64,000 nucleotides of DNA. Source: Swingsia samuiensis. Lineage in GTDB: Bacteria; Pseudomonadota; Alphaproteobacteria; Acetobacterales; Acetobacteraceae. Every line of letters begins with the position of its first letter. The stretch's first letter is position 1. Below the pieces are notes generated by a model. It saw nothing but the letters and a program-made list of their open reading frames with translations, searched no databases and was not told where the DNA came from. Shown here piece by piece: positions 1 to 64,000 of this stretch. Made by a program: the position numbers and the translations under genes. Where the stretch lies: the NCBI RefSeq assembly GCF_006542355.1, contig NZ_CP038141.1:777001-841000 (forward strand), given 5' to 3'.

Positions 1-599
1 ACAGCAATTTCACATCCACTAAATGTCTGCACAATCATGGGGACAACCGTTAAAACACCCCATACTCCCATTGGAGAAAACCCACCTCCATCGTGGAATA
101 AGTGTTGATCCACCAATTGCAGAGATCCAGATGTGGTAAAGAGCCACTCAAACCCAACGCATGCAAAAAGCGCCAAGGCTAATAACTTCAAAATAGAAAG
201 AAAAGCTTCTGCTGACCCATAGGCTTTCACAGGCATAATATTTAAAACCAAGCCTAAAATAATAAAGCCAACAGCACCTATGCTAACGGGTAACCCCATA
301 ATAGCTTTAAGAAGTAAACCACCTGCTATTGCTTGTGCGCCAGCCGTGACAACCCACAAAAAGGCATAACTCCATCCCGTAACAAAAGCAGCTTGACGCC
401 CCAAGCTCTCTTCAACCCACGTTATGAATGAACCTTTACGCCTAGATTGACTGGCTAATTTCCCCATTACAAGCATAACAGCCCAAACAAATAATCCTGC
501 CAATATATAGGCAAGCAATACGGCTGGGCCAGCTGATGAAATTGTAGCAGAGGTCCCCACAAAGAGACCCGCTCCCATGATTCCTCCAACAGAAATCAT
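1..599 (-). CDS. Amino-acid permease (APC family), N-terminal part, runs off the left edge
   Basis: The minus-strand reading frame is open from about 665 to the window edge and encodes hydrophobic membrane segments. It begins with a stretch typical of the first helix of APC-superfamily amino-acid/GABA permeases (SVGGIMGAGLFVG, then AGPAVLLAYILAGL). Inner-membrane amino-acid uptake is the family role; the substrate is not visible. The first in-frame ATG is at 599, but this leaves almost no cytoplasmic N-terminus before helix 1, and an in-frame TGA lies at 668-666. A good Shine-Dalgarno (AGAAAGGA, 654-647) sits 8 nt upstream of an in-frame ATT at 638, so initiation at ATT is possible and would add 13 residues. 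The gene follows the TauD-like gene on the same strand. Only about 200 residues are present. Confidence 0.75.
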   Translation of the reverse strand, partial: MISVGGIMGAGLFVGTSATISSAGPAVLLAYILAGLFVWAVMLVMGKLASQSRRKGSFITWVEESLGRQAAFVTGWSYAFLWVVTAGAQAIAGGLLLKAIMGLPVSIGAVGFIILGLVLNIMPVKAYGSAEAFLSILKLLALALFACVGFEWLFTTSGSLQLVDQHLFHDGGGFSPMGVWGVLTVVPMIVQTFSGCEIA

Positions 600-658
600 G
601 GTTACTTGCCAAGAGGCAAGACGATTATGCGATGAAATAAGCTCAGTCCTTTCTGTGA

Positions 659-677
659 AAGGCTCTCAAAGAGCCTT
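659..677 (-). terminator. Perfect 8-bp hairpin between dioxygenase and permease genes
   Basis: AAGGCTCT and AGAGCCTT pair perfectly around a 3-nt loop and overlap the stop codon of the upstream dioxygenase gene. No long T-run follows, so it is either a weak intrinsic terminator or an mRNA-processing/stability hairpin that sets permease expression lower than that of the upstream gene. Confidence 0.4.
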
Positions 678-1593
678 AAGTAATACTCGGCCCTACAGGT
701 TTATCTCCTAAAATAGTTACTCTATGCATGATACGCCGATGTGGGCGGTAGTCGTCAATTGCATAATGCTGCGTAACGCGATTATCCCAAAAGGCCACGT
801 CCCCATCTTGCCAGCGCCAACGCAGGGAAAAATCTGGTTTACTGATATGCTGAAACAAATAATTGAGCAGTGCATCACTTTCATCACGCTCAATTCCACA
901 AATTTCAGTTGTGAAACCTTGGTTCACATATAATGCACGCTCTCCAGTTTCAGGATGAACCCGAATAACCGGATGCTCCACAGGAGGATTTTTACGTCTT
1001 GTTTCCTCCCACAACTCACGTTCTTTTTCTGTCCGACCAAACCGAGATAACGGAAAAGAACGTGTAAAGTCATGAATAGCGGTCAAGTGCTCCAAGTGTC
1101 TTTTCATTTCTGAAGAAAGAGCACGATAAGCCGCTGTCCCACTCGCCCACAACGTATCTCCTCCACATTGAGGCAATTGACGCGCGGCCAAAACAGCACC
1201 CAGCGGAGGAGTTGGTGAAAAGCTTACATCGATATGCCAAAGCGCATTATCTTTAAGGTCGTTCTGCGCCGTATCCAGAATAATCGCTTCTGGCACATCT
1301 GGAAGCGACGGATAGACGGGATGAATATGCAATTCACCAAAAGCTCGCGCAAAATCTCGCTGTTTGCTCGGTGCTAAATTCTGATTTCGAAAAAACAACA
1401 CCTGATATTGCAAGAACAATTCGTTAATCTGCGATAAAACCGTAGAGGTTAAGGGCTGCGACAAATCAAAATTATGGATTATCGCCCCAATAGCAGGAGA
1501 AATCGGCTCAACATTTAATGAATGTATATAGTTTGGCTTTTCGCCATGTAACGCCACGTTATTTTCCGACGTATTGAGAACCTTCGTCGTCAT
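676..1593 (-). CDS. TauD/TfdA-family Fe(II)/2-oxoglutarate dioxygenase
   Basis: This 305-residue protein has the full TauD fold length and the iron-binding facial triad: H120 and D122 in WHIDVSF, and H276 in TQHYAIDDY. R291, 15 residues after the distal histidine, fits the 2-oxoglutarate-binding arginine at the same spacing as in E. coli TauD. Family members hydroxylate small molecules such as taurine, alkyl sulfates or 2,4-D, with decarboxylation of 2-oxoglutarate to succinate in the cytoplasm. The substrate here is not evident. The start at 1593 is supported by an AAGGA-type ribosome site just upstream. The next gene on the strand is an amino-acid-type permease rather than a tauABC transporter, so a taurine role is not assured. 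Confidence 0.9.
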   Translation of the reverse strand: MTTKVLNTSENNVALHGEKPNYIHSLNVEPISPAIGAIIHNFDLSQPLTSTVLSQINELFLQYQVLFFRNQNLAPSKQRDFARAFGELHIHPVYPSLPDVPEAIILDTAQNDLKDNALWHIDVSFSPTPPLGAVLAARQLPQCGGDTLWASGTAAYRALSSEMKRHLEHLTAIHDFTRSFPLSRFGRTEKERELWEETRRKNPPVEHPVIRVHPETGERALYVNQGFTTEICGIERDESDALLNYLFQHISKPDFSLRWRWQDGDVAFWDNRVTQHYAIDDYRPHRRIMHRVTILGDKPVGPSIT

Positions 1594-1648
1594 ACTTTTT
1601 GTCCTTGTGGCTGAGATTATATTTATCTCTCATAATTCGGTATTTAAG

Positions 1649-1678
1649 ATATAACCACCACATAGCACCGTAAGTCAA
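1649..1678 (-). promoter_or_regulatory. Candidate sigma-70 promoter of the TauD-like gene
   Basis: On the minus strand TTGACT (1678-1673) is followed after 18 nt by TTATAT (1654-1649), about 55 bp upstream of the dioxygenase start. The region beyond it (about 1680-1740) is very AT-rich. This is a pattern match only. Confidence 0.4.
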
Positions 1679-1728
1679 ATTAAAAACAAAAAATATGTAT
1701 GTTTTTTTATAATAACTATTTATTATAG

Positions 1729-4215
1729 TTTATCTTTTGTGAGGATCAAATGGAAAGGGCTTTGTTACTACGGTATGAAACGTAGTGACAAAGCCCTTAT
1801 TTCACCATTCTTCGGGTTAGAAAGAAGAACCCTGACGGTTCATTCCCTCTAACGCGAGAGCATCAGAAATCCATTAGGCACTGATGGAAGCAACAGAAGA
1901 GACACTCGCATCTTCTTCAAGAACATACGGACCAGCCGCAAGAACCTGAACACTGAAAAGACTGAAGTCTTTGCCTGTCTTCACAGGGACATACGCATTC
2001 CCCTGCGTCCAACGGCAAGGGCTGGACTCCTGAACATCCCAACCCGACAGATCAGCCTGCTCAAGATGCGCACCAACCTCATGGCGGCTCTGAGCATTCA
2101 GAACAACCATCTCACCAATCAGAACACCCAAGTCACGACGATCATCCACAAACGGACCAACCGCAACCGATGGACGACCAACACGTGAGACCAGACGAAT
2201 ACCATCGGTCTGAGGTGGCAAGCTGAACACAACACGATCATGGCTGTGACGAACGGCCTTCAGAACCTGACCATCCTTCGTCACAAGGTGTAGGTTATGC
2301 TCATGCGTCACCTGACGGTCTGCCGTTTGAGCAGCAACACCAGCCTCAATCGCACGGGCCATCAGACGGTGATAGACAGGCTCAACAAACGCACGGCTGA
2401 CTTCCAATGGAACAGCAGCATCCGAAGCCCAGCTCTTGGCAGAAGCACCAGCCGATAGATCAACAACCTGACCACTTTGTGCAAAGCTACGACGGTTCCC
2501 TGTATCCAGATAGCTTTCTGTCGGAGCATTATTCGCCCAGATCACAGAATGCTCTTCTGTTTCAACATGGTAGTAGTCATAGCTTACAAAGCTGCGATCG
2601 TAGAAGATGCTCCGGCCATTCACCAGCATACGCACAGGAACAAAGCGTCCCTCGACAAACAGGCTGTGCTCTGCCGTGATCAACAGATCCTGACTTGGAA
2701 CATTCTCTCCCAACGCATCCTTAAGAACGCGAACAGGATAGCCTGCATCTTCGTCAGAAGCGGTCACATCAACATCAGCATGCTTGTGGCCAACCCAGGT
2801 CACTGTTTTGGAAACCATCGTTCCACTGACAGCATCCAGTGTCTGCACAACATCACCGATCTTCATCTCTTCAACTGCGGTTTCACCCGATGGCGTGCGG
2901 ATCATGGAGCCCGCCAAGAAGCAGACCTCATAAACCAGTGTGCCATCCTGAACACCGGAACGGTTGTGTGAGGAAACCAGTGAGAAGCCCTGTTTCTTCG
3001 CATTATCAACATTCAGGTTGATGATGGAGCCATTCTTCAGAGCAATCTGAACATGGTTGTCATCAGGGTAGGTGACGCTCTTAACATCAGCCTGTTTAAC
3101 ACCCGCAAGGACGATACCATCCGAATCCCCTCCAGCAGCCTGGGACAGACCAGAGTTCGAACTTTCAGGTTTCGTGCCGTTAAACCCAGTAACGCGGGTT
3201 GTAAATGTACCACCATTTTCAAGACCCGTAATGACAAGACCTGTGTTCTTGTCACCGTTCATGTCAATGATGCCGCCGGCATTCTTATCAACCGTTGCTG
3301 AGCCGCCGCTAACCAGCTGAACCGTGCCGTCAATCGTACCGCCGCTCGAAACCGTCAGAACAGCGCCAGATCCAACCGTCGCACCACTGCTGCCGATCTT
3401 ACCTCCAGAGTTAACGACCATATCGCCGCCAACCATGTAGATATCATCCGACGTACCGCCGCTGTTAACAACGTTATGCCCCTTCGCATTTATGTACGCA
3501 TGGCGCCAGGTCGCACCAGAGTTCAGAGTAATCGTGTTGTCCTTGTTCAGGCCAACACCACTGCCCGTGCTGTCAACAGGGGGGATCGATGACATGGGCG
3601 TGCCATTGTTCCACACTGTATTCTGCAGAATAGCAGAACCACTTGAGCCAACCCACTGCAAGCCATTGGTCGTGCCATTATCATTGGGGCCATTACCAAA
3701 GACTTTGACCGTACCACCGGAAATATTGGTCTGATATAACAGACCACCCGATGAAACCGTCAGAAGCCCGCCACTATCAACCTGACCGCTGGAGAATTTT
3801 GCACCACTGAGGACCGTGACATTACCGCCACTGGCAATTTCACCTGCGCTATGGACACCGTTACTGGTAATCGTTTCAGAGCCTTTAACAAGACCACCTG
3901 AAATCAGACCATCATTTGAAATCACGCCAGACAAAACACCGGCTGAATTCGCAAGGATCTGACCGCCGCTTTGAACAACCGCACTATTAACAGTAGCACC
4001 GGATGAAACATTGACCGTTCCAGCAGAGTGAACAAGGTCATTCTCGGTATACGCACCGCTTTGAAGGTTACGCGTGCCGCCATTCGCAACAGAGCCGCTA
4101 ATCGCAGAACCGCCCGAAAGAATGTTGTCAACACCGTTATTATCAATGCGGCCGTTGCTCACTACCGCACCAGATGAAACATTACGAACAGCACTGTTCG
4201 TAACCCACTGGTCAA
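1729..4215 (-). repeat. Long direct repeat shared with 10176-12662 (copy 1 of 2.49-kb block)
   Basis: The DNA matches 10176-12662 at a constant offset of 8447 with only isolated differences noticed (for example near 2513 and 2597, both synonymous). It covers the terminator, the whole C-terminal half of the Hint gene and part of its repeat region. The match ends abruptly at the shared run ending GGTCAA. The inner part (1754-3479) is also nearly identical to 5062-6787. Confidence 0.93.
1755..1798 (-). terminator. Strong hairpin terminator after Hint gene 1
   Basis: An 18-bp stem (1755-1772 with 1781-1798, one G-T pair) encloses an 8-nt loop, about 75 bp beyond the stop codon. Only a short T-run follows on the minus strand. 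The same element recurs after the other two Hint genes (5063 and 10202), so it is part of the homogenised unit. Confidence 0.75.
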
Positions 4216-4963
4216 CGGTGCGACCTGTGGAACCCACATTTTCGACTGTACCGCTACCATTTACAACCGTACTTGAAATCGTACCGTTATTTACAATAAC
4301 CCCACTTAATACGGAGTCTGGAGTACCACTAATTAAACCACCGGAACTTACACTGATTGGGTCAGAAGATGTTCCATTAACATCCGCTCCCGAATAAACA
4401 TTTAATACAGCACCGGACCAAACGTTAACGCCATTTATTTGGCGCGCACCAGTATAGAGGTTTCGTGTTCCACCCGGACGGATACTCGCACCATCAACAA
4501 GACCACCAGATGAAATATAGTCAACGCCTGAGTTCAATACAGAACCAGCGTTAATTACACCTCCTGCTAAAACTGTACGCTTTCCTCCATTACGAACCCA
4601 CTCATTAAGAGAAGAGCCACCTGGATAAACTGTTTCAGAACCTGTCATCCAGACATAACCAAGAAGGCCGTGGTTCTCAACTTTACCAGTAACAACAGCA
4701 GCAGAACTTGATGGTGCATCATTCGGCAGAGGCTTTCCGCTATCACCATCCAAGTGCCCTGCAGGCGCACTTCCTGAGGCTGCTTCTAGCGTGAGGTTTG
4801 TAATCGTAACGCCAGCATCTTCGTAAACATACCCGCCAGCCAAAATCGTCATATCAGACTGGTCTTCACCCGAGCTTAGCCGGTAGCTCGAATGCACCTT
4901 CTCATTTGGAGGCGTCCCCTTATATTGGCCTGAACTAACAATAAGACCTGAAGTCGTTGTCAT
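1874..4963 (-). CDS. Repeat-rich Hint-domain protein, copy 1 (1029 aa)
   Basis: Residues about 1-600 are low-complexity Gly/Ser/Asn/Val repeats of the type (N/S)SGGxxxx, as in the strand-loop-strand repeats of AIDA-type autotransporter passengers. A globular linker follows, then a Hint domain of the alphaproteobacterial Hint_2 kind starting at C681 (CFLAGSMIRTPSG) with the block-B TxxH motif (ITAEHSLF) and the family signature ESYLDTGNR. About 110 further residues end in SVASISA. No Sec signal, lipobox or beta-barrel translocator is visible, so the export route is unknown. Hint domains catalyse self-cleavage or ester transfer in inteins and hedgehog; activity here is unproven. The start at 4963 has the sequence GGGGGAGTGAAATT before ATG. 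The N-terminal 250 residues resemble copy 2, the rest is almost identical to copy 3. No FNR-like box precedes it. Confidence 0.85.
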   Translation of the reverse strand: MTTTSGLIVSSGQYKGTPPNEKVHSSYRLSSGEDQSDMTILAGGYVYEDAGVTITNLTLEAASGSAPAGHLDGDSGKPLPNDAPSSSAAVVTGKVENHGLLGYVWMTGSETVYPGGSSLNEWVRNGGKRTVLAGGVINAGSVLNSGVDYISSGGLVDGASIRPGGTRNLYTGARQINGVNVWSGAVLNVYSGADVNGTSSDPISVSSGGLISGTPDSVLSGVIVNNGTISSTVVNGSGTVENVGSTGRTVDQWVTNSAVRNVSSGAVVSNGRIDNNGVDNILSGGSAISGSVANGGTRNLQSGAYTENDLVHSAGTVNVSSGATVNSAVVQSGGQILANSAGVLSGVISNDGLISGGLVKGSETITSNGVHSAGEIASGGNVTVLSGAKFSSGQVDSGGLLTVSSGGLLYQTNISGGTVKVFGNGPNDNGTTNGLQWVGSSGSAILQNTVWNNGTPMSSIPPVDSTGSGVGLNKDNTITLNSGATWRHAYINAKGHNVVNSGGTSDDIYMVGGDMVVNSGGKIGSSGATVGSGAVLTVSSGGTIDGTVQLVSGGSATVDKNAGGIIDMNGDKNTGLVITGLENGGTFTTRVTGFNGTKPESSNSGLSQAAGGDSDGIVLAGVKQADVKSVTYPDDNHVQIALKNGSIINLNVDNAKKQGFSLVSSHNRSGVQDGTLVYEVCFLAGSMIRTPSGETAVEEMKIGDVVQTLDAVSGTMVSKTVTWVGHKHADVDVTASDEDAGYPVRVLKDALGENVPSQDLLITAEHSLFVEGRFVPVRMLVNGRSIFYDRSFVSYDYYHVETEEHSVIWANNAPTESYLDTGNRRSFAQSGQVVDLSAGASAKSWASDAAVPLEVSRAFVEPVYHRLMARAIEAGVAAQTADRQVTHEHNLHLVTKDGQVLKAVRHSHDRVVFSLPPQTDGIRLVSRVGRPSVAVGPFVDDRRDLGVLIGEMVVLNAQSRHEVGAHLEQADLSGWDVQESSPCRWTQGNAYVPVKTGKDFSLFSVQVLAAGPYVLEEDASVSSVASISA

Positions 4964-5061
4964 AATTTCACTCCCCCTTGAGGTTCTTTTGCCTTAAACG
5001 TGCCATCTTTCAAAGATTTTCATTACAAAATGTAAAGAGGAATTTTTTTTATAAAATACAA

Positions 5062-6787
5062 AAAGGGCTTTGTTACTACGGTATGAAACGTAGTGACAAA
5101 GCCCTTATTTCACCATTCTTCGGGTTAGAAAGAAGAACCCTGACGGTTCATTCCCTCTAACGCGAGAGCATCAGAAATCCATTAGGCACTGATGGAAGCA
5201 ACAGAAGAGACACTCGCATCTTCTTCAAGAACATACGGACCAGCCGCAAGAACCTGAACACTGAAAAGACTGAAGTCTTTGCCTGTCTTCACAGGGACAT
5301 ACGCATTCCCCTGCGTCCAACGGCAAGGGCTGGACTCCTGAACATCCCAACCCGACAGATCAGCCTGCTCAAGATGCGCACCAACCTCATGGCGGCTCTG
5401 AGCATTCAGAACAACCATCTCACCAATCAGAACACCCAAGTCACGACGATCATCCACAAACGGACCAACCGCAACCGATGGACGACCAACACGTGAGACC
5501 AGACGAATACCATCGGTCTGAGGTGGCAAGCTGAACACAACACGATCATGGCTGTGACGAACGGCCTTCAGAACCTGACCATCCTTCGTCACAAGGTGTA
5601 GGTTATGCTCATGCGTCACCTGACGGTCTGCCGTTTGAGCAGCAACACCAGCCTCAATCGCACGGGCCATCAGACGGTGATAGACAGGCTCAACAAACGC
5701 ACGGCTGACTTCCAATGGAACAGCAGCATCCGAAGCCCAGCTCTTGGCAGAAGCACCAGCCGATAGATCAACAACCTGACCACTTTGTGCAAAGCTACGA
5801 CGGTTCCCTGTATCCAGATAGCTCTCTGTCGGAGCATTATTCGCCCAGATCACAGAATGCTCTTCTGTTTCAACATGGTAGTAGTCATAGCTTACAAAGC
5901 TACGATCGTAGAAGATGCTCCGGCCATTCACCAGCATACGCACAGGAACAAAGCGTCCCTCGACAAACAGGCTGTGCTCTGCCGTGATCAACAGATCCTG
6001 ACTTGGAACATTCTCTCCCAACGCATCCTTAAGAACGCGAACAGGATAGCCTGCATCTTCGTCAGAAGCGGTCACATCAACATCAGCATGCTTGTGGCCA
6101 ACCCAGGTCACTGTTTTGGAAACCATCGTTCCACTGACAGCATCCAGTGTCTGCACAACATCACCGATCTTCATCTCTTCAACTGCGGTTTCACCCGATG
6201 GCGTGCGGATCATGGAGCCCGCCAAGAAGCAGACCTCATAAACCAGTGTGCCATCCTGAACACCGGAACGGTTGTGTGAGGAAACCAGTGAGAAGCCCTG
6301 TTTCTTCGCATTATCAACATTCAGGTTGATGATGGAGCCATTCTTCAGAGCAATCTGAACATGGTTGTCATCAGGGTAGGTGACGCTCTTAACATCAGCC
6401 TGTTTAACACCCGCAAGGACGATACCATCCGAATCCCCTCCAGCAGCCTGGGACAGACCAGAGTTCGAACTTTCAGGTTTCGTGCCGTTAAACCCAGTAA
6501 CGCGGGTTGTAAATGTACCACCATTTTCAAGACCCGTAATGACAAGACCTGTGTTCTTGTCACCGTTCATGTCAATGATGCCGCCGGCATTCTTATCAAC
6601 CGTTGCTGAGCCGCCGCTAACCAGCTGAACCGTGCCGTCAATCGTACCGCCGCTCGAAACCGTCAGAACGGCGCCAGATCCAACCGTCGCACCACTGCTC
6701 CCGATCTTACCTCCAGAGTTAACGACCATATCGCCGCCAACCATGTAGATATCATCCGACGTACCGCCGCTGTTAACAACGTTATGC
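5062..6787 (-). repeat. 1.73-kb near-identical block (copy 2) shared with 1754-3479 and 10201-11926
   Basis: The block spans the terminator and the Hint-encoding C-terminal region. The three copies differ at only a handful of positions that I could spot, and the amino-acid sequence of the C-terminal part is the same in all three. Beyond 6787 the similarity drops to that of diverged repeats. Confidence 0.92.
5063..5106 (-). terminator. Hairpin terminator after Hint gene 2
   Basis: This is the same 18-bp stem and 8-nt loop as at 1755-1798 (arms 5063-5080 and 5089-5106). It lies 75 bp past the stop codon of the second Hint gene and within the short 218-bp spacer before copy 1. Copy 1 must therefore start from a promoter in the remaining 98 bp or from readthrough. 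Confidence 0.75.
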
Positions 6788-9700
6788 GCCGTCGCATTCA
6801 TGTACGCATGGCGCCAGGTCGCACCAGAGTTCAGAATAATCGTGTTGTTCTTGTTCAGGCCATTACCACTGCCCGTGCTGTCAACAGGGGGGATACGTGA
6901 TGGCAAAGATCCATTATCCCAAAGCGTATTATGCAGAACAGCAGAACCATTCGAGCCAGTCCAGTGTAGGCCGTTGGTGACACCATTTGTTTCTGGGCCA
7001 CTGCCGTAAATAACAGCCGTACCACCAGAGATATTTGTCGCAGAGATCAGACCTTGAGAAACTGTAACCAGTCCTCCGCTATCAATCTGACCAGAGACAA
7101 AGGTACCACCACTGGAAACGGTGACCTGACCACCACTAACGACTTCACCTGCGCTATGACGGCCGCCTGAAACAATCGTTTCAGAACCTTTAACAAGACC
7201 GCCTGAAATCAAACCACCATTTGAAATCAAGCCAGAGAAAACACCAGCTGAGTTCGCAAGGATCTGACCGCTCGGCTGGACTAGCCCGCTGTTAACAATC
7301 GCTCCAGAAGCAACATTAACTGTTCCGCCTGAACGAACCTGCGGATCAATATTAACAGCACCAGTCTCTAGGTTACGTACGCCTTGTTCAGCGATTGAAC
7401 CACTGATGGCAACGGCGCCAGAGCGGATATTATCGATACCATTGCTGGAAATTCTGCCGTTGCTTACAACTGCACCAGAAGAAACGTTACGAACGGCACT
7501 CATAGCAACAGCTTGGTCAACCGTCGTTGCACCCGCAGACACACGCTCTACTGATCCTGATCCAAGCAGTGCTGTACCAGAGATTGTTCCCGCGTTTATA
7601 ATCAGACCGCTAAGCGTTGCACCAGTCGTAGCATCTTCCAAGCTGGAAGGACGTGGGCCATTGATCAGACCATTCGATAGAACCGTGTAGCCCTGATCGT
7701 TCGATCCGCTAACAACACCGTGGTAATCAACGTTAACCACCGCGCCAGATGCGACCACACCATTCCGTGCAACACCACCTGAGCTGACCTGCATTTTGCC
7801 GCCGCTCATGTAGATGTTATCGGCTAAACCACCACCAGAAACAGCGATTTGGCCACCGCTCGTAACAATCCCGGAAGTATGAACTGCACCCGAGAAGATT
7901 GTCTCGGAGCCCTTCAGCAGACCACCAGAAACCTGACCACTATTAGCGATATAACCAGACAGAACCGCTGCTGTGTCAGCATTGATCTTACCTGTGCTAT
8001 CCGTAATAGCAGCGTTGCTAACAACAGCACCTGAAGCAGCAACTAATGTACCAGAGGTACGAATAGCTTGGTCAGACGCAAAACCACCAGATTGGATATA
8101 CCGTGTTCCAAGTTGTGAAACGGCACCTGCTACAGCGGATCCTCCTGCAAGAACAGTATCTACACCGTTGCTGATCACAACGCCGTTGCTTACCACTGCA
8201 CCAGAAGAAACTACTCGCGTTGCACCAGCTACCCACTGATCAACAACACGGCCGCCTGATTGAACGCGCTCAACAGAATCGCCACCAACCAGAGCTGTTT
8301 TGGAAATTGTACCCGCATTTGAGAACAACCCGCTTAAGATTGAACCAGAAATGCCATTTCCATCTGCATTGGAGGTGTACTGACCTGAAATGAGTCCGCT
8401 TGATAAAACATTGAAGCTACTATCGGTCGAGCCACTCAGCATTCCGTCAGAAGCAACATTAATAACGGCTCCAGATGCAACCGTTCCGTTCAGAGCGACA
8501 CCACCTGAGTTAACGGCCATATCACCGCCAACCATGTAGATATCTTCAGCGATACCACTGTTATTAACAATGCTATGCGCTGTAGCGTTCATATAAGCAT
8601 GACGCCAGCTACCACCTGAATTCAGGATAATTGTGTTATCCTTGTTCAAGCCGTTACCCGTCCCGGTGCTGTCAACAGGAGGAATAGTAGATGGACGTGC
8701 TCCGTTATTCCAAACCGTGTTGTTTAGAACAGCAGAACCATGTGACCCCGTCCAGTGTAGGCCGTTCGTTACACCGTTATCATCAGGGTTTTTACCGTAG
8801 ATGATGGCTGTGCCACCCGAAATGTTTGTACGGGAGATCAAACCTTGAGAAACAGTGACTAACCCACCGCTATCAATCTGTCCTGATGCAAAGCCACCGC
8901 CACTTAATACCGTGACCTGACCACCACTGGCAACTTCACCACCGCTATGAACACCGCCAGAAACAATGGTTTCAGAGCCTTTAACAAGTCCGCCTGAAAT
9001 CTGACCACTATTCTGAATTGCTCCTGTCAGGATACCAGCAGAATCCGCAACGATACGGCCAGAGGTCTGAACGTTAGCACTATCAACAATAGCACCTGAT
9101 GAAACATTCAGTACACCGTAGCGAACTTGTGGATCCGTATTAACAGCACCGCTTTGAAGATTACGGGTACCATTTTGAGAAATCGCACCAGAAACAGCAG
9201 AACCACCTGCAAGAATGTTATCAACACCCCCGCTGATAATTGTACCGTTGCTGACTACACCGCCAGAAGAAACATTACGGACAGCACTATTCGCAACCCA
9301 CTGGTCAACGATACGACCCGTGGAACCCACATTTTCGACTGTACCGCTACCATTTACAACCGTACTTGAGATCGTACCGTTATTAACAATAACTCCACTT
9401 AATATGGATCCTGAAATACCATTCGTGTTCTGGGTTAAAATACCGCTGATTAAGCCACCAGAACTTACACTGATTGCGTCAGAAGATGTTCCACTGACAT
9501 CCGCTCCCGAAGCAACATTTAATACAGCGCCCGACCAGACATTAACGCCGCCTATTTGATGACCGCCAGCATAAAGATTTCGTATTCCGCCCGGACGGAT
9601 ACTCGCACCATCAACAACACCGCCAGATGAAACATAGTCAATTCCGCCATTTAAAACAGAACCGCCAACTGCCTTACCACCGGATAAAATCGTGCGGCTA

Positions 9701-10068
9701 CCGCCGTTTCTGACCCATACGGTTGTATCACTACCGCCAGAATAAATTGTTTCAGAACCTGTCATCCAGACATAACCAAGAAGACCGTGGTTCTCAACTT
9801 TACCGTTAACAACAGCAGCTGAACTTGAAGGCGCATCATTCGGTAGTAGTTTCCCGCTATCACCATCCAAGTGACCGCCAGGCGCACTTCCTGAGGCTGC
9901 TTCTAGCGTAAGGTTTGTAATCGTAACGCCAGCATCTTCGTAAACATACCCGCCAGCCAAAATCGTCATATCAGACTGGTTTTCACCCGAGCTTAGCCGG
10001 TAGCTCGATTCAATGCCTGAACGTGGAGGCGTCCCCTTAAATTGACCTGAACTAATTGTAATTGCCAT
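5182..10068 (-). CDS. Repeat-rich Hint-domain protein, copy 2 (1628 aa, longest)
   Basis: It has the same architecture as copy 1: strand-loop-strand Gly/Ser repeats over roughly the first 1200 residues, the linker, a Hint domain beginning at C1280, and the identical C-terminus. The repeat region is longer because of internal duplication. A module running from the SETIVSGG...SGGEVASGG type of repeat through TNGLHWTGS, PPVDSTG and WRHAYMNATAH occurs twice. The open frame extends to 10092, but the start at 10068 is preferred because it has the same GGGGGAGTGAAATC-ATG context as its two paralogues. No signal peptide or translocator domain is visible. A perfect TTGAT-N4-ATCAA box lies 84 bp upstream. 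Likely surface or secreted adhesin-like protein by repeat type; function not demonstrated. Confidence 0.85.
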   Translation of the reverse strand: MAITISSGQFKGTPPRSGIESSYRLSSGENQSDMTILAGGYVYEDAGVTITNLTLEAASGSAPGGHLDGDSGKLLPNDAPSSSAAVVNGKVENHGLLGYVWMTGSETIYSGGSDTTVWVRNGGSRTILSGGKAVGGSVLNGGIDYVSSGGVVDGASIRPGGIRNLYAGGHQIGGVNVWSGAVLNVASGADVSGTSSDAISVSSGGLISGILTQNTNGISGSILSGVIVNNGTISSTVVNGSGTVENVGSTGRIVDQWVANSAVRNVSSGGVVSNGTIISGGVDNILAGGSAVSGAISQNGTRNLQSGAVNTDPQVRYGVLNVSSGAIVDSANVQTSGRIVADSAGILTGAIQNSGQISGGLVKGSETIVSGGVHSGGEVASGGQVTVLSGGGFASGQIDSGGLVTVSQGLISRTNISGGTAIIYGKNPDDNGVTNGLHWTGSHGSAVLNNTVWNNGARPSTIPPVDSTGTGNGLNKDNTIILNSGGSWRHAYMNATAHSIVNNSGIAEDIYMVGGDMAVNSGGVALNGTVASGAVINVASDGMLSGSTDSSFNVLSSGLISGQYTSNADGNGISGSILSGLFSNAGTISKTALVGGDSVERVQSGGRVVDQWVAGATRVVSSGAVVSNGVVISNGVDTVLAGGSAVAGAVSQLGTRYIQSGGFASDQAIRTSGTLVAASGAVVSNAAITDSTGKINADTAAVLSGYIANSGQVSGGLLKGSETIFSGAVHTSGIVTSGGQIAVSGGGLADNIYMSGGKMQVSSGGVARNGVVASGAVVNVDYHGVVSGSNDQGYTVLSNGLINGPRPSSLEDATTGATLSGLIINAGTISGTALLGSGSVERVSAGATTVDQAVAMSAVRNVSSGAVVSNGRISSNGIDNIRSGAVAISGSIAEQGVRNLETGAVNIDPQVRSGGTVNVASGAIVNSGLVQPSGQILANSAGVFSGLISNGGLISGGLVKGSETIVSGGRHSAGEVVSGGQVTVSSGGTFVSGQIDSGGLVTVSQGLISATNISGGTAVIYGSGPETNGVTNGLHWTGSNGSAVLHNTLWDNGSLPSRIPPVDSTGSGNGLNKNNTIILNSGATWRHAYMNATAHNVVNSGGTSDDIYMVGGDMVVNSGGKIGSSGATVGSGAVLTVSSGGTIDGTVQLVSGGSATVDKNAGGIIDMNGDKNTGLVITGLENGGTFTTRVTGFNGTKPESSNSGLSQAAGGDSDGIVLAGVKQADVKSVTYPDDNHVQIALKNGSIINLNVDNAKKQGFSLVSSHNRSGVQDGTLVYEVCFLAGSMIRTPSGETAVEEMKIGDVVQTLDAVSGTMVSKTVTWVGHKHADVDVTASDEDAGYPVRVLKDALGENVPSQDLLITAEHSLFVEGRFVPVRMLVNGRSIFYDRSFVSYDYYHVETEEHSVIWANNAPTESYLDTGNRRSFAQSGQVVDLSAGASAKSWASDAAVPLEVSRAFVEPVYHRLMARAIEAGVAAQTADRQVTHEHNLHLVTKDGQVLKAVRHSHDRVVFSLPPQTDGIRLVSRVGRPSVAVGPFVDDRRDLGVLIGEMVVLNAQSRHEVGAHLEQADLSGWDVQESSPCRWTQGNAYVPVKTGKDFSLFSVQVLAAGPYVLEEDASVSSVASISA

Positions 10069-10151
10069 GATTTCACTCCCCCGAAAAATCAATGTTCTTT
10101 ATTTAGAACATGTTGCAAGCACATGATTTCGAATCTTAGATAAAATAATTT

Positions 10152-10165
10152 TTGATATTAATCAA
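10152..10165 (-). promoter_or_regulatory. FNR/FixK-type dyad TTGATATTAATCAA upstream of Hint gene 2
   Basis: It is an exact TTGAT-N4-ATCAA palindrome, the consensus of FNR/ANR/FixK oxygen-responsive regulators. Its near edge is 84 bp upstream of the start codon at 10068. Copy 3 has an equivalent box at the same distance, which argues against chance. Confidence 0.65.
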
Positions 10166-10175
10166 ATGATAACTT

Positions 10176-12662
10176 TTTATCTTTTGTGAGGATCAAATGG
10201 AAAGGGCTTTGTTACTACGGTATGAAACGTAGTGACAAAGCCCTTATTTCACCATTCTTCGGGTTAGAAAGAAGAACCCTGACGGTTCATTCCCTCTAAC
10301 GCGAGAGCATCAGAAATCCATTAGGCACTGATGGAAGCAACAGAAGAGACACTCGCATCTTCTTCAAGAACATACGGACCAGCCGCAAGAACCTGAACAC
10401 TGAAAAGACTGAAGTCTTTGCCTGTCTTCACAGGGACATACGCATTCCCCTGCGTCCAACGGCAAGGGCTGGACTCCTGAACATCCCAACCCGACAGATC
10501 AGCCTGCTCAAGATGCGCACCAACCTCATGGCGGCTCTGAGCATTCAGAACAACCATCTCACCAATCAGAACACCCAAGTCACGACGATCATCCACAAAC
10601 GGACCAACCGCAACCGATGGACGACCAACACGTGAGACCAGACGAATACCATCGGTCTGAGGTGGCAAGCTGAACACAACACGATCATGGCTGTGACGAA
10701 CGGCCTTCAGAACCTGACCATCCTTCGTCACAAGGTGTAGGTTATGCTCATGCGTCACCTGACGGTCTGCCGTTTGAGCAGCAACACCAGCCTCAATCGC
10801 ACGGGCCATCAGACGGTGATAGACAGGCTCAACAAACGCACGGCTGACTTCCAATGGAACAGCAGCATCCGAAGCCCAGCTCTTGGCAGAAGCACCAGCC
10901 GATAGATCAACAACCTGACCACTTTGTGCAAAGCTACGACGGTTCCCTGTATCCAGATAGCTCTCTGTCGGAGCATTATTCGCCCAGATCACAGAATGCT
11001 CTTCTGTTTCAACATGGTAGTAGTCATAGCTTACAAAGCTACGATCGTAGAAGATGCTCCGGCCATTCACCAGCATACGCACAGGAACAAAGCGTCCCTC
11101 GACAAACAGGCTGTGCTCTGCCGTGATCAACAGATCCTGACTTGGAACATTCTCTCCCAACGCATCCTTAAGAACGCGAACAGGATAGCCTGCATCTTCG
11201 TCAGAAGCGGTCACATCAACATCAGCATGCTTGTGGCCAACCCAGGTCACTGTTTTGGAAACCATCGTTCCACTGACAGCATCCAGTGTCTGCACAACAT
11301 CACCGATCTTCATCTCTTCAACTGCGGTTTCACCCGATGGCGTGCGGATCATGGAGCCCGCCAAGAAGCAGACCTCATAAACCAGTGTGCCATCCTGAAC
11401 ACCGGAACGGTTGTGTGAGGAAACCAGTGAGAAGCCCTGTTTCTTCGCATTATCAACATTCAGGTTGATGATGGAGCCATTCTTCAGAGCAATCTGAACA
11501 TGGTTGTCATCAGGGTAGGTGACGCTCTTAACATCAGCCTGTTTAACACCCGCAAGGACGATACCATCCGAATCCCCTCCAGCAGCCTGGGACAGACCAG
11601 AGTTCGAACTTTCAGGTTTCGTGCCGTTAAACCCAGTAACGCGGGTTGTAAATGTACCACCATTTTCAAGACCCGTAATGACAAGACCTGTGTTCTTGTC
11701 ACCGTTCATGTCAATGATGCCGCCGGCATTCTTATCAACCGTTGCTGAGCCGCCGCTAACCAGCTGAACCGTGCCGTCAATCGTACCGCCGCTCGAAACC
11801 GTCAGAACAGCGCCAGATCCAACCGTCGCACCACTGCTGCCGATCTTACCTCCAGAGTTAACGACCATATCGCCGCCAACCATGTAGATATCATCCGACG
11901 TACCGCCGCTGTTAACAACGTTATGCCCCTTCGCATTTATGTACGCATGGCGCCAGGTCGCACCAGAGTTCAGAGTAATCGTGTTGTCCTTGTTCAGGCC
12001 AACACCACTGCCCGTGCTGTCAACAGGGGGGATCGATGACATGGGCGTGCCATTGTTCCACACTGTATTCTGCAGAATAGCAGAACCACTTGAGCCAACC
12101 CACTGCAAGCCATTGGTCGTGCCATTATCATTGGGGCCATTACCAAAGACTTTGACCGTACCACCGGAAATATTGGTCTGATATAACAGACCACCCGATG
12201 AAACCGTCAGAAGCCCGCCACTATCAACCTGACCGCTGGAGAATTTTGCACCACTGAGGACCGTGACATTACCGCCACTGGCAATTTCACCTGCGCTATG
12301 GACACCGTTACTGGTAATCGTTTCAGAGCCTTTAACAAGACCACCTGAAATCAGACCATCATTTGAAATCACGCCAGACAAAACACCGGCTGAATTCGCA
12401 AGGATCTGACCGCCGCTTTGAACAACCGCACTATTAACAGTAGCACCGGATGAAACATTGACCGTTCCAGCAGAGTGAACAAGGTCATTCTCGGTATACG
12501 CACCGCTTTGAAGGTTACGCGTGCCGCCATTCGCAACAGAGCCGCTAATCGCAGAACCGCCCGAAAGAATGTTGTCAACACCGTTATTATCAATGCGGCC
12601 GTTGCTCACTACCGCACCAGATGAAACATTACGAACAGCACTGTTCGTAACCCACTGGTCAA
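10176..12662 (-). repeat. Long direct repeat shared with 1729-4215 (copy 2 of 2.49-kb block)
   Basis: Same block as at 1729-4215. After 12662 the sequence changes at once from the copy-1 sequence, in the shared run ACCCACTGGTCAA, which also occurs in copy 2 near 9298. This marks a probable recombination junction. Confidence 0.93.
10202..10245 (-). terminator. Hairpin terminator after Hint gene 3
   Basis: Third copy of the 18-bp stem/8-nt loop element (arms 10202-10219 and 10228-10245). It separates Hint gene 3 from the promoter region of Hint gene 2 and lies 37 bp from the FNR-like box of copy 2. Confidence 0.75.
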
Positions 12663-14661
12663 TAGCTTTTGCCCCAGCAGAGACCTCTTCTTTAGTACCC
12701 GAACCAGAAAGTGCCGTACCAGAAACAATTCCTGAGTTGACGATTAAGCCACTTAATACTGCACCAGACCCGGCAGCTCCGCTGATAAGACCACTTGAAT
12801 GGATCGTGTAGCCTTTATCGTTCGATCCACTGACAACACCGCCGCTGGCAAGGTTAATAACCGCACCAGAAGCAACATCACCATTGCGAGCAACACCCCC
12901 AGAGTTAACGGCCATATCACCGCCAACCATGTAGATATTATCCGCAGTACCACCACTGTTAACAACGCTGCTGCCGGTAGCGTTCTGGTATGCATTTTTC
13001 CAGGTCGCACCTGAATTCAAGATGATGGTATTGCCACTGTTTAGACCAACGCCGCTTCCTGTGCTTGCAACAGGCGGAACGGTAGAGGAACGAGGGCCAT
13101 TATCCCATACGGTATTCGAAAGATTGGCCGATCCTTTAGAGCCAATCCAGCGAAGTCCATTCGTAGAACCGTTATCATTCGGGCCATTACCAGAAACAGT
13201 AACAGTACCGCCAGAAATACCAGTTTGATAGAGCAGACCGCCGGGGGTAACAATGATCTGCCCTCCGCTGTCTACCTGACCGCTGGAGAATACACCGCCA
13301 CTTGAAACGGTAGCAATCGCACCACTTGAAACGTGAACATTGGAAACAGTACCACCGCTTTCGGTCGCTACAGTTCCGCCACTCGCAATGGTGCCGTTCG
13401 CAAAAGTACCGCCGTTTTGTACAGCTACTTTAGCACCACTGGCAACTTGGCCATTTACAAAAGAACCACTGCTCTGGATGCTGACTTGACCACCACTGGC
13501 AACCTGGCCACCATCATGAACACCACCAGAAGTGATTGATTCCGAGCCTGTTACAATACCGCCTGAAATCAAACCAGTGTTTGAAATCAAACCAGAAAGA
13601 ACAGCGGCTGAATTAGCTAACACTCGACCTGCGCTATTAACGGTAGCACCGTTCACTGTCGCGCCAGAAGAGACCACAAGCGTACCGGATGAACGCACAA
13701 ACTGATCGATACCAGTCGCACCGCTCTGAAGGTTACGCGTACCATCTTTCCAGATAGCACCACTTACCGCAGTAGCCCCTGCGGAAATATTATCAACAGC
13801 TCCGCCGCTCACCGTTCCTCGGGTAACTGTACCGCCAGAAGATACGTTACGCACGGCACTATCTGCCACCCACTGGTCAACAGCGTTAGCGCCCGAAGAA
13901 ATCGTTTCAACAGAACTGCCACCGTAAATGACTGTTCCAGAAACAATACCAGCGTTGTTAATAACACCGCTCAACTTGGCCCCAGAACCAAGAAGATCTG
14001 GCGCACCGGAAGTATTACCGATCATCGGACCGCTAATCACACCGCCCTGAGCAACATTAACGCCGTTGCCGCCGCCAGTGCGACCACTAAGGAGAGACCC
14101 TGATTCAAGATTGATACGACCGCCAGAGGCAATCTTCGTATCAATCTGAGTCGCGCCACCACTTAAAATCCGGGTACCGCCATTCTCCACGTCTGCCGCA
14201 GTAATAACGGCGCCAGACAGGATCTTATCCACACCGCCACTACCAACACCACCCCAAGAAACAGTGGTGCCAGAATATACGGTACGCGTTGCACCAGGGC
14301 CACTGATCCATTGCACGGTAGCACGGGCACCTGGATAAACAGTTTCACTTCCGGCAATTACAACATTTCGAAGATCACCGTAGTTTTCTATTTTACCCGA
14401 TATGATCGACTGCTTACTATCATTCAGATAGTTGGTATCACCATCCAAATGCCCCGGGTCTTTTCCACCAGAAGCTGCATCCAGCGTCAAATTGGTTATA
14501 GATCCGCCGCCATCCAGATAGACATATCCTCCTGGGAGGATTGTCATATCTGTCGCGCTTTCCCCCGAATTCATTCTGTACCCAGATTGAACGCCTGCTG
14601 CTTTTGGCGTCCCTCTATATTGACCAGAACTAATATGCTGACCAGAGCCAACTGAAGCCAT
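10321..14661 (-). CDS. Repeat-rich Hint-domain protein, copy 3 (1446 aa)
   Basis: The protein has about 1000 residues of Gly/Ser/Asn/Val strand-loop-strand repeats, including a tightly periodic patch around residues 390-470 (SGGQVSIQSSG, ASGAKVAVQNGG, ASGGTVATESGG). The linker follows, then the Hint domain from C1098 and the shared C-terminus. Its N-terminus (MASVGSGQHISSGQYRGTP) differs from copies 1 and 2. The start is preceded by GGGGAGTGAATT. A perfect TTGAT-N4-ATCAA box lies 77 bp upstream. It is first in transcription order, but each copy has its own terminator, so the three are probably separate units. No signal peptide or barrel domain is visible. Confidence 0.85.
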   Translation of the reverse strand: MASVGSGQHISSGQYRGTPKAAGVQSGYRMNSGESATDMTILPGGYVYLDGGGSITNLTLDAASGGKDPGHLDGDTNYLNDSKQSIISGKIENYGDLRNVVIAGSETVYPGARATVQWISGPGATRTVYSGTTVSWGGVGSGGVDKILSGAVITAADVENGGTRILSGGATQIDTKIASGGRINLESGSLLSGRTGGGNGVNVAQGGVISGPMIGNTSGAPDLLGSGAKLSGVINNAGIVSGTVIYGGSSVETISSGANAVDQWVADSAVRNVSSGGTVTRGTVSGGAVDNISAGATAVSGAIWKDGTRNLQSGATGIDQFVRSSGTLVVSSGATVNGATVNSAGRVLANSAAVLSGLISNTGLISGGIVTGSESITSGGVHDGGQVASGGQVSIQSSGSFVNGQVASGAKVAVQNGGTFANGTIASGGTVATESGGTVSNVHVSSGAIATVSSGGVFSSGQVDSGGQIIVTPGGLLYQTGISGGTVTVSGNGPNDNGSTNGLRWIGSKGSANLSNTVWDNGPRSSTVPPVASTGSGVGLNSGNTIILNSGATWKNAYQNATGSSVVNSGGTADNIYMVGGDMAVNSGGVARNGDVASGAVINLASGGVVSGSNDKGYTIHSSGLISGAAGSGAVLSGLIVNSGIVSGTALSGSGTKEEVSAGAKAIDQWVTNSAVRNVSSGAVVSNGRIDNNGVDNILSGGSAISGSVANGGTRNLQSGAYTENDLVHSAGTVNVSSGATVNSAVVQSGGQILANSAGVLSGVISNDGLISGGLVKGSETITSNGVHSAGEIASGGNVTVLSGAKFSSGQVDSGGLLTVSSGGLLYQTNISGGTVKVFGNGPNDNGTTNGLQWVGSSGSAILQNTVWNNGTPMSSIPPVDSTGSGVGLNKDNTITLNSGATWRHAYINAKGHNVVNSGGTSDDIYMVGGDMVVNSGGKIGSSGATVGSGAVLTVSSGGTIDGTVQLVSGGSATVDKNAGGIIDMNGDKNTGLVITGLENGGTFTTRVTGFNGTKPESSNSGLSQAAGGDSDGIVLAGVKQADVKSVTYPDDNHVQIALKNGSIINLNVDNAKKQGFSLVSSHNRSGVQDGTLVYEVCFLAGSMIRTPSGETAVEEMKIGDVVQTLDAVSGTMVSKTVTWVGHKHADVDVTASDEDAGYPVRVLKDALGENVPSQDLLITAEHSLFVEGRFVPVRMLVNGRSIFYDRSFVSYDYYHVETEEHSVIWANNAPTESYLDTGNRRSFAQSGQVVDLSAGASAKSWASDAAVPLEVSRAFVEPVYHRLMARAIEAGVAAQTADRQVTHEHNLHLVTKDGQVLKAVRHSHDRVVFSLPPQTDGIRLVSRVGRPSVAVGPFVDDRRDLGVLIGEMVVLNAQSRHEVGAHLEQADLSGWDVQESSPCRWTQGNAYVPVKTGKDFSLFSVQVLAAGPYVLEEDASVSSVASISA

Positions 14662-15059
14662 AATTCACTCCCCAAATTAAATCATTACTTTATAAAAGTA
14701 AGGAATATTCACATGTGTTTACCCAAAATAACCAAATTTGATATAAATCAAAAAAGGACATATTAGATAAACACACACGAATACTTTACTAAATACTATA
14801 TTTTTTCCGGTTATTTATCAACAAATAATAGATATCTTTCGAAAATGTGATGCAAAATTAAACACCTTGATTTTAATTTTTCGAACCATGAAAGGCCGGA
14901 ACTCCGAGATTATCACTCCGATACACCGCCATAAAAATTTCACACTTCCATCTCCATACGAAAAATACGCTGGAGTCTTCTCCTCTTTTATCTCACCCCT
15001 TGTCTAACAATATATCTTTGAGAAAACTTTCATCGAAATCATCCTAAACAGGAGGTTTT
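14662..15059. promoter_or_regulatory. 398-bp divergent intergenic region (Hint gene 3 / flavin monooxygenase)
   Basis: AT-rich and without an ORF. It holds the FNR-like box (14738-14751) for the minus-strand gene and a strong AGGAGG ribosome site at 15051-15056 for the plus-strand gene. No RNA gene was recognised. Confidence 0.6.
14738..14751 (-). promoter_or_regulatory. FNR/FixK-type dyad TTGATATAAATCAA upstream of Hint gene 3
   Basis: Exact TTGAT-N4-ATCAA palindrome with its near edge 77 bp before the start at 14661, close to the 84 bp seen for copy 2, although the flanking sequences of the two genes differ. Confidence 0.65.
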
Positions 15060-16097
15060 ATGGCTCAACTGGAATTTGGGATTGATACGTTTGGCGATGT
15101 TACTGCCTCTCCTCAATCAGGAGAAACTCTGTCCCAAGCCCAAGTTATTCGAAATGTCGTTGCTGAGGCTGAACTAGCAGATCAGCTTGGGATTAATTTT
15201 TTTGGCATTGGGGAGCACCACCGTCCTGACTTTGCTGTATCAAGCCCTGAAGTTATTTTAGGAGCCATTGCTGCCAAAACCAAAAATATTCGCCTCGGAT
15301 CTGCTGTCACAGTTTTAAGTTCAGATGACCCTATTCGGGTCTTTCAACGCTTTTCAACCTTAGATGCGATCTCCAACGGACGCGCTGAAGTTATTCTTGG
15401 GCGAGGGTCTTTTATCGAATCCTTCCCTCTTTTTGGTTATGACCTTAATAACTACGAAGAGTTATTTGAACAAAAACTCGAACTCTATTCTGAAATTGTT
15501 AATCATGACGTCGTAACTTGGAGTGGCAATTGGCGCCCTCCTCTTCATAACCAGAAAATATTCCCTCCCATTGAACATGGACATTTAAAAACATGGATCG
15601 GGGTCGGTGGCAGCCCTCAATCCATCGCACGCACGGTTCGTTATGACATGAACCTCATGCTTGCCATTATTGGAGGAAATCCAGAGCGTTTCTTGCCTTA
15701 TGTAGAACTTTACCGAAAGCTATCCGCCCAATCAAACAAACCAGTACGTGAGATCGGCGTCCACTCCCCTGGCTATATTGCCGAAACAGACACAGAGGCC
15801 CGCAAACAACTCTTCCCTTCTTTTAAAAGGATACGAGATAAAATTGGCGCCGAAAGAGGTTGGCCACCCGCGACAGAAGAAGATTTTGTTCATGAAATAG
15901 AACATGGTTCTTTATATGCTGGCTCTCCGGAAACCGTGGCCAACAAAATTGTAAAAACCGTAAAAACCCTTGGGCTTTCACGGTTCCAAATGAAGTACTC
16001 CAGCGGGAGTAACTCTCATGAGAATATGCTCAAAAGCATTCATTTATACGCCACAAAAGTGATTCCACTTGTTCAGAAACAACTAAACCACTCATAG
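15060..16097 (+). CDS. LLM-class flavin-dependent oxidoreductase (luciferase-like monooxygenase)
   Basis: This 345-residue protein has the bacterial-luciferase TIM-barrel layout: FGIDTFG at the start, ADQLGINFFGIGEHH around residues 41-55, then RLGSAVTVLSSDDPIRV, and the FMN-region motif RAEVILGRGSF. Family members use reduced FMN, often supplied by a separate reductase, to oxidise small substrates; many function in ways still unknown. The start has an ideal AGGAGG site 4 nt before the ATG. It stands alone on the plus strand between the Hint array and mutL, and shares a bidirectional terminator with mutL. The substrate cannot be read from the sequence. Confidence 0.88.
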   Translation: MAQLEFGIDTFGDVTASPQSGETLSQAQVIRNVVAEAELADQLGINFFGIGEHHRPDFAVSSPEVILGAIAAKTKNIRLGSAVTVLSSDDPIRVFQRFSTLDAISNGRAEVILGRGSFIESFPLFGYDLNNYEELFEQKLELYSEIVNHDVVTWSGNWRPPLHNQKIFPPIEHGHLKTWIGVGGSPQSIARTVRYDMNLMLAIIGGNPERFLPYVELYRKLSAQSNKPVREIGVHSPGYIAETDTEARKQLFPSFKRIRDKIGAERGWPPATEEDFVHEIEHGSLYAGSPETVANKIVKTVKTLGLSRFQMKYSSGSNSHENMLKSIHLYATKVIPLVQKQLNHS

Positions 16098-16104
16098 AGC
16101 TTCT

Positions 16105-16134
16105 CGCGAACACCTTCTAAAAAGGGTGTTCGCG
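16105..16134. terminator. Bidirectional terminator between flavin monooxygenase and mutL
   Basis: CGCGAACACC and GGTGTTCGCG form a perfect 10-bp stem around a 10-nt loop. It is followed by TTATTT on the plus strand and abuts the mutL stop codon on the other side, so it serves two convergent genes. Confidence 0.8.
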
Positions 16135-17976
16135 TTATTTCACGCGTCCAAAAAGCTTTTCAATTTCATTGCGTGTCAGTTTCAGCCATGTAGGCCGCCC
16201 GTGCGAGCATGTATTGGCGCGAGGCGTACGCTCCATATCTCTTAACAACGCATCCATTTCTTCTGGCTTTAAACGCCGTCCTGCCCGAATACTGCCATGA
16301 CACGCCATGCGTGCAATAATCGCATCCAGATGATGGGCAAAACTATCTGTATCCTGAGCCGCCAACTCTGGATCATTCGCAAGCTCATCAGCAATATCAC
16401 GCACCAATGCCTGCACATCTTTCGTGCCCAACAACGCAGGTACTGAGCGCAAAACCAAACTTCCTGCACCAAACTCCTCCAGATCCATCCCAAGTTTGGA
16501 GAGGTCATTCTTGCGAGACAAAAGAGCTTGAGCCTCACGTGGAGGCATATCAATCACTTCTGGCAATAAAAGCGCCTGAGATTTTAACTGCCCTGATGCA
16601 TATTGCTCTTTCAATCGCTCATGCGTCAGTCGTTCGTGAGCAGCATGCTGATCCACTAAAACCAAATCCCCATCAGGGGCGACCGCTATGATATATGTAT
16701 CAAAAAACTGAGCTATTGACGCCCCAAGAGGAAACTCAGGCCCAATCTCTTCAGGAAGCGTTTGAGGCTTTCGAGCCGATGGTTCAAACCCGACGTCCCG
16801 TTCAAAAAACCCCGTTTCTTTCTGTATGGAGCCTTCATGTCCATTCTTTTGCACTTCTTTGCCTGAAAAACTCCTTTCAGGAAGAAAGGCAGATGGAGAA
16901 GATGCTCCCCTCTCTCTAACCGGATACGCAATTGATGGGCGGGATGTCCGTGCGGAAAGCTGCGCATAAATCCCACCGCCTCCTTCAGACCCATGCCCTA
17001 AAGCACGTCCTAACCCACCAATCACGAGTGACCTTATCTCGGTTTCATCTGCAAACCGTAGTTCTGTCTTTGCTGGATGAACATTCACATCCAAACGTTC
17101 TAACGGAACATGCAAATGAAGGGCCACAACAGGAAAGCGCCCACGCTCAATAACAGGACGATACGCTACCCGAATAGCTGTTTTCAGAACTGGGTCCGTC
17201 ACCGCCCGGTTGTTCACCAAAATAAACTGTCCAGAACCCGTCGCTTTTGTTTTAGCAGGCCCACACACAAAACCGGCCAAACGGACATGCCCTCTTTGCT
17301 CATCAAGAGGAATCAGTTCATCAGCAGCAACATCTAGCACAGATGCAGCGCGCGCAAGAGGGCTTTGGGCCGGCACATCTAAAACAAGTTTATCATCAAA
17401 CGTAACATGCATCGCACAATGAGGCGCACATAGCGCCAAACGACGCATCACAGCTTCCGCATGGCTATTCTCAATGCGTGGTGTTTTTAAAAACTTACGC
17501 CGCGCCGGTGTCGCAAAAAACAAATCCGTTACAAGAATACGCGTCCCAATCGGCCCCGCAGCAGGTTGAGGAGAAGTAACGACACCCCCTTCTACGCGTA
17601 TCCGCCACGCTGTATCTGCATCCGATGTCCGAGACGTAATCGCTAGGCGAGCACTTGCTCCAATTGAAGGAAGAGCCTCCCCCCGGAATCCAAGAGTGCG
17701 GATTTGAACCAAACGATCATCTTGAAGCTTTGACGTACAATGACGCTCAACCGCAAGAGCCAACTCCTCTGGTGTCATGCCATAGCCATTATCTATGACA
17801 TCAATACGGTCAGCTCCACCGGCTTTTAAATTTACTGAAATGCGTGTTGCGCCCGCGTCTATCGCGTTTTCAACCAGCTCTTTAAGGGCAGCCGCTGGTC
17901 TTTCTATCACTTCACCAGCAGCAATCAGATCAACCACATGATCTGATAACCGACGAATAACAGGGCGCTGTATCAC
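16135..17976 (-). CDS. mutL: DNA mismatch repair protein MutL
   Basis: The 613-residue protein has the GHKL ATPase N-terminus with LIAAGEVIERPAAALKELVENA, DNGYGM and TLGFRGEALPSI, a variable linker around residues 340-410, and a dimerisation/endonuclease C-terminus. The metal-binding endonuclease motif DQHA-x2-E-x4-E is intact (D442 to E453), with ACHGSIRAGRRL and CSHGRP downstream. It is therefore predicted to nick DNA in methyl-independent mismatch repair together with MutS. It is the last gene of the ileS-lspA-lipoprotein-mutL cluster, 56 bp after the lipoprotein gene. Confidence 0.97.
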   Translation of the reverse strand: MIQRPVIRRLSDHVVDLIAAGEVIERPAAALKELVENAIDAGATRISVNLKAGGADRIDVIDNGYGMTPEELALAVERHCTSKLQDDRLVQIRTLGFRGEALPSIGASARLAITSRTSDADTAWRIRVEGGVVTSPQPAAGPIGTRILVTDLFFATPARRKFLKTPRIENSHAEAVMRRLALCAPHCAMHVTFDDKLVLDVPAQSPLARAASVLDVAADELIPLDEQRGHVRLAGFVCGPAKTKATGSGQFILVNNRAVTDPVLKTAIRVAYRPVIERGRFPVVALHLHVPLERLDVNVHPAKTELRFADETEIRSLVIGGLGRALGHGSEGGGGIYAQLSARTSRPSIAYPVRERGASSPSAFLPERSFSGKEVQKNGHEGSIQKETGFFERDVGFEPSARKPQTLPEEIGPEFPLGASIAQFFDTYIIAVAPDGDLVLVDQHAAHERLTHERLKEQYASGQLKSQALLLPEVIDMPPREAQALLSRKNDLSKLGMDLEEFGAGSLVLRSVPALLGTKDVQALVRDIADELANDPELAAQDTDSFAHHLDAIIARMACHGSIRAGRRLKPEEMDALLRDMERTPRANTCSHGRPTWLKLTRNEIEKLFGRVK

Positions 17977-18032
17977 AAATAAAAAAAGATATTTTAAGGG
18001 AAATATTTCACTCCCCTTAAAAATCCGTCCTC

Positions 18033-18557
18033 TTATTTCTTTACGGTTGGGGTTGCCCCCACGGTTGGATTTCGTCCCAACGCTGAGTTTTCCCGTATTC
18101 TGCGATTTTCTGCATCGCCATCAACAACTGAACCTGCTTTGCCGCCCTGCCAGAACATTAAATTATCGACAAAACCTGCATCTGCATTCCCAAGCTCAGC
18201 ATTATTAGGCGCTGTAGACGCTTGATCAACCTCATTCGCCAGTGCTGCTTGCCCGCTACTATTTTGCGCAGAAGCAGAGTGCAGGGCTGTTTCAGGAGAC
18301 AATGTCTCAAGCGCTTGCATACGCGGGCTCTCATCAGGACGATGAGCATCCGATGCGCCCGGAAGCTGCATTTTTTCTGACGGGGGCATAGATAACGGTG
18401 CACGTGTGGTGACCGTATATTCATCTGGCATCGAACGTTCCATACCAAATGCACGCTCAACATCGCTTCCCGAACATCCGGAAAGCATCAAAGAAACAGA
18501 AGCCACCGCTCCTATCTGGACGCCCAAACGAACAACAAAAAGACGACTAAGGTGCAT
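18033..18557 (-). CDS. DUF3035-like lipoprotein
   Basis: With the start at 18557 the product is 174 residues with a lipoprotein signal ending LMLSGC (C28). The open frame reaches 18608, but the longer form would put 17 extra hydrophobic residues before a standard signal. After the lipobox comes ERAFGMERSMPDEYTVTTRAPLSMPP, the N-terminal signature of the alphaproteobacterial DUF3035 family (PDEF/Y-V-x-x-R-PL-x-x-PP). The rest is Ala/Ser-rich and probably disordered. Likely lipidated and in the envelope; function unknown. It sits directly after lspA, whose product processes lipoproteins. Confidence 0.75.
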   Translation of the reverse strand: MHLSRLFVVRLGVQIGAVASVSLMLSGCSGSDVERAFGMERSMPDEYTVTTRAPLSMPPSEKMQLPGASDAHRPDESPRMQALETLSPETALHSASAQNSSGQAALANEVDQASTAPNNAELGNADAGFVDNLMFWQGGKAGSVVDGDAENRRIRENSALGRNPTVGATPTVKK

Positions 18558-18638
18558 TGATATTATGCCTCGGGAAGCGATTACGATGATGTATAGTCCT
18601 ACAAGCACTGTTATTGTAGAGCAAGCGCATTAAACAAA

Positions 18639-19154
18639 TCAACGTGTTGTTTCATGGCGCGCCTGACGTTCTGCCAAAAGAGAATCAATCATCCACACAG
18701 CAACGCCACACACAATACCAGAATCTGCTACATTAAATACATACCATGACCAACCGAAGGCATGAGCATGTAAAAAATCTACAACAGCCCCGTATCTTAA
18801 ACGATCAATAACATTTCCTATAGCACCTCCGGCAATGGCCCCAGCTGATGCTGCAATCAAGGTTCGTGGTGTTCTCGCTATAACCCATATTAAAACGAGC
18901 ACTGCCAAAAGAGAAATAATACAGAAAACCCACGGTCCTTTTGCCCCAAGGCCGCCAAACATCCCAAAAGTTACGGCATGGTTCCACACCATCGTAAAGT
19001 TCAAGAATGGCAGAATCTGAACAGACCCTCGCTCTGGCAAATGATAGCTATACAAAATCCAATTTTTGCTGATTTGGTCCAAAACAAGAACCAAAATCAG
19101 CAAAGACAGACCCAGAATAACACGCCTTTTCTGGCCTACTGAACGAGACATCAA
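18639..19154 (-). CDS. lspA: Lipoprotein signal peptidase (signal peptidase II)
   Basis: The 171-residue inner-membrane aspartyl protease has four hydrophobic segments. The catalytic aspartates are in GAVVDFLHAH (D126) and FNVADSGI (D144), with the GNVIDRLRYG motif before the first. It removes signal peptides from diacylglyceryl-modified prolipoproteins. Its start overlaps the ileS stop by 4 bp (ATGA), the classical ileS-lspA arrangement, and a lipoprotein gene follows. Confidence 0.96.
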   Translation of the reverse strand: MMSRSVGQKRRVILGLSLLILVLVLDQISKNWILYSYHLPERGSVQILPFLNFTMVWNHAVTFGMFGGLGAKGPWVFCIISLLAVLVLIWVIARTPRTLIAASAGAIAGGAIGNVIDRLRYGAVVDFLHAHAFGWSWYVFNVADSGIVCGVAVWMIDSLLAERQARHETTR

Positions 19155-22018
19155 GCACTTACCACGTTAACGCAACGAAGACACAATGCCGGATGTTCTT
19201 TATTTTCACCGACCTCAGGCAAAACCTTCCAGCAACGCGCACATTTATGCCCAGCCGCCCGCTCTACCGTAGGGCCACCATGACGTGTCTCTCCCGGTAG
19301 AAGTTCGACCTCGGCATGAGACGTAATCAACAACTCTGCCCAATCGAAACCACCAAGCTTTTCAGCCTCTTCTTGAGAGAAAGGCAAAGTCACGTCAGCT
19401 TCTAGGGAAGAGCCAATAATACCTTCTCGACGCGCCGTTTCCAACTCCGTCGTTACAATCCGACGATAGGCACGAATATCTTCCCACAGCTCACCTAATT
19501 CTGGCTTATTCCACGCTGCGTCTGGTTCAAAAAATGGTTCAAGATGAACGCTTGTTTCCTCTCCAAACCGGGCTTGCCATGCTTCTTCTGCTGTAAAGAC
19601 AAGAACAGGAGCAAGCCACGTGCACAGAGCGCGTTGTAAAATATCCAAGACTGTCCGTGCCGCACGGCGCGTCATATCCGAAGGTGCGTCGCAATAAATC
19701 GCATCTTTACGAATATCAAAGTAAAAAGCGGACAGATCTGTCGTACAAAAACCGTGCAAAGCTGGATAAACACCGACCCATTCATGGGTTTCCACAGCCT
19801 CTGCAATCAATGCACGCAATTCCGTTAAACGATGTAAGATATATTGCTCTAGCGGAGGCATATCTTCATAGGACACAGCTTCTTCTGGCGTATAGCTATC
19901 CAACGCACCTAAAAGCCAGCGCAAAGTATTTCTTAAACGTCGGTACAACTCACCTTGCTGTTTAAGGATCTCATGCCCAATACGCAGATCTTCATTCGTA
20001 TCGGAGTTCAAAACCCACAACCGCAAAATATCCGCACCGAGCTTATCTGTTACATCCGTTGGGGAAATAACGTTTCCTAAAGACTTGGACATTTTTCGTC
20101 CTTGCTCATCAAGAACAAAGCCGTTTGTCACAATCGCCTTATAAGGTGCACATCCTTGGGTCCCGACGCTTTCTAATAATGAAGACTGGAACCAACCACG
20201 ATGTTGATCTGAACCTTCCAGATACAGATCTGCCGGGAAGCTCAACCCTTCTTGACCTAATACGAACTGGTGAGAGGCACCGGATTCAAACCAGACGTCT
20301 ACAATATCAAAGACCTGTTCATAATCATCTGGATTACGCTCTGGGCCCAAGAAAACAGCTGGATCTGTATTATACCACGCATCCGCACCTTTTTCTTTAA
20401 AGGCATCGACCACGCGCTGCATTACATCAGCATCTCTCAGAACTTCACCCGTTCTTTTCTCTACGAAAATGGCGATTGGAACGCCCCATGCACGCTGACG
20501 GGAAATGCACCAATCTGGTCTTTGCTCCACCATGGACGTTAAACGACGGCGCGATGATTCAGGAACAAAGGTTACGTCATGCAGCGCATTTAAAGAGGCT
20601 TCACGCAGCTCCGTTGCACCATCCATGCCGATGAACCATTGCGGTGTAGCACGGAAAATGATCGGTGCTTTTGAACGCCATGAATGTGGATAAGAGTGGT
20701 TTATCTTTCCACGCCCCATCAGACCAATCGCTGGCTCACCTGCAGCCTCTGCTCTTTGACGCGCCTCCGTTAATAAATCACTAACAGGTTCAGCCGCCTT
20801 AAAAACATGGAGCCCTTCCAAGTGAGGAACCCAAGGGGCATAACGCCCATCTCCTTGGACCAACTCTGTTACTTCAATGCCATGCTGACGGCATGTTACA
20901 AAGTCATCCTGGCCATGAGCAGGAGCCATATGAACTAGGCCCGTACCGACCTCTGTTGTTACGAACTCACCCGGCAGCATTGGAACATCATAATCATAGC
21001 CATTTCCACGCAAAGGATGCGCAAAGACAGCCCCCTCTAACGCTTTTCCTGGCAACGTATACAGCACATGAGACCCGCTGATACCGACTTCTTTTGAGAA
21101 GGTTTCAACCAAATCTTCTGCTATTAATAAACGCGCACCTTGAGGGACGAGGCTTTCTTCTGTCGTTTCATCTACCCGCAAAACAACATATGTAATATCT
21201 GGGCCGTACGCTAAAGCGCGGTTGGCTGGGATGGTCCAAGGTGTTGTCGTCCAGATCACAGCCGAGACACCTTTAAGGGCTTGTCCGGGTGTTGGATCCT
21301 TCACGGCTGGAAACGCAACAAACAACGTGGTTGAATCAATATCGTGATATTCAATTTCTGCTTCTGCGAGAGCCGTTTTCTCAACAGGGCTCCACATAAC
21401 AGGCCTTAGGCCACGATAAAGGCTTCCATCCAGTAGAAAACGACCAATTTCTTCAACAATTTTCGCTTCTGAACTGAAATCCATAGTAACATATCGGTTC
21501 TCCCATTCCGCTTGGATCCCGATACGCTTAAAGCCTTCAGCTTGGTTGCCCACCCACTCTGCGGCATATTGCCGGCACTCTTCGCGAAATTGTAAAACAG
21601 GAACGGTATCTTTATCTTTCCCGGCTTTCCGATACTGTTCCTCAATCCGCCATTCAATCGGCAGACCATGACAATCCCATCCGGGCAAATATCGCACTTC
21701 AAAACCAGACATACGATGTGCACGGTTAATAACGTCTTTCATCACCTTATTAAGAGCATGCCCGATGTGAATATGCCCATTCGCGTATGGAGGGCCGTCA
21801 TGCAAAGTGAAAACAGGGCGCCCCTTACCTGCTTCACGAATTTTGCCATCCAGATCCATTTCCGCCCAATGCTGCAGAATTTCAGGCTCACGCTTTGGCA
21901 AACCTCCTCGCATCGGAAAACTTGTACGGGGAAGAAAAACGGTATCGCGATAACGATCCTGTTGTTCTTTAAAATTCATATCGGACTTATCGGACATGGG
22001 GCGACCAACTTTAGACAT
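19151..22018 (-). CDS. ileS: Isoleucyl-tRNA synthetase
   Basis: The 955-residue class I synthetase has the HIGH motif at 84-87 (HIHIGHALNK) and KMSKS at 642-646. Between them is the CP1 editing domain (WTTTPWTIPANRA, HMAPAHGQDD). The C-terminal zinc finger (CARCWKVLPE...CLRC) is typical of bacterial IleS1. It charges tRNA-Ile. It begins the ileS-lspA-lipoprotein-mutL cluster, and its start at 22018 is the first ATG after the divergent spacer. Confidence 0.97.
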   Translation of the reverse strand: MSKVGRPMSDKSDMNFKEQQDRYRDTVFLPRTSFPMRGGLPKREPEILQHWAEMDLDGKIREAGKGRPVFTLHDGPPYANGHIHIGHALNKVMKDVINRAHRMSGFEVRYLPGWDCHGLPIEWRIEEQYRKAGKDKDTVPVLQFREECRQYAAEWVGNQAEGFKRIGIQAEWENRYVTMDFSSEAKIVEEIGRFLLDGSLYRGLRPVMWSPVEKTALAEAEIEYHDIDSTTLFVAFPAVKDPTPGQALKGVSAVIWTTTPWTIPANRALAYGPDITYVVLRVDETTEESLVPQGARLLIAEDLVETFSKEVGISGSHVLYTLPGKALEGAVFAHPLRGNGYDYDVPMLPGEFVTTEVGTGLVHMAPAHGQDDFVTCRQHGIEVTELVQGDGRYAPWVPHLEGLHVFKAAEPVSDLLTEARQRAEAAGEPAIGLMGRGKINHSYPHSWRSKAPIIFRATPQWFIGMDGATELREASLNALHDVTFVPESSRRRLTSMVEQRPDWCISRQRAWGVPIAIFVEKRTGEVLRDADVMQRVVDAFKEKGADAWYNTDPAVFLGPERNPDDYEQVFDIVDVWFESGASHQFVLGQEGLSFPADLYLEGSDQHRGWFQSSLLESVGTQGCAPYKAIVTNGFVLDEQGRKMSKSLGNVISPTDVTDKLGADILRLWVLNSDTNEDLRIGHEILKQQGELYRRLRNTLRWLLGALDSYTPEEAVSYEDMPPLEQYILHRLTELRALIAEAVETHEWVGVYPALHGFCTTDLSAFYFDIRKDAIYCDAPSDMTRRAARTVLDILQRALCTWLAPVLVFTAEEAWQARFGEETSVHLEPFFEPDAAWNKPELGELWEDIRAYRRIVTTELETARREGIIGSSLEADVTLPFSQEEAEKLGGFDWAELLITSHAEVELLPGETRHGGPTVERAAGHKCARCWKVLPEVGENKEHPALCLRCVNVVSA

Positions 22019-22252
22019 TCATAAAAGAGTGTTCATATGGAGATGACGGCATCATAAGGTCAAGAGTACAAACGCTTTCTCTTATATTTTATACAAAAAT
22101 CACGTCTTTTTTTGCTTTCTCCAAAGGCATTATTTTTGACACATTAAAATTATATAAACACATAATCATGTTTTTTATTTCTTACATTTAATAAAATACG
22201 CTAAAGAGAAGATAACGGTAATAATTCTTAATTGCAGAATGTCTTTCATAAC
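22019..22252. promoter_or_regulatory. 234-bp divergent spacer between ileS and the GT25 gene
   Basis: AT-rich and without a gene. It contains TTGACA at 22136-22141 and CATAAT at 22161-22166 on the plus strand, a 19-nt spaced, weak promoter candidate. I did not find a T-box or other clear leader RNA upstream of ileS. Confidence 0.35.
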
Positions 22253-23032
22253 ATGAAAAGTTTTGTCATAAATTTAGAGAGAGACTCTCAAAGACTCGCT
22301 CACTTTCACAAGCAAAATGCAGACTGTGACCTAAAGCCTGAGCGTTTCCCTGCGTTTGATGGGAGTACCTTATCTCGCAACGAACTTATTCAAAACGGTA
22401 TCATAACAGAAGAAAACACATATTCTCCCACTGCTCTAGGCTGCATGATGTCTCATCTCACTCTCTGGAGGCGAGCCATTGAAGAACAAGACTCTATTAC
22501 CATTTTTGAAGATGACGCTATTCTTCATCAAAACTTTTTATCTCTCGCACAAAATACTTTACGCCAACGCCCAGACTTTGATCTCATTTTTTGGGGATGT
22601 AATACTGATTGGCCGTTCCAAATTCAGCTTAATCGTGGTTTTCCTCCAACCACCTTATTTCATGGGACAGAACAAAGCTCTTTTGACCCAACTGAGCCTC
22701 TCTCAGGAAACGTTACCCTCGCCTCTCTCACTCAGTGTGCAGGGGCCTGTTCTTACACAATATCTCCTAAAGGCGCGGAGGCTTTATTAAGCCGTTTCCT
22801 TCCGAATGGGAATGACCCGGCAACCTTACGTTATTTCCAAAACGGCCTTGGCACTGAACACATTACTATTCCGTGGCACAACCATGGTGTCGATGTTGGA
22901 ATGTCTCGTATTTTACCCTCGCTTGATGCCTATATTTGCTTGCCCTTCCTCGCAGCATCAAAAAATGATTGGAGTATTTCCAACTTTAAACGTGTTGGGC
23001 ACAGCTTACATGTCATTGAACCAGAGACTTAA
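22253..23032 (+). CDS. Glycosyltransferase family 25 protein
   Basis: With the ATG at 22253 it has 259 residues. The start MKSFVINLERDSQRLAHF is typical of GT25 (LPS beta-glycosyltransferases), and SPTALGCMMSHLTLWRRAI with IFEDDAIL (the DxD-like metal site) confirm the fold. An in-frame TTG at 22232 is a less likely start. Family members add galactose or glucose to lipooligosaccharide or other surface glycans in the cytoplasm. The next gene, a Sel1-repeat protein, follows after 12 bp and is probably co-transcribed. Confidence 0.85.
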   Translation: MKSFVINLERDSQRLAHFHKQNADCDLKPERFPAFDGSTLSRNELIQNGIITEENTYSPTALGCMMSHLTLWRRAIEEQDSITIFEDDAILHQNFLSLAQNTLRQRPDFDLIFWGCNTDWPFQIQLNRGFPPTTLFHGTEQSSFDPTEPLSGNVTLASLTQCAGACSYTISPKGAEALLSRFLPNGNDPATLRYFQNGLGTEHITIPWHNHGVDVGMSRILPSLDAYICLPFLAASKNDWSISNFKRVGHSLHVIEPET

Positions 23033-23044
23033 TATTAGGCAGTA

Positions 23045-23767
23045 ATGTCCCTCACCCCCCTACCTCCAGCCATTGAAGAAATTCATCAAAAAGCCCTCAA
23101 AGGTCATCTGCTTGAAATCGTTCAATGGGGACAAATTCTTCTAAAAAGCGTCCATGTGCCCCCCAATCCATCAGAAGCATTTGCATGGTTTAAAATTGCT
23201 TCGGATGCGGGCTTTGGGCCTGGCCAAAACATGCTCGGCCGATGCTTTCAGTTTGGCTGGGGCTGTCATAAAGATCTTCTCCAAGCAGCCTCTCTTTATG
23301 AAAAAGCAGCTCAAACCGGGTATGAGTGGGGCCGATATAATTTGGGCATTCTCATTATGAGAGGAATGGGACAACCTCAAAATTTACCAAAAGCGTTTGA
23401 TCTCTTTCGTATTGCAGCACAAAACGGACATGCAAAATCCATGAACCTCTACGCACGCTTCCTAGAGGAAGGGTGGGGTACCGTTCAAAACACATCAGAT
23501 GCTTTAATATGGTATCGCAAATCCGCAGAAAACGGAGATTATCGAGGGCAACACAATTATGCTACGGCACTTGTTGATAAAGGGAAGATTGACGAAGCAT
23601 TGGATTGGTGGCGCAAAGCTATTCTAACTGCAACCTCAGACATTCTCTTAGCCATGCACAGGCAAATTACAGCCCTTCATGACGATAAAGACCCAGATTT
23701 ACTTGCTCATGTTGAAGAACGCTTAAAAGAAATGGGAATACGCCCTCCCCATCCTCCACCCCCCTAA
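23045..23767 (+). CDS. Sel1-repeat (TPR-like) protein
   Basis: The 240-residue soluble protein has about four Sel1-like helical repeats (AFAWFKIASDAG, AASLYEKAAQTGYEWG, AFDLFRIAAQNGHAKS, ALIWYRKSAENGDYRG) followed by a degenerate fifth. Such repeats mediate protein-protein contacts. No signal peptide is seen. It is 12 bp after the GT25 gene and ends 10 bp before the convergent ribF stop. Its partner is unknown. Confidence 0.85.
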   Translation: MSLTPLPPAIEEIHQKALKGHLLEIVQWGQILLKSVHVPPNPSEAFAWFKIASDAGFGPGQNMLGRCFQFGWGCHKDLLQAASLYEKAAQTGYEWGRYNLGILIMRGMGQPQNLPKAFDLFRIAAQNGHAKSMNLYARFLEEGWGTVQNTSDALIWYRKSAENGDYRGQHNYATALVDKGKIDEALDWWRKAILTATSDILLAMHRQITALHDDKDPDLLAHVEERLKEMGIRPPHPPPP

Positions 23768-23777
23768 AATGAAGGTC

Positions 23778-24704
23778 TTATCGCGCTAAAATCTGACGTG
23801 CTTGCTGAGCATCAACCGCAATTTGCTCTTTCAACTCATCCAACCCTGAAAAACGTTTTTCTTCACGCAGCAAGGCAATCAAGGCCACACTCAAAGTCTG
23901 GCCATAAAGATCTTCATCAAAATCAAACAAATGAACCTCTAGCCGGCTTTCTTTGCCATCATTAATGGTGGGGCGACGCCCAACATTGGCAACGCCCGGC
24001 AGGATACGACCATCCGGTAAAGTAATCCTTACCGCATACGCGCCGCGTGCAGGCTCAAGCTGTTCTCCCAATGGAATGTTAGCTGTAGGAAAACCTAACA
24101 GTCTTCCCCTTTGATCCCCTTTGACAACAGGACCAACAATCGACCAAGGGCGGCCCAACTCTTGCATTGCTTTTTCTGGATAACCTTCTTGCAGCCACCG
24201 ACGAATACGACTGGATGAGATAGGCCCACCCTCATCCATCAAAGGAGACACACATGTCATACCGACCTCATGCCTTGTCAAAAGTTTTTCTAAATAATCC
24301 GTATTTCCTACCCGACGATGGCCAAAAGCAAAATCTGCACCACATGCGATATGCACGATACCTAGCCGACGGAGTAAAATATCTTCGACAAACTCTTCAG
24401 CACTCAAATGAGAAAACTGTTCATCAAATGGTATTTGAAAAACATGTTTAACACCATTTTCGGCCAGTATTTTTGTTCGAACAGAAGGCAGCATCAAACG
24501 AAAATTAGGATCTTGAGGGCGAAACAACTGCCGGGGATGAGGATTAAACGTCACCACCGATAATGGTCGATCCGGCCGTGCTGCTGCCAATGCGCGCAAT
24601 AAATGCACATGCCCTTGATGCACACCGTCAAAATTGCCTAAGGCCGCCACAGTTCCCCGAGCCGTCTCTGGTATATTTTTCCAATCTGTGTGCAGCTCAA
24701 TCAT
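23778..24704 (-). CDS. ribF: Bifunctional riboflavin kinase / FAD synthetase
   Basis: This 308-residue protein has an N-terminal nucleotidyltransferase domain with the HxGH-like motif GNFDGVHQGHVHLL and SSSRIRRWLQEG. The C-terminal flavokinase domain has GDQRGRLLGFPTANI, GAYAVRI and VGRRPTIND. It phosphorylates riboflavin to FMN and adenylates FMN to FAD. Its start overlaps the mtnC stop by 4 bp, so it lies at the end of the tatA-mtnB-mtnD-mtnC transcript. FAD supply suits an organism with several flavoprotein dehydrogenases. Confidence 0.95.
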   Translation of the reverse strand: MIELHTDWKNIPETARGTVAALGNFDGVHQGHVHLLRALAAARPDRPLSVVTFNPHPRQLFRPQDPNFRLMLPSVRTKILAENGVKHVFQIPFDEQFSHLSAEEFVEDILLRRLGIVHIACGADFAFGHRRVGNTDYLEKLLTRHEVGMTCVSPLMDEGGPISSSRIRRWLQEGYPEKAMQELGRPWSIVGPVVKGDQRGRLLGFPTANIPLGEQLEPARGAYAVRITLPDGRILPGVANVGRRPTINDGKESRLEVHLFDFDEDLYGQTLSVALIALLREEKRFSGLDELKEQIAVDAQQARQILAR

Positions 24705-25381
24705 GCGTCGAGATCAAACTCTTGAGCAACGTCATACAAATCCAACGCCTGCTTCACACCGCCCAGAGGAACAGTCCCATCCTGAGGACGGACCAACTGA
24801 CACACTTGAAAACCTGCCTTTTGAGCCGCCTCAAGCTCTGCCCCTATATCAGAAAGAAACAAGATTTCAGCCGGCTTCAACTGAGAAGCTTGAGCAATTT
24901 TTGTATAAGATTCCTGTTCTTTTTTTGAACCTGTCGAAAGATCAAAAAAATCATCAAATAAGGATGTAATATCACCTTGTTCTGTATGAGAGTATAATAA
25001 TTTCTGTGACGCGATTGATCCAGACGAATAAATGGACAACCTCAATCCCGCCTCAGACCATTTTTTCAGAACTGGCACAACATCCGGATACAAACTGGCT
25101 CGCAAAGCCCCATCTTCAAAGCCTTTTTTCCAAGCAATACCTTGAAGTGTCTTTAAAGGTGCGGCCTTTTCATCTTTTTCCATCCACTCCTGACAAACCG
25201 TTAAAGGATCCTTGTCAGGATATGCCACCACAATATCCGCCCGCGCTCCTACCACCTGCGGATTAGCATGATCCTCAATAACAGCCGGAAGCGCCTTTGC
25301 CGCGTATGGAAACATCACATCCCGTACAAACGAAATAGGGAGTGTAGTCCCCTCAATATCAAGCAAAACAAGACGGATCAT
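24701..25381 (-). CDS. mtnC: Enolase-phosphatase E1 (acireductone synthase)
   Basis: The 226-residue HAD-superfamily protein has motif I in LLDIEGTTLPISFV, motif II in SIYSSGS and the late acidic motif FLSDIGAELEAA. It enolises and dephosphorylates 2,3-diketo-5-methylthiopentyl-1-phosphate to the acireductone of methionine salvage. It lies between mtnD and ribF, overlapping ribF by 4 bp. Confidence 0.95.
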   Translation of the reverse strand: MIRLVLLDIEGTTLPISFVRDVMFPYAAKALPAVIEDHANPQVVGARADIVVAYPDKDPLTVCQEWMEKDEKAAPLKTLQGIAWKKGFEDGALRASLYPDVVPVLKKWSEAGLRLSIYSSGSIASQKLLYSHTEQGDITSLFDDFFDLSTGSKKEQESYTKIAQASQLKPAEILFLSDIGAELEAAQKAGFQVCQLVRPQDGTVPLGGVKQALDLYDVAQEFDLDA

Positions 25382-25416
25382 ATGACTCTCTATAAAATAT
25401 CAAATCAAATTAAGCA

Positions 25417-25959
25417 TTAAAAGTTAGATGCAAAACGATCAGCGATTGTATCGCCAGTATATTGAGCAATCCACCCTGTTTTATCCGTAAAAACACGAAG
25501 AGCAACAACATCAGGGGATAACCCTGCGTCAAACCAATGCGGCACCCCTGCTGGCACAGAAATCAAATCACCCGCAGTACACAAAACAGAATATACCCTC
25601 CCTCGTAAATGAAGTACGAAGAGGCCCTCCCCATGCACAAAAAAACGAACTTCGTCTTCACTGTGCGTATGCTCTGACAGAAATTTTTTACGTAACTCCG
25701 ATAAGTTGGGAGTATCTGCGTTGATGCATACAACATCGGCACTCCCGGCGCCTGTTTCTCCCATCAACGTGTCCAGATAAGGCTGGTAGACCCTCAAAAC
25801 CTCATCTGGTGAAGCATTTTTTTCAGGCGTGACGGGAGAGGACCATCGTTCAAATCGGATATGATAGGGTTTTAAAATTTCAGCAATTTCTCCAGGAGAA
25901 GAAACATCTATTAAAACCTGCTCAGGATTATCATCGCGATATACTGTTAAGCGGCTCAT
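25417..25959 (-). CDS. mtnD: Acireductone dioxygenase
   Basis: With the start at 25959 (MSRLTVYRDD) the protein is 180 residues, the usual length. The open frame continues to 25995, but that would overlap mtnB. The cupin metal site is in HTHSEDEVRFFVHGEG (H, H, E) and the later His in VPAGVPHWFD. The enzyme converts acireductone to 2-keto-4-methylthiobutyrate with Fe, or an off-pathway product with Ni. It starts just after the mtnB stop and precedes mtnC. Confidence 0.95.
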   Translation of the reverse strand: MSRLTVYRDDNPEQVLIDVSSPGEIAEILKPYHIRFERWSSPVTPEKNASPDEVLRVYQPYLDTLMGETGAGSADVVCINADTPNLSELRKKFLSEHTHSEDEVRFFVHGEGLFVLHLRGRVYSVLCTAGDLISVPAGVPHWFDAGLSPDVVALRVFTDKTGWIAQYTGDTIADRFASNF

Positions 25960-25961
25960 TA

Positions 25962-26591
25962 TTAACGCGCCTTTTGTAAACTGGCCAACTGACACGCAAG
26001 CAAAAACTCAAGACCTTCCAAACGCGCCAATGCCGTGAACATGTCCTTGCCCCATACATACACACCATGCCCACGAATAAGGTACCCCATTGTCATAGAC
26101 TCAAGGTGAGGAGCAACCTTTGTTGCAAGGCGCGCAATATCTTGATCATTTTCAAACAAAGGAAGTGTGAGACTCGTTTCGTGCGTGGTCTGCCCTTCAA
26201 ACACCTTCAGGACTTCATAGCCCTCCAATGTCAGAGCATTTGACTTCTCTTCCATCGACAACACAGTGGCTGCAACAGAATGTCCATGCAAAACAGCCCC
26301 AATAGACGCATCATGGGCGTAAAGCTGTGTGTGCAGCAAAGTCTCAGCGCTTGCTTTTGTCCCAGAAACAAGAGGCTCCCCTGATGGGGTTACCTCTATC
26401 ACATCACGCTCGGTTAAAAAGCCTTTATGGCCGCCTGAGCGCGTAATGGCGATGCGACCATCCTTCAGACGGCAAGAGAGATTTCCAGCAGTTGCTGGAA
26501 CCCATCCTCTTTGATCCATTCTGTGGCCTGCTCGTACAATATGATGGCAGGCATCAGACCACGCCGCATCTAATTCAGTTTTATACATCAA
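25962..26591 (-). CDS. mtnB: Methylthioribulose-1-phosphate dehydratase
   Basis: The 209-residue class II aldolase-fold protein has zinc ligands in [14 protein letters not shown] and [12 protein letters not shown], the early [10 protein letters not shown] and [11 protein letters not shown]. It dehydrates 5-methylthioribulose-1-phosphate to the diketo compound used by MtnC. Its start overlaps the tatA stop by 4 bp. mtnA and mtnK/mtnP, needed for the first steps, are not in this window. Confidence 0.94.
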
Positions 26592-26854
26592 ACCTGAGAG
26601 CGATGAGTATCGTTGCTTGAAGAGTTTGTCGTCTGATTATAATTAGGAGACGACTGATTCGGAGGAGAAATATGGCCTGATGGCTGGCTCGAATCATGCG
26701 ATGACATATTTTCATCATCCGCCATATTCTTCTTGAAAGATTTAATGCCTTTCGCAAAATCTCCCATCAAACCACTGATTTTACCGCCGCCGCCAAACAC
26801 GACAAGCAGAACAACCGCCAAAATCAACCAGTGAACGGGGCTCATGCTGCCCAT
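26588..26854 (-). CDS. tatA: Sec-independent translocase subunit TatA
   Basis: The 88-residue protein has one N-terminal membrane helix ([19 protein letters not shown]), the amphipathic helix [20 protein letters not shown] and a polar Ser/Asn/Pro-rich tail. That is the TatA/E plan, with the Gly hinge and [10 protein letters not shown]. It forms the pore for export of folded cofactor proteins. TatB and TatC are not beside it. The fdh and gnd small subunits in this window carry twin arginines, so they are plausible substrates. Confidence 0.93.
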
Positions 26855-27010
26855 AGTGTCATACTCCGAAAACTATCAAGCCTTTCATGTGGCGAGCCTT
26901 ACCTTTATGTGCAAGCACTTTTAGGTTCGACCACCCTCATTAAAAGCTATTCACTCTATATAACAACTTTATAAACTACTCTCTTCCCTTTAGCCAGAAA
27001 AGGTAAGAAC

Positions 27011-27039
27011 AAGCCATTCAATTTATTTTCGAATGGCTT
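27011..27039 (-). terminator. Hairpin after the aroE-like gene
   Basis: AAGCCATTC and GAATGGCTT form a perfect 9-bp stem around an 11-nt loop, starting 10 bp past the stop codon of the shikimate dehydrogenase-like gene. The following T-run is poor. Probable terminator of the fdh-oprB-aroE cluster. The remaining spacer up to 26855 holds nothing recognisable apart from the upstream region of tatA. Confidence 0.55.
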
Positions 27040-27048
27040 GAAAGGGTT

Positions 27049-27900
27049 TTAGGCCTCAAAAATGTCACGTAATGTTTTGGTCATCACGTCAGCATCCAAC
27101 ATTTTACCTAGCCAGATATTAACACCTATTCTGCCTTGGTTAACAAGCATACCCAAACCATTTAAGGTCTTACATCCACGCTCTTCCGCTTTACGGAGAA
27201 AGTGTGTTTTAGGCGGATTAGGAATAACATCCGCCACAATGACTTCTTTCCTTAGGCTCTCAAAGTCCACAGGTGGCAATGCTTCTGCATCTCCAAACCC
27301 AATGGGCGTTGCATTAATCAAAATATCTATATCCTGAGGGATTTTATAATCACCTGACCATTCAAGCCCCTCACTTTCACAGTCCGTATTGTCATTAATA
27401 ATTTTTGCAATTTCTTTCGCTTTTTCAACTTTACGATTTACGATTGTAATTTTCTTAGCACCAGCAAGAGCTGTTTCAACCGCAATAGCACGCGCAGCTC
27501 CACCTGCACCCAAAATAAGAACATTCTTTCCTGACGGGTCTGTCACCGTTTTCAAAGACTCTAAAAAGCCCTTTCCATCCGTATTATGCCCTATCAAACG
27601 GCCGTCCTTAATCGCAGTACAATTTACGGCACCAATTAATCGTGCAGATTCAGCCAATTCATCCAAATGCTCAAGAATAGCGACCTTATGAGGAATAGAG
27701 CAATTAAACCCCACCCATCCCATAGCGACCGCCCCTTTAATCGCATTGCCAAGACGTTCCGCTGGAACATCACAGTTAATATAACGTGCATTTAAGCCAG
27801 TGGCTTTATACCCCGCCTCTATCATCGCAACCGTTGGATTGCCTTTTGAGGGTGAAGAAAAAGATCCTGTTAGAATACTTAGAAAACTACGTTCACTCAT
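27049..27900 (-). CDS. Shikimate dehydrogenase-family protein (AroE-like)
   Basis: The start at 27900 (MSERSFL, 283 aa, preceded by AGGA) fits the family length and removes an overlap with the porin gene; the frame is open to 28029. The substrate domain has NCSIPHK and the AVNC...GHNTDGKGF signature with catalytic Lys and Asp. The NADP-fold domain has VLILGAGGAARAIA, and the C-terminus has GLGMLVNQGRIGVNIW. The usual SxS carboxylate motif near the N-terminus reads SFSSPSKGNPT, unlike canonical AroE (SLSP). It could be a paralogue such as a quinate/shikimate dehydrogenase rather than the housekeeping enzyme. It is placed after the porin, 40 bp downstream, in the fructose dehydrogenase cluster. 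Confidence 0.85.
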   Translation of the reverse strand: MSERSFLSILTGSFSSPSKGNPTVAMIEAGYKATGLNARYINCDVPAERLGNAIKGAVAMGWVGFNCSIPHKVAILEHLDELAESARLIGAVNCTAIKDGRLIGHNTDGKGFLESLKTVTDPSGKNVLILGAGGAARAIAVETALAGAKKITIVNRKVEKAKEIAKIINDNTDCESEGLEWSGDYKIPQDIDILINATPIGFGDAEALPPVDFESLRKEVIVADVIPNPPKTHFLRKAEERGCKTLNGLGMLVNQGRIGVNIWLGKMLDADVMTKTLRDIFEA

Positions 27901-27940
27901 GTGAAATATCCTATGTGTAGATTTTAGCTGAATTCTCGGC

Positions 27941-29407
27941 TTAAAACGAAACCGTAAATTGCCCACCCATGATAAAGGCGTCCTTGAACTTAGTCGTTGC
28001 GCCTGGATGTTCAAGATATTGTAAATCACCTTGCAGTGAGGCAGCCTTCATTAAGTGAATACTATAAAACGCTTCATAAACATTTTCCCAGTTCTGAACT
28101 CCGTACACAGGCCCCCACTGATTGGATAAAAATGGCTGTCCCAACATCAAGGAAGATTGCTGTTGCAAGGATACACTGCGGCTCATCTGCATATGCTGAA
28201 GCATAATCCCCGCCTGATCTCCGGGCCGATGCCAAGGCGTTCCACTTTCAACCATACCAATCCACTCATGATCGCTCATGGCGCTGATCTTACCTGAGGA
28301 ATATCCCACTCCACCTAATAGAATCAGCCCGTTTGTCAGCCCTTCTCCGTTCCGAATCAACATCTGGTCGAACATAAACCAAGCTGTTTTCATCCCACTC
28401 AATTGCTGAGGCTGTAACCCGCTTACCTGATATGAATTTCCTTGCGCATCATGATACAACGACGGATAATGTGAGCTGTCATACCATCCACCAATTTTAT
28501 AATTTCCACGCAGCTTATGCCGGCCAAATTCTGGCATCCAGCCAATTTCCACTTGTGTCGACATGCGTTTAAGAGACATCCCATCTTGAGCCATCGCCCA
28601 ACCGGATATTCCACCATTATAGTTATGAGGAGAAACAACGAATGACCCAACTGTAATATAGGTTTGAAGAGTTGGTCGAAACCTTAATACAGCTCCCAAA
28701 TTCCCTGATGGCCAATCTCTTCCACCTGCATTATATTTACCCGGAGCAAAATTACTGCACATCGATACGTTCATAAAAGAACAAGACAAATAATCGTACG
28801 CAAAGAAACTACCGGTCGGAATATCACCGAAAGATAAAATAATCCGATCTTTTAAAAAGGCTTTATCTGCATACAAATCCACTAAGTGAGCAACAACATT
28901 TCCACGTGCTCCATAAATCTGCTCTGGGTTCGTAACAGAATCACCCAATGTATGGCTAAAACTCCGGCCGTTTCCATTCACAACCAACATATGCGTCCAT
29001 AACCCTTGGACACCCGCTAGTTTTTGCCAGTCAACATCGATCTCACCAGCAACTTGTCCGGACGCAACATTGTCGCGCGTACGTCCGCCGGTCAGATTGC
29101 CCATGTATTCTTGATTAAATGTTAAATTAACGAAAATACCTCGCTTTTCCAACCAAGGCCTTACCCCTCCCCAGTTTCCAAAAAGATGTGGGCCGCCATA
29201 TAATGTCGGAATAACCGGACCAACTTGATACTGCCCACTCCCTTGCATAGGAAAAGCATGTGCCTGATAAAGGCGCGGTGTATACAAATCACGTGATATT
29301 TCAGCTTGAGCGTACGCCCTATTGGGAATGGTCATGTAAAAAATACACACAACCATCCCTAAAATCGTAACCACCCACTCTCGAACGGGTAGCTTTAAAC
29401 AAAGCAT
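27941..29407 (-). CDS. Carbohydrate-selective porin (OprB family)
   Basis: The 488-residue protein has a signal peptide ending AYAQA. It continues with the OprB start GPHLFGNWGGVRPWLEKRGIFVNLTFNQEYMGNLTGG and ends in an aromatic strand (MGGQFTVSF) with a C-terminal Phe, as expected for an outer-membrane barrel. It is 2 bp from the upstream gene for the HbpS-like protein. In acetic acid bacteria OprB-type porins let sugars into the periplasm. Its position after fdhSCL suggests supply of fructose to the dehydrogenase. Confidence 0.9.
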   Translation of the reverse strand: MLCLKLPVREWVVTILGMVVCIFYMTIPNRAYAQAEISRDLYTPRLYQAHAFPMQGSGQYQVGPVIPTLYGGPHLFGNWGGVRPWLEKRGIFVNLTFNQEYMGNLTGGRTRDNVASGQVAGEIDVDWQKLAGVQGLWTHMLVVNGNGRSFSHTLGDSVTNPEQIYGARGNVVAHLVDLYADKAFLKDRIILSFGDIPTGSFFAYDYLSCSFMNVSMCSNFAPGKYNAGGRDWPSGNLGAVLRFRPTLQTYITVGSFVVSPHNYNGGISGWAMAQDGMSLKRMSTQVEIGWMPEFGRHKLRGNYKIGGWYDSSHYPSLYHDAQGNSYQVSGLQPQQLSGMKTAWFMFDQMLIRNGEGLTNGLILLGGVGYSSGKISAMSDHEWIGMVESGTPWHRPGDQAGIMLQHMQMSRSVSLQQQSSLMLGQPFLSNQWGPVYGVQNWENVYEAFYSIHLMKAASLQGDLQYLEHPGATTKFKDAFIMGGQFTVSF

Positions 29408-29409
29408 GC

Positions 29410-29928
29410 TCAGTCAGCCTTCTGCAAAGACTCGCTTTTTAAAACAGCTTCCACAGAAGCTTGCGCCAGATTTGCATCTGTCTCACCTTCTCCGCCGCTC
29501 AAACCAAGCGCGCCAATCATTTTACCATTGACTGTAATCGGGTAACCACCGCCCGCAGGTAACGCATTTGGCAGAGTTGCAATCATGTAATTCCCTTTAT
29601 TAAGGGCATGCTCCATTTTTACCGTAGGGCGAGCAAAAAACAGCGCTGTCTTCGCTTTACGGATCGCAAGCTCTGTGCTGCCAAGCTGTGTGCCATCCAT
29701 TCGCTGGAAAGCAACCAGATTGCCCCCCGCATCAACAATAGCAACAGCAATATTTGCATGTGCCGCTACCGCTTCTTTTTTTGCTTGATCAATCAAAACA
29801 AGTGCGTTTTTTAAATTCACATCCATCTCCTGAGCCATACTTTTTGTCGCCATAAGGGGTTGAGCCAAAAGGAAAGCTCCAATCGTAGCCGCACTTATAG
29901 TTTTTTTATTCAACCAAATTCGTTTCAT
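29410..29928 (-). CDS. Secreted GlcG/HbpS-family protein
   Basis: The 172-residue protein has a signal peptide (cleavage likely after TKSMAQ). The GlcG/HbpS (formerly DUF336) fold is shown by AAHANIAVAIVDAGGNLVAFQRMDGTQ, AIRKAKTALFFARPT and GGYPITVNGKMIGALGLSGG. Members bind haem or cobalamin-like ligands in some species; most are uncharacterised. It starts 6 bp after fdhL, in the same transcript, so a periplasmic role near the fructose dehydrogenase, perhaps in haem handling for FdhC, is possible but unproven. Confidence 0.85.
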   Translation of the reverse strand: MKRIWLNKKTISAATIGAFLLAQPLMATKSMAQEMDVNLKNALVLIDQAKKEAVAAHANIAVAIVDAGGNLVAFQRMDGTQLGSTELAIRKAKTALFFARPTVKMEHALNKGNYMIATLPNALPAGGGYPITVNGKMIGALGLSGGEGETDANLAQASVEAVLKSESLQKAD

Positions 29929-29934
29929 TCGTTG

Positions 29935-31569
29935 TTACCCGTTCTTATGATCTGCAAGAATTGCATCACCGGCACGCAGAGATAACGCTGCCATTGTTAA
30001 CGTCGAGTTGACTGTCCCTGAAGCTGCCATGGCAGCGCCTGTTGCCAAAAACAAATTTGCATGATCGTGCGTCCTCAACCATGAATCCACAACAGAATCA
30101 CGCGGATCATGCCCCATAATCGTTCCCCCTGTGATATGATTGTTGGGGGTGAAATAAGGTGTCATCTCAATTTCTGTTCCGCCCATTGCCTGCGCGATGT
30201 CCATTAGCCTTTTACGAGAAATAACCGCAGATTTTCGTACATATTCCCCAACATCATACGTTACTTCTGGGTGAGGGATTCCCAGCGCATCCTTATGATC
30301 TTTGGAAAGAACCAAGCGATTTTCTGGATTAGGAAGAACTTCATGGTTGGCATAAATATCAACGCCATGCGCTGTTCTACGCCGGATTTCTTCATCCAGC
30401 TTCTTTCCTACCAACCCCATTGAAAGCGCTTTCATACCAGCGCGTGAGTTTTGTGCTGTATTATTATATCCTATTTGAGTTGCTGCATATTCCGAGCGGA
30501 AGTCACCATCCCGAAAGTTCGTAATCGAACTCATCTGAACAGACCCACCACCAGCCCAAACAGGATCTTTAGATTGAAAGCTCATCCCGATCCCAGGATG
30601 ATCCATCATATTCCGTCCAACCTGATCGGACGAGTTCGCAATTCCATGCGGATTACGATCATTGGCCGCTAGCAATAAAAGTTTAGGGGTTTCAATGCCA
30701 TTAGCTGCAATTACAAATGTCTTAGCCGTTACACGATAAGAACGTTTCTCTGGGTCATAAAAGCGTAGAGCCGTTACTTTATTATTTCCATCTGTCTCAA
30801 TTGCATACACCACAGAGTTCGGAATAATCCTCGCCCCATGTTGTTCCGCTTTAACCGCAGCATAAACACCATTATACATAGCCCCAATCGGGCAGATCGG
30901 CATGCAATTGTTATTCCCACAGCATTGTGGCCGACCATCATACGGACGGCTGTTTCTCGCTTGCGGTACGGGGGTATTATCAAACCCTAATTTGCGTGCA
31001 ATCTCTGTAAAGGTACGATCGCCATAGCCATAAGGCATAGATGTCATAGGCCATGGATGTTGCCGAGGAGCAGAAGGAACAATATCCTGCTCATTCGGGC
31101 CCATAACACCCATTTCCAGTTCTGCTGCGTAATAATAGGGCTCAAGCTCATTATAACTCAAAGCATAATCACGCCCCACCCCAAACTTGCTATGAAGCTG
31201 AAAATCATTCGGCAAATAGCGCCAACTTGAAGCCGCCCAATGCCACGTGGTGCCACCAACGCCTTTTATGATACCTTGTCGATAAGCCGTCTTATCTGGC
31301 CCTTTAACAATTAAATATCCATTATCCGGGAAATAGTTTGTATGAGGCGCCCATGGCACACTTGGATAAGGTGTTGCGTAATCATATTGAGATTTATTTT
31401 CGGGAGGCATAGCACGCCAGTTCTCAACAATCTGGGCACGGTCCCGACGTGGCCCTGCATCCAGCAGCAATACCGACAAACCATTCCGTGCCAGCTTATG
31501 AGCCAACATTGAACCACATATTCCTGCGCCTGCAATAACGACATCGGCTGAAAGATTTTGATCCGTCAT
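29935..31569 (-). CDS. fdhL: Fructose dehydrogenase large subunit (FAD, GMC family)
   Basis: The 544-residue flavoprotein has the FAD dinucleotide motif VVIAGAGICGSMLAHKL near the start. The cluster motif C216-C217-x4-C222-x3-C226 (QCCGNNNCMPIC) matches the 3Fe-4S ligands of FAD-dependent membrane dehydrogenases. The C-terminal GMC segment has NNHITGGTIMGHDPRDSVVD and SGTVNSTLTMAAL. From memory the length and sequence closely resemble FdhL of Gluconobacter japonicus. It oxidises D-fructose to 5-keto-D-fructose on the periplasmic side and passes electrons through the cluster to the haems of FdhC. No signal peptide is present, as expected for co-export with the twin-arginine small subunit. The gene order S-C-L is that of known fdh operons. 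Confidence 0.92.
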   Translation of the reverse strand: MTDQNLSADVVIAGAGICGSMLAHKLARNGLSVLLLDAGPRRDRAQIVENWRAMPPENKSQYDYATPYPSVPWAPHTNYFPDNGYLIVKGPDKTAYRQGIIKGVGGTTWHWAASSWRYLPNDFQLHSKFGVGRDYALSYNELEPYYYAAELEMGVMGPNEQDIVPSAPRQHPWPMTSMPYGYGDRTFTEIARKLGFDNTPVPQARNSRPYDGRPQCCGNNNCMPICPIGAMYNGVYAAVKAEQHGARIIPNSVVYAIETDGNNKVTALRFYDPEKRSYRVTAKTFVIAANGIETPKLLLLAANDRNPHGIANSSDQVGRNMMDHPGIGMSFQSKDPVWAGGGSVQMSSITNFRDGDFRSEYAATQIGYNNTAQNSRAGMKALSMGLVGKKLDEEIRRRTAHGVDIYANHEVLPNPENRLVLSKDHKDALGIPHPEVTYDVGEYVRKSAVISRKRLMDIAQAMGGTEIEMTPYFTPNNHITGGTIMGHDPRDSVVDSWLRTHDHANLFLATGAAMAASGTVNSTLTMAALSLRAGDAILADHKNG

Positions 31570-31587
31570 AAATAAATATCCCTAATG

Positions 31588-33045
31588 TCACAGACTACGG
31601 CGCGCACGGAAAAGACGACGCACCCCAAAAATAACGAGTATTATTAAAACTATCCCAGCAACGGCCATGCTCATCATCACAGAAGGGCGGCCTAACTGTG
31701 CGATGGCAACGGGCTTACCGCCTGTTCGAATTTGATGAACAAACTCTGGTGTCACCAAAGCCCGCGTATTCCCAAAATGACTTAAAACATAGTCCGCAAC
31801 GCTCGCGACCTGCACATCATTTAATGGCTGCACTAAAGCATGAGCTCCAAAGGCAGGCATGAGAGTTTCATGCGTTGCTACCGTCCGGTCAACGCCATAT
31901 AAAATACTAGCAACTAAATCTGTCGGATCACTCTGGCCTGTTGTCGTATTTCCAACCAACGAAGGATATTGGCCATCTGGAGTGCCTCTTCCATTACTTT
32001 GATGGCAACTGGCACAGCTTTCTTCATACAAAACAGCACCATCCGTTACACCATCAATCGTGCTATTCGCGCGACGATCAAAGGCTGATAGAACAGCATA
32101 TCCTGAGGGATGACCACCATGATTAAAGTTGGCTGCCGTATCTGCACTACTCCGAATTGGGGGGACGGAACGCAAAAACGTAATCATAGCCGAAATATCT
32201 CTATCCGGAAGATATTGCAGACTATGCTGCACAGCTTCTGCCATAGGGCCGGCTGCGCGGGCATGTGCAATTTTTCCTGTTTTTAGATACTCGAACAGAT
32301 CATCATCGGACCAGCCTCCAATCCCGCTTATCGGATCACTTGTAATATTGGGAGCACGCCAAGACCCTACATCTGATCCTGCCAAATACTGAGATTGTTT
32401 TGAAACCAAAAAGAAATTGCGTGGCGTATGACATTCACCACAATGTGCCAATTGATCAACTAAATATCGCCCACGGTTCCAATCATCGCTCTGCGAATGG
32501 TCAAAAACGTAGGGTGTGTCACGATTTCTAGCAATCAGCTTCCAAACACCAAGAGATGCCCGAATTGAAAATGGAAATGGCAGTTTGGTTTGTGGTGCCG
32601 CCTCATCAACAGCAGGCACTTCATGCATAATATAAGCATAAAGGGACTTAATATCTGCATCTGTTAACTGGCTATATGCATCATAAGGCATGGCAGGATA
32701 TAAGTTACTGCCATCCGCACGAACGCCCTCCCGCAAAACACGTGTGAATTGTTCTAACGTATAATTCCCAATCCCGTATTTTTTCGATGGGGTTATGTTC
32801 GTTGAATAAATATTCCCCATAGGAGAGGCAATGGCGTAACCTCCCGCCAGGAATTGTCCGTCTTTATTATTTGTATGACAAGCCGCACAATCAGCAGCAA
32901 TGGCCAGATAATGCCCTCGGCTAATCGACGGGTGCTTCGCAGATTCAGGAACAGGCGCCGTCGGTTGTGCATAAGATGAAACTCCCATCATACCACAAGA
33001 ACCGAGCAGCACCGCCATGAGCCCACGCTTGAATATATATTTCAT
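31588..33045 (-). CDS. fdhC: Fructose dehydrogenase cytochrome c subunit (triheme)
   Basis: The 485-residue protein has a signal peptide ending SSYAQ and three CxxCH haem sites (C53 CAACH, C202 CGECH, C344 CASCH). A C-terminal membrane anchor (MAVAGIVLIILVIFGV) is followed by a basic tail. Between the haems are YSTNITPSKKYGIGNYTLEQF and AHCGECHTPRNF, characteristic of acetic-acid-bacterial dehydrogenase cytochromes. It anchors the complex on the inner membrane and passes electrons to ubiquinone. It lies between fdhS and fdhL. Confidence 0.93.
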   Translation of the reverse strand: MKYIFKRGLMAVLLGSCGMMGVSSYAQPTAPVPESAKHPSISRGHYLAIAADCAACHTNNKDGQFLAGGYAIASPMGNIYSTNITPSKKYGIGNYTLEQFTRVLREGVRADGSNLYPAMPYDAYSQLTDADIKSLYAYIMHEVPAVDEAAPQTKLPFPFSIRASLGVWKLIARNRDTPYVFDHSQSDDWNRGRYLVDQLAHCGECHTPRNFFLVSKQSQYLAGSDVGSWRAPNITSDPISGIGGWSDDDLFEYLKTGKIAHARAAGPMAEAVQHSLQYLPDRDISAMITFLRSVPPIRSSADTAANFNHGGHPSGYAVLSAFDRRANSTIDGVTDGAVLYEESCASCHQSNGRGTPDGQYPSLVGNTTTGQSDPTDLVASILYGVDRTVATHETLMPAFGAHALVQPLNDVQVASVADYVLSHFGNTRALVTPEFVHQIRTGGKPVAIAQLGRPSVMMSMAVAGIVLIILVIFGVRRLFRARRSL

Positions 33046-33062
33046 AACAAACGTTTTCCGTC

Positions 33063-33599
33063 TTAAAAAATGGGAAGGGCTGAAACAGGATTAGGATCTG
33101 CTAGCCAATAATTTGGGCCATTATGCGCATATGTTGGAACCGGAATATTATCGCGCGATACCTGATACATTAATGCTTTTTCAAAGGTATAAACCTGCGC
33201 ATTCGTTCCGTCTTCTAAAATACCGGCATACCAAGCACGGACAATGCGTAATATAAATGAATGCAATGGATCATCCCGCAAAGCATCTGCCATTGCATCA
33301 ATATCAGAGTATTTCTCTGTAATGATCCGCTTATTTAAATCCTCAACATGCATGGCAAAATGTGGATCTTGTTTTGACAATCCATTTGCCAACGCAATGC
33401 CTGTTTCGTTTTCAAGATGATTATGCCCCGTAACAAACCGAGACAAAGCCATAAAAGACGCAACGGTCTCATCACTAACCGCAATCTCTTCTGGCGTTTG
33501 TGCCTGAGCATAACCACTCAAATGGCCTGATACTATGGCCGCACCGGTCATTAAGGCAAAACGACGCCTTGTCATCAAAAAGGAAGGCCTGCCTGCCAT
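33063..33599 (-). CDS. fdhS: Fructose dehydrogenase small subunit (Tat signal)
   Basis: The 178-residue protein starts with a twin-arginine signal (MTRRRFALMTGAAIVSG, cleavage after GYAQAQ). The mature part, with FMALSRFVTGHNHLENETG, EKYSDIDAMADALRDDPLHSFILRIVRAWYAGI and the PVPTYAHNGPNYW end, fits the FAD sorbitol/fructose dehydrogenase small-subunit family. It is thought to carry the large subunit through the Tat system. The start at 33599 has AAGGA 9 nt upstream. First gene of the fdhSCL-hbpS-oprB-aroE run. Confidence 0.92.
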   Translation of the reverse strand: MAGRPSFLMTRRRFALMTGAAIVSGHLSGYAQAQTPEEIAVSDETVASFMALSRFVTGHNHLENETGIALANGLSKQDPHFAMHVEDLNKRIITEKYSDIDAMADALRDDPLHSFILRIVRAWYAGILEDGTNAQVYTFEKALMYQVSRDNIPVPTYAHNGPNYWLADPNPVSALPIF

Positions 33600-33842
33600 T
33601 GGGCTTAAATCCTTATAATCAACATCTGTTTTAATAAAAACTGACCAAATATATTTAAAAAATACTTAACCAGCCTTATCTCTAATGCTGGTTTCCTTTG
33701 CAAAATCCACCCAAGAGCAAAAGTGACAAAAGCGTGATTTTTATTACACTACACCTTCTTTGATCTACTACCGACTATAAAATGGCTATATTCTTTTACT
33801 TTTAATGCTTTATACGATTTTGTGTTTTTATTAATTTATATT
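33600..33842 (-). promoter_or_regulatory. 243-bp leader region of the fructose dehydrogenase operon
   Basis: AT-rich spacer between the CHAP lipoprotein gene and fdhS, both on the minus strand. It contains a hairpin at 33668-33693 but no ORF or recognised RNA. The operon promoter probably lies here; no confident -35/-10 pair was found. Confidence 0.5.
33668..33693 (-). terminator. Terminator-like hairpin 70 bp upstream of fdhS
   Basis: AACCAGC and GCTGGTT form a 7-bp stem with a 12-nt loop. On the minus strand they are followed by AAGTATTTTTTAAA. It could end the recX-CHAP transcript, or act as an attenuator if the fdh promoter is upstream of it. Confidence 0.5.
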
Positions 33843-34316
33843 TTAAGAACTCCCATCGCCAAAACGAGAAATAAAGCCATATGTCGCATAAGGCCGCCGT
33901 CCCATTTTATGAATCGGCGCCCACCAGACACGGACCATCGTCCAGTTATGCGCAGCTGAAATATCCGTTACAGGAACGTTATGGTCTATTCTCCCCGGCT
34001 CCCAATTGGCGTGGTCAACCAGAATGGTGTGTTCTCCCACTTGGCGGCGCACAATGGAAACATGCCCACTCGGCACACGTGATGTCGCACGGAAAACAAG
34101 CACAGACCCGGGAGTTGGTATTTGTGTCCTCGCATAACGCCCAGCAGCCTGACGCCACCACGTTGCCGCATCACCTCTCAACTTTAACCCCGTATGAGCA
34201 CGTGCATAAGGAGCGCATTGTATAGGCCCATTAAAACTGGCTCGGCTATACTCATATCGGTTTCCTCCACAAGCTGCCAACCCCAGACACGCCCATAGAA
34301 CAAAGAGCTTTTTCAT
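33843..34316 (-). CDS. CHAP-domain lipoprotein (putative peptidoglycan hydrolase)
   Basis: The 157-residue protein has a lipobox LAAC (C16) and a short CHAP-like domain. Catalytic candidates are C34 (IQCAPYAR), H85 (VPSGHVSIV) and N104 (DHANWEPG), in the right order and spacing for this papain-like amidase/endopeptidase family. The TPGSVLVF segment before the His is also typical. Predicted to cleave peptidoglycan amide bonds from the periplasmic face of a membrane. It overlaps the recX stop by 4 bp. Confidence 0.8.
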   Translation of the reverse strand: MKKLFVLWACLGLAACGGNRYEYSRASFNGPIQCAPYARAHTGLKLRGDAATWWRQAAGRYARTQIPTPGSVLVFRATSRVPSGHVSIVRRQVGEHTILVDHANWEPGRIDHNVPVTDISAAHNWTMVRVWWAPIHKMGRRPYATYGFISRFGDGSS

Positions 34317-34921
34317 AAACGGCTCCGCAACGTGATAATTTTATCTTCTGCTTCTTCACGCCCCATGTGCAAAGCTTCCATAGCAATATTTTGTGAAAAC
34401 CCATTCCGAGCAAAAATACCTAACGCTTTTTGTTGATCCTCTTCTTTGTCAGGACGACAAAAAGGCCCTAAACGTCGTTTACGCGCCAACGTCAAAGCCG
34501 CACCAAGCTCCGCCTCATATGCAGCATCATCCGACTTATGGCCCAGCGCTTCATCCAGAACATGCTGTGTTAAATCTTGGTCAACACCCTTCATCGCCAG
34601 ATGAGCCTCAACAGCCCGCCGTGATCGTCCTGTGCGTGTTAAATTTTCAGCTTTCGTCCGTGCGAATTGTGTATCATCAATAGCACCCAAACTGACCATA
34701 TCAGCCACGACCTTGGCTAAACAGGGTTGAAGAGAAGTGAAAACATCCTGAATTTCTTCCGGCAACATGCCTTCCCGTTCGGCTCTTGCACCCCACCGCT
34801 TCAGCCGCCGTTCCAACACATGATACAAACCTTTCTCTGTCGCTGAGAAACGCGCAAGATGAGACAGAGCTGCATCGCGCAGATATTGATGATCAGGAAT
34901 TTTTAAAACATCACGACTCAT
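34313..34921 (-). CDS. recX: RecX-family regulatory protein
   Basis: The 202-residue mostly helical protein has the RecX pattern: AALSHLARFSATEKGLYHVLERRLKRW at the start, then LGAIDDTQFARTKAENLTRTGRSRRAVEAHLAMKGVDQDL, and a C-terminal repeat with RNGFSQNIAMEAL. RecX modulates RecA filaments. It is not next to recA. It is co-transcribed with the CHAP lipoprotein gene and divergent from the serine hydrolase gene with 64 bp between. Confidence 0.85.
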   Translation of the reverse strand: MSRDVLKIPDHQYLRDAALSHLARFSATEKGLYHVLERRLKRWGARAEREGMLPEEIQDVFTSLQPCLAKVVADMVSLGAIDDTQFARTKAENLTRTGRSRRAVEAHLAMKGVDQDLTQHVLDEALGHKSDDAAYEAELGAALTLARKRRLGPFCRPDKEEDQQKALGIFARNGFSQNIAMEALHMGREEAEDKIITLRSRL

Positions 34922-34985
34922 AGTTTTCTACTATGAGACACGCAAAGCATTTACGACAAGAGCATAAGACGCCATCATCTCAATT

Positions 34986-36563
34986 ATGACCGACTCTTCT
35001 CTTATAAGCCGCCTTGAAAATGCCATTTCCTCTTTACCCGACCGTTACCCGGGCCCAGGAGGAGCTGTTGCTATTGTCAAGGATGGGAAAACCCTCATAC
35101 GGCATACATGGGGTTACGCTAATATAGAAAGACGCATTCCTTTTACTCCAGCGTCCCTCTTTCGCATGTGCTCCATTACTAAACAATTCACATGCGGCGT
35201 CATGTTAGATCTGTTTCCTGACCCATCAGAACTGGATCGTGATCTTGATGAGCGTCTTCCTCAACTGGATGAACCTTCTCCAACAATGCTTCATCTCGCT
35301 CATAATCAATCTGGCTTGAGAGATTATTGGGCTGTCGCCATGCTTCACGGCTCTCCCATCGAAGGCGCTTTTGGAGACCGGGAAGCTGACCACGTTATTC
35401 GTGGAACACGCACTCTTCAATTCCAACCGGGAACCTCTTATTCCTACGTTAATCAAAATTTTCGCCTTATTTCAGATATTCTACAAGACCGTACAGAGCG
35501 CCATTTCTCTGAACTTCTTCAAAAATCTATTTTTGAACCCGCCAATATGGAACGCGCCATTTTGGCAGCTGACACACGCGCCATGCCCGACGGCACGACC
35601 GGATACGAAGGGACTGTAGAAACAGGGTTCAGAGCAGCTGTTAATAATATTATCTGGACTGGCGATGCAGGTCTTGGCGCATCATTAGATGATATGATTG
35701 CGTGGGAAAAATTTATTGATAGCACACACCATAATCCTGATGGACTTTATAACCGTTTAAGCGCCCCTACTTATTTTGATAATGGCTCCCCCGCTTCTTA
35801 TGGCTTCGGCTTACAAAGAGCTGAAATGTTTGGGCATAAAGTTACTCTCCATGGGGGCGCTTTAAGAGGGTGGCGCTCTCATCGACTGCATGTCGCCTCG
35901 CAGCGATTATCAATCGTCGTGATGTTTAATCACATGTCGCCTGCTCATCTTGCAGCATCATCCCTCTTGGCCACCGCGTTAAATATTCCAAAAAACGATA
36001 CTCCGCCGTCTTCAATCTCTTCCAATCTTTATGGAGCCTACCTCGAAGAAGATACCGGCCTTTCTGTCCGAATCGAACCAGACAATCTTAATGGCATTCG
36101 ATTACGGTATCTTATGCTCCCCGAAGTCTTAACAAGCATTACTCCTAATCAAGCTGAATCAGCGAGTGTAACCCTTACACGCCATGATGAAAAACGCCTC
36201 ATTATGGAGCGCCCAGCAGAAAACCGTCGAAGCATCCTAACAGAGTGTACTCCTTTTAACGCAAAAGAAGATCGTGCTGATCTCGAAGGAACATATCGGT
36301 GCAATGAACTTGATGAAGCAGAAATCACCATTTCTTTGACGGGAACTACAGTATACGGTGCTTTTTCTGGCATCCTTGGTGATGGGCAGATGGAACCCTT
36401 ACGCCCCATCGCACAAGATTTATGGGTTCTGCCGTGCCCACGCGCACTCGATCATACCGCCCCCGGCGATTGGACACTATCATTCATCCGCGATGGCTCT
36501 GGGATTAAGGCCATCCGTGTTGGATGTTGGCTCGCTCGCGATCTTATTTATGACCGTGTTTAA
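34986..36563 (+). CDS. D-aminopeptidase-like serine hydrolase (penicillin-recognising family)
   Basis: The 525-residue protein has an N-terminal beta-lactamase-like catalytic domain with S63-x-x-K66 (SITK), Y154-x-N156 (YVN) and H289-x-G291 (HGG), followed by two C-terminal beta domains. This is the plan of D-aminopeptidase DAP of Ochrobactrum, which has about 520 residues and HxG in place of KTG. It would release N-terminal D-amino acids from peptides. No signal peptide is seen. It is single, divergent from recX and ended by the hairpin at 36634. Confidence 0.85.
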   Translation: MTDSSLISRLENAISSLPDRYPGPGGAVAIVKDGKTLIRHTWGYANIERRIPFTPASLFRMCSITKQFTCGVMLDLFPDPSELDRDLDERLPQLDEPSPTMLHLAHNQSGLRDYWAVAMLHGSPIEGAFGDREADHVIRGTRTLQFQPGTSYSYVNQNFRLISDILQDRTERHFSELLQKSIFEPANMERAILAADTRAMPDGTTGYEGTVETGFRAAVNNIIWTGDAGLGASLDDMIAWEKFIDSTHHNPDGLYNRLSAPTYFDNGSPASYGFGLQRAEMFGHKVTLHGGALRGWRSHRLHVASQRLSIVVMFNHMSPAHLAASSLLATALNIPKNDTPPSSISSNLYGAYLEEDTGLSVRIEPDNLNGIRLRYLMLPEVLTSITPNQAESASVTLTRHDEKRLIMERPAENRRSILTECTPFNAKEDRADLEGTYRCNELDEAEITISLTGTTVYGAFSGILGDGQMEPLRPIAQDLWVLPCPRALDHTAPGDWTLSFIRDGSGIKAIRVGCWLARDLIYDRV

Positions 36564-36633
36564 TATTTTATTTTTAAACAAAAATTGACTGAACACGTTC
36601 ATCCTAACACTATATAAGCTTACAAATTTCTAG

Positions 36634-36665
36634 CCCTGCCATGGTCTTCCAAGGTGGGGGTTTTT
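36634..36665 (+). terminator. Intrinsic terminator between D-aminopeptidase gene and argD
   Basis: CCCTGCCATGG pairs with CCAAGGTGGGG (11 positions, one mismatch and two G-T pairs) around a 4-nt loop, and is followed by TTTTTGATTTT. It lies 71 bp past the stop codon and just upstream of the arg genes, so an attenuator function for argD is a lesser alternative. Confidence 0.65.
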
Positions 36666-36711
36666 GATTTTGTAATTCTGTTCACTATATCATCTAGGAT
36701 CACCGATCATC

Positions 36712-37914
36712 ATGATCTCCGCCCTTATGCCAAACTACAAACGCGCCGACCTTGCTTTTGAGCACGGAAATGGCGTCTGGCTAACGGCTTCTGATGGACG
36801 ACGATATCTTGATTTTGCTGCAGGAATAGCCGTCTCGTCCCTTGGGCACGGTAATCCTAAACTGGTTAAGGCCATCGCTGAGCAAGCAGCAAAAGTGATG
36901 CATGTCTCCAACCTGTATCGCATTCCCCAAGCAGAGGAACTGGCAGAGCTTCTTGTAAAAAACAGCTTCGCGGATTCTGTGCTCTTTTGTAATTCTGGAG
37001 CAGAAGCTAACGAAGGAATGGTTAAGACCATTCGGCGCGCCCAATATGAAAACGGACATCCTGAACGCACCCGCATCCTGTGCTTTGATGGAGCCTTTCA
37101 CGGGCGAACCTTAGCTATGATTTCAGCAACAGGAAATCCTGCTTATTTAAAAGGTTTTGGCCCCGTTGTAGACGGCTTTGACCATGCGCCTTTTAACAAT
37201 ACCAATACTCTACGTTCAGCCATCACGCCTGAAACAGCAGGCATTATCGTTGAGCCTATTCAAGGAGAAAGCGGGGTAAAGCCTGCAACAGAAAGCTTTA
37301 TAAAAGCCCTACGCGCAGCGTGTGATGAATACGGAATTTATCTTGGCTTTGATGAAGTTCAAACAGGAATAGGCCGCACAGGAAAACTTTTTGCCCATGA
37401 ATGGTTTGATGTTAAGCCTGATATTATATCATCAGCTAAAGGCATTGGTGGAGGTTTCCCCCTTGGCGCTGTCTTAGCGACAGAGGAATTAGCCAAACAC
37501 TTAACCCCCGGATCCCACGGAACGACCTACGGCGGTAATCCTCTGGCCTGTAATGCAGGTATAATAGTTCTCAATGAAGTTTTAACTCCAGGCTTTATGT
37601 CCCATATCCAAGCCGTTGGAGAAGCTTTTGGGAAAATGTTGGATGATATTGTCCAACACTTTCCTCATATTTTTGATAGCGTACGTGGAATGGGCTTAAT
37701 GCGTGGTTTACATTGTATTCCACCCGCTGGAGACGTTATGGCTGTGGCGCAGCATCATGGCCTCCTGACCGTTAGTGCGGGGGATAATGTCTTACGCCTC
37801 GTACCACCGCTCATTGTTACAGAAGAAGAGTGCCGAATGGCATATGATCTTCTCATTACAACAGCCCAAGACCTATCATCTACACAACACCCTCAACAGG
37901 AGAAAATATCGTGA
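36712..37914 (+). CDS. argD: Acetylornithine aminotransferase
   Basis: This 400-residue class III PLP aminotransferase has GNGVWLTASDGRRYLDFAAGIAV near the start, FCNSGAEANEGMVK, GAFHGRTL, FDEVQTGIGRTG and the PLP lysine in SSAKGIGGGFPLGA. It converts N-acetylglutamate semialdehyde to N-acetylornithine in arginine synthesis. argF follows with a 4-bp overlap. An internal ATG five codons in (MPNYKR) is another possible start. Confidence 0.94.
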   Translation: MISALMPNYKRADLAFEHGNGVWLTASDGRRYLDFAAGIAVSSLGHGNPKLVKAIAEQAAKVMHVSNLYRIPQAEELAELLVKNSFADSVLFCNSGAEANEGMVKTIRRAQYENGHPERTRILCFDGAFHGRTLAMISATGNPAYLKGFGPVVDGFDHAPFNNTNTLRSAITPETAGIIVEPIQGESGVKPATESFIKALRAACDEYGIYLGFDEVQTGIGRTGKLFAHEWFDVKPDIISSAKGIGGGFPLGAVLATEELAKHLTPGSHGTTYGGNPLACNAGIIVLNEVLTPGFMSHIQAVGEAFGKMLDDIVQHFPHIFDSVRGMGLMRGLHCIPPAGDVMAVAQHHGLLTVSAGDNVLRLVPPLIVTEEECRMAYDLLITTAQDLSSTQHPQQEKIS

Positions 37915-38885
37915 GCTTGGCATCTGCCCCTTCAGCACCTTCAAAAGACAAGCATATGCTAAGACATTTTCTTGATATCCGTGACTTTAGCGGTAATACC
38001 ATTAGGCAAATTATTGACCTATCAGCCAAAGTCAAAAAGCTCCAAAACAATCGCGCCAACCCTATACACCCCGATCGCCCTCTTGAAGGACGCGCTCTCG
38101 GACTAATCCTTGCACAGCCCTCAACACGTACACGTGTGTCTTTTGAAGTGGGAATGCGGCAATTAGGGGGAAATGTTTCTGTTCTTTCCCCCAGCGATAT
38201 GCAGCTAGGTCGCGGGGAAAGTATTGCCGATACAGCTCGTGTTCTGTCTCGTTTTCTGGACGTTATCGTTCTACGGACGGGTCATGATGAAAACTTGAGA
38301 GAACTGGCTAAATGGAGCTCTGTTCCTGTTATAAATGGCCTTACTCCCGTTTCTCATCCAATTCAGATCTTAGCTGACATCCTAACATTTGAAGAACATC
38401 GCGGCTCTATTACAGGCAAAACAATAGCTTGGGTGGGAGATGGCAATAACGTTGCGACCTCTTTAATGGAAGCGGCCGCCCTTTTAAAATTCAACGTCCG
38501 ACTTGCAACGCCAGTGCAATTCCCTCCTAGTGAAGACGCTATTTCTTGGGCACGTCAAAATGGTGCATCCATCGAAGTATTCACCGACCCACACGAGGCC
38601 GTTAAGGGCGCCGATGCTATCATCACTGACACATGGGTCAGCATGGGGGACGAAAATAAAGAACAACGCCTAAAAGCTTTCCAACCCTATCAGGTTGATC
38701 GCGCCCTTCTTGAAAAAGCTAATTCCAACGCCCTGTTTTTACACTGCCTTCCTGCCCATATTGGAGAAGAAGTGACAGCTGAGGTATTTGAAAGCCCAGC
38801 GTCCGTCGTCTTTGATGAGGCAGAAAACCGCCTCCACACACAAAAAGGCCTTCTTCTTTGGGCTTTAGGGAGAGAAAACGGGTGA
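37911..38885 (+). CDS. argF: Ornithine carbamoyltransferase
   Basis: The 324-residue enzyme has the carbamoyl-phosphate motif STRTRVSFEVG, the linker motif with GRGESIADTARVLSRF, and HCLPAHIGEE near the C-terminus carrying the catalytic Cys. It makes citrulline from ornithine and carbamoyl phosphate. The start is GTG at 37911, overlapping argD by 4 bp (GTGA). The same GTGA coupling joins it to hslO. Confidence 0.95.
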   Translation: MSLASAPSAPSKDKHMLRHFLDIRDFSGNTIRQIIDLSAKVKKLQNNRANPIHPDRPLEGRALGLILAQPSTRTRVSFEVGMRQLGGNVSVLSPSDMQLGRGESIADTARVLSRFLDVIVLRTGHDENLRELAKWSSVPVINGLTPVSHPIQILADILTFEEHRGSITGKTIAWVGDGNNVATSLMEAAALLKFNVRLATPVQFPPSEDAISWARQNGASIEVFTDPHEAVKGADAIITDTWVSMGDENKEQRLKAFQPYQVDRALLEKANSNALFLHCLPAHIGEEVTAEVFESPASVVFDEAENRLHTQKGLLLWALGRENG

Positions 38886-39814
38886 TCCACACACCACCAT
38901 TTCTTGATACAAATCGACCAGATGTTCCTCATACGGTCATTGCTGGGGGAATTGTCCCTTTTCACTTAGAAAAATCCCCTGTTCGAGGCCGTTTAGTCCG
39001 CCTTGGCTCTTTAGCCGACGATATTTTGTCACGCCACGACAATCCAGACGTTGTTTCTCTCCTTGGGGGGGAAGCATTATCACTAGTCGCGGCAATGGCT
39101 TCAGCCCTGAAATTCCAAGGGTCTTTCTCCTTACAAATTAAAGGAGATGGTCCGGTTTCTATGCTTCTCGCCGATGCAACAGATACCGGAGATCTTCGTT
39201 TTTTCGCACGTTTGTCAGAAGATACAAATAAAGCAACTCTCCCTCAAAGTGCAAAAGAGCTTTTGGGCAATGGTTATTTTGCTTTTACGATTGATCAAGG
39301 CCCAGAAATGGACCGGCATCAAGGTGTGGTTGAAATAACCGGTGAAACCCTTTCCGAGATGGCTGTTCACTACTTTAAAACAAGTGAGCAGCATGATTGT
39401 TGGATTAAGCTTTTCTGCCAAAAAACATCTACTGGCTGGCAAGCAGGCGCTTTAGTTCTTGAGCGTATCGCAAATGAAGGGGGGATAAATCTTTTAGATG
39501 ACAGCGAAGATACGTGGCAAACAGCCTGCACCTTCGCTGGAACACTTCAAGAAAAAGAAATTTTCGACGAAAATTTAGAAAGTAATATCCTCATTCAAAG
39601 GCTTTTTGGATCATTAGACGTGATTCCTGGAGCACCAAGAGCTTTGGCTTTTGGCTGCCGCTGCTCCAGAGCAAAACTCGCCAGTGTATTAGAGCGTTTT
39701 AGCTCAGACGATATTGACCATATGCTTGAAGAGGATACCATTACGATGAACTGTGAGTTCTGTAATGTTGGTTTTCACTTCACTCGTGATGAACTAAAGG
39801 ATACAGCGGAATGA
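38882..39814 (+). CDS. hslO: Hsp33 redox-regulated chaperonin
   Basis: With GTG at 38882 (AGGGAG upstream, 4-bp overlap with argF) the protein is 310 residues; the open frame begins at 38858. The zinc/redox centre is intact: C259-x-C261 (CRCS) and C291-x-x-C294 (CEFC). The N-terminal fold has LGGEALSLVAAMASALKFQGSFSLQIKGDGPVSMLLAD. Hsp33 becomes an active holdase on oxidation of these cysteines. Placement behind argF is common in alphaproteobacteria. Confidence 0.93.
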   Translation: MIHTPPFLDTNRPDVPHTVIAGGIVPFHLEKSPVRGRLVRLGSLADDILSRHDNPDVVSLLGGEALSLVAAMASALKFQGSFSLQIKGDGPVSMLLADATDTGDLRFFARLSEDTNKATLPQSAKELLGNGYFAFTIDQGPEMDRHQGVVEITGETLSEMAVHYFKTSEQHDCWIKLFCQKTSTGWQAGALVLERIANEGGINLLDDSEDTWQTACTFAGTLQEKEIFDENLESNILIQRLFGSLDVIPGAPRALAFGCRCSRAKLASVLERFSSDDIDHMLEEDTITMNCEFCNVGFHFTRDELKDTAE

Positions 39815-40857
39815 TACACCCGCTACTGGAAGACGTTTTACTGGATGCTTCTCCTGTTACGGAGTTATACCCAGATTGGGAGCCAAAATCTCGTCATCCA
39901 GTGGTGGATCATTTTGAGGCGATCGTTTTTGAAGAAACCGCCAGCCATCGTCAAGCGTGTTGGTGGTTGGAAAACAACCGATACATAGGCAGTCATATCA
40001 TTGTACTGCCAAAGGAAACTCAAAACCGCCTTTTAGTCAGTATGGATAAATTCTTCTGGGCTATCGCTGAGGGTATCCTTAAAGGAAATACCAACCCAGA
40101 AGAGAAGCGTTTTTTTTCAGATGAAACACCCCAAATTGTATCTCGTGAATTAGCTGCGACATGGTTGCATCGCCATGCACCCCACACTGTTTTTGTCGAT
40201 ATTAAAAACATCGACAATTCAAAATCTTTCACATGTCCAGATGGAAAAGTTTTAGTCGAAGGTCGACTACCAGCGCTCTTTGCTTCCAAACGCTTCTCTC
40301 TCGGCAGTAATCTTGTTGTTTCATCGCCCTTTTCAGCGATGCCTCTCCGCTCTCAAATAGAAATGAAATTAGACAGTACAATTACTGCATATCGTTTTTA
40401 TGATGACATGGAAGATGTGGTTTTCTATCTCCTTTGGGATGAAAGCGAGCCCAATCAGCCGCCTTCTTTCTATTATCCTCAAGGCCCTCTCCTCATTAGT
40501 GAACCCGACATCGGGCCGCTACTCCCAGGGTGGATATTAGAGTGGTATAATCGTCATCCTGAGCATGAAAATCTTATCGAAACAGCGAGACCTTTCTTAC
40601 CGGAGGATTATGGCGTTGGTCGTGCTTCTTCTATGCGCCTCCGCCAGCCAACACCGCAAGAATCAAAACCCAACCATCCACAGGACGCATCAAACTCTTC
40701 TGAGCCTCCCCCTCAACCATCAGAGGAGCAACAAGCTTCCCCTATATTCACACACTTTCTAAAATCACATACTATTAATGATTTAACTCAGACCGATAAT
40801 TCATCTAAAAAAGGACTTATCGGTCGATTTAAGTCTCTTCTTGGAAAGAAGGAATAG
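39811..40857 (+). CDS. Conserved-looking hypothetical protein with basic C-terminal tail
   Basis: The 348-residue protein belongs to no family I recognise. Residues 1-270 look globular, with aromatic-rich segments (HRQACWWLENNRYIG, YRFYDDMEDVVFYLLWDE, LPGWILEWYNRHPEHENL). Residues 280-320 are Pro/Gln/Ser/Glu-rich and probably disordered, and the last 20 are a Lys-rich amphipathic helix (GLIGRFKSLLGKKE) that might touch membrane. No signal peptide. It overlaps the hslO stop by 4 bp and is translated in the arg-hslO operon. Confidence 0.7.
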   Translation: MIHPLLEDVLLDASPVTELYPDWEPKSRHPVVDHFEAIVFEETASHRQACWWLENNRYIGSHIIVLPKETQNRLLVSMDKFFWAIAEGILKGNTNPEEKRFFSDETPQIVSRELAATWLHRHAPHTVFVDIKNIDNSKSFTCPDGKVLVEGRLPALFASKRFSLGSNLVVSSPFSAMPLRSQIEMKLDSTITAYRFYDDMEDVVFYLLWDESEPNQPPSFYYPQGPLLISEPDIGPLLPGWILEWYNRHPEHENLIETARPFLPEDYGVGRASSMRLRQPTPQESKPNHPQDASNSSEPPPQPSEEQQASPIFTHFLKSHTINDLTQTDNSSKKGLIGRFKSLLGKKE

Positions 40858-40867
40858 TAGAAGTATC

Positions 40868-41581
40868 ATGAAATCTTTCAAATATTCTCTGGCATTAGCT
40901 AGTACTATTCTGGTTGCAGCATGCTCATCGGGACATAAGGCTGAAGAAAACTTTTCTCCTCCCGACTATAGTTATCTATCTCCGATTCATTTGAACGTCG
41001 CAAATATCAATATCCAAGACAACACCTCTGTCGACTCAGACAATCTAGCCCCTCAAGCGCCAACCCCTCCCAACCAAGCTCTTCAGCAAATGGCGCAGCA
41101 ACGCCTTATTGCCAATGGAACGAGTGGGAGTGCAGATTTTATTATTAAAAAAACTCAATACACAGCCATAGATCGCCATACTCTTAGCGGGACAATGGAT
41201 GTTCAACTCGAGCTAACGGCTGAGAATAACCAAAAGAAAAGTTATATCGTTGCACACGTCTCACACCGACAAGAAACTGGGGACTATACAGCGTCATCAC
41301 GCAAAGCACTCTATGATATGACCAACCAGCTCATGCAGGATATGAATGTTGAGCTTGAATTCCAAATCAATCACAAATTAGTGAGTTGGTTGAATGACGC
41401 AGCAGGAAACCCTCTGACAGGAAGTAAAATTCAACAACAAAACCTAGATAGCCCAAACGGCAAAATAGCCCCAGCAAACACAGTTTCAACACCAGTCCTG
41501 GCCGCGCCTTCAGCGCCACCTCCTCCTGTGACGGCTCCTGCCAATAATACACCAGATGCTATCTTTCCTACAGGGGGGTAA
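40868..41581 (+). CDS. Hypothetical lipoprotein
   Basis: With the ATG at 40868 it has 237 residues and a lipoprotein signal ending LVAACSS (C19). The open frame extends back to 40841 inside the previous gene. The mature part has a mixed alpha/beta core (QQMAQQRLIANGTSGSADFIIKKTQYTAIDRHTLSGTMDVQLELTAEN) and a Pro/Ala-rich C-terminus. No family recognised. It starts 10 bp after the preceding gene and closes the arg-hslO cluster. Confidence 0.75.
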   Translation: MKSFKYSLALASTILVAACSSGHKAEENFSPPDYSYLSPIHLNVANINIQDNTSVDSDNLAPQAPTPPNQALQQMAQQRLIANGTSGSADFIIKKTQYTAIDRHTLSGTMDVQLELTAENNQKKSYIVAHVSHRQETGDYTASSRKALYDMTNQLMQDMNVELEFQINHKLVSWLNDAAGNPLTGSKIQQQNLDSPNGKIAPANTVSTPVLAAPSAPPPPVTAPANNTPDAIFPTGG

Positions 41582-41676
41582 CCTATTCCCTCTTTTTAAG
41601 AATTTCGTTAAGGAGGGATTCGTTTTTAACAAAAAGAGTTTATTAACGGGTTAAATACTAAACTAACTAATTCTTC

Positions 41677-41714
41677 AAAGAGGCTGTCGATCCCTCTTAT
41701 TTTTCAGCCTCTTT
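41677..41714 (+). promoter_or_regulatory. 10-bp inverted repeat upstream of the gluconate dehydrogenase operon
   Basis: AAAGAGGCTG and CAGCCTCTTT are perfect inverse complements separated by 18 nt that include TTATTTTT. It may be the terminator of the lipoprotein gene, a leader structure or an operator. A second weaker CCCTC/GAGGG pairing lies at 41588-41617, followed by a T-run (41622-41626), and is an alternative terminator. Confidence 0.45.
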
Positions 41715-41781
41715 AAACTCCACAATGGACTTGCATGCTTACCGCTTATCTACTCATCTGCCCCCCTCTTTGGAAACAGAA

Positions 41782-42492
41782 ATGCCTCAAACAAATCTAA
41801 CGTTTCTACGCCCCTTAAGACGTAGCTTTGTTAAAGGCTTATTAAGCTCCACGTCTTTCTTAATATTCGGGAAAGCCTTTCAAGCCGATACGGCACACGC
41901 TGCACATTCCCTTAAACACTATCAGCCAAAGTTTTTCTCTCCTGCTGAATATGATTTTTTAATCGCAGCAGCAGAACGTATCTACCCAGAAGACCAATAT
42001 GGCCCTGGAGCAAAAACACTCGGCGTTCCAGAATTCATAGACCGACAAATGGATACACCATATGGGCACGGTTCTAATTGGTATATGTCTGGTCCTTTCG
42101 TTCAAGGTCCAGCCAATTTAGGCTACCAACTCCCGTATAATCCGCGTGATCTTTATCGTATCGGGCTCAAATATTTAAATACCTACGTACACCAAGAACA
42201 TGGAAAATCCTTTCCTCAACTTACAGGAAAAGAACAAGACAACATACTCATTGCCCTTGAAGGAGGGTCTATTTCATTAGGTGATATTCCAGGACGGATC
42301 TTTTTCGAACAGCTTCGTTCCAATATCTTAGAAGGTGTTTTCTCTGATCCTATTTACGGCGGAAACAAAAACCTCGGCGGTTGGGTGACCATTGGTTTTC
42401 CTGGCGCACGAGCTGACTTTATGGATTGGGTTGACCAAAACGGTGCACGTTACCCGCTGGGCCCTGTCTCAATATCGGGTGAAACGGCTTAA
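41782..42492 (+). CDS. Gluconate 2-dehydrogenase-type small subunit (subunit 3 family)
   Basis: With the ATG at 41782 (GGA 7 nt upstream) the protein is 236 residues; the frame is open from 41725 without a ribosome site. It has a twin-arginine signal (LRRSFVKGLLSS) and the subunit-3 family core FFSPAEYDFLIAAAERIYPEDQYGPGAKTLGVPEFIDRQMDTPYG. It is thought to chaperone the flavoprotein through Tat. First gene of an S-L-C operon with 3 bp to the next. Confidence 0.9.
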   Translation: MPQTNLTFLRPLRRSFVKGLLSSTSFLIFGKAFQADTAHAAHSLKHYQPKFFSPAEYDFLIAAAERIYPEDQYGPGAKTLGVPEFIDRQMDTPYGHGSNWYMSGPFVQGPANLGYQLPYNPRDLYRIGLKYLNTYVHQEHGKSFPQLTGKEQDNILIALEGGSISLGDIPGRIFFEQLRSNILEGVFSDPIYGGNKNLGGWVTIGFPGARADFMDWVDQNGARYPLGPVSISGETA

Positions 42493-42495
42493 TCA

Positions 42496-44274
42496 ATGTC
42501 TAAAAAACATATCGACGCTATTATTGTTGGTGCAGGATGGGCTGGATCTATCCTCGCTAAGGAGCTTATAGAGGCAGGCCTCTCAGTAACGATTTTGGAA
42601 CGTGGGCCAGAGCGCACAACAGCTGTGGAAGGGGCCTACCCAGAATCAATTGATGAATTAAAAGGCGCCATACGAAAACGTCTCTTTCAAGACCTTTCCA
42701 AAAGCACTGTGACAGTCCGTAATACGATTGGCCAAACAGCACTTCCTTATCGTCAACTTGCTGCTTTCTTACCAGGAGAGGGCGTAGGAGGAGCAGGTCT
42801 CCATTGGTCAGGAGTCCATTTTCGTGTTCCTCCTGAAGATTTAAGATTACGTAGTGCTGTTATTGAAAAATATGGGGAAAAATTCATCCCCAAAGACATG
42901 AACCTGCAGGATTACGGTGTCACCTACAAAGAACTAGAGCCTTTTTTTGATAAAGCTGAAAAGGTTTTTGGTACTTCAGGAGAAGCTTATACCGTCAATG
43001 GTAAAGTCGTTGGAAATGGAAATATCTTCGCAGGCGATCGCTCTGACAACTTCCCTCTTCCGCCTATGCAAGATACTTACACCGCTCAGGTTTTTAGAAA
43101 AGCTGCTTCGCAAGCGGGTTACCACCCTTATTCTCTACCTGCAGCAAATGCATCTAAACCTTACACCAATACATATGGTTGCCAGATGGGGCCTTGTAAC
43201 TTCTGCGGATATTGCAGCGGCTATGATTGCTACCTCTATTCAAAGGCCTCTCCGAACGTAAATATTTTACCAGCATTACGGCAGAGTCCTAATTTTTCTC
43301 TCATTCCCAACGCACATGTTTTACGGGTTAACCTTGATAAATCACGTACGAAGGCTACAGGTGTTACGTACGTCAATACCCAAACCAATACAGAAACAAC
43401 CTTATCCGCCGATTTAGTGATCCTCGGAGCATTCCAATTCCATAACGTCCACCTGATGCTCGTTTCAGGAATTGGCAAACCTTACGATCCCGTTAAAAAC
43501 ACAGGAACAATTGGACGTAATTTCGTCTATCAAACCATTACCTCTTCACGCGTTTGGTTGCCTCCATCACAATATACAAATCAGTTTATCGGAGCAGGTG
43601 GCGTCGGTGTCGCCATTGATGATTTTAACAGTATGAATTTTGACCATGGGCCTTTAGGTTTTGTTGGAGGGTCTCCAATTTGGGTAAACCAAGCAGGCAC
43701 AAAACCAATAGCAGCTGCCATTGGAGCGGGAGGCTCTGGTAGCCCTCGCTGGGGTACAAACTACAAAAAAGAACTCATAAATACTTATCAACACTCAATT
43801 GGTATTGATGCTCACGGTAGCAATATGGCCTACCGCGATGTCTATCTTGACCTCGATCCAACATGGAAAGATGCATACGGACAACCTCTCCTTCGCATGA
43901 CTTTCACTTGGAAAGACAATGACATTCGAATGAACCAGTTTGTCGTTGGAAAAATTGATGCTATCGCCAAAGAATTAAACGCGACTAAAGCACATTTAGT
44001 CCACCTTAATGCTGGCCAACCATTTGACACACGACATTATCAAACGACCCACCTTGGCGGAGGGGCCATCATGGGAGAAAACCCCGAAACAAGTGCGCTC
44101 AACCGCTATTTACAAAGTTGGGACGTTTCGAATGTTTTCGTCATTGGTTCCAACGCTTTCCCTCAAGGAATGGGGTATAATCCAACAGGCTTGGTCGCGG
44201 CTCTTGCCTATTGGACAGCCTATCATATCCGAACAACCTATTTAAAATCTCCAGGACCGCTGGTGAAACTATGA
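42496..44274 (+). CDS. Gluconate 2-dehydrogenase-type flavoprotein large subunit (GMC family)
   Basis: The 592-residue protein has the FAD motif AIIVGAGWAGSILAKEL, LPGEGVGGAGLHWSG, and a cysteine cluster CQMGPCNFCGYCSGYDC fitting an Fe-S site. The GMC C-terminus has THLGGGAIMGENPETSALNRYLQSWDVSNVFVIGSNAFPQGMGYNPTG. The family oxidises D-gluconate to 2-ketogluconate at the periplasmic face. The closely related 2-ketogluconate dehydrogenase (to 2,5-diketogluconate) has the same S-L-C plan and cannot be excluded. No signal peptide, as expected for Tat hitch-hiking on the small subunit. Confidence 0.88.
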   Translation: MSKKHIDAIIVGAGWAGSILAKELIEAGLSVTILERGPERTTAVEGAYPESIDELKGAIRKRLFQDLSKSTVTVRNTIGQTALPYRQLAAFLPGEGVGGAGLHWSGVHFRVPPEDLRLRSAVIEKYGEKFIPKDMNLQDYGVTYKELEPFFDKAEKVFGTSGEAYTVNGKVVGNGNIFAGDRSDNFPLPPMQDTYTAQVFRKAASQAGYHPYSLPAANASKPYTNTYGCQMGPCNFCGYCSGYDCYLYSKASPNVNILPALRQSPNFSLIPNAHVLRVNLDKSRTKATGVTYVNTQTNTETTLSADLVILGAFQFHNVHLMLVSGIGKPYDPVKNTGTIGRNFVYQTITSSRVWLPPSQYTNQFIGAGGVGVAIDDFNSMNFDHGPLGFVGGSPIWVNQAGTKPIAAAIGAGGSGSPRWGTNYKKELINTYQHSIGIDAHGSNMAYRDVYLDLDPTWKDAYGQPLLRMTFTWKDNDIRMNQFVVGKIDAIAKELNATKAHLVHLNAGQPFDTRHYQTTHLGGGAIMGENPETSALNRYLQSWDVSNVFVIGSNAFPQGMGYNPTGLVAALAYWTAYHIRTTYLKSPGPLVKL

Positions 44275-45584
44275 AACTCTTTACATTACTTGTCCTGACA
44301 ATATCGTTTCTATCTTTCTCAGAACACGCTCACGCTCAGACACGTGACGAATTAATCAAAGCGGGAAAATACTTATCTGAGGCGTCTGATTGCGCAGGCT
44401 GCCACTTCGCAGCTAATCGGCCCGATTTTGCAGGAGGGCAGCCTTTTGCCTTACCTATCGGCACGCTTTATTCAACCAATATCACGCCTGACCCAACGTA
44501 TGGTATTGGCAATTACACAGAGCAAGATTTTAGTAACGCTGTTCGCAAAGGCATTCGCAAAGATGGATCATCCCTCTATCCCGCTATGCCCTTCCCTTCT
44601 TATGCCCGCCTTACAGACCAAGACATTCATGCCCTCTACACATATTTTCATTATGGTGTAGCGGCAGCACACATTGCACCGCTTAAAAATAAAATTTCTT
44701 GGCCTCTTTCAATGCGTTGGCCTCTTTATTTTTGGCGCACATTCTTTTCTTCCTCACCTGAAAAAGCCCAAAAAGCGACCTTTCAAAACTTCTCAGACCC
44801 AGAACTTCAACGCGGTGCTTACCTTGTAGAAGGACCTGGTCACTGCGGCGCATGCCACACACCCCGTTCTTTCACGATGGCAGAAAAAGCTCTTACCTAT
44901 TCTGATGGTAAAAAATACCTATCAGGTGGAGAAAGCATTGACGGCTGGACCCCACCATCCCTACGTCAAGACAACCGCACAGGTCTAGGACGTTGGTCCG
45001 AACAAGATATTGTCACGTTTCTGAAAACAGGCAGAAACTCCCATGGGGAAACATTTGGAGCCATGACACCTGCTATTGTTCATGGAACACAATATCTCAC
45101 AAACGCAGACTTACACGCCATAGCCAAATATCTTAAGTCCCTTTCCCCAGTCGACAAGAATGAAACCCCTTGGACTTATGATGTAAAGGTCACAAAAAAA
45201 CTACACACAGCCGACCTCAGCCCTCGAGGCGCCCAAATTTATATTAACCGTTGTGCTGCTTGTCACCGAACAGATGGTGCCGGATACCCTGATGTTTTCC
45301 CTCCTCTCGCAGGGAACCCAGTCGTCATGGTTGCAGACCCAGCTTCTCTTGTACATATCATCCAAAGTGGTGCCACTTTACCATCAATGAAGACGGCTCC
45401 TTCTGCGATTACGATGCCTTCTTTCGCAAGCCAGCTCAGTGATCAAGATATAGCAGATGTTACAACCTTCATCCGGCAATCATGGGGCAACAATGCTAAA
45501 GCCATAAGCGCAAAAACCGTAAGCAAACTTAAAAAGGACATGCCTCCCATTAATATGGCGGATGGTCACGTCCCGCTCAATTAA
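44271..45584 (+). CDS. Gluconate 2-dehydrogenase-type triheme cytochrome c subunit
   Basis: With the ATG at 44271 (4-bp ATGA overlap with the large subunit) the protein is 437 residues. It has a signal peptide ending AHAQ and three haem sites (C41 CAGCH, C192 CGACH, C328 CAACH). Unlike FdhC it has no obvious C-terminal membrane helix; the end is polar (KKDMPPINMADGHVPLN), so membrane association would have to be by other means. It passes electrons to ubiquinone. The stop lies only 5 bp from the stop of the convergent prophage fibre gene. Confidence 0.9.
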   Translation: MKLFTLLVLTISFLSFSEHAHAQTRDELIKAGKYLSEASDCAGCHFAANRPDFAGGQPFALPIGTLYSTNITPDPTYGIGNYTEQDFSNAVRKGIRKDGSSLYPAMPFPSYARLTDQDIHALYTYFHYGVAAAHIAPLKNKISWPLSMRWPLYFWRTFFSSSPEKAQKATFQNFSDPELQRGAYLVEGPGHCGACHTPRSFTMAEKALTYSDGKKYLSGGESIDGWTPPSLRQDNRTGLGRWSEQDIVTFLKTGRNSHGETFGAMTPAIVHGTQYLTNADLHAIAKYLKSLSPVDKNETPWTYDVKVTKKLHTADLSPRGAQIYINRCAACHRTDGAGYPDVFPPLAGNPVVMVADPASLVHIIQSGATLPSMKTAPSAITMPSFASQLSDQDIADVTTFIRQSWGNNAKAISAKTVSKLKKDMPPINMADGHVPLN

Positions 45585-45589
45585 TTGAT

Positions 45590-46846
45590 CTACGGCAGGA
45601 ACCTATACATCACACAGCCACCATAACCCGCTCCACCTTTGGACTGAGTTCCCTCTGTGACTGTCGTATAGGCTCCTCCACCTCCACTACCAAACCGTGT
45701 AGCATCTCGCCCTCCATTGGCACCACACCGTCCACCGCCTCCCCACGGTCCGTCTCCTCCATTCCCTGAAAAACAAGCATCTCCAGCTTGCCCATCTCCA
45801 CCAAAAGTCCCTATCTGATTCCAGATATTTCCTCCTAAAGCCGTACCTCCACTAGCTCCGGCTGACCCTGATGGCGCGTAAAATGACCCGCCTTGACCAC
45901 CATTAGCTTGCAATAACGTCTGCCCATTATATGTCACAAGAGATGTACCGCCAGCTTGCTCAGTAGTCCCACCATATCCTACTGAAACTTCTAGCAACCC
46001 TCCATCCGTTGTATTGACATGATAAATCCCCCATGCGTCTCCGCCTGCTCCTCCACCTGCACCAGAGAAAGATCCCTTCAAAGATATTGAAGACGAGCTT
46101 GCTCCACCGCCTCCGCCTCCAATCACCCTTAATTCAACGCGATTAGCCCAAGCTGGTATCGAAACAGAAACTCCCGTTTCAACAAGTTGCATAGGAGTAG
46201 AAACTGCTTTTAATAATGTTTGCGTTGCCAGTTCAGGGATAGTCGGCCAGAAAACCTTGCCAGGTTGCCCTTGTATACCCTGCAATGATGTCGCATTACT
46301 CGGGATATCCAGAGTATAAAGCGCGACAATAATACTTCCTTCTGGAACCGGCGGTGCTTGTGTGGCCGCAACAAATGTAATCCCAGCGTGCCGGCGGATT
46401 GGTAACCCTTCTCCATTATTATTCATTCCGGCTTGTGTCTGCGAAGGGTTTGCCGCATTAAAAAAAGGAAGTACGACAGGATCAACATCCTGTTCAGAAC
46501 AAATCCCAAACAAGGTATAAGTAGCTCCACTACTAGGAATAGTAACCCTTACCAAGCTTTCATTTTGATACTGACATGTTGTAATTGTTTTATCAGGCTC
46601 ATATCCACCTCCAATGCCACCGAAAGTATTTACATCCATCACACTCGGAGCCGTAATTGTTCCTGCACCAATCATCACAGATAAGTCTGTCGATGATGGT
46701 GTACAAGTTAGACCAGATGCAGCAATACTTCCTGGGCCATACACCATATCGGCCAAAGCACCGATACCCGCTTTTGTATACTTCCCAATGCGTAATAAAT
46801 CTGTATCCACTGGAATAGCTCCAGGATAAACAATTGCTCGATCCAT
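45590..46846 (-). CDS. Prophage tail fibre with glycine-rich tip
   Basis: With the ATG at 46846 (GGAG upstream, 1 bp after the previous stop) the protein is 418 residues; the frame is open to 46909. The N-terminal 220 residues look like a fibre shaft or baseplate-attachment part. The C-terminal 170 residues are extremely Gly-rich (GGGGGGASSSS, GAGGGAGGDAWG, GGDGPWGGGGRCGANGG), like polyglycine receptor-binding tips and glycine-rich fibre domains of tailed phages. Likely the host-recognition protein. It is the last gene of the tail operon, convergent with the cytochrome gene. Confidence 0.8.
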   Translation of the reverse strand: MDRAIVYPGAIPVDTDLLRIGKYTKAGIGALADMVYGPGSIAASGLTCTPSSTDLSVMIGAGTITAPSVMDVNTFGGIGGGYEPDKTITTCQYQNESLVRVTIPSSGATYTLFGICSEQDVDPVVLPFFNAANPSQTQAGMNNNGEGLPIRRHAGITFVAATQAPPVPEGSIIVALYTLDIPSNATSLQGIQGQPGKVFWPTIPELATQTLLKAVSTPMQLVETGVSVSIPAWANRVELRVIGGGGGGASSSSISLKGSFSGAGGGAGGDAWGIYHVNTTDGGLLEVSVGYGGTTEQAGGTSLVTYNGQTLLQANGGQGGSFYAPSGSAGASGGTALGGNIWNQIGTFGGDGQAGDACFSGNGGDGPWGGGGRCGANGGRDATRFGSGGGGAYTTVTEGTQSKGGAGYGGCVMYRFLP

Positions 46847-46847
46847 T

Positions 46848-47537
46848 TTAATTCTCCACTCGAACCCAGCCGATAACCCCAGCGGCAGATGTTCTCTCAA
46901 TAATGTCATAAATAACGTGATGATTGGTGTTTTGACCGGAAACTACTTCAATAAAAAACTGTCCACCATCCAAATGCCCATACCGTAAGCCATTACATCC
47001 ATAACCATAGCCGCCCCCACATTCAGGTGCAGCAAGGGTACCGAACGCATGACAATCTTCCGCATTTGTTGGCTCTATAATAATGGGGTTTGTCTGTGTC
47101 ATACTTTGCACAGCATTAAAAACAGCTAGGCGTGTATTGTTTTTATTTCGTAATGTTTTGATGATGCGTATTCTGTAATCGTCATCTTTTTCCTGTGCTT
47201 GCCTCGGTAAATGATCTTCTCCAAAGAAATCAAGCGCAAATATATCCAAAAACGCCCCTACCATCGTCTTTAAACGTAGTTGCTTTTTTGCTTCTTCCAT
47301 TAAACTCCAGAGAGCCGAGAAGATTGAGGCAAAACTCTTTAAAAGAGCCACTAATATAGGTGCTTGCTCTTCTTCTAAATCCTTAGGGGGGGCAGGGAAC
47401 CACCCTGATGGCAATAAGCCACGCAGTCGATTAACAAAATTATCAATAGATCCTAGTGGAAAACCCGTATCAAAAAGAGGTTTTCCATCCGTTGACTGTA
47501 AAACAACATTATGAGTATCTCTTAATTTTCCGTCCAC
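46848..47537 (-). CDS. Phage tail/baseplate protein (gpI/YmfQ-like by position)
   Basis: The 229-residue protein has an LRGLLPSGWF segment near residue 40, a helical stretch ILVALLKSFASIFSALWSLMEEAKKQL and DIFALDFFGEDHLPRQAQEKDDDYRIRIIKTL. This is the general pattern of wedge proteins that follow gpJ (first loop, leucine helix, then module joining the next wedge). Its C-terminus has GGGYGYGCNGLRYGHLDGGQFF. The similarity is structural-pattern level only. It lies between an unidentified structural gene and the fibre gene. Confidence 0.6.
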   Translation of the reverse strand: MDGKLRDTHNVVLQSTDGKPLFDTGFPLGSIDNFVNRLRGLLPSGWFPAPPKDLEEEQAPILVALLKSFASIFSALWSLMEEAKKQLRLKTMVGAFLDIFALDFFGEDHLPRQAQEKDDDYRIRIIKTLRNKNNTRLAVFNAVQSMTQTNPIIIEPTNAEDCHAFGTLAAPECGGGYGYGCNGLRYGHLDGGQFFIEVVSGQNTNHHVIYDIIERTSAAGVIGWVRVEN

Positions 47538-47539
47538 CG

Positions 47540-48778
47540 TTACTCCCCTGCCTGCTCGGGGCTCATCAACGGTATGCGATAATCCTGCCCATTAATGTTA
47601 ATATGTAAAAATCCACCATCTGGTATGCTCGGTAGTTTTCTGCCATTATTACTTACTGGAGAGGTAATCTGTAATTCACCTCCTTTGCCTGGAAATAATC
47701 CTAAATTAGGTGACCCTGTATTTTCATTTAAAATATATATCCCCGCAGCTTGGGGACCTGAAGCCGATTGAACCTGAATATTATTTGTTGGATCTTCTTG
47801 GCTTACTATAGAAAAAATCGTTTTCCCGTCTATATTACTAAACAAAACATTCTGGTCGACAAACTCTTGCCTCACCCCTTTATCACGCTGCGTCACGGTC
47901 GAACGGATAAAAGCACCAACATTTCCTCCTTTTTGCCCAGAAACCTCTTCAGGGGTATGCCATTCTATCGCATGATTTCGCGCTAAAGAAACAGCCGCAC
48001 CATATCCTGTATCGTTTCCATTTGTTCCGCTTAAAGAAGTCGATCCAAAGACAATTCCCGTTTGCCATGAATTCGGGTTAGAAACAAAAACAATCCCTGC
48101 GGCGGCATCCGATGTTCCAGCTGTCTGTCCGCCCCCCACACCCAGCTGCACACCATATACTCCTCCACCAACATTAGGTTGATAAGGAGTTGAAACGCCT
48201 ATTGCTAGCCCTCCAAAATTAACGGCCTCGAGCTCCATTCCAAAGGTTGGCTGATAATTAACCCCTGCCAGTCTCCAAGCTTCACCATAATAAGCATAAG
48301 CTGTCGTCGTTGTGAGCGTAGATGTATCATCCGCAACGCCCCAAGAAGCCACCCCGATCGAACTTGGTTGATAACCAAGTTGTTCCACTGCGTTTTTAGC
48401 ATCAGTGGTACGTGATGCCGCGACAAATGCACTATTCCCAAATGCCGCTAAAGAAGCGCTCTGGGCACCTTGCATAGCCCATGGACCAACAGATGTCTTG
48501 TTCATCTCTTGTGAAAGCCAATCCTCTTTTTCCAAAAGATCCCTTTCGCTATCCGCTGAACTTTTTGCAGCTCCCCCTATCAAAACACGATCAGAAAAAC
48601 GACTAATTTTAGCCCCTTTATTCTGATAAAAGTAACCAGTCGCTTCCGAACATGCTGGCGCACCCGCAATTTGCGAAGCCGTTGCGGTGAGCGTTCTACG
48701 CCCACTACTATCAGCGATTACAAGAACTTCATCCCCCTGCAACAAAGGAGACTTTTGATACGTATTAAAAATAGACAT
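47540..48778 (-). CDS. Unidentified phage structural protein, possibly tail spike/fibre
   Basis: The 412-residue protein is rich in Gly, Ser, Thr and Asn with beta-type sequence (YGVQLGVGGGQTAGTSDAAAGIVFVSNPNSWQTGIVFGSTSLSGTNG) and ends HINGQDYRIPLMSPEQAGE. Repeated trimer-type fibre or spike proteins look like this. It sits between gpJ and the gpI-like gene, where P2 and Mu have nothing, so it may be an inserted second receptor-binding protein. Start at 48778, 2 bp before the next gene. Confidence 0.55.
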   Translation of the reverse strand: MSIFNTYQKSPLLQGDEVLVIADSSGRRTLTATASQIAGAPACSEATGYFYQNKGAKISRFSDRVLIGGAAKSSADSERDLLEKEDWLSQEMNKTSVGPWAMQGAQSASLAAFGNSAFVAASRTTDAKNAVEQLGYQPSSIGVASWGVADDTSTLTTTTAYAYYGEAWRLAGVNYQPTFGMELEAVNFGGLAIGVSTPYQPNVGGGVYGVQLGVGGGQTAGTSDAAAGIVFVSNPNSWQTGIVFGSTSLSGTNGNDTGYGAAVSLARNHAIEWHTPEEVSGQKGGNVGAFIRSTVTQRDKGVRQEFVDQNVLFSNIDGKTIFSIVSQEDPTNNIQVQSASGPQAAGIYILNENTGSPNLGLFPGKGGELQITSPVSNNGRKLPSIPDGGFLHININGQDYRIPLMSPEQAGE

Positions 48779-48815
48779 ACTCTAAAAATCCGTTCTATTG
48801 GGAAAAATTTAAATA

Positions 48816-49955
48816 TTATTTTTGAATTACATTAATTTGCACGGATCCAACGATTAACGTTTGTTTCCCATTCGGTATAATATCTTTTTGCTCACCATTG
48901 AGGCGAACATCCAAAACCGAACTTACATCAACACGCGCCCCAACATATGCCAAATAAGATAATCGACTATACGCGTAGCCATTCCCTACACCATTTGAGC
49001 GAATATCTTCTGTAATAACATTCCTAATACTACTCTCAGCCGATAAAACTGATGTAGAAAAAGGAACCACCACTGTCATAGAAACATCGACAACCAAAAT
49101 GCTTGGACGCAAAACAGAAAATCCCACTCCTAAAGCGCGAACCTCATCTATAGATTTATAAACTCGTGCTAAAATATCATCTGTGGGCACGCCACTGCCA
49201 TCATCCACCACGACCGTAAAATAACCACCCCGTAGCGCACCTGAAGGGTCAGCGCCTTCTTTTACAAAGTAGGATATTCCTGTTTGTACATTCGAAATAG
49301 CGTTACCAACCGCCATTTCACTTGCTGTAGCTCTAGAGGCTAACCATAAAGGAAATCGTTTTCTTAATTGAATATCACTTTCCTGATCCGAGCCATTTAA
49401 AAATGCATTTTCATTTGTTACGACATCGATCCCAGCAATTGATGTCCCCATAAGAGCAATTGCACCAGCATCTACGTTCCCTATACTTCCTTTTACCTGA
49501 CACTCTACAGGGATCAGTATACTCTGAGTTCCTGCCTGACGGATATATCCCCCTATGTCAGGAGACCACGTTGCCAACGCTGTATCTTTTACGACAGAAA
49601 AAGAAAGACCTGAAACTGTACGTACAATATCACCAGGCATAATCACTGCTGAAATTTGATCCGAAATAAAGGATGTCATCGTTACAGCGCCAGTTGATGC
49701 TTGGCCCGGCAACCGTACCATCCCAAAATCTTCGACAAAACTATCACAATCGACCCCGGAAGACGTGGCTAAACGGGCTTTCAAAAGCATTTGAATAATT
49801 AAATGCTGTAACCACAAAGCCATGCTGCCTACACTCTCCACAAGAGCACGGACTGGTGACCCAACAGATATATCAAGCAGCTGATTACATGAAGACTGAG
49901 CTATTCTCAAAGCAGTCGTCACAAATGACGAAAGTGAACGTGTTGGAAGTAACAT
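48816..49955 (-). CDS. Baseplate wedge protein J (gp47-like)
   Basis: The 379-residue protein has the Baseplate_J pattern: GSPVRALVESVGSMALWLQHLIIQMLLKARLATSSGVDCDSFVEDFGMVRLPGQASTG near the start, then GTSIAGIDVVTNENAFLNGSDQESDIQLRKRFPLWLASRATASEMAVGNAIS and VVVDDGSGVPTDDIL. It forms the outer wedge of the contractile tail baseplate. It follows the gp25-like gene as in P2 and Mu. Confidence 0.88.
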   Translation of the reverse strand: MLLPTRSLSSFVTTALRIAQSSCNQLLDISVGSPVRALVESVGSMALWLQHLIIQMLLKARLATSSGVDCDSFVEDFGMVRLPGQASTGAVTMTSFISDQISAVIMPGDIVRTVSGLSFSVVKDTALATWSPDIGGYIRQAGTQSILIPVECQVKGSIGNVDAGAIALMGTSIAGIDVVTNENAFLNGSDQESDIQLRKRFPLWLASRATASEMAVGNAISNVQTGISYFVKEGADPSGALRGGYFTVVVDDGSGVPTDDILARVYKSIDEVRALGVGFSVLRPSILVVDVSMTVVVPFSTSVLSAESSIRNVITEDIRSNGVGNGYAYSRLSYLAYVGARVDVSSVLDVRLNGEQKDIIPNGKQTLIVGSVQINVIQK

Positions 49956-49985
49956 AATGTCCTAATTCAATTTTAATCTTATATT

Positions 49986-50348
49986 TTATAATATTGGAAA
50001 ATTTATTTCTTTTTTCTCATTATTTTCATTATCAAAATATGATATTTGACAGTCGCAACCCCCACCTCCACGGTCGGTTATAATCACCTCTACCGGTTTA
50101 GAAGAATCTACCCCACTATCTTGTAGAACTTCTGCACGAATAGACGCTTGCATCATACCCGGTCGAAGCACCTGCCCTACCATTTTTCTAACACCAGCCC
50201 CATATTTAGGCTGCCATATACAATCCCCAGAATTGGTCAGTAATCGCCTTAATAATCTTTGTTGTACTTCCTCTGCCCCAGAAACGATTTTCAACCGATC
50301 TTTGTCAATCGACAAATCCTGCCCATACCAATGGCTTAAACTACTCAT
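49986..50348 (-). CDS. Baseplate protein W / gp25-like
   Basis: The 120-residue protein includes EEVQQRLLRRLLTNSGDCIWQPKYGAGVRKMVGQ, a short version of the gp25/gpW baseplate family, which has a lysozyme-like fold without hydrolase function in P2-type phages. It contributes to the baseplate wedge. It overlaps gpV by 4 bp and precedes gpJ. Confidence 0.75.
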   Translation of the reverse strand: MSSLSHWYGQDLSIDKDRLKIVSGAEEVQQRLLRRLLTNSGDCIWQPKYGAGVRKMVGQVLRPGMMQASIRAEVLQDSGVDSSKPVEVIITDRGGGGCDCQISYFDNENNEKKEINFPIL

Positions 50349-50968
50349 CCTATTGGTTGACTCGTTTCTCTATTATTCACCGTATGAATATGATTATTTA
50401 ATGAGTGTTGATCATTCTTAATATCTCCCCCTGTTACCGTTAACCCATCTGCAGTTAATTCAGCTAAAATATGCCCAACTTTAAAAGTAATCGTATTATC
50501 TTTTATATGCAAAACACTATTACCCGCTCCCAAAGCTATCCCTTCGTCACCAACATGACACCAGCCGGACTTCAAAGAAGTTTTCTCTTTCTTGTGTTGA
50601 GAACCAAACACAGCGTTCTGACAGCCTGCCTGAAGAAGCCACTCTCCCGGTTGAGCGACTTTCCCACTCATTGGAGACACGGGCGGCATAATTACTGTAT
50701 CGAAAACAGATCCGATCACCACGTAATGCTCTCCATCGCCTTCGATGGGTAACAACACAACATGCATGCCCAAATCTGCCGGAGATGCAATACGCAACGT
50801 TCCTGCTTTGGTAATGCCTGCATCCGGTAGCCAACCCGTCTCTACATTATCAGGCTGGATCTTAACCTTAATCGCATGGTTAACAGGATCGACAGATGAA
50901 ACAATACCTAAAACCGCATGCGCAGTCCTGTTATTTATGGCAGAGGCAATCGTTTTTATATTATTCAT
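50345..50968 (-). CDS. Baseplate assembly/spike protein V
   Basis: The 207-residue protein has an OB-fold-like N-terminus (HAVLGIVSSVDPVNHAIKVKIQPDNVETGWLPD), DLGMHVVLLPIEGDGEHYVVIGSVFD, and a C-terminal beta-helical segment with LTADGLTVTGGDIKNDQHSLNNHIHTVN. The last part has an HxH pair like the iron-binding tip of P2 gpV. It forms the membrane-piercing spike. It overlaps the gpD gene by 8 bp. Confidence 0.85.
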   Translation of the reverse strand: MNNIKTIASAINNRTAHAVLGIVSSVDPVNHAIKVKIQPDNVETGWLPDAGITKAGTLRIASPADLGMHVVLLPIEGDGEHYVVIGSVFDTVIMPPVSPMSGKVAQPGEWLLQAGCQNAVFGSQHKKEKTSLKSGWCHVGDEGIALGAGNSVLHIKDNTITFKVGHILAELTADGLTVTGGDIKNDQHSLNNHIHTVNNRETSQPIG

Positions 50969-52019
50969 ACGGAATATTCCCTCGCGCTCTTAATGCTAAC
51001 TTCTGCACAAACCCGTCCTCTAATGAAAATATCGTTTTTATTTGATCAATACTTAATTTTTTTTCATTATCATTCATATTAACGGCCAAAATCATCCGTG
51101 GAGTTAAACCAACTACACCTGGCATCACCACACTCAGCATCATCTGGTGTGCCATGATCCGATCATACTTCCCTTTCGCAAGTCCTTTTAAATCCTCAAG
51201 TCTTTTTCCTGGGACGCGAAACGAATACGTATTTTTCTCCGCTTCTACAGGCGCTTCCCGAAAATAAGACTTGCCATCATAATAAATAGAAATGCCACTT
51301 CTTTGCCGTGCATCCCATGATGATACTTGCACAATAATACCTGACGATAATTGCACATCATGTTCTAAATGAGCTTCTAGAATATCTTTTTCTAAATTTA
51401 ATGTTTTATAGGCTCTTTGATCAGAACTAATGGGCTGACAATACAACGTCTGATCTTTTACATATAAATCACACGAAACATCCCGAGCAATCGCAAAAGC
51501 AATATCAGCTGCAGTCTGAAATCGATGCTGACTCAGTAAAGCCACCCGCTTATGCTCCAACTGCCAGAACTGCCCCTGCATTGGATCTGCTACATTATTG
51601 GGAAATGAAATATTATTCTTTAATCCAGCCTTCTGAGCAATAAATTTTAAACAATCAGATGCTGTGTAATTCAGCCAAGCTTGCTGAAGTCTTAAATCAG
51701 TTAAGCGAGACATCAAATCTCGACATTCAACCTCAATAAGGGATTGTTGAATTAAATATTTTACTCGATCTACCTCTCCTTCAAACAAAGAAGTCCAACC
51801 ACCTCCCAGAGCTGTGCGTTCTCTTATCCTTAATTCTAAAATAAGTCCTTTTTGAAAAAAATCTTTAAGCTCAAGTCCGCTTTTTTTTATATAAAAAACA
51901 AAAAAACCAGTATCACATTCTTCATATCTATTAGAATTTATCTGAAATTCTTTTGTTTCAATATTTAATTCCTCTTTCCCATTAAATAAAATTTTTATAT
52001 CAATATGCCTTGATATCAT
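50961..52019 (-). CDS. Phage late-control protein D-like baseplate hub
   Basis: The 352-residue protein matches gpD family features: FEGEVDRVKYLIQQSLIEVECRDLMSRLTDLR, then a LysM-like region YTASDCLKFIAQKAGLKNNISF and TAADIAFAIARDVSCDLYVKDQTLYCQP. gpD/gp44-type proteins form the trimeric hub above the spike. It lies after the gpX-like gene and before gpV, as in P2. Confidence 0.82.
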   Translation of the reverse strand: MISRHIDIKILFNGKEELNIETKEFQINSNRYEECDTGFFVFYIKKSGLELKDFFQKGLILELRIRERTALGGGWTSLFEGEVDRVKYLIQQSLIEVECRDLMSRLTDLRLQQAWLNYTASDCLKFIAQKAGLKNNISFPNNVADPMQGQFWQLEHKRVALLSQHRFQTAADIAFAIARDVSCDLYVKDQTLYCQPISSDQRAYKTLNLEKDILEAHLEHDVQLSSGIIVQVSSWDARQRSGISIYYDGKSYFREAPVEAEKNTYSFRVPGKRLEDLKGLAKGKYDRIMAHQMMLSVVMPGVVGLTPRMILAVNMNDNEKKLSIDQIKTIFSLEDGFVQKLALRARGNIPYE

Positions 52020-52030
52020 ACATTTTTATC

Positions 52031-52201
52031 TCAATTCGATGGTATTTTTATTGGCACAACATTTTCAATCCATGATAAATCAGGATCATCCATCCCATTT
52101 ATTTGTGCTATTCGAAACCAATCATCAGCTTTTCCTAATTCACGTAGTGCTACATGGAAAAGTGAAACATCCGCAGCATTCACAAAAATAATAGTTCCCA
52201 T
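52031..52201 (-). CDS. Small gpX-like tail protein (56 aa)
   Basis: The frame codes 56 residues starting MGTIIFVNAADVSLFHVALRE and ending PIKIPSN. The centre reads DDWFRIAQINGMDDPDLSW. This is the compact LysM-like pattern of tail protein X (hydrophobic start, IAxxN, D-P-x-L, then I-x-I-P). Start and stop overlap the neighbour as TAATG, a typical coupled start. The position between gpU-like and gpD-like genes is that of X in P2. It is too short for many gene finders. Confidence 0.72.
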   Translation of the reverse strand: MGTIIFVNAADVSLFHVALRELGKADDWFRIAQINGMDDPDLSWIENVVPIKIPSN

Positions 52202-53115
52202 TAAGCATAAACCAAAGGAGTATAAGAGTTACCTCCTCCGTTCTGAGAAACCATTGCCTGAACTCTATTAACAGCCCCTGCCATTTCCATCGCTGTATTT
52301 GACATAGATGCATTCACCGCTAGTATTTTCAAATCATCCGCAGATTGAATTTCATTTTTCTCAATAGATTGGCCCGTGAAATGTAATAAAGAAATCAAAC
52401 CATCTCCTAGCATATTCATTTGCTGCCCCATGCTCGACACAGATGATGGTATCATTGATGCATCTACACCACTTTGTGCCATCACTTGTATTTTTGACAA
52501 AGCCTGCTCAATTTTTTGTAAATCACGCGCTCCACCAAAAACCTGTATGGCCGGCAAAACCTGATTTAAAAAACCGCCTATATATTGACTGCCTGTAAAT
52601 ACAATGTCCGATAAATCCCCTATCCCTTGAGAAAAAGAACTCACTACATCTGAAATATTATTCAATATACTATCGTTTCCACTCCCACTTTCTACTTCTT
52701 CTCCCAATCCACCAGACGTTCTTTCCAAAATTAATTCATAAGAGCAAATATTACCTTTTGCTTCATATATATATGAAAACTGGGCTATCCAAACTTGAAA
52801 AACCATTCCTACAGCCGAAAATAAAATAGGCATCCCAGCGGCACGCATTCTTTCAATCATCTGCGCCCTCATCTGTGCATCCGGCCCCAAAAATCGTCCC
52901 TGAAGCTCTAACCGTGCAGGATCATTTCCCAAAACATCAACGACCTTATTTCCCCCTAATAACCGATGCACGGCTAGCATCTGGTTTCCACCAATTTGCA
53001 TGTGATCAGGAACCTCAATCCCCGTAAGAACCAAATTCCCTAATATAACAGGAGAAACCTCTGATATTCTACCAATAGAACCAATAACTTCTTCTATTTT
53101 CTCAAGAGAAGACAT
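52201..53115 (-). CDS. Tail protein with gpU-like N-terminal domain
   Basis: The 304-residue protein has a gpU-like pattern in residues 60-130 (DPARLELQGRFLGPDAQ, QMIERMRAAGMPILFSAVGMVFQVWIAQF, ICSYELILERT). An additional C-terminal helical part is rich in Ser, Gln and Met. In Mu the equivalent slot holds the DNA-circulation-type protein. Identification is by position and pattern. It follows the tape-measure slot and precedes gpX. Confidence 0.55.
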   Translation of the reverse strand: MSSLEKIEEVIGSIGRISEVSPVILGNLVLTGIEVPDHMQIGGNQMLAVHRLLGGNKVVDVLGNDPARLELQGRFLGPDAQMRAQMIERMRAAGMPILFSAVGMVFQVWIAQFSYIYEAKGNICSYELILERTSGGLGEEVESGSGNDSILNNISDVVSSFSQGIGDLSDIVFTGSQYIGGFLNQVLPAIQVFGGARDLQKIEQALSKIQVMAQSGVDASMIPSSVSSMGQQMNMLGDGLISLLHFTGQSIEKNEIQSADDLKILAVNASMSNTAMEMAGAVNRVQAMVSQNGGGNSYTPLVYA

Positions 53116-53126
53116 TTTTATTACCT

Positions 53127-54035
53127 TTAGAATATACCCGTATTAAAATTGACAAACTGTCTGTTTTTTATTTCATCAACACCTGAAACTGCATGATATA
53201 CACTTTCATTTTTTCTAAAATTGTATTTTTTTTCTTTTTTTGTATATAGTTTTTTGTGAATTTTGTTTTCTGCTTCTTCAAATTTATCTTTATTTGTTTG
53301 TTTTTCGAAATATTTAGGAACAGGGCTATTTTTATTAATTTCTAATGGTTTTAATTTTTGTTTTTTCAATACTTTAGAAAAAAGAGTTCCTTTCTGAGAG
53401 GGGATTGGGGTTATGTTATCTGTAAAAGCTAACATATTCCTCTGCTTCGAAATTATCATCCTTTTCAAGCCAGAGCCACTCGGCAAAGAACGATCGCCCT
53501 TCACGCTGGAACCAACCACCAAAGAACGATCGCCCCTCACACTGGAACCAACCACCAAAGAACGATCGCCCCTCACGCTGGAACCAAACGCCAAAGAACG
53601 CTCACCCCTCACGCTAGAACCAACCGTCAAAGAGCGATCGCCCCTCACGCTGGAACCAAACGCCAAAGAGCGATCGTCTCTCACGCTGGAACCAACCACC
53701 AAAGAACGATCGCCCCTCACGCTGGAACCAAACGCCAAAGAACGCTCACCCCTCACGCTAGAACCAACCGTCAAAGAGCGATCGCCCCTCACGCTGGAGC
53801 CAAACGCCAAAGAACGATCGTCTCTCACGCTGGAACCGAACAGCACAGAACGATCACCTTTCATTTGTAGATTTTTATTTCTTTGAAAAATACTTGAAAA
53901 ATAACCACCTAAGACTCCCCCTTCATGTGGAGGAGTTTTTTCAAATTTTCTTATCTTGTAAAATCTTGGTATAAAACGGGAAAAGGAATCAAATTTAAAT
54001 ATTCTAATTTTTGATGTTATTTTATTCTTTACCAT
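53127..54035 (-). CDS. Unusual 302-aa repeat protein in the tape-measure position
   Basis: The frame is open for 302 codons between the tail chaperone and the gpU-like gene, where a tape-measure gene is expected. The first 55 residues are basic. The middle has eleven 12-residue repeats of the form V-R-G-D-R-S-L-x-x-G-S-S. The last 115 are Lys/Asn-rich (KKQKLKPLEINKNSP, KLYTKKEKKYNF). Two flanking phrases (TPPHEGGVLGGYF and TPIPSQKGTLF) read more like translated short repeats than protein domains. It has no coiled-coil or membrane helix like usual tape measures and is much shorter than most. The opposite strand is also open for 157 codons across the repeat because the 36-bp unit is a multiple of three. 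No family recognised. Confidence 0.55.
   Translation of the reverse strand: MVKNKITSKIRIFKFDSFSRFIPRFYKIRKFEKTPPHEGGVLGGYFSSIFQRNKNLQMKGDRSVLFGSSVRDDRSLAFGSSVRGDRSLTVGSSVRGERSLAFGSSVRGDRSLVVGSSVRDDRSLAFGSSVRGDRSLTVGSSVRGERSLAFGSSVRGDRSLVVGSSVRGDRSLVVGSSVKGDRSLPSGSGLKRMIISKQRNMLAFTDNITPIPSQKGTLFSKVLKKQKLKPLEINKNSPVPKYFEKQTNKDKFEEAENKIHKKLYTKKEKKYNFRKNESVYHAVSGVDEIKNRQFVNFNTGIF
53485..53868. repeat. 36-bp minisatellite, 10 full units plus a partial one
   Basis: Units begin AAAGAACGATCG at 53485 and every 36 bp after that, ending with a partial unit at 53845. Variants alternate in order so that units 3-6 are repeated as units 7-10, a 144-bp higher-order repeat. Most units carry CGATCG. It is a coding minisatellite, not a CRISPR array, since there are no unique spacers. 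Confidence 0.92.
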
Positions 54036-54046
54036 ACCGATAATAA

Positions 54047-54531
54047 TTATTCTTCATATCTCATTAAATCCCAGTCAAATTTATGCCCTTCCCTCTCGGC
54101 TGTAATGACACACGCAGCAACACGCCTAGGCCGAGACCATGACCGAATAATATCCCATGGCACTCCATACTTCATTAAATATAGTGTCTCTTGAAATACA
54201 GAGTGCCTACTTAGTTTTTTGCTATTATTTGATCATCCTCTTCTTGGTCATTATTCACAAATACACCCTGAAGAGCCTTAACCCCATCTTTTCCAATCTT
54301 ACGAGCAAGATTTTGAATTTCACCCTTCGTTGCAGGCATCTGTACAGGAATACCGTCAATAGCACGCACACTGCAGAGCATCTCAGCATATCCCAACCAA
54401 GCCTCTGCGGAAGCACTTGCCAACGCAGATCCTGCCGCCTCAATCAAATCCAACATATCGGCTGGGTCAATTTCTTGTATCGAAAAACGACGACCATCTG
54501 TAGTAACTACTTCGTTTGGTATCGTTTTCAT
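54047..54531 (-). CDS. Tail assembly chaperone, frameshifted long form (E-E' fusion)
   Basis: Translation of the 106-codon frame below, with a -1 slip at GC-A-AAA-AAC just before its stop, continues for 55 codons (LSRHSVFQETLYLMKYG ... FDWDLMRYEE) to the stop at 54049-54047. The extension has YLMKYGVPWDIIRSWSRPRRVAA and EREGHKFDWDLM, typical of the second half of tail chaperones (a tryptophan-rich G-T/E' tail). Slippery tail chaperones of this kind are conserved in many tailed phages and help load the tape measure. Confidence 0.82.
54211..54531 (-). CDS. Tail assembly chaperone, short form (gpE-like)
   Basis: The 106-residue acidic helical protein has DPADMLDLIEAAGSALASASAEAWLGYAEMLCSVRAIDGIPVQMP and a polar C-terminus EEDDQIIAKN. 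It lies right after the tube gene with a 4-bp overlap, the conserved place of the gpE/gp41-type chaperone. It is the in-frame product when ribosomes do not slip. Confidence 0.85.
   Translation of the reverse strand: MKTIPNEVVTTDGRRFSIQEIDPADMLDLIEAAGSALASASAEAWLGYAEMLCSVRAIDGIPVQMPATKGEIQNLARKIGKDGVKALQGVFVNNDQEEDDQIIAKN
54214..54220 (-). other. Programmed -1 frameshift site A-AAA-AAC
   Basis: On the minus strand the zero-frame codons read GCA AAA AAC TAA, a canonical X-XXY-YYZ heptamer immediately before the stop. Slipping back one base opens the 55-codon extension. The downstream sequence was not shown to form a clear pseudoknot by eye. Confidence 0.85.
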
Positions 54532-54953
54532 GAAATTTTAACCCGCGTTGATGCAAAGAACTGAATTTTCTGATGGATCATATGATCTGCTTGCCACGTA
54601 TCGTTTTGCAGATTTACAGAAACATTATTATATTCCCAAGTACTCGTCGTTCCATCCGCTTCCGTAATGTATTGGTAAATAATACCACTCCCGATAATAC
54701 CTGCATTCCAATATGACGTTTCTATCGCAGCAATCAGATTATCTAAAGCAGCATTTGCTCGAGCAATCTGAAATGATCCTCGCCAGCCGTTGGGAACATT
54801 AAATTCTAAAGGTGTCCCATTCAAAGGGTTAGCGCGTAAAGCTTGTGTTTCCTGCGATGCAACAAAAGATGTCACATCCCGAATATCAATTCTTTGCCCA
54901 TTCCACAAAAAAGTAATGCGACAATCTCTGCCAATGCTATACGGTTTAGCCAT
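54528..54953 (-). CDS. Phage tail tube protein
   Basis: The 141-residue protein has ITFLWNGQRIDIRDVTSFVASQETQALRANPLNGTPLEFNVPNGWRGSFQIARANAALDNLI and STWEYNNVSVNLQNDTWQADHMIHQKIQFFAS, the beta-barrel pattern of contractile-tail tube proteins. It sits 2 bp after the sheath gene and before the chaperone, as in P2 and Mu. Confidence 0.8.
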   Translation of the reverse strand: MAKPYSIGRDCRITFLWNGQRIDIRDVTSFVASQETQALRANPLNGTPLEFNVPNGWRGSFQIARANAALDNLIAAIETSYWNAGIIGSGIIYQYITEADGTTSTWEYNNVSVNLQNDTWQADHMIHQKIQFFASTRVKIS

Positions 54954-54955
54954 GA

Positions 54956-56437
54956 TTAAATATTACCTTTTGACGTAAATACACGCACAGAGGATCCCCC
55001 CTGTAAATTAATAACGAATTTTTCATTAATCCCTTGGTATCGTACTGCTACATCAGCCTGTACATACCCCAACGCAGTACGCGATTGTGGATTGTTTGAT
55101 GCATCACAGACAACACTATACGGGAGACTATTATTTTCTATCCCTAAAACCCCTTGGGATAATAAAGCCGATAAAAAACCCAACAATGTCGATCGAATAT
55201 CAGCAAAAAGTGTATCATTAATAACATGACCAACATACACTCCCATACCGCTTGCTAACGATACAGCCAGATAATTAGTCATTTTAGTATAGTTATCACC
55301 ATTCACTACAGAATTATCTGAAGTATTATGGCCACACCTTACAGCCCAGTAACTCCCTCCTGGTGCCGGATTACAAATAACATCCATTCCAGACGTAAAA
55401 AGTGCTGATAATTCCGCCGAAGAATACACAGAAGTACTTCCCGACAAGCCCGCTTTTTGCGTTCCAATAATCCCTGAAAGAGGTTTATTTAAACTTGATT
55501 GCTCAGGAGATAATGTTGCAAGTAAACCACCAACAAACGCTTGGGGACTTAACAAAATAACCCCGAAATCACTGTCGTTATACCAGACCCAATCCCCAAA
55601 CATGAGTTTCAAAGCTGTACTGCTCAACCCGAGTGCCATTTTAGCCGAAACAGCATGAGACACGGTATCTGCTGAAGGGCCAGAAGCAATCATATAAATA
55701 TTTTCATTCTGCCCAAATGCGGCTTGATCCGCATAAGATAAGCTATCTGTTAGCCCATGCAGAAACGCCACAGAACAGCCTTGTCCCTTTAAAGCATACA
55801 TCCCCGTCATCTGAGGGCCATCACTTCCAAGGAATTGACGCGTCGATGGCCTTCCTCCATCTTTCCCCCCAGATAATATCCATTGCCCGGTCGCCAAGCT
55901 TGGCACAGTCTCTAACAAGTTGATCGTAATTAATGCCGATAAATCCTGTTGAACCGCCTGCTGAATATCCTCCCAAGTCTTTCCAGAATACACCATGCTC
56001 CCCAAGACTAGGTGAGAAACAACCAAATCATATCCTGTCATCGTTTGTTCAACGATAAGCTGAATATTATTCCCCTCTGTACCCGTCCACTTTGCTTGAA
56101 TATTCACATCATCTGCCATCACAGATGCAACTGTATCCGTCCCATCCGTTACGCGAACAGCACAAAATGATGTTGCCCCTTGCATAGCAGCAACATTCAA
56201 AGCAACCCCAACATCCGTGACCACATTTTGCTTTGAACCAAATGCAGCCAAATAATCTGCATTGCTACCCAAAACAACCGGATGGCCCACAGGCCCCCAT
56301 CCAGCAGTACCCACAATCCCTAGCTTTGATGAATTTCCTCCTGTAATTAAATCCTGAGGCTGTGATATCTGTATATAAACATCAGGAACAGATAAAGCAG
56401 TCGTATTTAGTTTTCCAGATTGATAGATTAAGGCCAT
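54956..56437 (-). CDS. Phage tail sheath protein
   Basis: The 493-residue protein has the sheath N-terminal pattern SVPDVYIQISQPQ and SKLGIVGTAGWGPVGHPVVLGSNADYLAAFG. The C-terminal fold has RTALGYVQADVAVRYQGINEKFVINLQGGSSV, where the last strand joins the next subunit. It contracts to drive the tube through the envelope. It precedes the tube gene and follows a 317-residue structural gene. Confidence 0.9.
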   Translation of the reverse strand: MALIYQSGKLNTTALSVPDVYIQISQPQDLITGGNSSKLGIVGTAGWGPVGHPVVLGSNADYLAAFGSKQNVVTDVGVALNVAAMQGATSFCAVRVTDGTDTVASVMADDVNIQAKWTGTEGNNIQLIVEQTMTGYDLVVSHLVLGSMVYSGKTWEDIQQAVQQDLSALITINLLETVPSLATGQWILSGGKDGGRPSTRQFLGSDGPQMTGMYALKGQGCSVAFLHGLTDSLSYADQAAFGQNENIYMIASGPSADTVSHAVSAKMALGLSSTALKLMFGDWVWYNDSDFGVILLSPQAFVGGLLATLSPEQSSLNKPLSGIIGTQKAGLSGSTSVYSSAELSALFTSGMDVICNPAPGGSYWAVRCGHNTSDNSVVNGDNYTKMTNYLAVSLASGMGVYVGHVINDTLFADIRSTLLGFLSALLSQGVLGIENNSLPYSVVCDASNNPQSRTALGYVQADVAVRYQGINEKFVINLQGGSSVRVFTSKGNI

Positions 56438-56461
56438 ATTTATTTTCCAAAATTAAAACAA

Positions 56462-57415
56462 TTACTCAACAACAATTCCAAATTGATTGATTTTCATACG
56501 TCCATAAAAATCAACAACGTCTTTCTGAACATTGATAGAATGTAAAATATTCAGCGCATTTTTACTTATATTTAAATATTTTTCGTCTAACCTAAGATGG
56601 TCTTCCGACTGGTTAAATACATCAGCACCCCACAACACTTCTGCAGACCACTCAATTTTCACAATATCAAAAATCAAATCATATAAATAATCACGCCTAA
56701 AAATATGCTGGTTTTGCATGTTATCAACATCTTCAATCCCAACAAATTTTAATTGTGCTTCGCGCCCATCAAGCGTTTTAATCCAATCTTGATCAGCCAT
56801 TGCGACATCAATATTATTACCTAAATAATCTCGTGTAACAGTATTATTTGTCCACACTGAAACACGATATCGTACTCTTTGTCGCCTCTCCACACATTCT
56901 GATTTTCCATATCCAACAACACGTCCTTCTAAATGATGAGAGGGCCAATATAACATTGCCCCATCAGCCGAACTTCCAGGAATTAACCCTGCTAAAACTT
57001 TTACGACTGATTGCGCCGTATCTTCAGCATTTACCGCATATACATAAGGTTTTTTACGATCCTCAGAAGCCCAAATACCAATAATCCCAACGGGCTTTTC
57101 AGCAAAAGGGAAAACAACTTCAACATATTCCCCTGTAAAATTTAATATCACATTAGGATAAACACGATCCGTCACCTCCCACGACCGATAAAGCGGTGCA
57201 GAAACAACTTTATCCGCTCCGCCATCCATAGTTACGGAAACAAAATCAACTTCTTTTTGTTTATCCTGTAAGAGCAACCGATCGTTTGGCGACGGCCACC
57301 CCCTACGAATAACCGTTCTTCGCCCTGTGATAGAATCATTTCCTAACCCTTGAGGGTAAATAGCCTTTGCACACATAAAAGCTAAAGCTTGATCTCCTTC
57401 TGGAAAATCAGCCAT
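56462..57415 (-). CDS. Unidentified prophage protein between connectors and sheath (317 aa)
   Basis: No family recognised. The protein is mostly beta-type with clear segments (VYPNVILNFTGEYVEVVFPFAEKPVGIIGIWASEDRK, RRQRVRYRVSVWTNNTVTRDYLGNN) and an Asp/Asn-rich C-terminal third. It is next to the sheath gene, where head-tail joining or tail-terminator proteins lie. A neck or tail-completion role is an inference from position only. Confidence 0.6.
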   Translation of the reverse strand: MADFPEGDQALAFMCAKAIYPQGLGNDSITGRRTVIRRGWPSPNDRLLLQDKQKEVDFVSVTMDGGADKVVSAPLYRSWEVTDRVYPNVILNFTGEYVEVVFPFAEKPVGIIGIWASEDRKKPYVYAVNAEDTAQSVVKVLAGLIPGSSADGAMLYWPSHHLEGRVVGYGKSECVERRQRVRYRVSVWTNNTVTRDYLGNNIDVAMADQDWIKTLDGREAQLKFVGIEDVDNMQNQHIFRRDYLYDLIFDIVKIEWSAEVLWGADVFNQSEDHLRLDEKYLNISKNALNILHSINVQKDVVDFYGRMKINQFGIVVE

Positions 57416-57427
57416 ATACGAACCTTT

Positions 57428-58027
57428 TTAAATTTGTTGAGCAGTCATCAAGCAACGTGTTCCAAATTGAGATTTTTCAACTGTACTAATTGTATATGAA
57501 GAGCCGTCCTTCATAATAACCACCATATAGGGCTTCAAAAAATCATTACAAATATGCGGAAAATATCCTAAAAACTGCGTCGGTTTCAGTTCCCCTGGAA
57601 TACCATTCCCCACACCCTCACCCTTCCCCGTTTCAAAGATCGAAATAGGGCAGTCTGTAATGATACGTTCTCCAAAACCGTCACTTTGTTCTACACAAAC
57701 CGTTTGGTTACACACCACACACAAGAGAGGTCTATAATCATTAATGGACGCGACAAAAAATGTTTCTTTATCGCAAAGAATAATATCCCCTAATGCGATA
57801 TCATCCATATGATCCGTCAACATATACTCTGTCACATTCCCCCAAAGAGGAATGCGTGTAAAAGAAAAATCTGGTGTCATATCATGCACCATCATGATTG
57901 ATGCATACACCTCACCCATCAATGATAATGGCCCTAAAGGACGATATTGAGTCGCTTTCTTTCCCAATTGGCGCGCTATTTTCCTATGCCCATGCGCTAT
58001 TCGTAAGGCAATGTGATCATTACGCAC
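57428..58027 (-). CDS. Unidentified prophage head-tail joining protein (199 aa)
   Basis: The frame is open to 58189, but most of that would overlap the preceding 133-codon gene. An in-frame GTG at 58027 has AAAGGAG 5 nt upstream, which lies at the end of that gene, so the start is placed there. The protein has LGKKATQYRPLGPLSLMGEV, DHMDDIALGDIILCDKETFFVASINDYRPLL and GTRCLMTAQQI; no family recognised. By position a connector/neck protein. Confidence 0.65.
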   Translation of the reverse strand: MRNDHIALRIAHGHRKIARQLGKKATQYRPLGPLSLMGEVYASIMMVHDMTPDFSFTRIPLWGNVTEYMLTDHMDDIALGDIILCDKETFFVASINDYRPLLCVVCNQTVCVEQSDGFGERIITDCPISIFETGKGEGVGNGIPGELKPTQFLGYFPHICNDFLKPYMVVIMKDGSSYTISTVEKSQFGTRCLMTAQQI

Positions 58028-58037
58028 ACCCTCTCCT

Positions 58038-58439
58038 TTAAATAGAAATTTCCTGTGCCATCTGTAGTTCGCTTCCCCCTGAGACACCCAAAAAGGTACA
58101 AAAGCGTTTCCTCCATATCCAAAAGAGTTGCAGTCTATCTGACACTTCATTCTGATTGTGGAACCAACTCGCCGCTCTCTCTGTATCAAGATTATCGGAT
58201 GAGTGAGCCAAAGCTAATTCCATCGCCTCAAGTTGAGCTATATACCCACGCACTTGTTGACGCTCTGATGATGATAAATGATTCATACGCCATTCAAGAG
58301 TTCCTTCCTGCTGAAAGAAACGCCATGATCCTTGCGACGTATCGCAAGAACCAATAACTGGATATCCACAAAAACGCCGAATATCGACCTTTTCACTTTC
58401 ATTTAACTCATCTGACGATACGGATATGTGTTGTTCCAT
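58038..58439 (-). CDS. Probable head-tail connector/adaptor protein (133 aa)
   Basis: The 133-residue, mainly helical protein follows the capsid gene after 4 bp. Features are SSDELNESEKVDIRRFCGYPVIG and LSSSERQQVRGYIAQLEAMELALAHSSDNLDTERAASWFHNQNEVSDRLQLFWIWRKRFCTFLG. Small helical adaptors next to the capsid gene are typical of tailed phages. Identification is by position and helical content only. Confidence 0.6.
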   Translation of the reverse strand: MEQHISVSSDELNESEKVDIRRFCGYPVIGSCDTSQGSWRFFQQEGTLEWRMNHLSSSERQQVRGYIAQLEAMELALAHSSDNLDTERAASWFHNQNEVSDRLQLFWIWRKRFCTFLGVSGGSELQMAQEISI

Positions 58440-58443
58440 CTCT

Positions 58444-59820
58444 TCAGAAAATCATTCCTGATGCATCTGTGCCTAAACTCTCAATCACGACGCCTCGTTT
58501 AAGATAACTGTTCGTCGCGGTAGGGATCACATCCGTGCTCGCCGTTACATCCGTCGGGAGGGCAAAACCACCAATCCAATACCAAGATTGCGCAATAATC
58601 TGGCGTAATCGATCTAGCGGTTCACGCGTAACCATAGCCACACCATCCACCATTTCAATTAAAGCTCGATCAGCATCAGGAATATCGGAATGCCCTGTCA
58701 GAGCACAATCTCCTTCAATCAAAGCACCTTGCCCAAGCAACAAAGCACGATGCACAGGCCCTGCGCCCAGAGATGCTTGCTGAGGCGCCTCAGTCGTTGG
58801 AATAAAGCGTACCCCTAAAAGCTCAATCAACTGTCCCGAACGATACTCTTCCGAGCCATACGCACCACGATATAATTGCTTAAAATCATCATCTCTGAAG
58901 AGAGATAGCAATTGCAAGTCATCCAAATAACAATGATACGCCCCATTAATCATCGGAACGTTATTACGTCGTAACATGGCCACACCGGCCAATACTTGCT
59001 GAATGCCCAGCGTATCAGCCTGCTTGCCTGAAGCAGCTTGCAACCCTGCTGTTGTCAAACGACCATTAGGACGAATAACCATTGGAGCCGTCGCAGCAAC
59101 AATAGGCGAGCCAAGCTGCCCGTCCTTTACCGCCACGCTGGATGAAAACGTTAATGTGCCAGAAATACCACCCGGAGCTGTAGAAATATTCAGTATATCT
59201 CTTGTTACCTGAATAAGGGTATGAACGTTCGTCCCCACCGTCACGAGCATACCGCTACTTGAGCCAACTGGTGTCACACGACCATTAACAATAACCGTCT
59301 GAAAACCACGAATATCATCAACCTGGATCGTATCACCTTCCGCCGAAAGCTCTTTAATAATACGCGTATTACCGCCCAAATACCCCCCGACACCATTCTG
59401 TGCACCACCAAAAAGTGTATTGCGCGCAATACGATCCAAAGACTGCATCGCCTGAATACCATTGGTATTAGCATTCGCTAGGAATTGCGAAGCAATACCA
59501 ACTCCACTTGTCACCATATTTAAATCAATCGTATCACCATACTGATTGATCGATAACGTATACTGCTCAACAGACCACCCTGATGGTGTAAGGCCATTAT
59601 CAAAATTTGTATTCGTCGTCGGATTAAGCGGAACAGTTACCGGTGCCTTCAAGCTTTTTCGCGTCTTTGTTAAAGTCTCACCAATCGCGTTCGGAAAAAC
59701 CTCTCGATCGGCAACTTCTCGAAAGCCAAGGCGCGATTTCAATCCATTTTCAAACTCACGCGCCAAAAAACCTTGTTGAATAGCAGCCTGTAATTGAAGA
59801 GGAAAATTTTCAATACTCAT
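58444..59820 (-). CDS. Major capsid protein (HK97-like)
   Basis: The 458-residue protein begins NFPLQLQAAIQQGFLAREFENGLKSRLGFREVADREVFPNAIGETLTKTRK and has TPSGWSVEQYTLSINQYGDTIDLN, GIQAMQSLDRIARNTLFGGAQNG and a C-terminal GVAMVTREPLDRLRQIIAQSWYWIGGFALPTDV. Length, order after the scaffold gene and the N-arm/E-loop-like pattern support a major capsid protein of the N4gp56/P22-like or HK97 fold. Confidence 0.85.
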   Translation of the reverse strand: MSIENFPLQLQAAIQQGFLAREFENGLKSRLGFREVADREVFPNAIGETLTKTRKSLKAPVTVPLNPTTNTNFDNGLTPSGWSVEQYTLSINQYGDTIDLNMVTSGVGIASQFLANANTNGIQAMQSLDRIARNTLFGGAQNGVGGYLGGNTRIIKELSAEGDTIQVDDIRGFQTVIVNGRVTPVGSSSGMLVTVGTNVHTLIQVTRDILNISTAPGGISGTLTFSSSVAVKDGQLGSPIVAATAPMVIRPNGRLTTAGLQAASGKQADTLGIQQVLAGVAMLRRNNVPMINGAYHCYLDDLQLLSLFRDDDFKQLYRGAYGSEEYRSGQLIELLGVRFIPTTEAPQQASLGAGPVHRALLLGQGALIEGDCALTGHSDIPDADRALIEMVDGVAMVTREPLDRLRQIIAQSWYWIGGFALPTDVTASTDVIPTATNSYLKRGVVIESLGTDASGMIF

Positions 59821-59864
59821 TTTTTATACCTTTATGAAATTTATAATTAAGTTGACTAGAATAC

Positions 59865-60341
59865 TTATTTTTTTGCTAAAAACTGCCACTTTTGAGCTTC
59901 ATAATCTGCACCAGAAATACGACGCGCATCAAAAGACACAGGCTCACCAGGCTGTGGAGACGGCGCACTTACTGTCGTACCACTTTGCCGCCCACTCCCA
60001 GCGTGAGAATTAAACAAATAAGCACGTTCTTTACGCGCCCGCTCTAACACATCCTGAGCACCCATAATTACACCGTTTTCATCACGAGTGAGTGTGCTTT
60101 TATCAATCAGCTTTACTACATCTTCCGGGTTATGCGCCCCAAGCTTTATGGCCTGTGTGCGAAGCTCTGCCATAATAGCATCCTGATCACGCGCATGATT
60201 AATCTGAGCTAACTTCTCTGTATAAACTCTCTCAGTTTCCTCACGCTGCGCCAACATCTGATTAATTTCAGATTTGCTAACCTCAATCTCATGTTGCGCT
60301 TGCTTTAACTGCACACGCAGCTCTTCAACATCTTCGTCCAT
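59865..60341 (-). CDS. Scaffold protein (phage GP20-like)
   Basis: With the ATG at 60341 (AAGGA 9 nt upstream) the protein is 158 residues; the frame is open to 60404, overlapping the portal gene. It is coiled coil over residues 1-60 (EELRVQLKQAQHEIEVSKSEINQMLAQREETERVYTEKL), then AIKLGAHNPEDVVKLID. This is the capsid scaffold/minor structural GP20 pattern. It directs capsid assembly between portal and capsid genes. Confidence 0.82.
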   Translation of the reverse strand: MDEDVEELRVQLKQAQHEIEVSKSEINQMLAQREETERVYTEKLAQINHARDQDAIMAELRTQAIKLGAHNPEDVVKLIDKSTLTRDENGVIMGAQDVLERARKERAYLFNSHAGSGRQSGTTVSAPSPQPGEPVSFDARRISGADYEAQKWQFLAKK

Positions 60342-60364
60342 ACCGTCACATTCCTTTTCTTTAA

Positions 60365-61783
60365 CTAAGTCTTGTGGAATACCCATTTCTGAAGCGCATT
60401 CCATTCTTTACCGGGGTCAATATTCCCAGAGGCCGTAGCATACATTTTTGTCGCAGTTTCTCGGCTTAAAATACCATTTTCAACCGCAGTCACCAAACTC
60501 TGAACGAGAGAGTTCAACTCTGGATCTGTTGAAGCAAACCACGATGGCCATCGCAAAGACATACGGCAAAGAGGTAAGTCTTTTATAAACTGATCTCCCA
60601 GCTTCAGCCCTTGCTCCAACACATTCGAAAAACGACATGCCATTCGATAAATTGGCAGCAAACCACTTTCACCATAAGAATGGCGCAAACGATCTACCAG
60701 CCAGATTAGAGGCTGGCACATTAACTCCATAGCCTTACCCGACTGAGCCGCAGAAATCCGATCACCATGCGCCCGGTTTCCATGCAACTGCTCCAAAGCA
60801 AGCTGTCGTAACTCCCGGTAATGCGCCAAAACTGCCCCTGCCGCATTTCCATTAATTTCCAACAACTTTGCATCCCCTTCTGGTGGAAGCGTCAGCGCAG
60901 ACGCCACTCCCCCTTGATGAGCAAGTCCATTAGAAACAAAATTACCTGTCTTTAGAACAAGGGTCGGGTCAGACCCATATTTCAAGCCTCTTCCCGCTTG
61001 AGATAATAAGTAATCAGCCTCAATTACGGTATCAATTGCACGTTCAAAAGAACACTCCCCGTCAGGAACCCCTTCTCTTGAACTCCCCAGATTTTTAATC
61101 CACACGATCGGAACAAAACCTAATCCATGATGCATCGATCGTGAATTATCCTCTCTACCTCCCTCCTCCCCAACTAACCAGGGAGTAGCAATTTGACATT
61201 CCATCAAAGTCCACGTTCTTTGCCACCAAAACTGTGCACCAAATAAGTCTTCCGCAATAGAATATCCCTGCCGAACCAGATCACGGCCATAAATAATAAA
61301 CCGCTCCTCGACCTTAATCAGCTCACCACTATGCTCGTCCCAATAAGGTGTAAGATACGCTGTTTCCAATACAGATAACTTTGGTGCCCCATTAGAAACC
61401 TCAAACAAAACAGCGACAGAACCAACCGCTCCCAACGTTGCCGCCTGCATCATCAAGGATGCCAGTTTTGTTTGCTCGGCGAAAATATTCATAGCCTCTG
61501 CAACACGCTCATCACTCGCAACCAAATCAGGCCAGTGCGTATCGCCAAAAAGCAATGACACAGAGTCATCGACGACCGTTCGGCATAAATTACACCGTAC
61601 CGCAGGCCTTCGATTCGATAACGGAATATACTCCCCCGCAGCAGAACGCTCTAAAGAGAAAGGATACGGTAGAACATCATATTGTGTCCCATTCAGTACT
61701 CGCTTTAAACTCAACAACCGCAAAGCGCGTGGTGAAACTCCACTGGGCATGGGGTAACGTTGCTGTAAAGACAGCCAGTCCAT
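60365..61783 (-). CDS. Portal protein (SPP1 gp6-like)
   Basis: The 472-residue protein has NLCRTVVDDSVSLLFGDTHWPDLV, TLGAVGSVAVLFEVSNGAPKLSVLETAYLTPYWDE, ERAIDTVIEADYLLSQAGRGLKYGSDPTLVLKTG and a helical C-terminus with ENGILSRETATKMYA. This matches portal proteins of the SPP1 class. It forms the dodecameric DNA channel. Follows the large terminase gene after 34 bp. Confidence 0.9.
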   Translation of the reverse strand: MDWLSLQQRYPMPSGVSPRALRLLSLKRVLNGTQYDVLPYPFSLERSAAGEYIPLSNRRPAVRCNLCRTVVDDSVSLLFGDTHWPDLVASDERVAEAMNIFAEQTKLASLMMQAATLGAVGSVAVLFEVSNGAPKLSVLETAYLTPYWDEHSGELIKVEERFIIYGRDLVRQGYSIAEDLFGAQFWWQRTWTLMECQIATPWLVGEEGGREDNSRSMHHGLGFVPIVWIKNLGSSREGVPDGECSFERAIDTVIEADYLLSQAGRGLKYGSDPTLVLKTGNFVSNGLAHQGGVASALTLPPEGDAKLLEINGNAAGAVLAHYRELRQLALEQLHGNRAHGDRISAAQSGKAMELMCQPLIWLVDRLRHSYGESGLLPIYRMACRFSNVLEQGLKLGDQFIKDLPLCRMSLRWPSWFASTDPELNSLVQSLVTAVENGILSRETATKMYATASGNIDPGKEWNALQKWVFHKT

Positions 61784-61817
61784 AAATAATCAACCTATTT
61801 TCTTATTGAAGTGATAT

Positions 61818-63131
61818 TTACCGGCTCAATGAAAACGGCGCGTTCCATTGTAGGGGCATGTTTTTTTTGTTGGCCAGCATGAGTTCACTCAAGCCCCATA
61901 CCATTGCATCAGCTCTATCGGGTGATTTAGAACCTTGATATCCATTCACAGAAAATCGACATAACTGATCCTCCAAAGCATCAAATCGCCCATGGTGCAC
62001 CACTTTTCCCATCTCGTATAAAGCAGAAACAGGTTCAGCCCGAGCGACCTTCCCTCGCGCCGCTGTCACCAAGCTAAGAGGCGCATAATCACGCACACTA
62101 CGGATCGTATTTTCTACAAGAGCTCCGCCAAAATTACGCTCTGCAATAATACGCTCTGCCTTCCACTCATCCAAAGCACGAAGCGCACGCGCAGCCCATC
62201 TCGCTGGGCTCTCTCTTAAAGAACAATCCTCAAGAACATACCCCACTCCATCTTGATCAATTCCACAAACAATAATCCCAATTTCATCTGAACGAGTATC
62301 CTCTGGCCCAGACGCACCAGAAGGATCCACAGAGACAATTATCCGCACCATTGATGCCGCAATATGCTCCCGGTTTAACTCATTTACACTCTCTCCACGT
62401 TTGAAATTCTCCACTCGCCATAGAGCACCCTCTACAACACTCTGATATTCACCGTATAAAAAACGGCGTTTTTCACGCTCTGGCAAAATATCCAAAGCAT
62501 TCAAATAATCTTCACTTAAATTATCTTTATTCGAATGCGGATTTAAAATCATTGTCGCATAAAGGCTTTTATCGAGAACCGGCGCACCGGATTTCGGCTC
62601 AATACTTGTTTCAAAAAGAGAATATAACCAATGCCGCGTATCAGGTGGATTTGCATCAATATATTCTTTTACCACCAAAGAATTACGTTCTGCCAAACGC
62701 GTTAACAACATATTGCGTGCTGAATAACTAATCTGGCTCGCCTCGTTTAAATAAACAGTCGAAAATTCCAAACCCAAAATTTTTTCTGTGCGATAATCGT
62801 CGTCTAAACCACCAAATAAAATACTCGATCCGTTGGAAAAAATAACGCTATTATTCTGAAGATTAATTTTCCACTCGACTTGCGGAAAACACAACCGCAT
62901 CACAGTCGGAAATGTATCACGCATAACCGTCGCTCTTAAAGCCGTTAATCGATGTCGAAAAATACCATGCTTACTTCCCGCTTCTTTTAATGCTCTAATC
63001 ACAATCGCTCTAACCAATAGGAACGTCTTCCCAGAGCGTGACCCACCCCGTAAAAAAATATGCCGTGCAGACCCTGCTAATAATTTATTGGCTCTAATTT
63101 GTGCTTCATTCAGTTTAAAGGGCACTATCAT
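61818..63131 (-). CDS. Terminase large subunit
   Basis: The 437-residue packaging motor has a Walker A motif (RGGSRSGKTFLL, around residue 28-39), Walker B with catalytic Glu (STVYLNEAS), and the C-terminal nuclease (IVSVDPSGASGPEDT, AERNFGGALVENTI, SPDRADAMVWG). It pumps DNA into the prohead and cuts it. It overlaps terS by 17 bp. Confidence 0.94.
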   Translation of the reverse strand: MIVPFKLNEAQIRANKLLAGSARHIFLRGGSRSGKTFLLVRAIVIRALKEAGSKHGIFRHRLTALRATVMRDTFPTVMRLCFPQVEWKINLQNNSVIFSNGSSILFGGLDDDYRTEKILGLEFSTVYLNEASQISYSARNMLLTRLAERNSLVVKEYIDANPPDTRHWLYSLFETSIEPKSGAPVLDKSLYATMILNPHSNKDNLSEDYLNALDILPEREKRRFLYGEYQSVVEGALWRVENFKRGESVNELNREHIAASMVRIIVSVDPSGASGPEDTRSDEIGIIVCGIDQDGVGYVLEDCSLRESPARWAARALRALDEWKAERIIAERNFGGALVENTIRSVRDYAPLSLVTAARGKVARAEPVSALYEMGKVVHHGRFDALEDQLCRFSVNGYQGSKSPDRADAMVWGLSELMLANKKNMPLQWNAPFSLSR

Positions 63132-63555
63132 CCTGTGTAATATTAATTAAAATCGGAGTTTTATGAGCACTCATATAGTCACTTTTAAACCGTGCCGGAC
63201 GGTGAGCTTTAAGTAAAAACGTCATTAATCCATCACTATATTTCTTCTTTTGCACGGGTAATCCCGTTTGGGGATCACGCACTAACTTTCCTCCATAAAT
63301 AATGGGCTCATCATATCCTTCTACAGCACGACGCCGCGCCTCTGCCTCCAGAACATCTGTGGCAACCTCCAGTGCATCATCCCAATCTTCCGCAAATGCT
63401 TTATCAACCTCACGCCAATGATAAAGGGTGCTTCGTTGAACACCTGATTTTCTCCCTGATTCAGAAACGTTTCCAGACCGAGACAAAAGATCTAAAAATT
63501 TCTTTTTCCTGTTAACCCGTCGCCCAGGCAAATAGCGTTTTACTGTTTTTTCCAT
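63115..63555 (-). CDS. Terminase small subunit
   Basis: The 146-residue protein begins with a basic helix-turn-helix (KKFLDLLSRSGNVSESGRKSGVQRSTLYHWREVDKAFAEDW), followed by an oligomerisation region (ATDVLEAEARRRAVEGYDEPIIYGGKLVRDPQTG) and a C-terminal FLLKAHRPARFK. It recognises phage DNA for packaging. Next to the large terminase gene, overlapping by 17 bp. Confidence 0.88.
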   Translation of the reverse strand: MEKTVKRYLPGRRVNRKKKFLDLLSRSGNVSESGRKSGVQRSTLYHWREVDKAFAEDWDDALEVATDVLEAEARRRAVEGYDEPIIYGGKLVRDPQTGLPVQKKKYSDGLMTFLLKAHRPARFKSDYMSAHKTPILINITQDDSAL

Positions 63556-63585
63556 CTGATATTACTCTTTAAAACGTTCAAATTT

Positions 63586-63984
63586 TTAAGCATGAAAAAC
63601 AAATTCTTTTGTTTTCTTAACAATATGACACGGAAATCTCTTTTTCCCTTTCCGTGTATTCAGCATTTCTTGCTCACGCACTTGATGTTCCCGCAAGGCG
63701 ATTGCTTTAATTGTTTTGACAATTTTTAAATCGATATGACCCACATATTCTAAATCTTTAATCCGGCGCCGCAGAGGTATCGCACGGCATTTAATGTCTA
63801 AACGCGCCAACCCTGAATAAACCAAATCATACCATTCAAACTGATAATCTGCTCTATGCTCAGCTTCCACAGCATACACAATAGGGCAAACAAGCGCTTC
63901 TCCATAATCATCAACATGTAAAACGATTGCATTTTGCCAACGCGAAAAGACAATATCGCCAACTGAAATTTTATTATTATCCAT
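63586..63984 (-). CDS. Hypothetical prophage protein (132 aa)
   Basis: With the ATG at 63984 it has 132 residues; an in-frame TTG at 63993 is less likely. It starts MDNNKISVGDIVFSRWQNAIVLHVDDYGEALVCPIVY, a small beta-barrel-like opening. A basic C-terminal half (RAIPLRRRIKDLEYVGHIDLKIVKTIKAIALREHQVREQEML) follows. The beginning faintly recalls PemK-like or HNH-adjacent phage proteins but no motif decides it. It precedes the terminase genes. No function assigned. Confidence 0.65.
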   Translation of the reverse strand: MDNNKISVGDIVFSRWQNAIVLHVDDYGEALVCPIVYAVEAEHRADYQFEWYDLVYSGLARLDIKCRAIPLRRRIKDLEYVGHIDLKIVKTIKAIALREHQVREQEMLNTRKGKKRFPCHIVKKTKEFVFHA

Positions 63985-64000
63985 AAAACCCAATAAACAA

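Follow-up and report, generated by a model that had tools for sequence, protein, structure and literature searches.

Organization of the Hint gene array

The window, the 64,000-nucleotide stretch of DNA analysed here, contains three large open reading frames on its minus strand, which are transcribed in the order C3, B2, A1 and are separated by gaps of approximately 0.2 kb. In each encoded protein, a passenger rich in Gly, Ser and Val precedes a Hint_2 domain, beyond which the chain continues for about 200 residues. Pfam identified the Hint_2 domain (PF13403) in all three proteins with E-values of 1.4e-32 to 2.9e-32, at 112.5–113.5 bits against a cut-off of 28.4. The genes and their parts are as follows:

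1874–4963, minus strand: A1, 1029 residues, strand-loop-strand β-helix passenger with a Hint_2 C-terminus; a mosaic gene
5182–10068, minus strand: B2, same architecture as A1, 1628 residues from the probable start ATG at 10068
10321–14661, minus strand: C3, same architecture as A1, 1446 residues
2501–2923, minus strand: Hint_2 domain of A1, residues 681–821; no cysteine precedes Cys681 in the protein
5809–6231, minus strand: Hint_2 domain of B2 (Pfam)
10948–11370, minus strand: Hint_2 domain of C3 (Pfam)
1754–1873, minus strand: terminator stretch of A1, a strong hairpin, with copies at 5062–5181 (B2) and 10201–10320 (C3)

A GGGGAG-type ribosome site precedes the start of A1, B2 and C3, each gene having its own start signals. 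The stretch GGGGGAG lies immediately 5′ of the A1 ATG and also before the ATG at 10068 of B2, the reading frame of which, counted from its first TTG, spans 10092–5182 (1636 residues). Sigma-70-like promoter sites were not enriched (11 observed versus 14.7 in shuffles). A hairpin is located 3′ of each stop codon, and that of A1 (1740–1876) folds at −54.8 kcal/mol with a z of −6.47; none of 200 shuffles was equally stable.

The array is flanked by a taurine-dioxygenase-like gene on one side and a luciferase-like monooxygenase gene on the other, the latter with only weak partial matches, in three of six near genomes. In G005, G012 and G022, the three of these genomes that were inspected around mutL, stretches of 18 kb contained no Hint gene. 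The mutL of Neokomagataea tanensis (G011 contig 1, 670449–672295) matches in two pieces, possibly because of a frameshift or an assembly error. A phage origin of A1 was rejected, since the gene had no match among 50,697 phage records. Elsewhere in the window, a 36-bp tandem repeat of about ten copies (53484–53855) lies within an open reading frame on the minus strand (53127–54035) and encodes a 12-residue repeat around GSSVRGDRSL.

Constant 3′ ends and diverged fronts of the genes

The three genes share a constant block at their 3′ ends, and A1 and C3 additionally share a longer tract:

1754–3479, minus strand: constant block of A1, comprising the terminator, C-terminal domain, Hint domain and end of the passenger; two differences from C3 and four from B2, all silent
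5062–6787, minus strand: constant block of B2, in gapless alignment with the A1 and C3 blocks
10201–11926, minus strand: constant block of C3, in gapless alignment with the A1 and B2 blocks
1729–4215, minus strand: A1 side of the tract shared by A1 and C3 only, 2,487 bp with two mismatches against 10176–12662
10176–12662, minus strand: C3 side of the same tract, partner of 1729–4215
4216–4963, minus strand: B2-like front of A1, similar to B2 in the stretches 4324–4546 and 4617–4891

The 1,726-bp block, terminator included, contains four variable positions across the three copies (2516, 2594, 3362 and 3392 in A1 coordinates). All four are silent third-position changes, two of them private to A1 and two to B2. 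The 120 non-coding bases 3′ of the stop codon, which form the terminator, are identical in all three copies, as are 349 of 349 residues of the Hint domain and C-terminus in every pair. An earlier note on this DNA had described three large genes in direct order with Hint C-termini and had placed near-identical blocks at these coordinates, with few and mostly silent changes; its genes and coordinates are correct, and the silence of the changes is complete. Purifying selection was rejected as the cause of the block identity because silent and non-coding sites are fixed as much as the rest.

Sequence beyond the shared ends differs among the three copies, and the lengths of the shared tracts differ by pair. 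The tract common to A1 and C3 is longer than the 1,726-bp block: it adds 25 bp on one side and, on the other, about 740 bp of repeat sequence. Upstream of it, A1 resembles B2, with identities of 89% (4152–4328), 83% (4324–4546) and 93% (4617–4891). A1 is thus a mosaic, identical to C3 downstream of approximately position 4215 and B2-like upstream.

In the non-repeat head (residues 1–95), the proportion of synonymous differences (pS) is 0.77 for A1–C3 and 0.72 for B2–C3, which is saturation, and a moderate 0.27 for A1–B2. The fronts are far more diverged than the block, and least so between A1 and B2. For the Hint domain and C-terminus of the triplet, dS is 0–0.008, compared with 0.35–0.89 for the passengers, a figure that includes the shared tract. 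Misalignment of repeats was rejected as the cause of the high passenger dS, as the non-repeat parts are equally divergent, except in A1–B2. The front of A1–B2 has a dS of 0.25–0.92 and a dN of 0.085–0.30, with dN below dS wherever dS could be measured. Judged from these rates, the fronts of the array do not seem to be hypervariable sequences driven by positive selection.

The longest shared run of A1 and C3 covers 207 variable sites and that of A1 and B2, at the front, 28; neither was equalled in 10,000 shuffles. For B2 and C3, the longest such run comprises five variable sites (35 of 10,000 shuffles were as long), and the 3′ end common to both shows no difference along 1,485 bp, a length not reached in 2,000 shuffles. 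The same holds for the longest identical run in each of the three pairs (0 of 2,000).

Other Hint genes of the genome

The genome of 2.19 Mb, assembled in two contigs, contains eleven Hint_2 genes, nine of which form three tandem triplets, A (the array described above), D and E. In the D triplet (620.5–629 kb), dS is 0.004–0.052 in the Hint domain and C-terminus and 1.6–1.8 in the passenger, and the non-repeat N-terminal domain has a pS of 0.64–0.74. In the E triplet (889.9–895.9 kb), the corresponding dS values are 0.26–0.46 and 0.7–2.3. The permutation test gave runs of 35 variable sites for D1–D2 and 46 for D2–D3 (0 of 10,000 shuffles as long for both), 14 for E1–E3 (0) and 8 for E1–E2 (19); the inner runs of D1–D3 (5; 4075 shuffles as long) and E2–E3 (9; 1551) were not significant. 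The split between a conserved end and a diverged front recurs in D and E, with the strongest evidence in A, good evidence in D and weaker evidence in E. The identity of the ends grades from A to D to E, and the E triplet is much less homogenised than A.

The C-termini of different loci are only 32–52% identical in the seven pairs compared, therefore homogenisation acts within one locus. In the tree, the A triplet and the D triplet each form one fully supported group. The tree, which was used for this grouping only, covers 28 loci, seven of them without a row, contains one row (L031) that is a false motif pick, leaves out the E genes and the Hint gene H, and has mostly open deep branches. Searched against the whole genome, the A1 protein produced 18 matches at E ≤ 0.001. 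Every one of them falls within the eleven Hint genes, and no silent donor was seen at this threshold.

Beside the E triplet, radA consists of two adjacent open reading frames (L026 4497–5890, genome 888496–889889), whereas five relatives have a single one of 466–468 residues. The split could stem from an indel error or mean that this recombination gene is broken, and is of interest next to arrays with putative gene conversion.

Probable exchange of 3′ ends between neighbouring genes

Sequence comparison gives good support to recombination between the constant ends, either by gene conversion, as the earlier note had proposed, or by unequal crossover. This reading follows from the contrast between a dS close to zero in the block and high or saturated values in the fronts, the inclusion of the non-coding terminator, the pair-specific breakpoints with their shared runs beyond those of shuffles and the mosaic A1, and the similar pattern at other loci. 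In a single genome of one strain, repeated conversion and a few recent transfers look alike.

Had the whole gene been triplicated in tandem once and recently, with the passengers alone diverging very fast and no later exchange, the constant ends would also be near identical, as just after a duplication, and repeats can change quickly. However, non-repeat synonymous sites are near saturation in the heads (0.72–0.77) and in the D domain (0.64–0.74) next to a dS of about zero, and protein-level selection cannot yield such divergence in that time. The mosaic A1, B2-like upstream and C3-identical downstream of position 4215, is a second point against triplication, which is largely contradicted, and we consider it improbable. 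In the pairwise alignment of the three loci, the ends resemble each other at synonymous and non-coding sites more than the divergence of their flanks would allow.

The constant ends could alternatively be recombination sites that shuffle expressed passengers in a programmed manner resembling antigenic variation. Constant ends, distinct fronts and the mosaic A1 are compatible with such shuffling, and, in an excerpt of PMC10936683, clones of Bartonella quintana are described as losing members of a tandem adhesin family that has a conserved part. The earlier note had similarly pictured an exchangeable set of variants. The analysis does not support that picture: A1 has no match outside the eleven Hint genes at E ≤ 0.001, all three genes are open with their own start signals, dN is below dS where measurable, and the two genes flanking the array are not recombinases according to Pfam. 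We regard programmed variation as unlikely.

Assembling long tandem repeats that are nearly identical is difficult, and reads merged from similar copies during assembly or polishing could exaggerate the likeness of the 3′ ends; the two open reading frames of radA could be an indel error of the same assembly. Nevertheless, A1 and B2 each retain two private silent differences, tract lengths and downstream sequence differ between copies, identity is graded from A to D to E, and the genome is in two contigs. An artefact is very unlikely. The genes might also encode polymorphic toxins of the MafB/CDI type, with an intein-like domain before a variable toxic tip, and intein-like domains are mentioned for such toxins. 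This is barely conceivable, because the part after the Hint domain is conserved across relatives and not variable, and immunity genes would not fit into the intergenic gaps of about 0.2 kb.

Hint genes in related genomes

The number of Hint proteins per genome ranges from 2 to 17 in the 25 genomes counted (this one and 24 of the same genus; 206 of the 210 matches in the relatives were counted after four fragments had been dropped, plus the eleven of this genome), and others are located on plasmids. In the 24 relatives, Hint genes are mostly single and dispersed, in contrast to nine of eleven in tandem triplets here. Among the 206 matches were three same-strand pairs less than 6.5 kb apart and two opposite-strand pairs. 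The Hint ends of the three same-strand pairs are not homogenised (66% identity over 203 bp, 71% over 333 bp and 76% over 76 bp). At the E locus, the five of the 24 same-genus relatives that were looked at (G005, G008, G011, G012 and G022) have a single Hint gene, flanked by radA and a glycosyltransferase gene, versus three here.

Among 85 pooled loci, some representing the same place twice, 13 had more than one match, and in ten of the 13 there were same-strand pairs no more than 6 kb apart. Such pairs are 66–75% identical over 91–612 bp of Hint DNA, with unalignable pairs and pieces of one broken gene set aside. The exception is a pair of Acetobacter farinalis with 86% identity over 1,014 bp of Hint DNA and also 86% upstream. 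Two dispersed Hint genes on a plasmid of N. tanensis (L156 and L157, G011 contig 2, NZ_CP032486.1) share 1.6 kb at 86% identity, the last 173 bp being identical, and IS6 transposase genes lie nearby. By its sequence, this pair suggests that exchange of ends may not be unique to the genome studied. The absence of homogenised arrays in relatives is a weakly tested observation, because draft assemblies break or collapse repeats, and the 24 assemblies comprise two contigs in one case, about ten in three and more in the rest.

The 40 genomes searched included no second strain of the species, and the best A1 matches were 51–53% identical over the Hint region. A scan of the genome contigs with A1 alone returned no relative; the profile scan gave 506 loci, of which the best 80 were kept. 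On pCAMU, a Commensalibacter melissae plasmid of 10.7 kb, a single Hint gene takes up 4.5 kb (L075 1665–6185). In plasmid records, the products are usually named 'Hint domain-containing protein', and some 'outer membrane protein'.

Passenger and Hint domain

The only solved relative of the passenger found by sequence is TibA (4q1q), with an E-value of 9.1e-8. The passenger model, calculated from four window sequences, is all-β with a pLDDT of 77. Foldseek gave eight matches at E ≤ 0.001, namely six chains of Ag43, TibA and 4kh3, the title of which refers to a bacterial self-associating protein; TM-scores to Ag43 and TibA are low, 0.18–0.29 by query length. The NCBIfam models NF033176 (AIDA-I) and TIGR04415 (a repeat) were matched below their cut-offs. 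None of the 6,424 passenger residues of the eleven Hint proteins is a cysteine, compared with 35 of 3,352 in their Hint domains and C-termini; 32 hand-picked window reading frames of 51 provide a background of 113 in 12,192. A1, B2 and C3 have no hydrophobic stretch at the N-terminus, and hence no obvious Sec signal peptide as judged by hydropathy, and Pfam detected no autotransporter barrel family in them. Sequence and predicted fold agree with the earlier suggestion of surface or secreted products, in that the proteins look like adhesins of the Ag43/TibA type.

The constant C-terminus of 349 residues begins with the Hint domain, and the domain of about 200 residues that follows it is conserved in relatives. 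The Hint model is of moderate quality (pLDDT 71.7, pTM 0.52). Its fold search ranked bacterial intein-like (BIL) structures first (6y75, 6tmm and 2lwy; E-values of 1.2e-5 to 4.7e-4) and inteins next, with hedgehog 1at0 at rank 27 (E 0.023). All 23 aligned rows, which represent the window and 22 of the best 80 of 506 loci, one row with stops being left out, share the N-terminal Cys and a T-x-E-H block without variation; the E-type proteins of this genome have S-P-L-H in place of T-x-E-H. Splicing inteins end in adjacent His-Asn, and such an end is not evident in the Hint alignment. The modelled Hint fold, the N-terminal Cys and the TxxH indicate that the domain is possibly self-cutting.

Heptosyltransferases and candidate exporters

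TibA and AIDA-I are heptosylated before export. The TibC-type heptosyltransferase family TIGR04414 was detected above its cut-off in this genome, which has two such genes, neither near a Hint gene, and in 20 of the 24 same-genus genomes. Counts of heptosyltransferase and Hint genes per same-genus genome correlate with a Spearman coefficient of 0.69, which ignores kinship and is weakened by shared ancestry. Genomes without the enzyme have 8, 3, 3 and 2 Hint genes versus 5–17 in those with it (p 0.015, with genomes that are not independent); one genome without heptosyltransferase thus still holds eight. Of the 41 heptosyltransferase matches over the cut-off, seven are within 5 kb of a Hint gene (about 1.5 expected) and 19 within 15 kb (about 4.4 expected). 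That TibC-type enzymes, whose genes lie away from the array, heptosylate the passengers is supported by association only. TibC acts on both TibA and AIDA-I, as stated in an excerpt of PMC4358343.

No exporter gene adjoins the A array, and Pfam gave no match to RTX nonapeptides in its proteins. A C39-type exporter with HlyD is encoded about 33 kb from the array. An HlyB/HlyD-like pair at about 1.23 Mb, some 450 kb away, is a candidate exporter for the Hint proteins, its HlyB-like gene being below the cut-off of its model. At this locus (L072 4515–12990, genome 1232514–1240989), genes for an HlyB-like ABC protein, HlyD, a Sel1-repeat protein and a 983-residue protein with a glycosyltransferase domain lie in a row. 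The C39-type exporter belongs to a second locus (L025 1419–7203, genome 742418–748202), which contains an HlyD-like gene, the C39-peptidase ABC exporter and a 130-residue product, followed by the Hint gene H, so that a bacteriocin-type exporter lies beside a Hint protein. The start of the 130-residue product resembles a double-glycine leader.

Proposed origin and function of the array

Based on the sequences and models, an origin and a function of the array can be proposed. A Hint gene would have been duplicated in tandem at its locus. Neighbouring copies would then recombine through their homology, by gene conversion or unequal crossover, and so overwrite one another's 3′ ends and terminators, while the passengers, too diverged for full copying, would evolve apart. 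The passenger may be heptosylated before export, and the protein may leave the cell without Sec through a type I-like exporter. Cleavage before the Hint cysteine would free or tether the passenger, which could serve in adhesion or self-association. We consider it likely that the array belongs to a member of the Gluconobacter/Neokomagataea group of acetic acid bacteria and consists of tandem adhesin-like Hint proteins, secreted or at the surface, the 3′ ends of which are recopied between neighbours while the fronts drift apart. Homogenisation would be what tandem homology gives once the fronts have diverged, and a benefit of matched processing ends is possible.

By analogy, the constant Hint ends might form a shared docking and processing module. 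The Hint domain would cleave itself off after export in a hedgehog-like transfer of the heptosylated β-helix to a nucleophile of the envelope, for example hopanoid or a surface sugar; conversion would keep the copies at a locus matched to one partner, and the passengers would diversify as a multi-adhesin coat. We give this speculation little credence; if true, it would be a barrel-free way of anchoring a self-associating adhesin.

Comparison with known systems

No paper on these Hint proteins as a family was found in a search that did not extend to subscription journals and preprints; an excerpt of PMC11999647 lists one mutated Hint protein, described there as 'of unknown function'. The domains and the evolutionary process are known, and their combination and repetition were not found described. 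The analysis offers a concrete architecture, in which a passenger like that of Ag43 or TibA is joined to a possible self-processing end without a barrel, and a genetic link of Hint genes to heptosyltransferases, which opens export, processing and the tempo of conversion to testing.

The proteins resemble the self-associating autotransporters (SAATs) Ag43, AIDA-I and TibA, described with BAHT heptosyltransferases in an excerpt of PMC4358343, in the strand-loop-strand β-helix passenger, by sequence and fold, and in the presence of TIGR04414 enzymes in the same genome. They differ from SAATs in lacking an obvious Sec signal peptide and an autotransporter barrel, in place of which they have the Hint and conserved C-terminal domains. 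They share the fold, the N-terminal Cys and the T-x-E-H block with BIL and hedgehog Hint domains; however, here the Hint domain sits behind a β-helix adhesin-like part and ahead of a conserved domain of about 200 residues. Unlike RTX or type I secretion substrates, the proteins of the array show no RTX nonapeptides in Pfam and have no exporter genes beside them.

In the vomp locus of B. quintana, genes for surface adhesins likewise stand in tandem and combine a conserved with a variable part. In the excerpt of PMC10936683, however, vomp genes encode trimeric autotransporters, their conserved region is at the 5′ end, and gene loss was seen in clones. Antigenic-variation cassette loci differ in their silent donor copies, which were not found for A1 at E ≤ 0.001. 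Further counterparts are the PF13403 'Hint domain-containing proteins' of acetic acid bacteria, which have the same Hint and C-terminal region and also occur on plasmids. Unlike the mostly single, dispersed genes of the 24 relatives, those described here stand in tandem triplets, and one small genome displays three such sets at different stages of 3′-end exchange.
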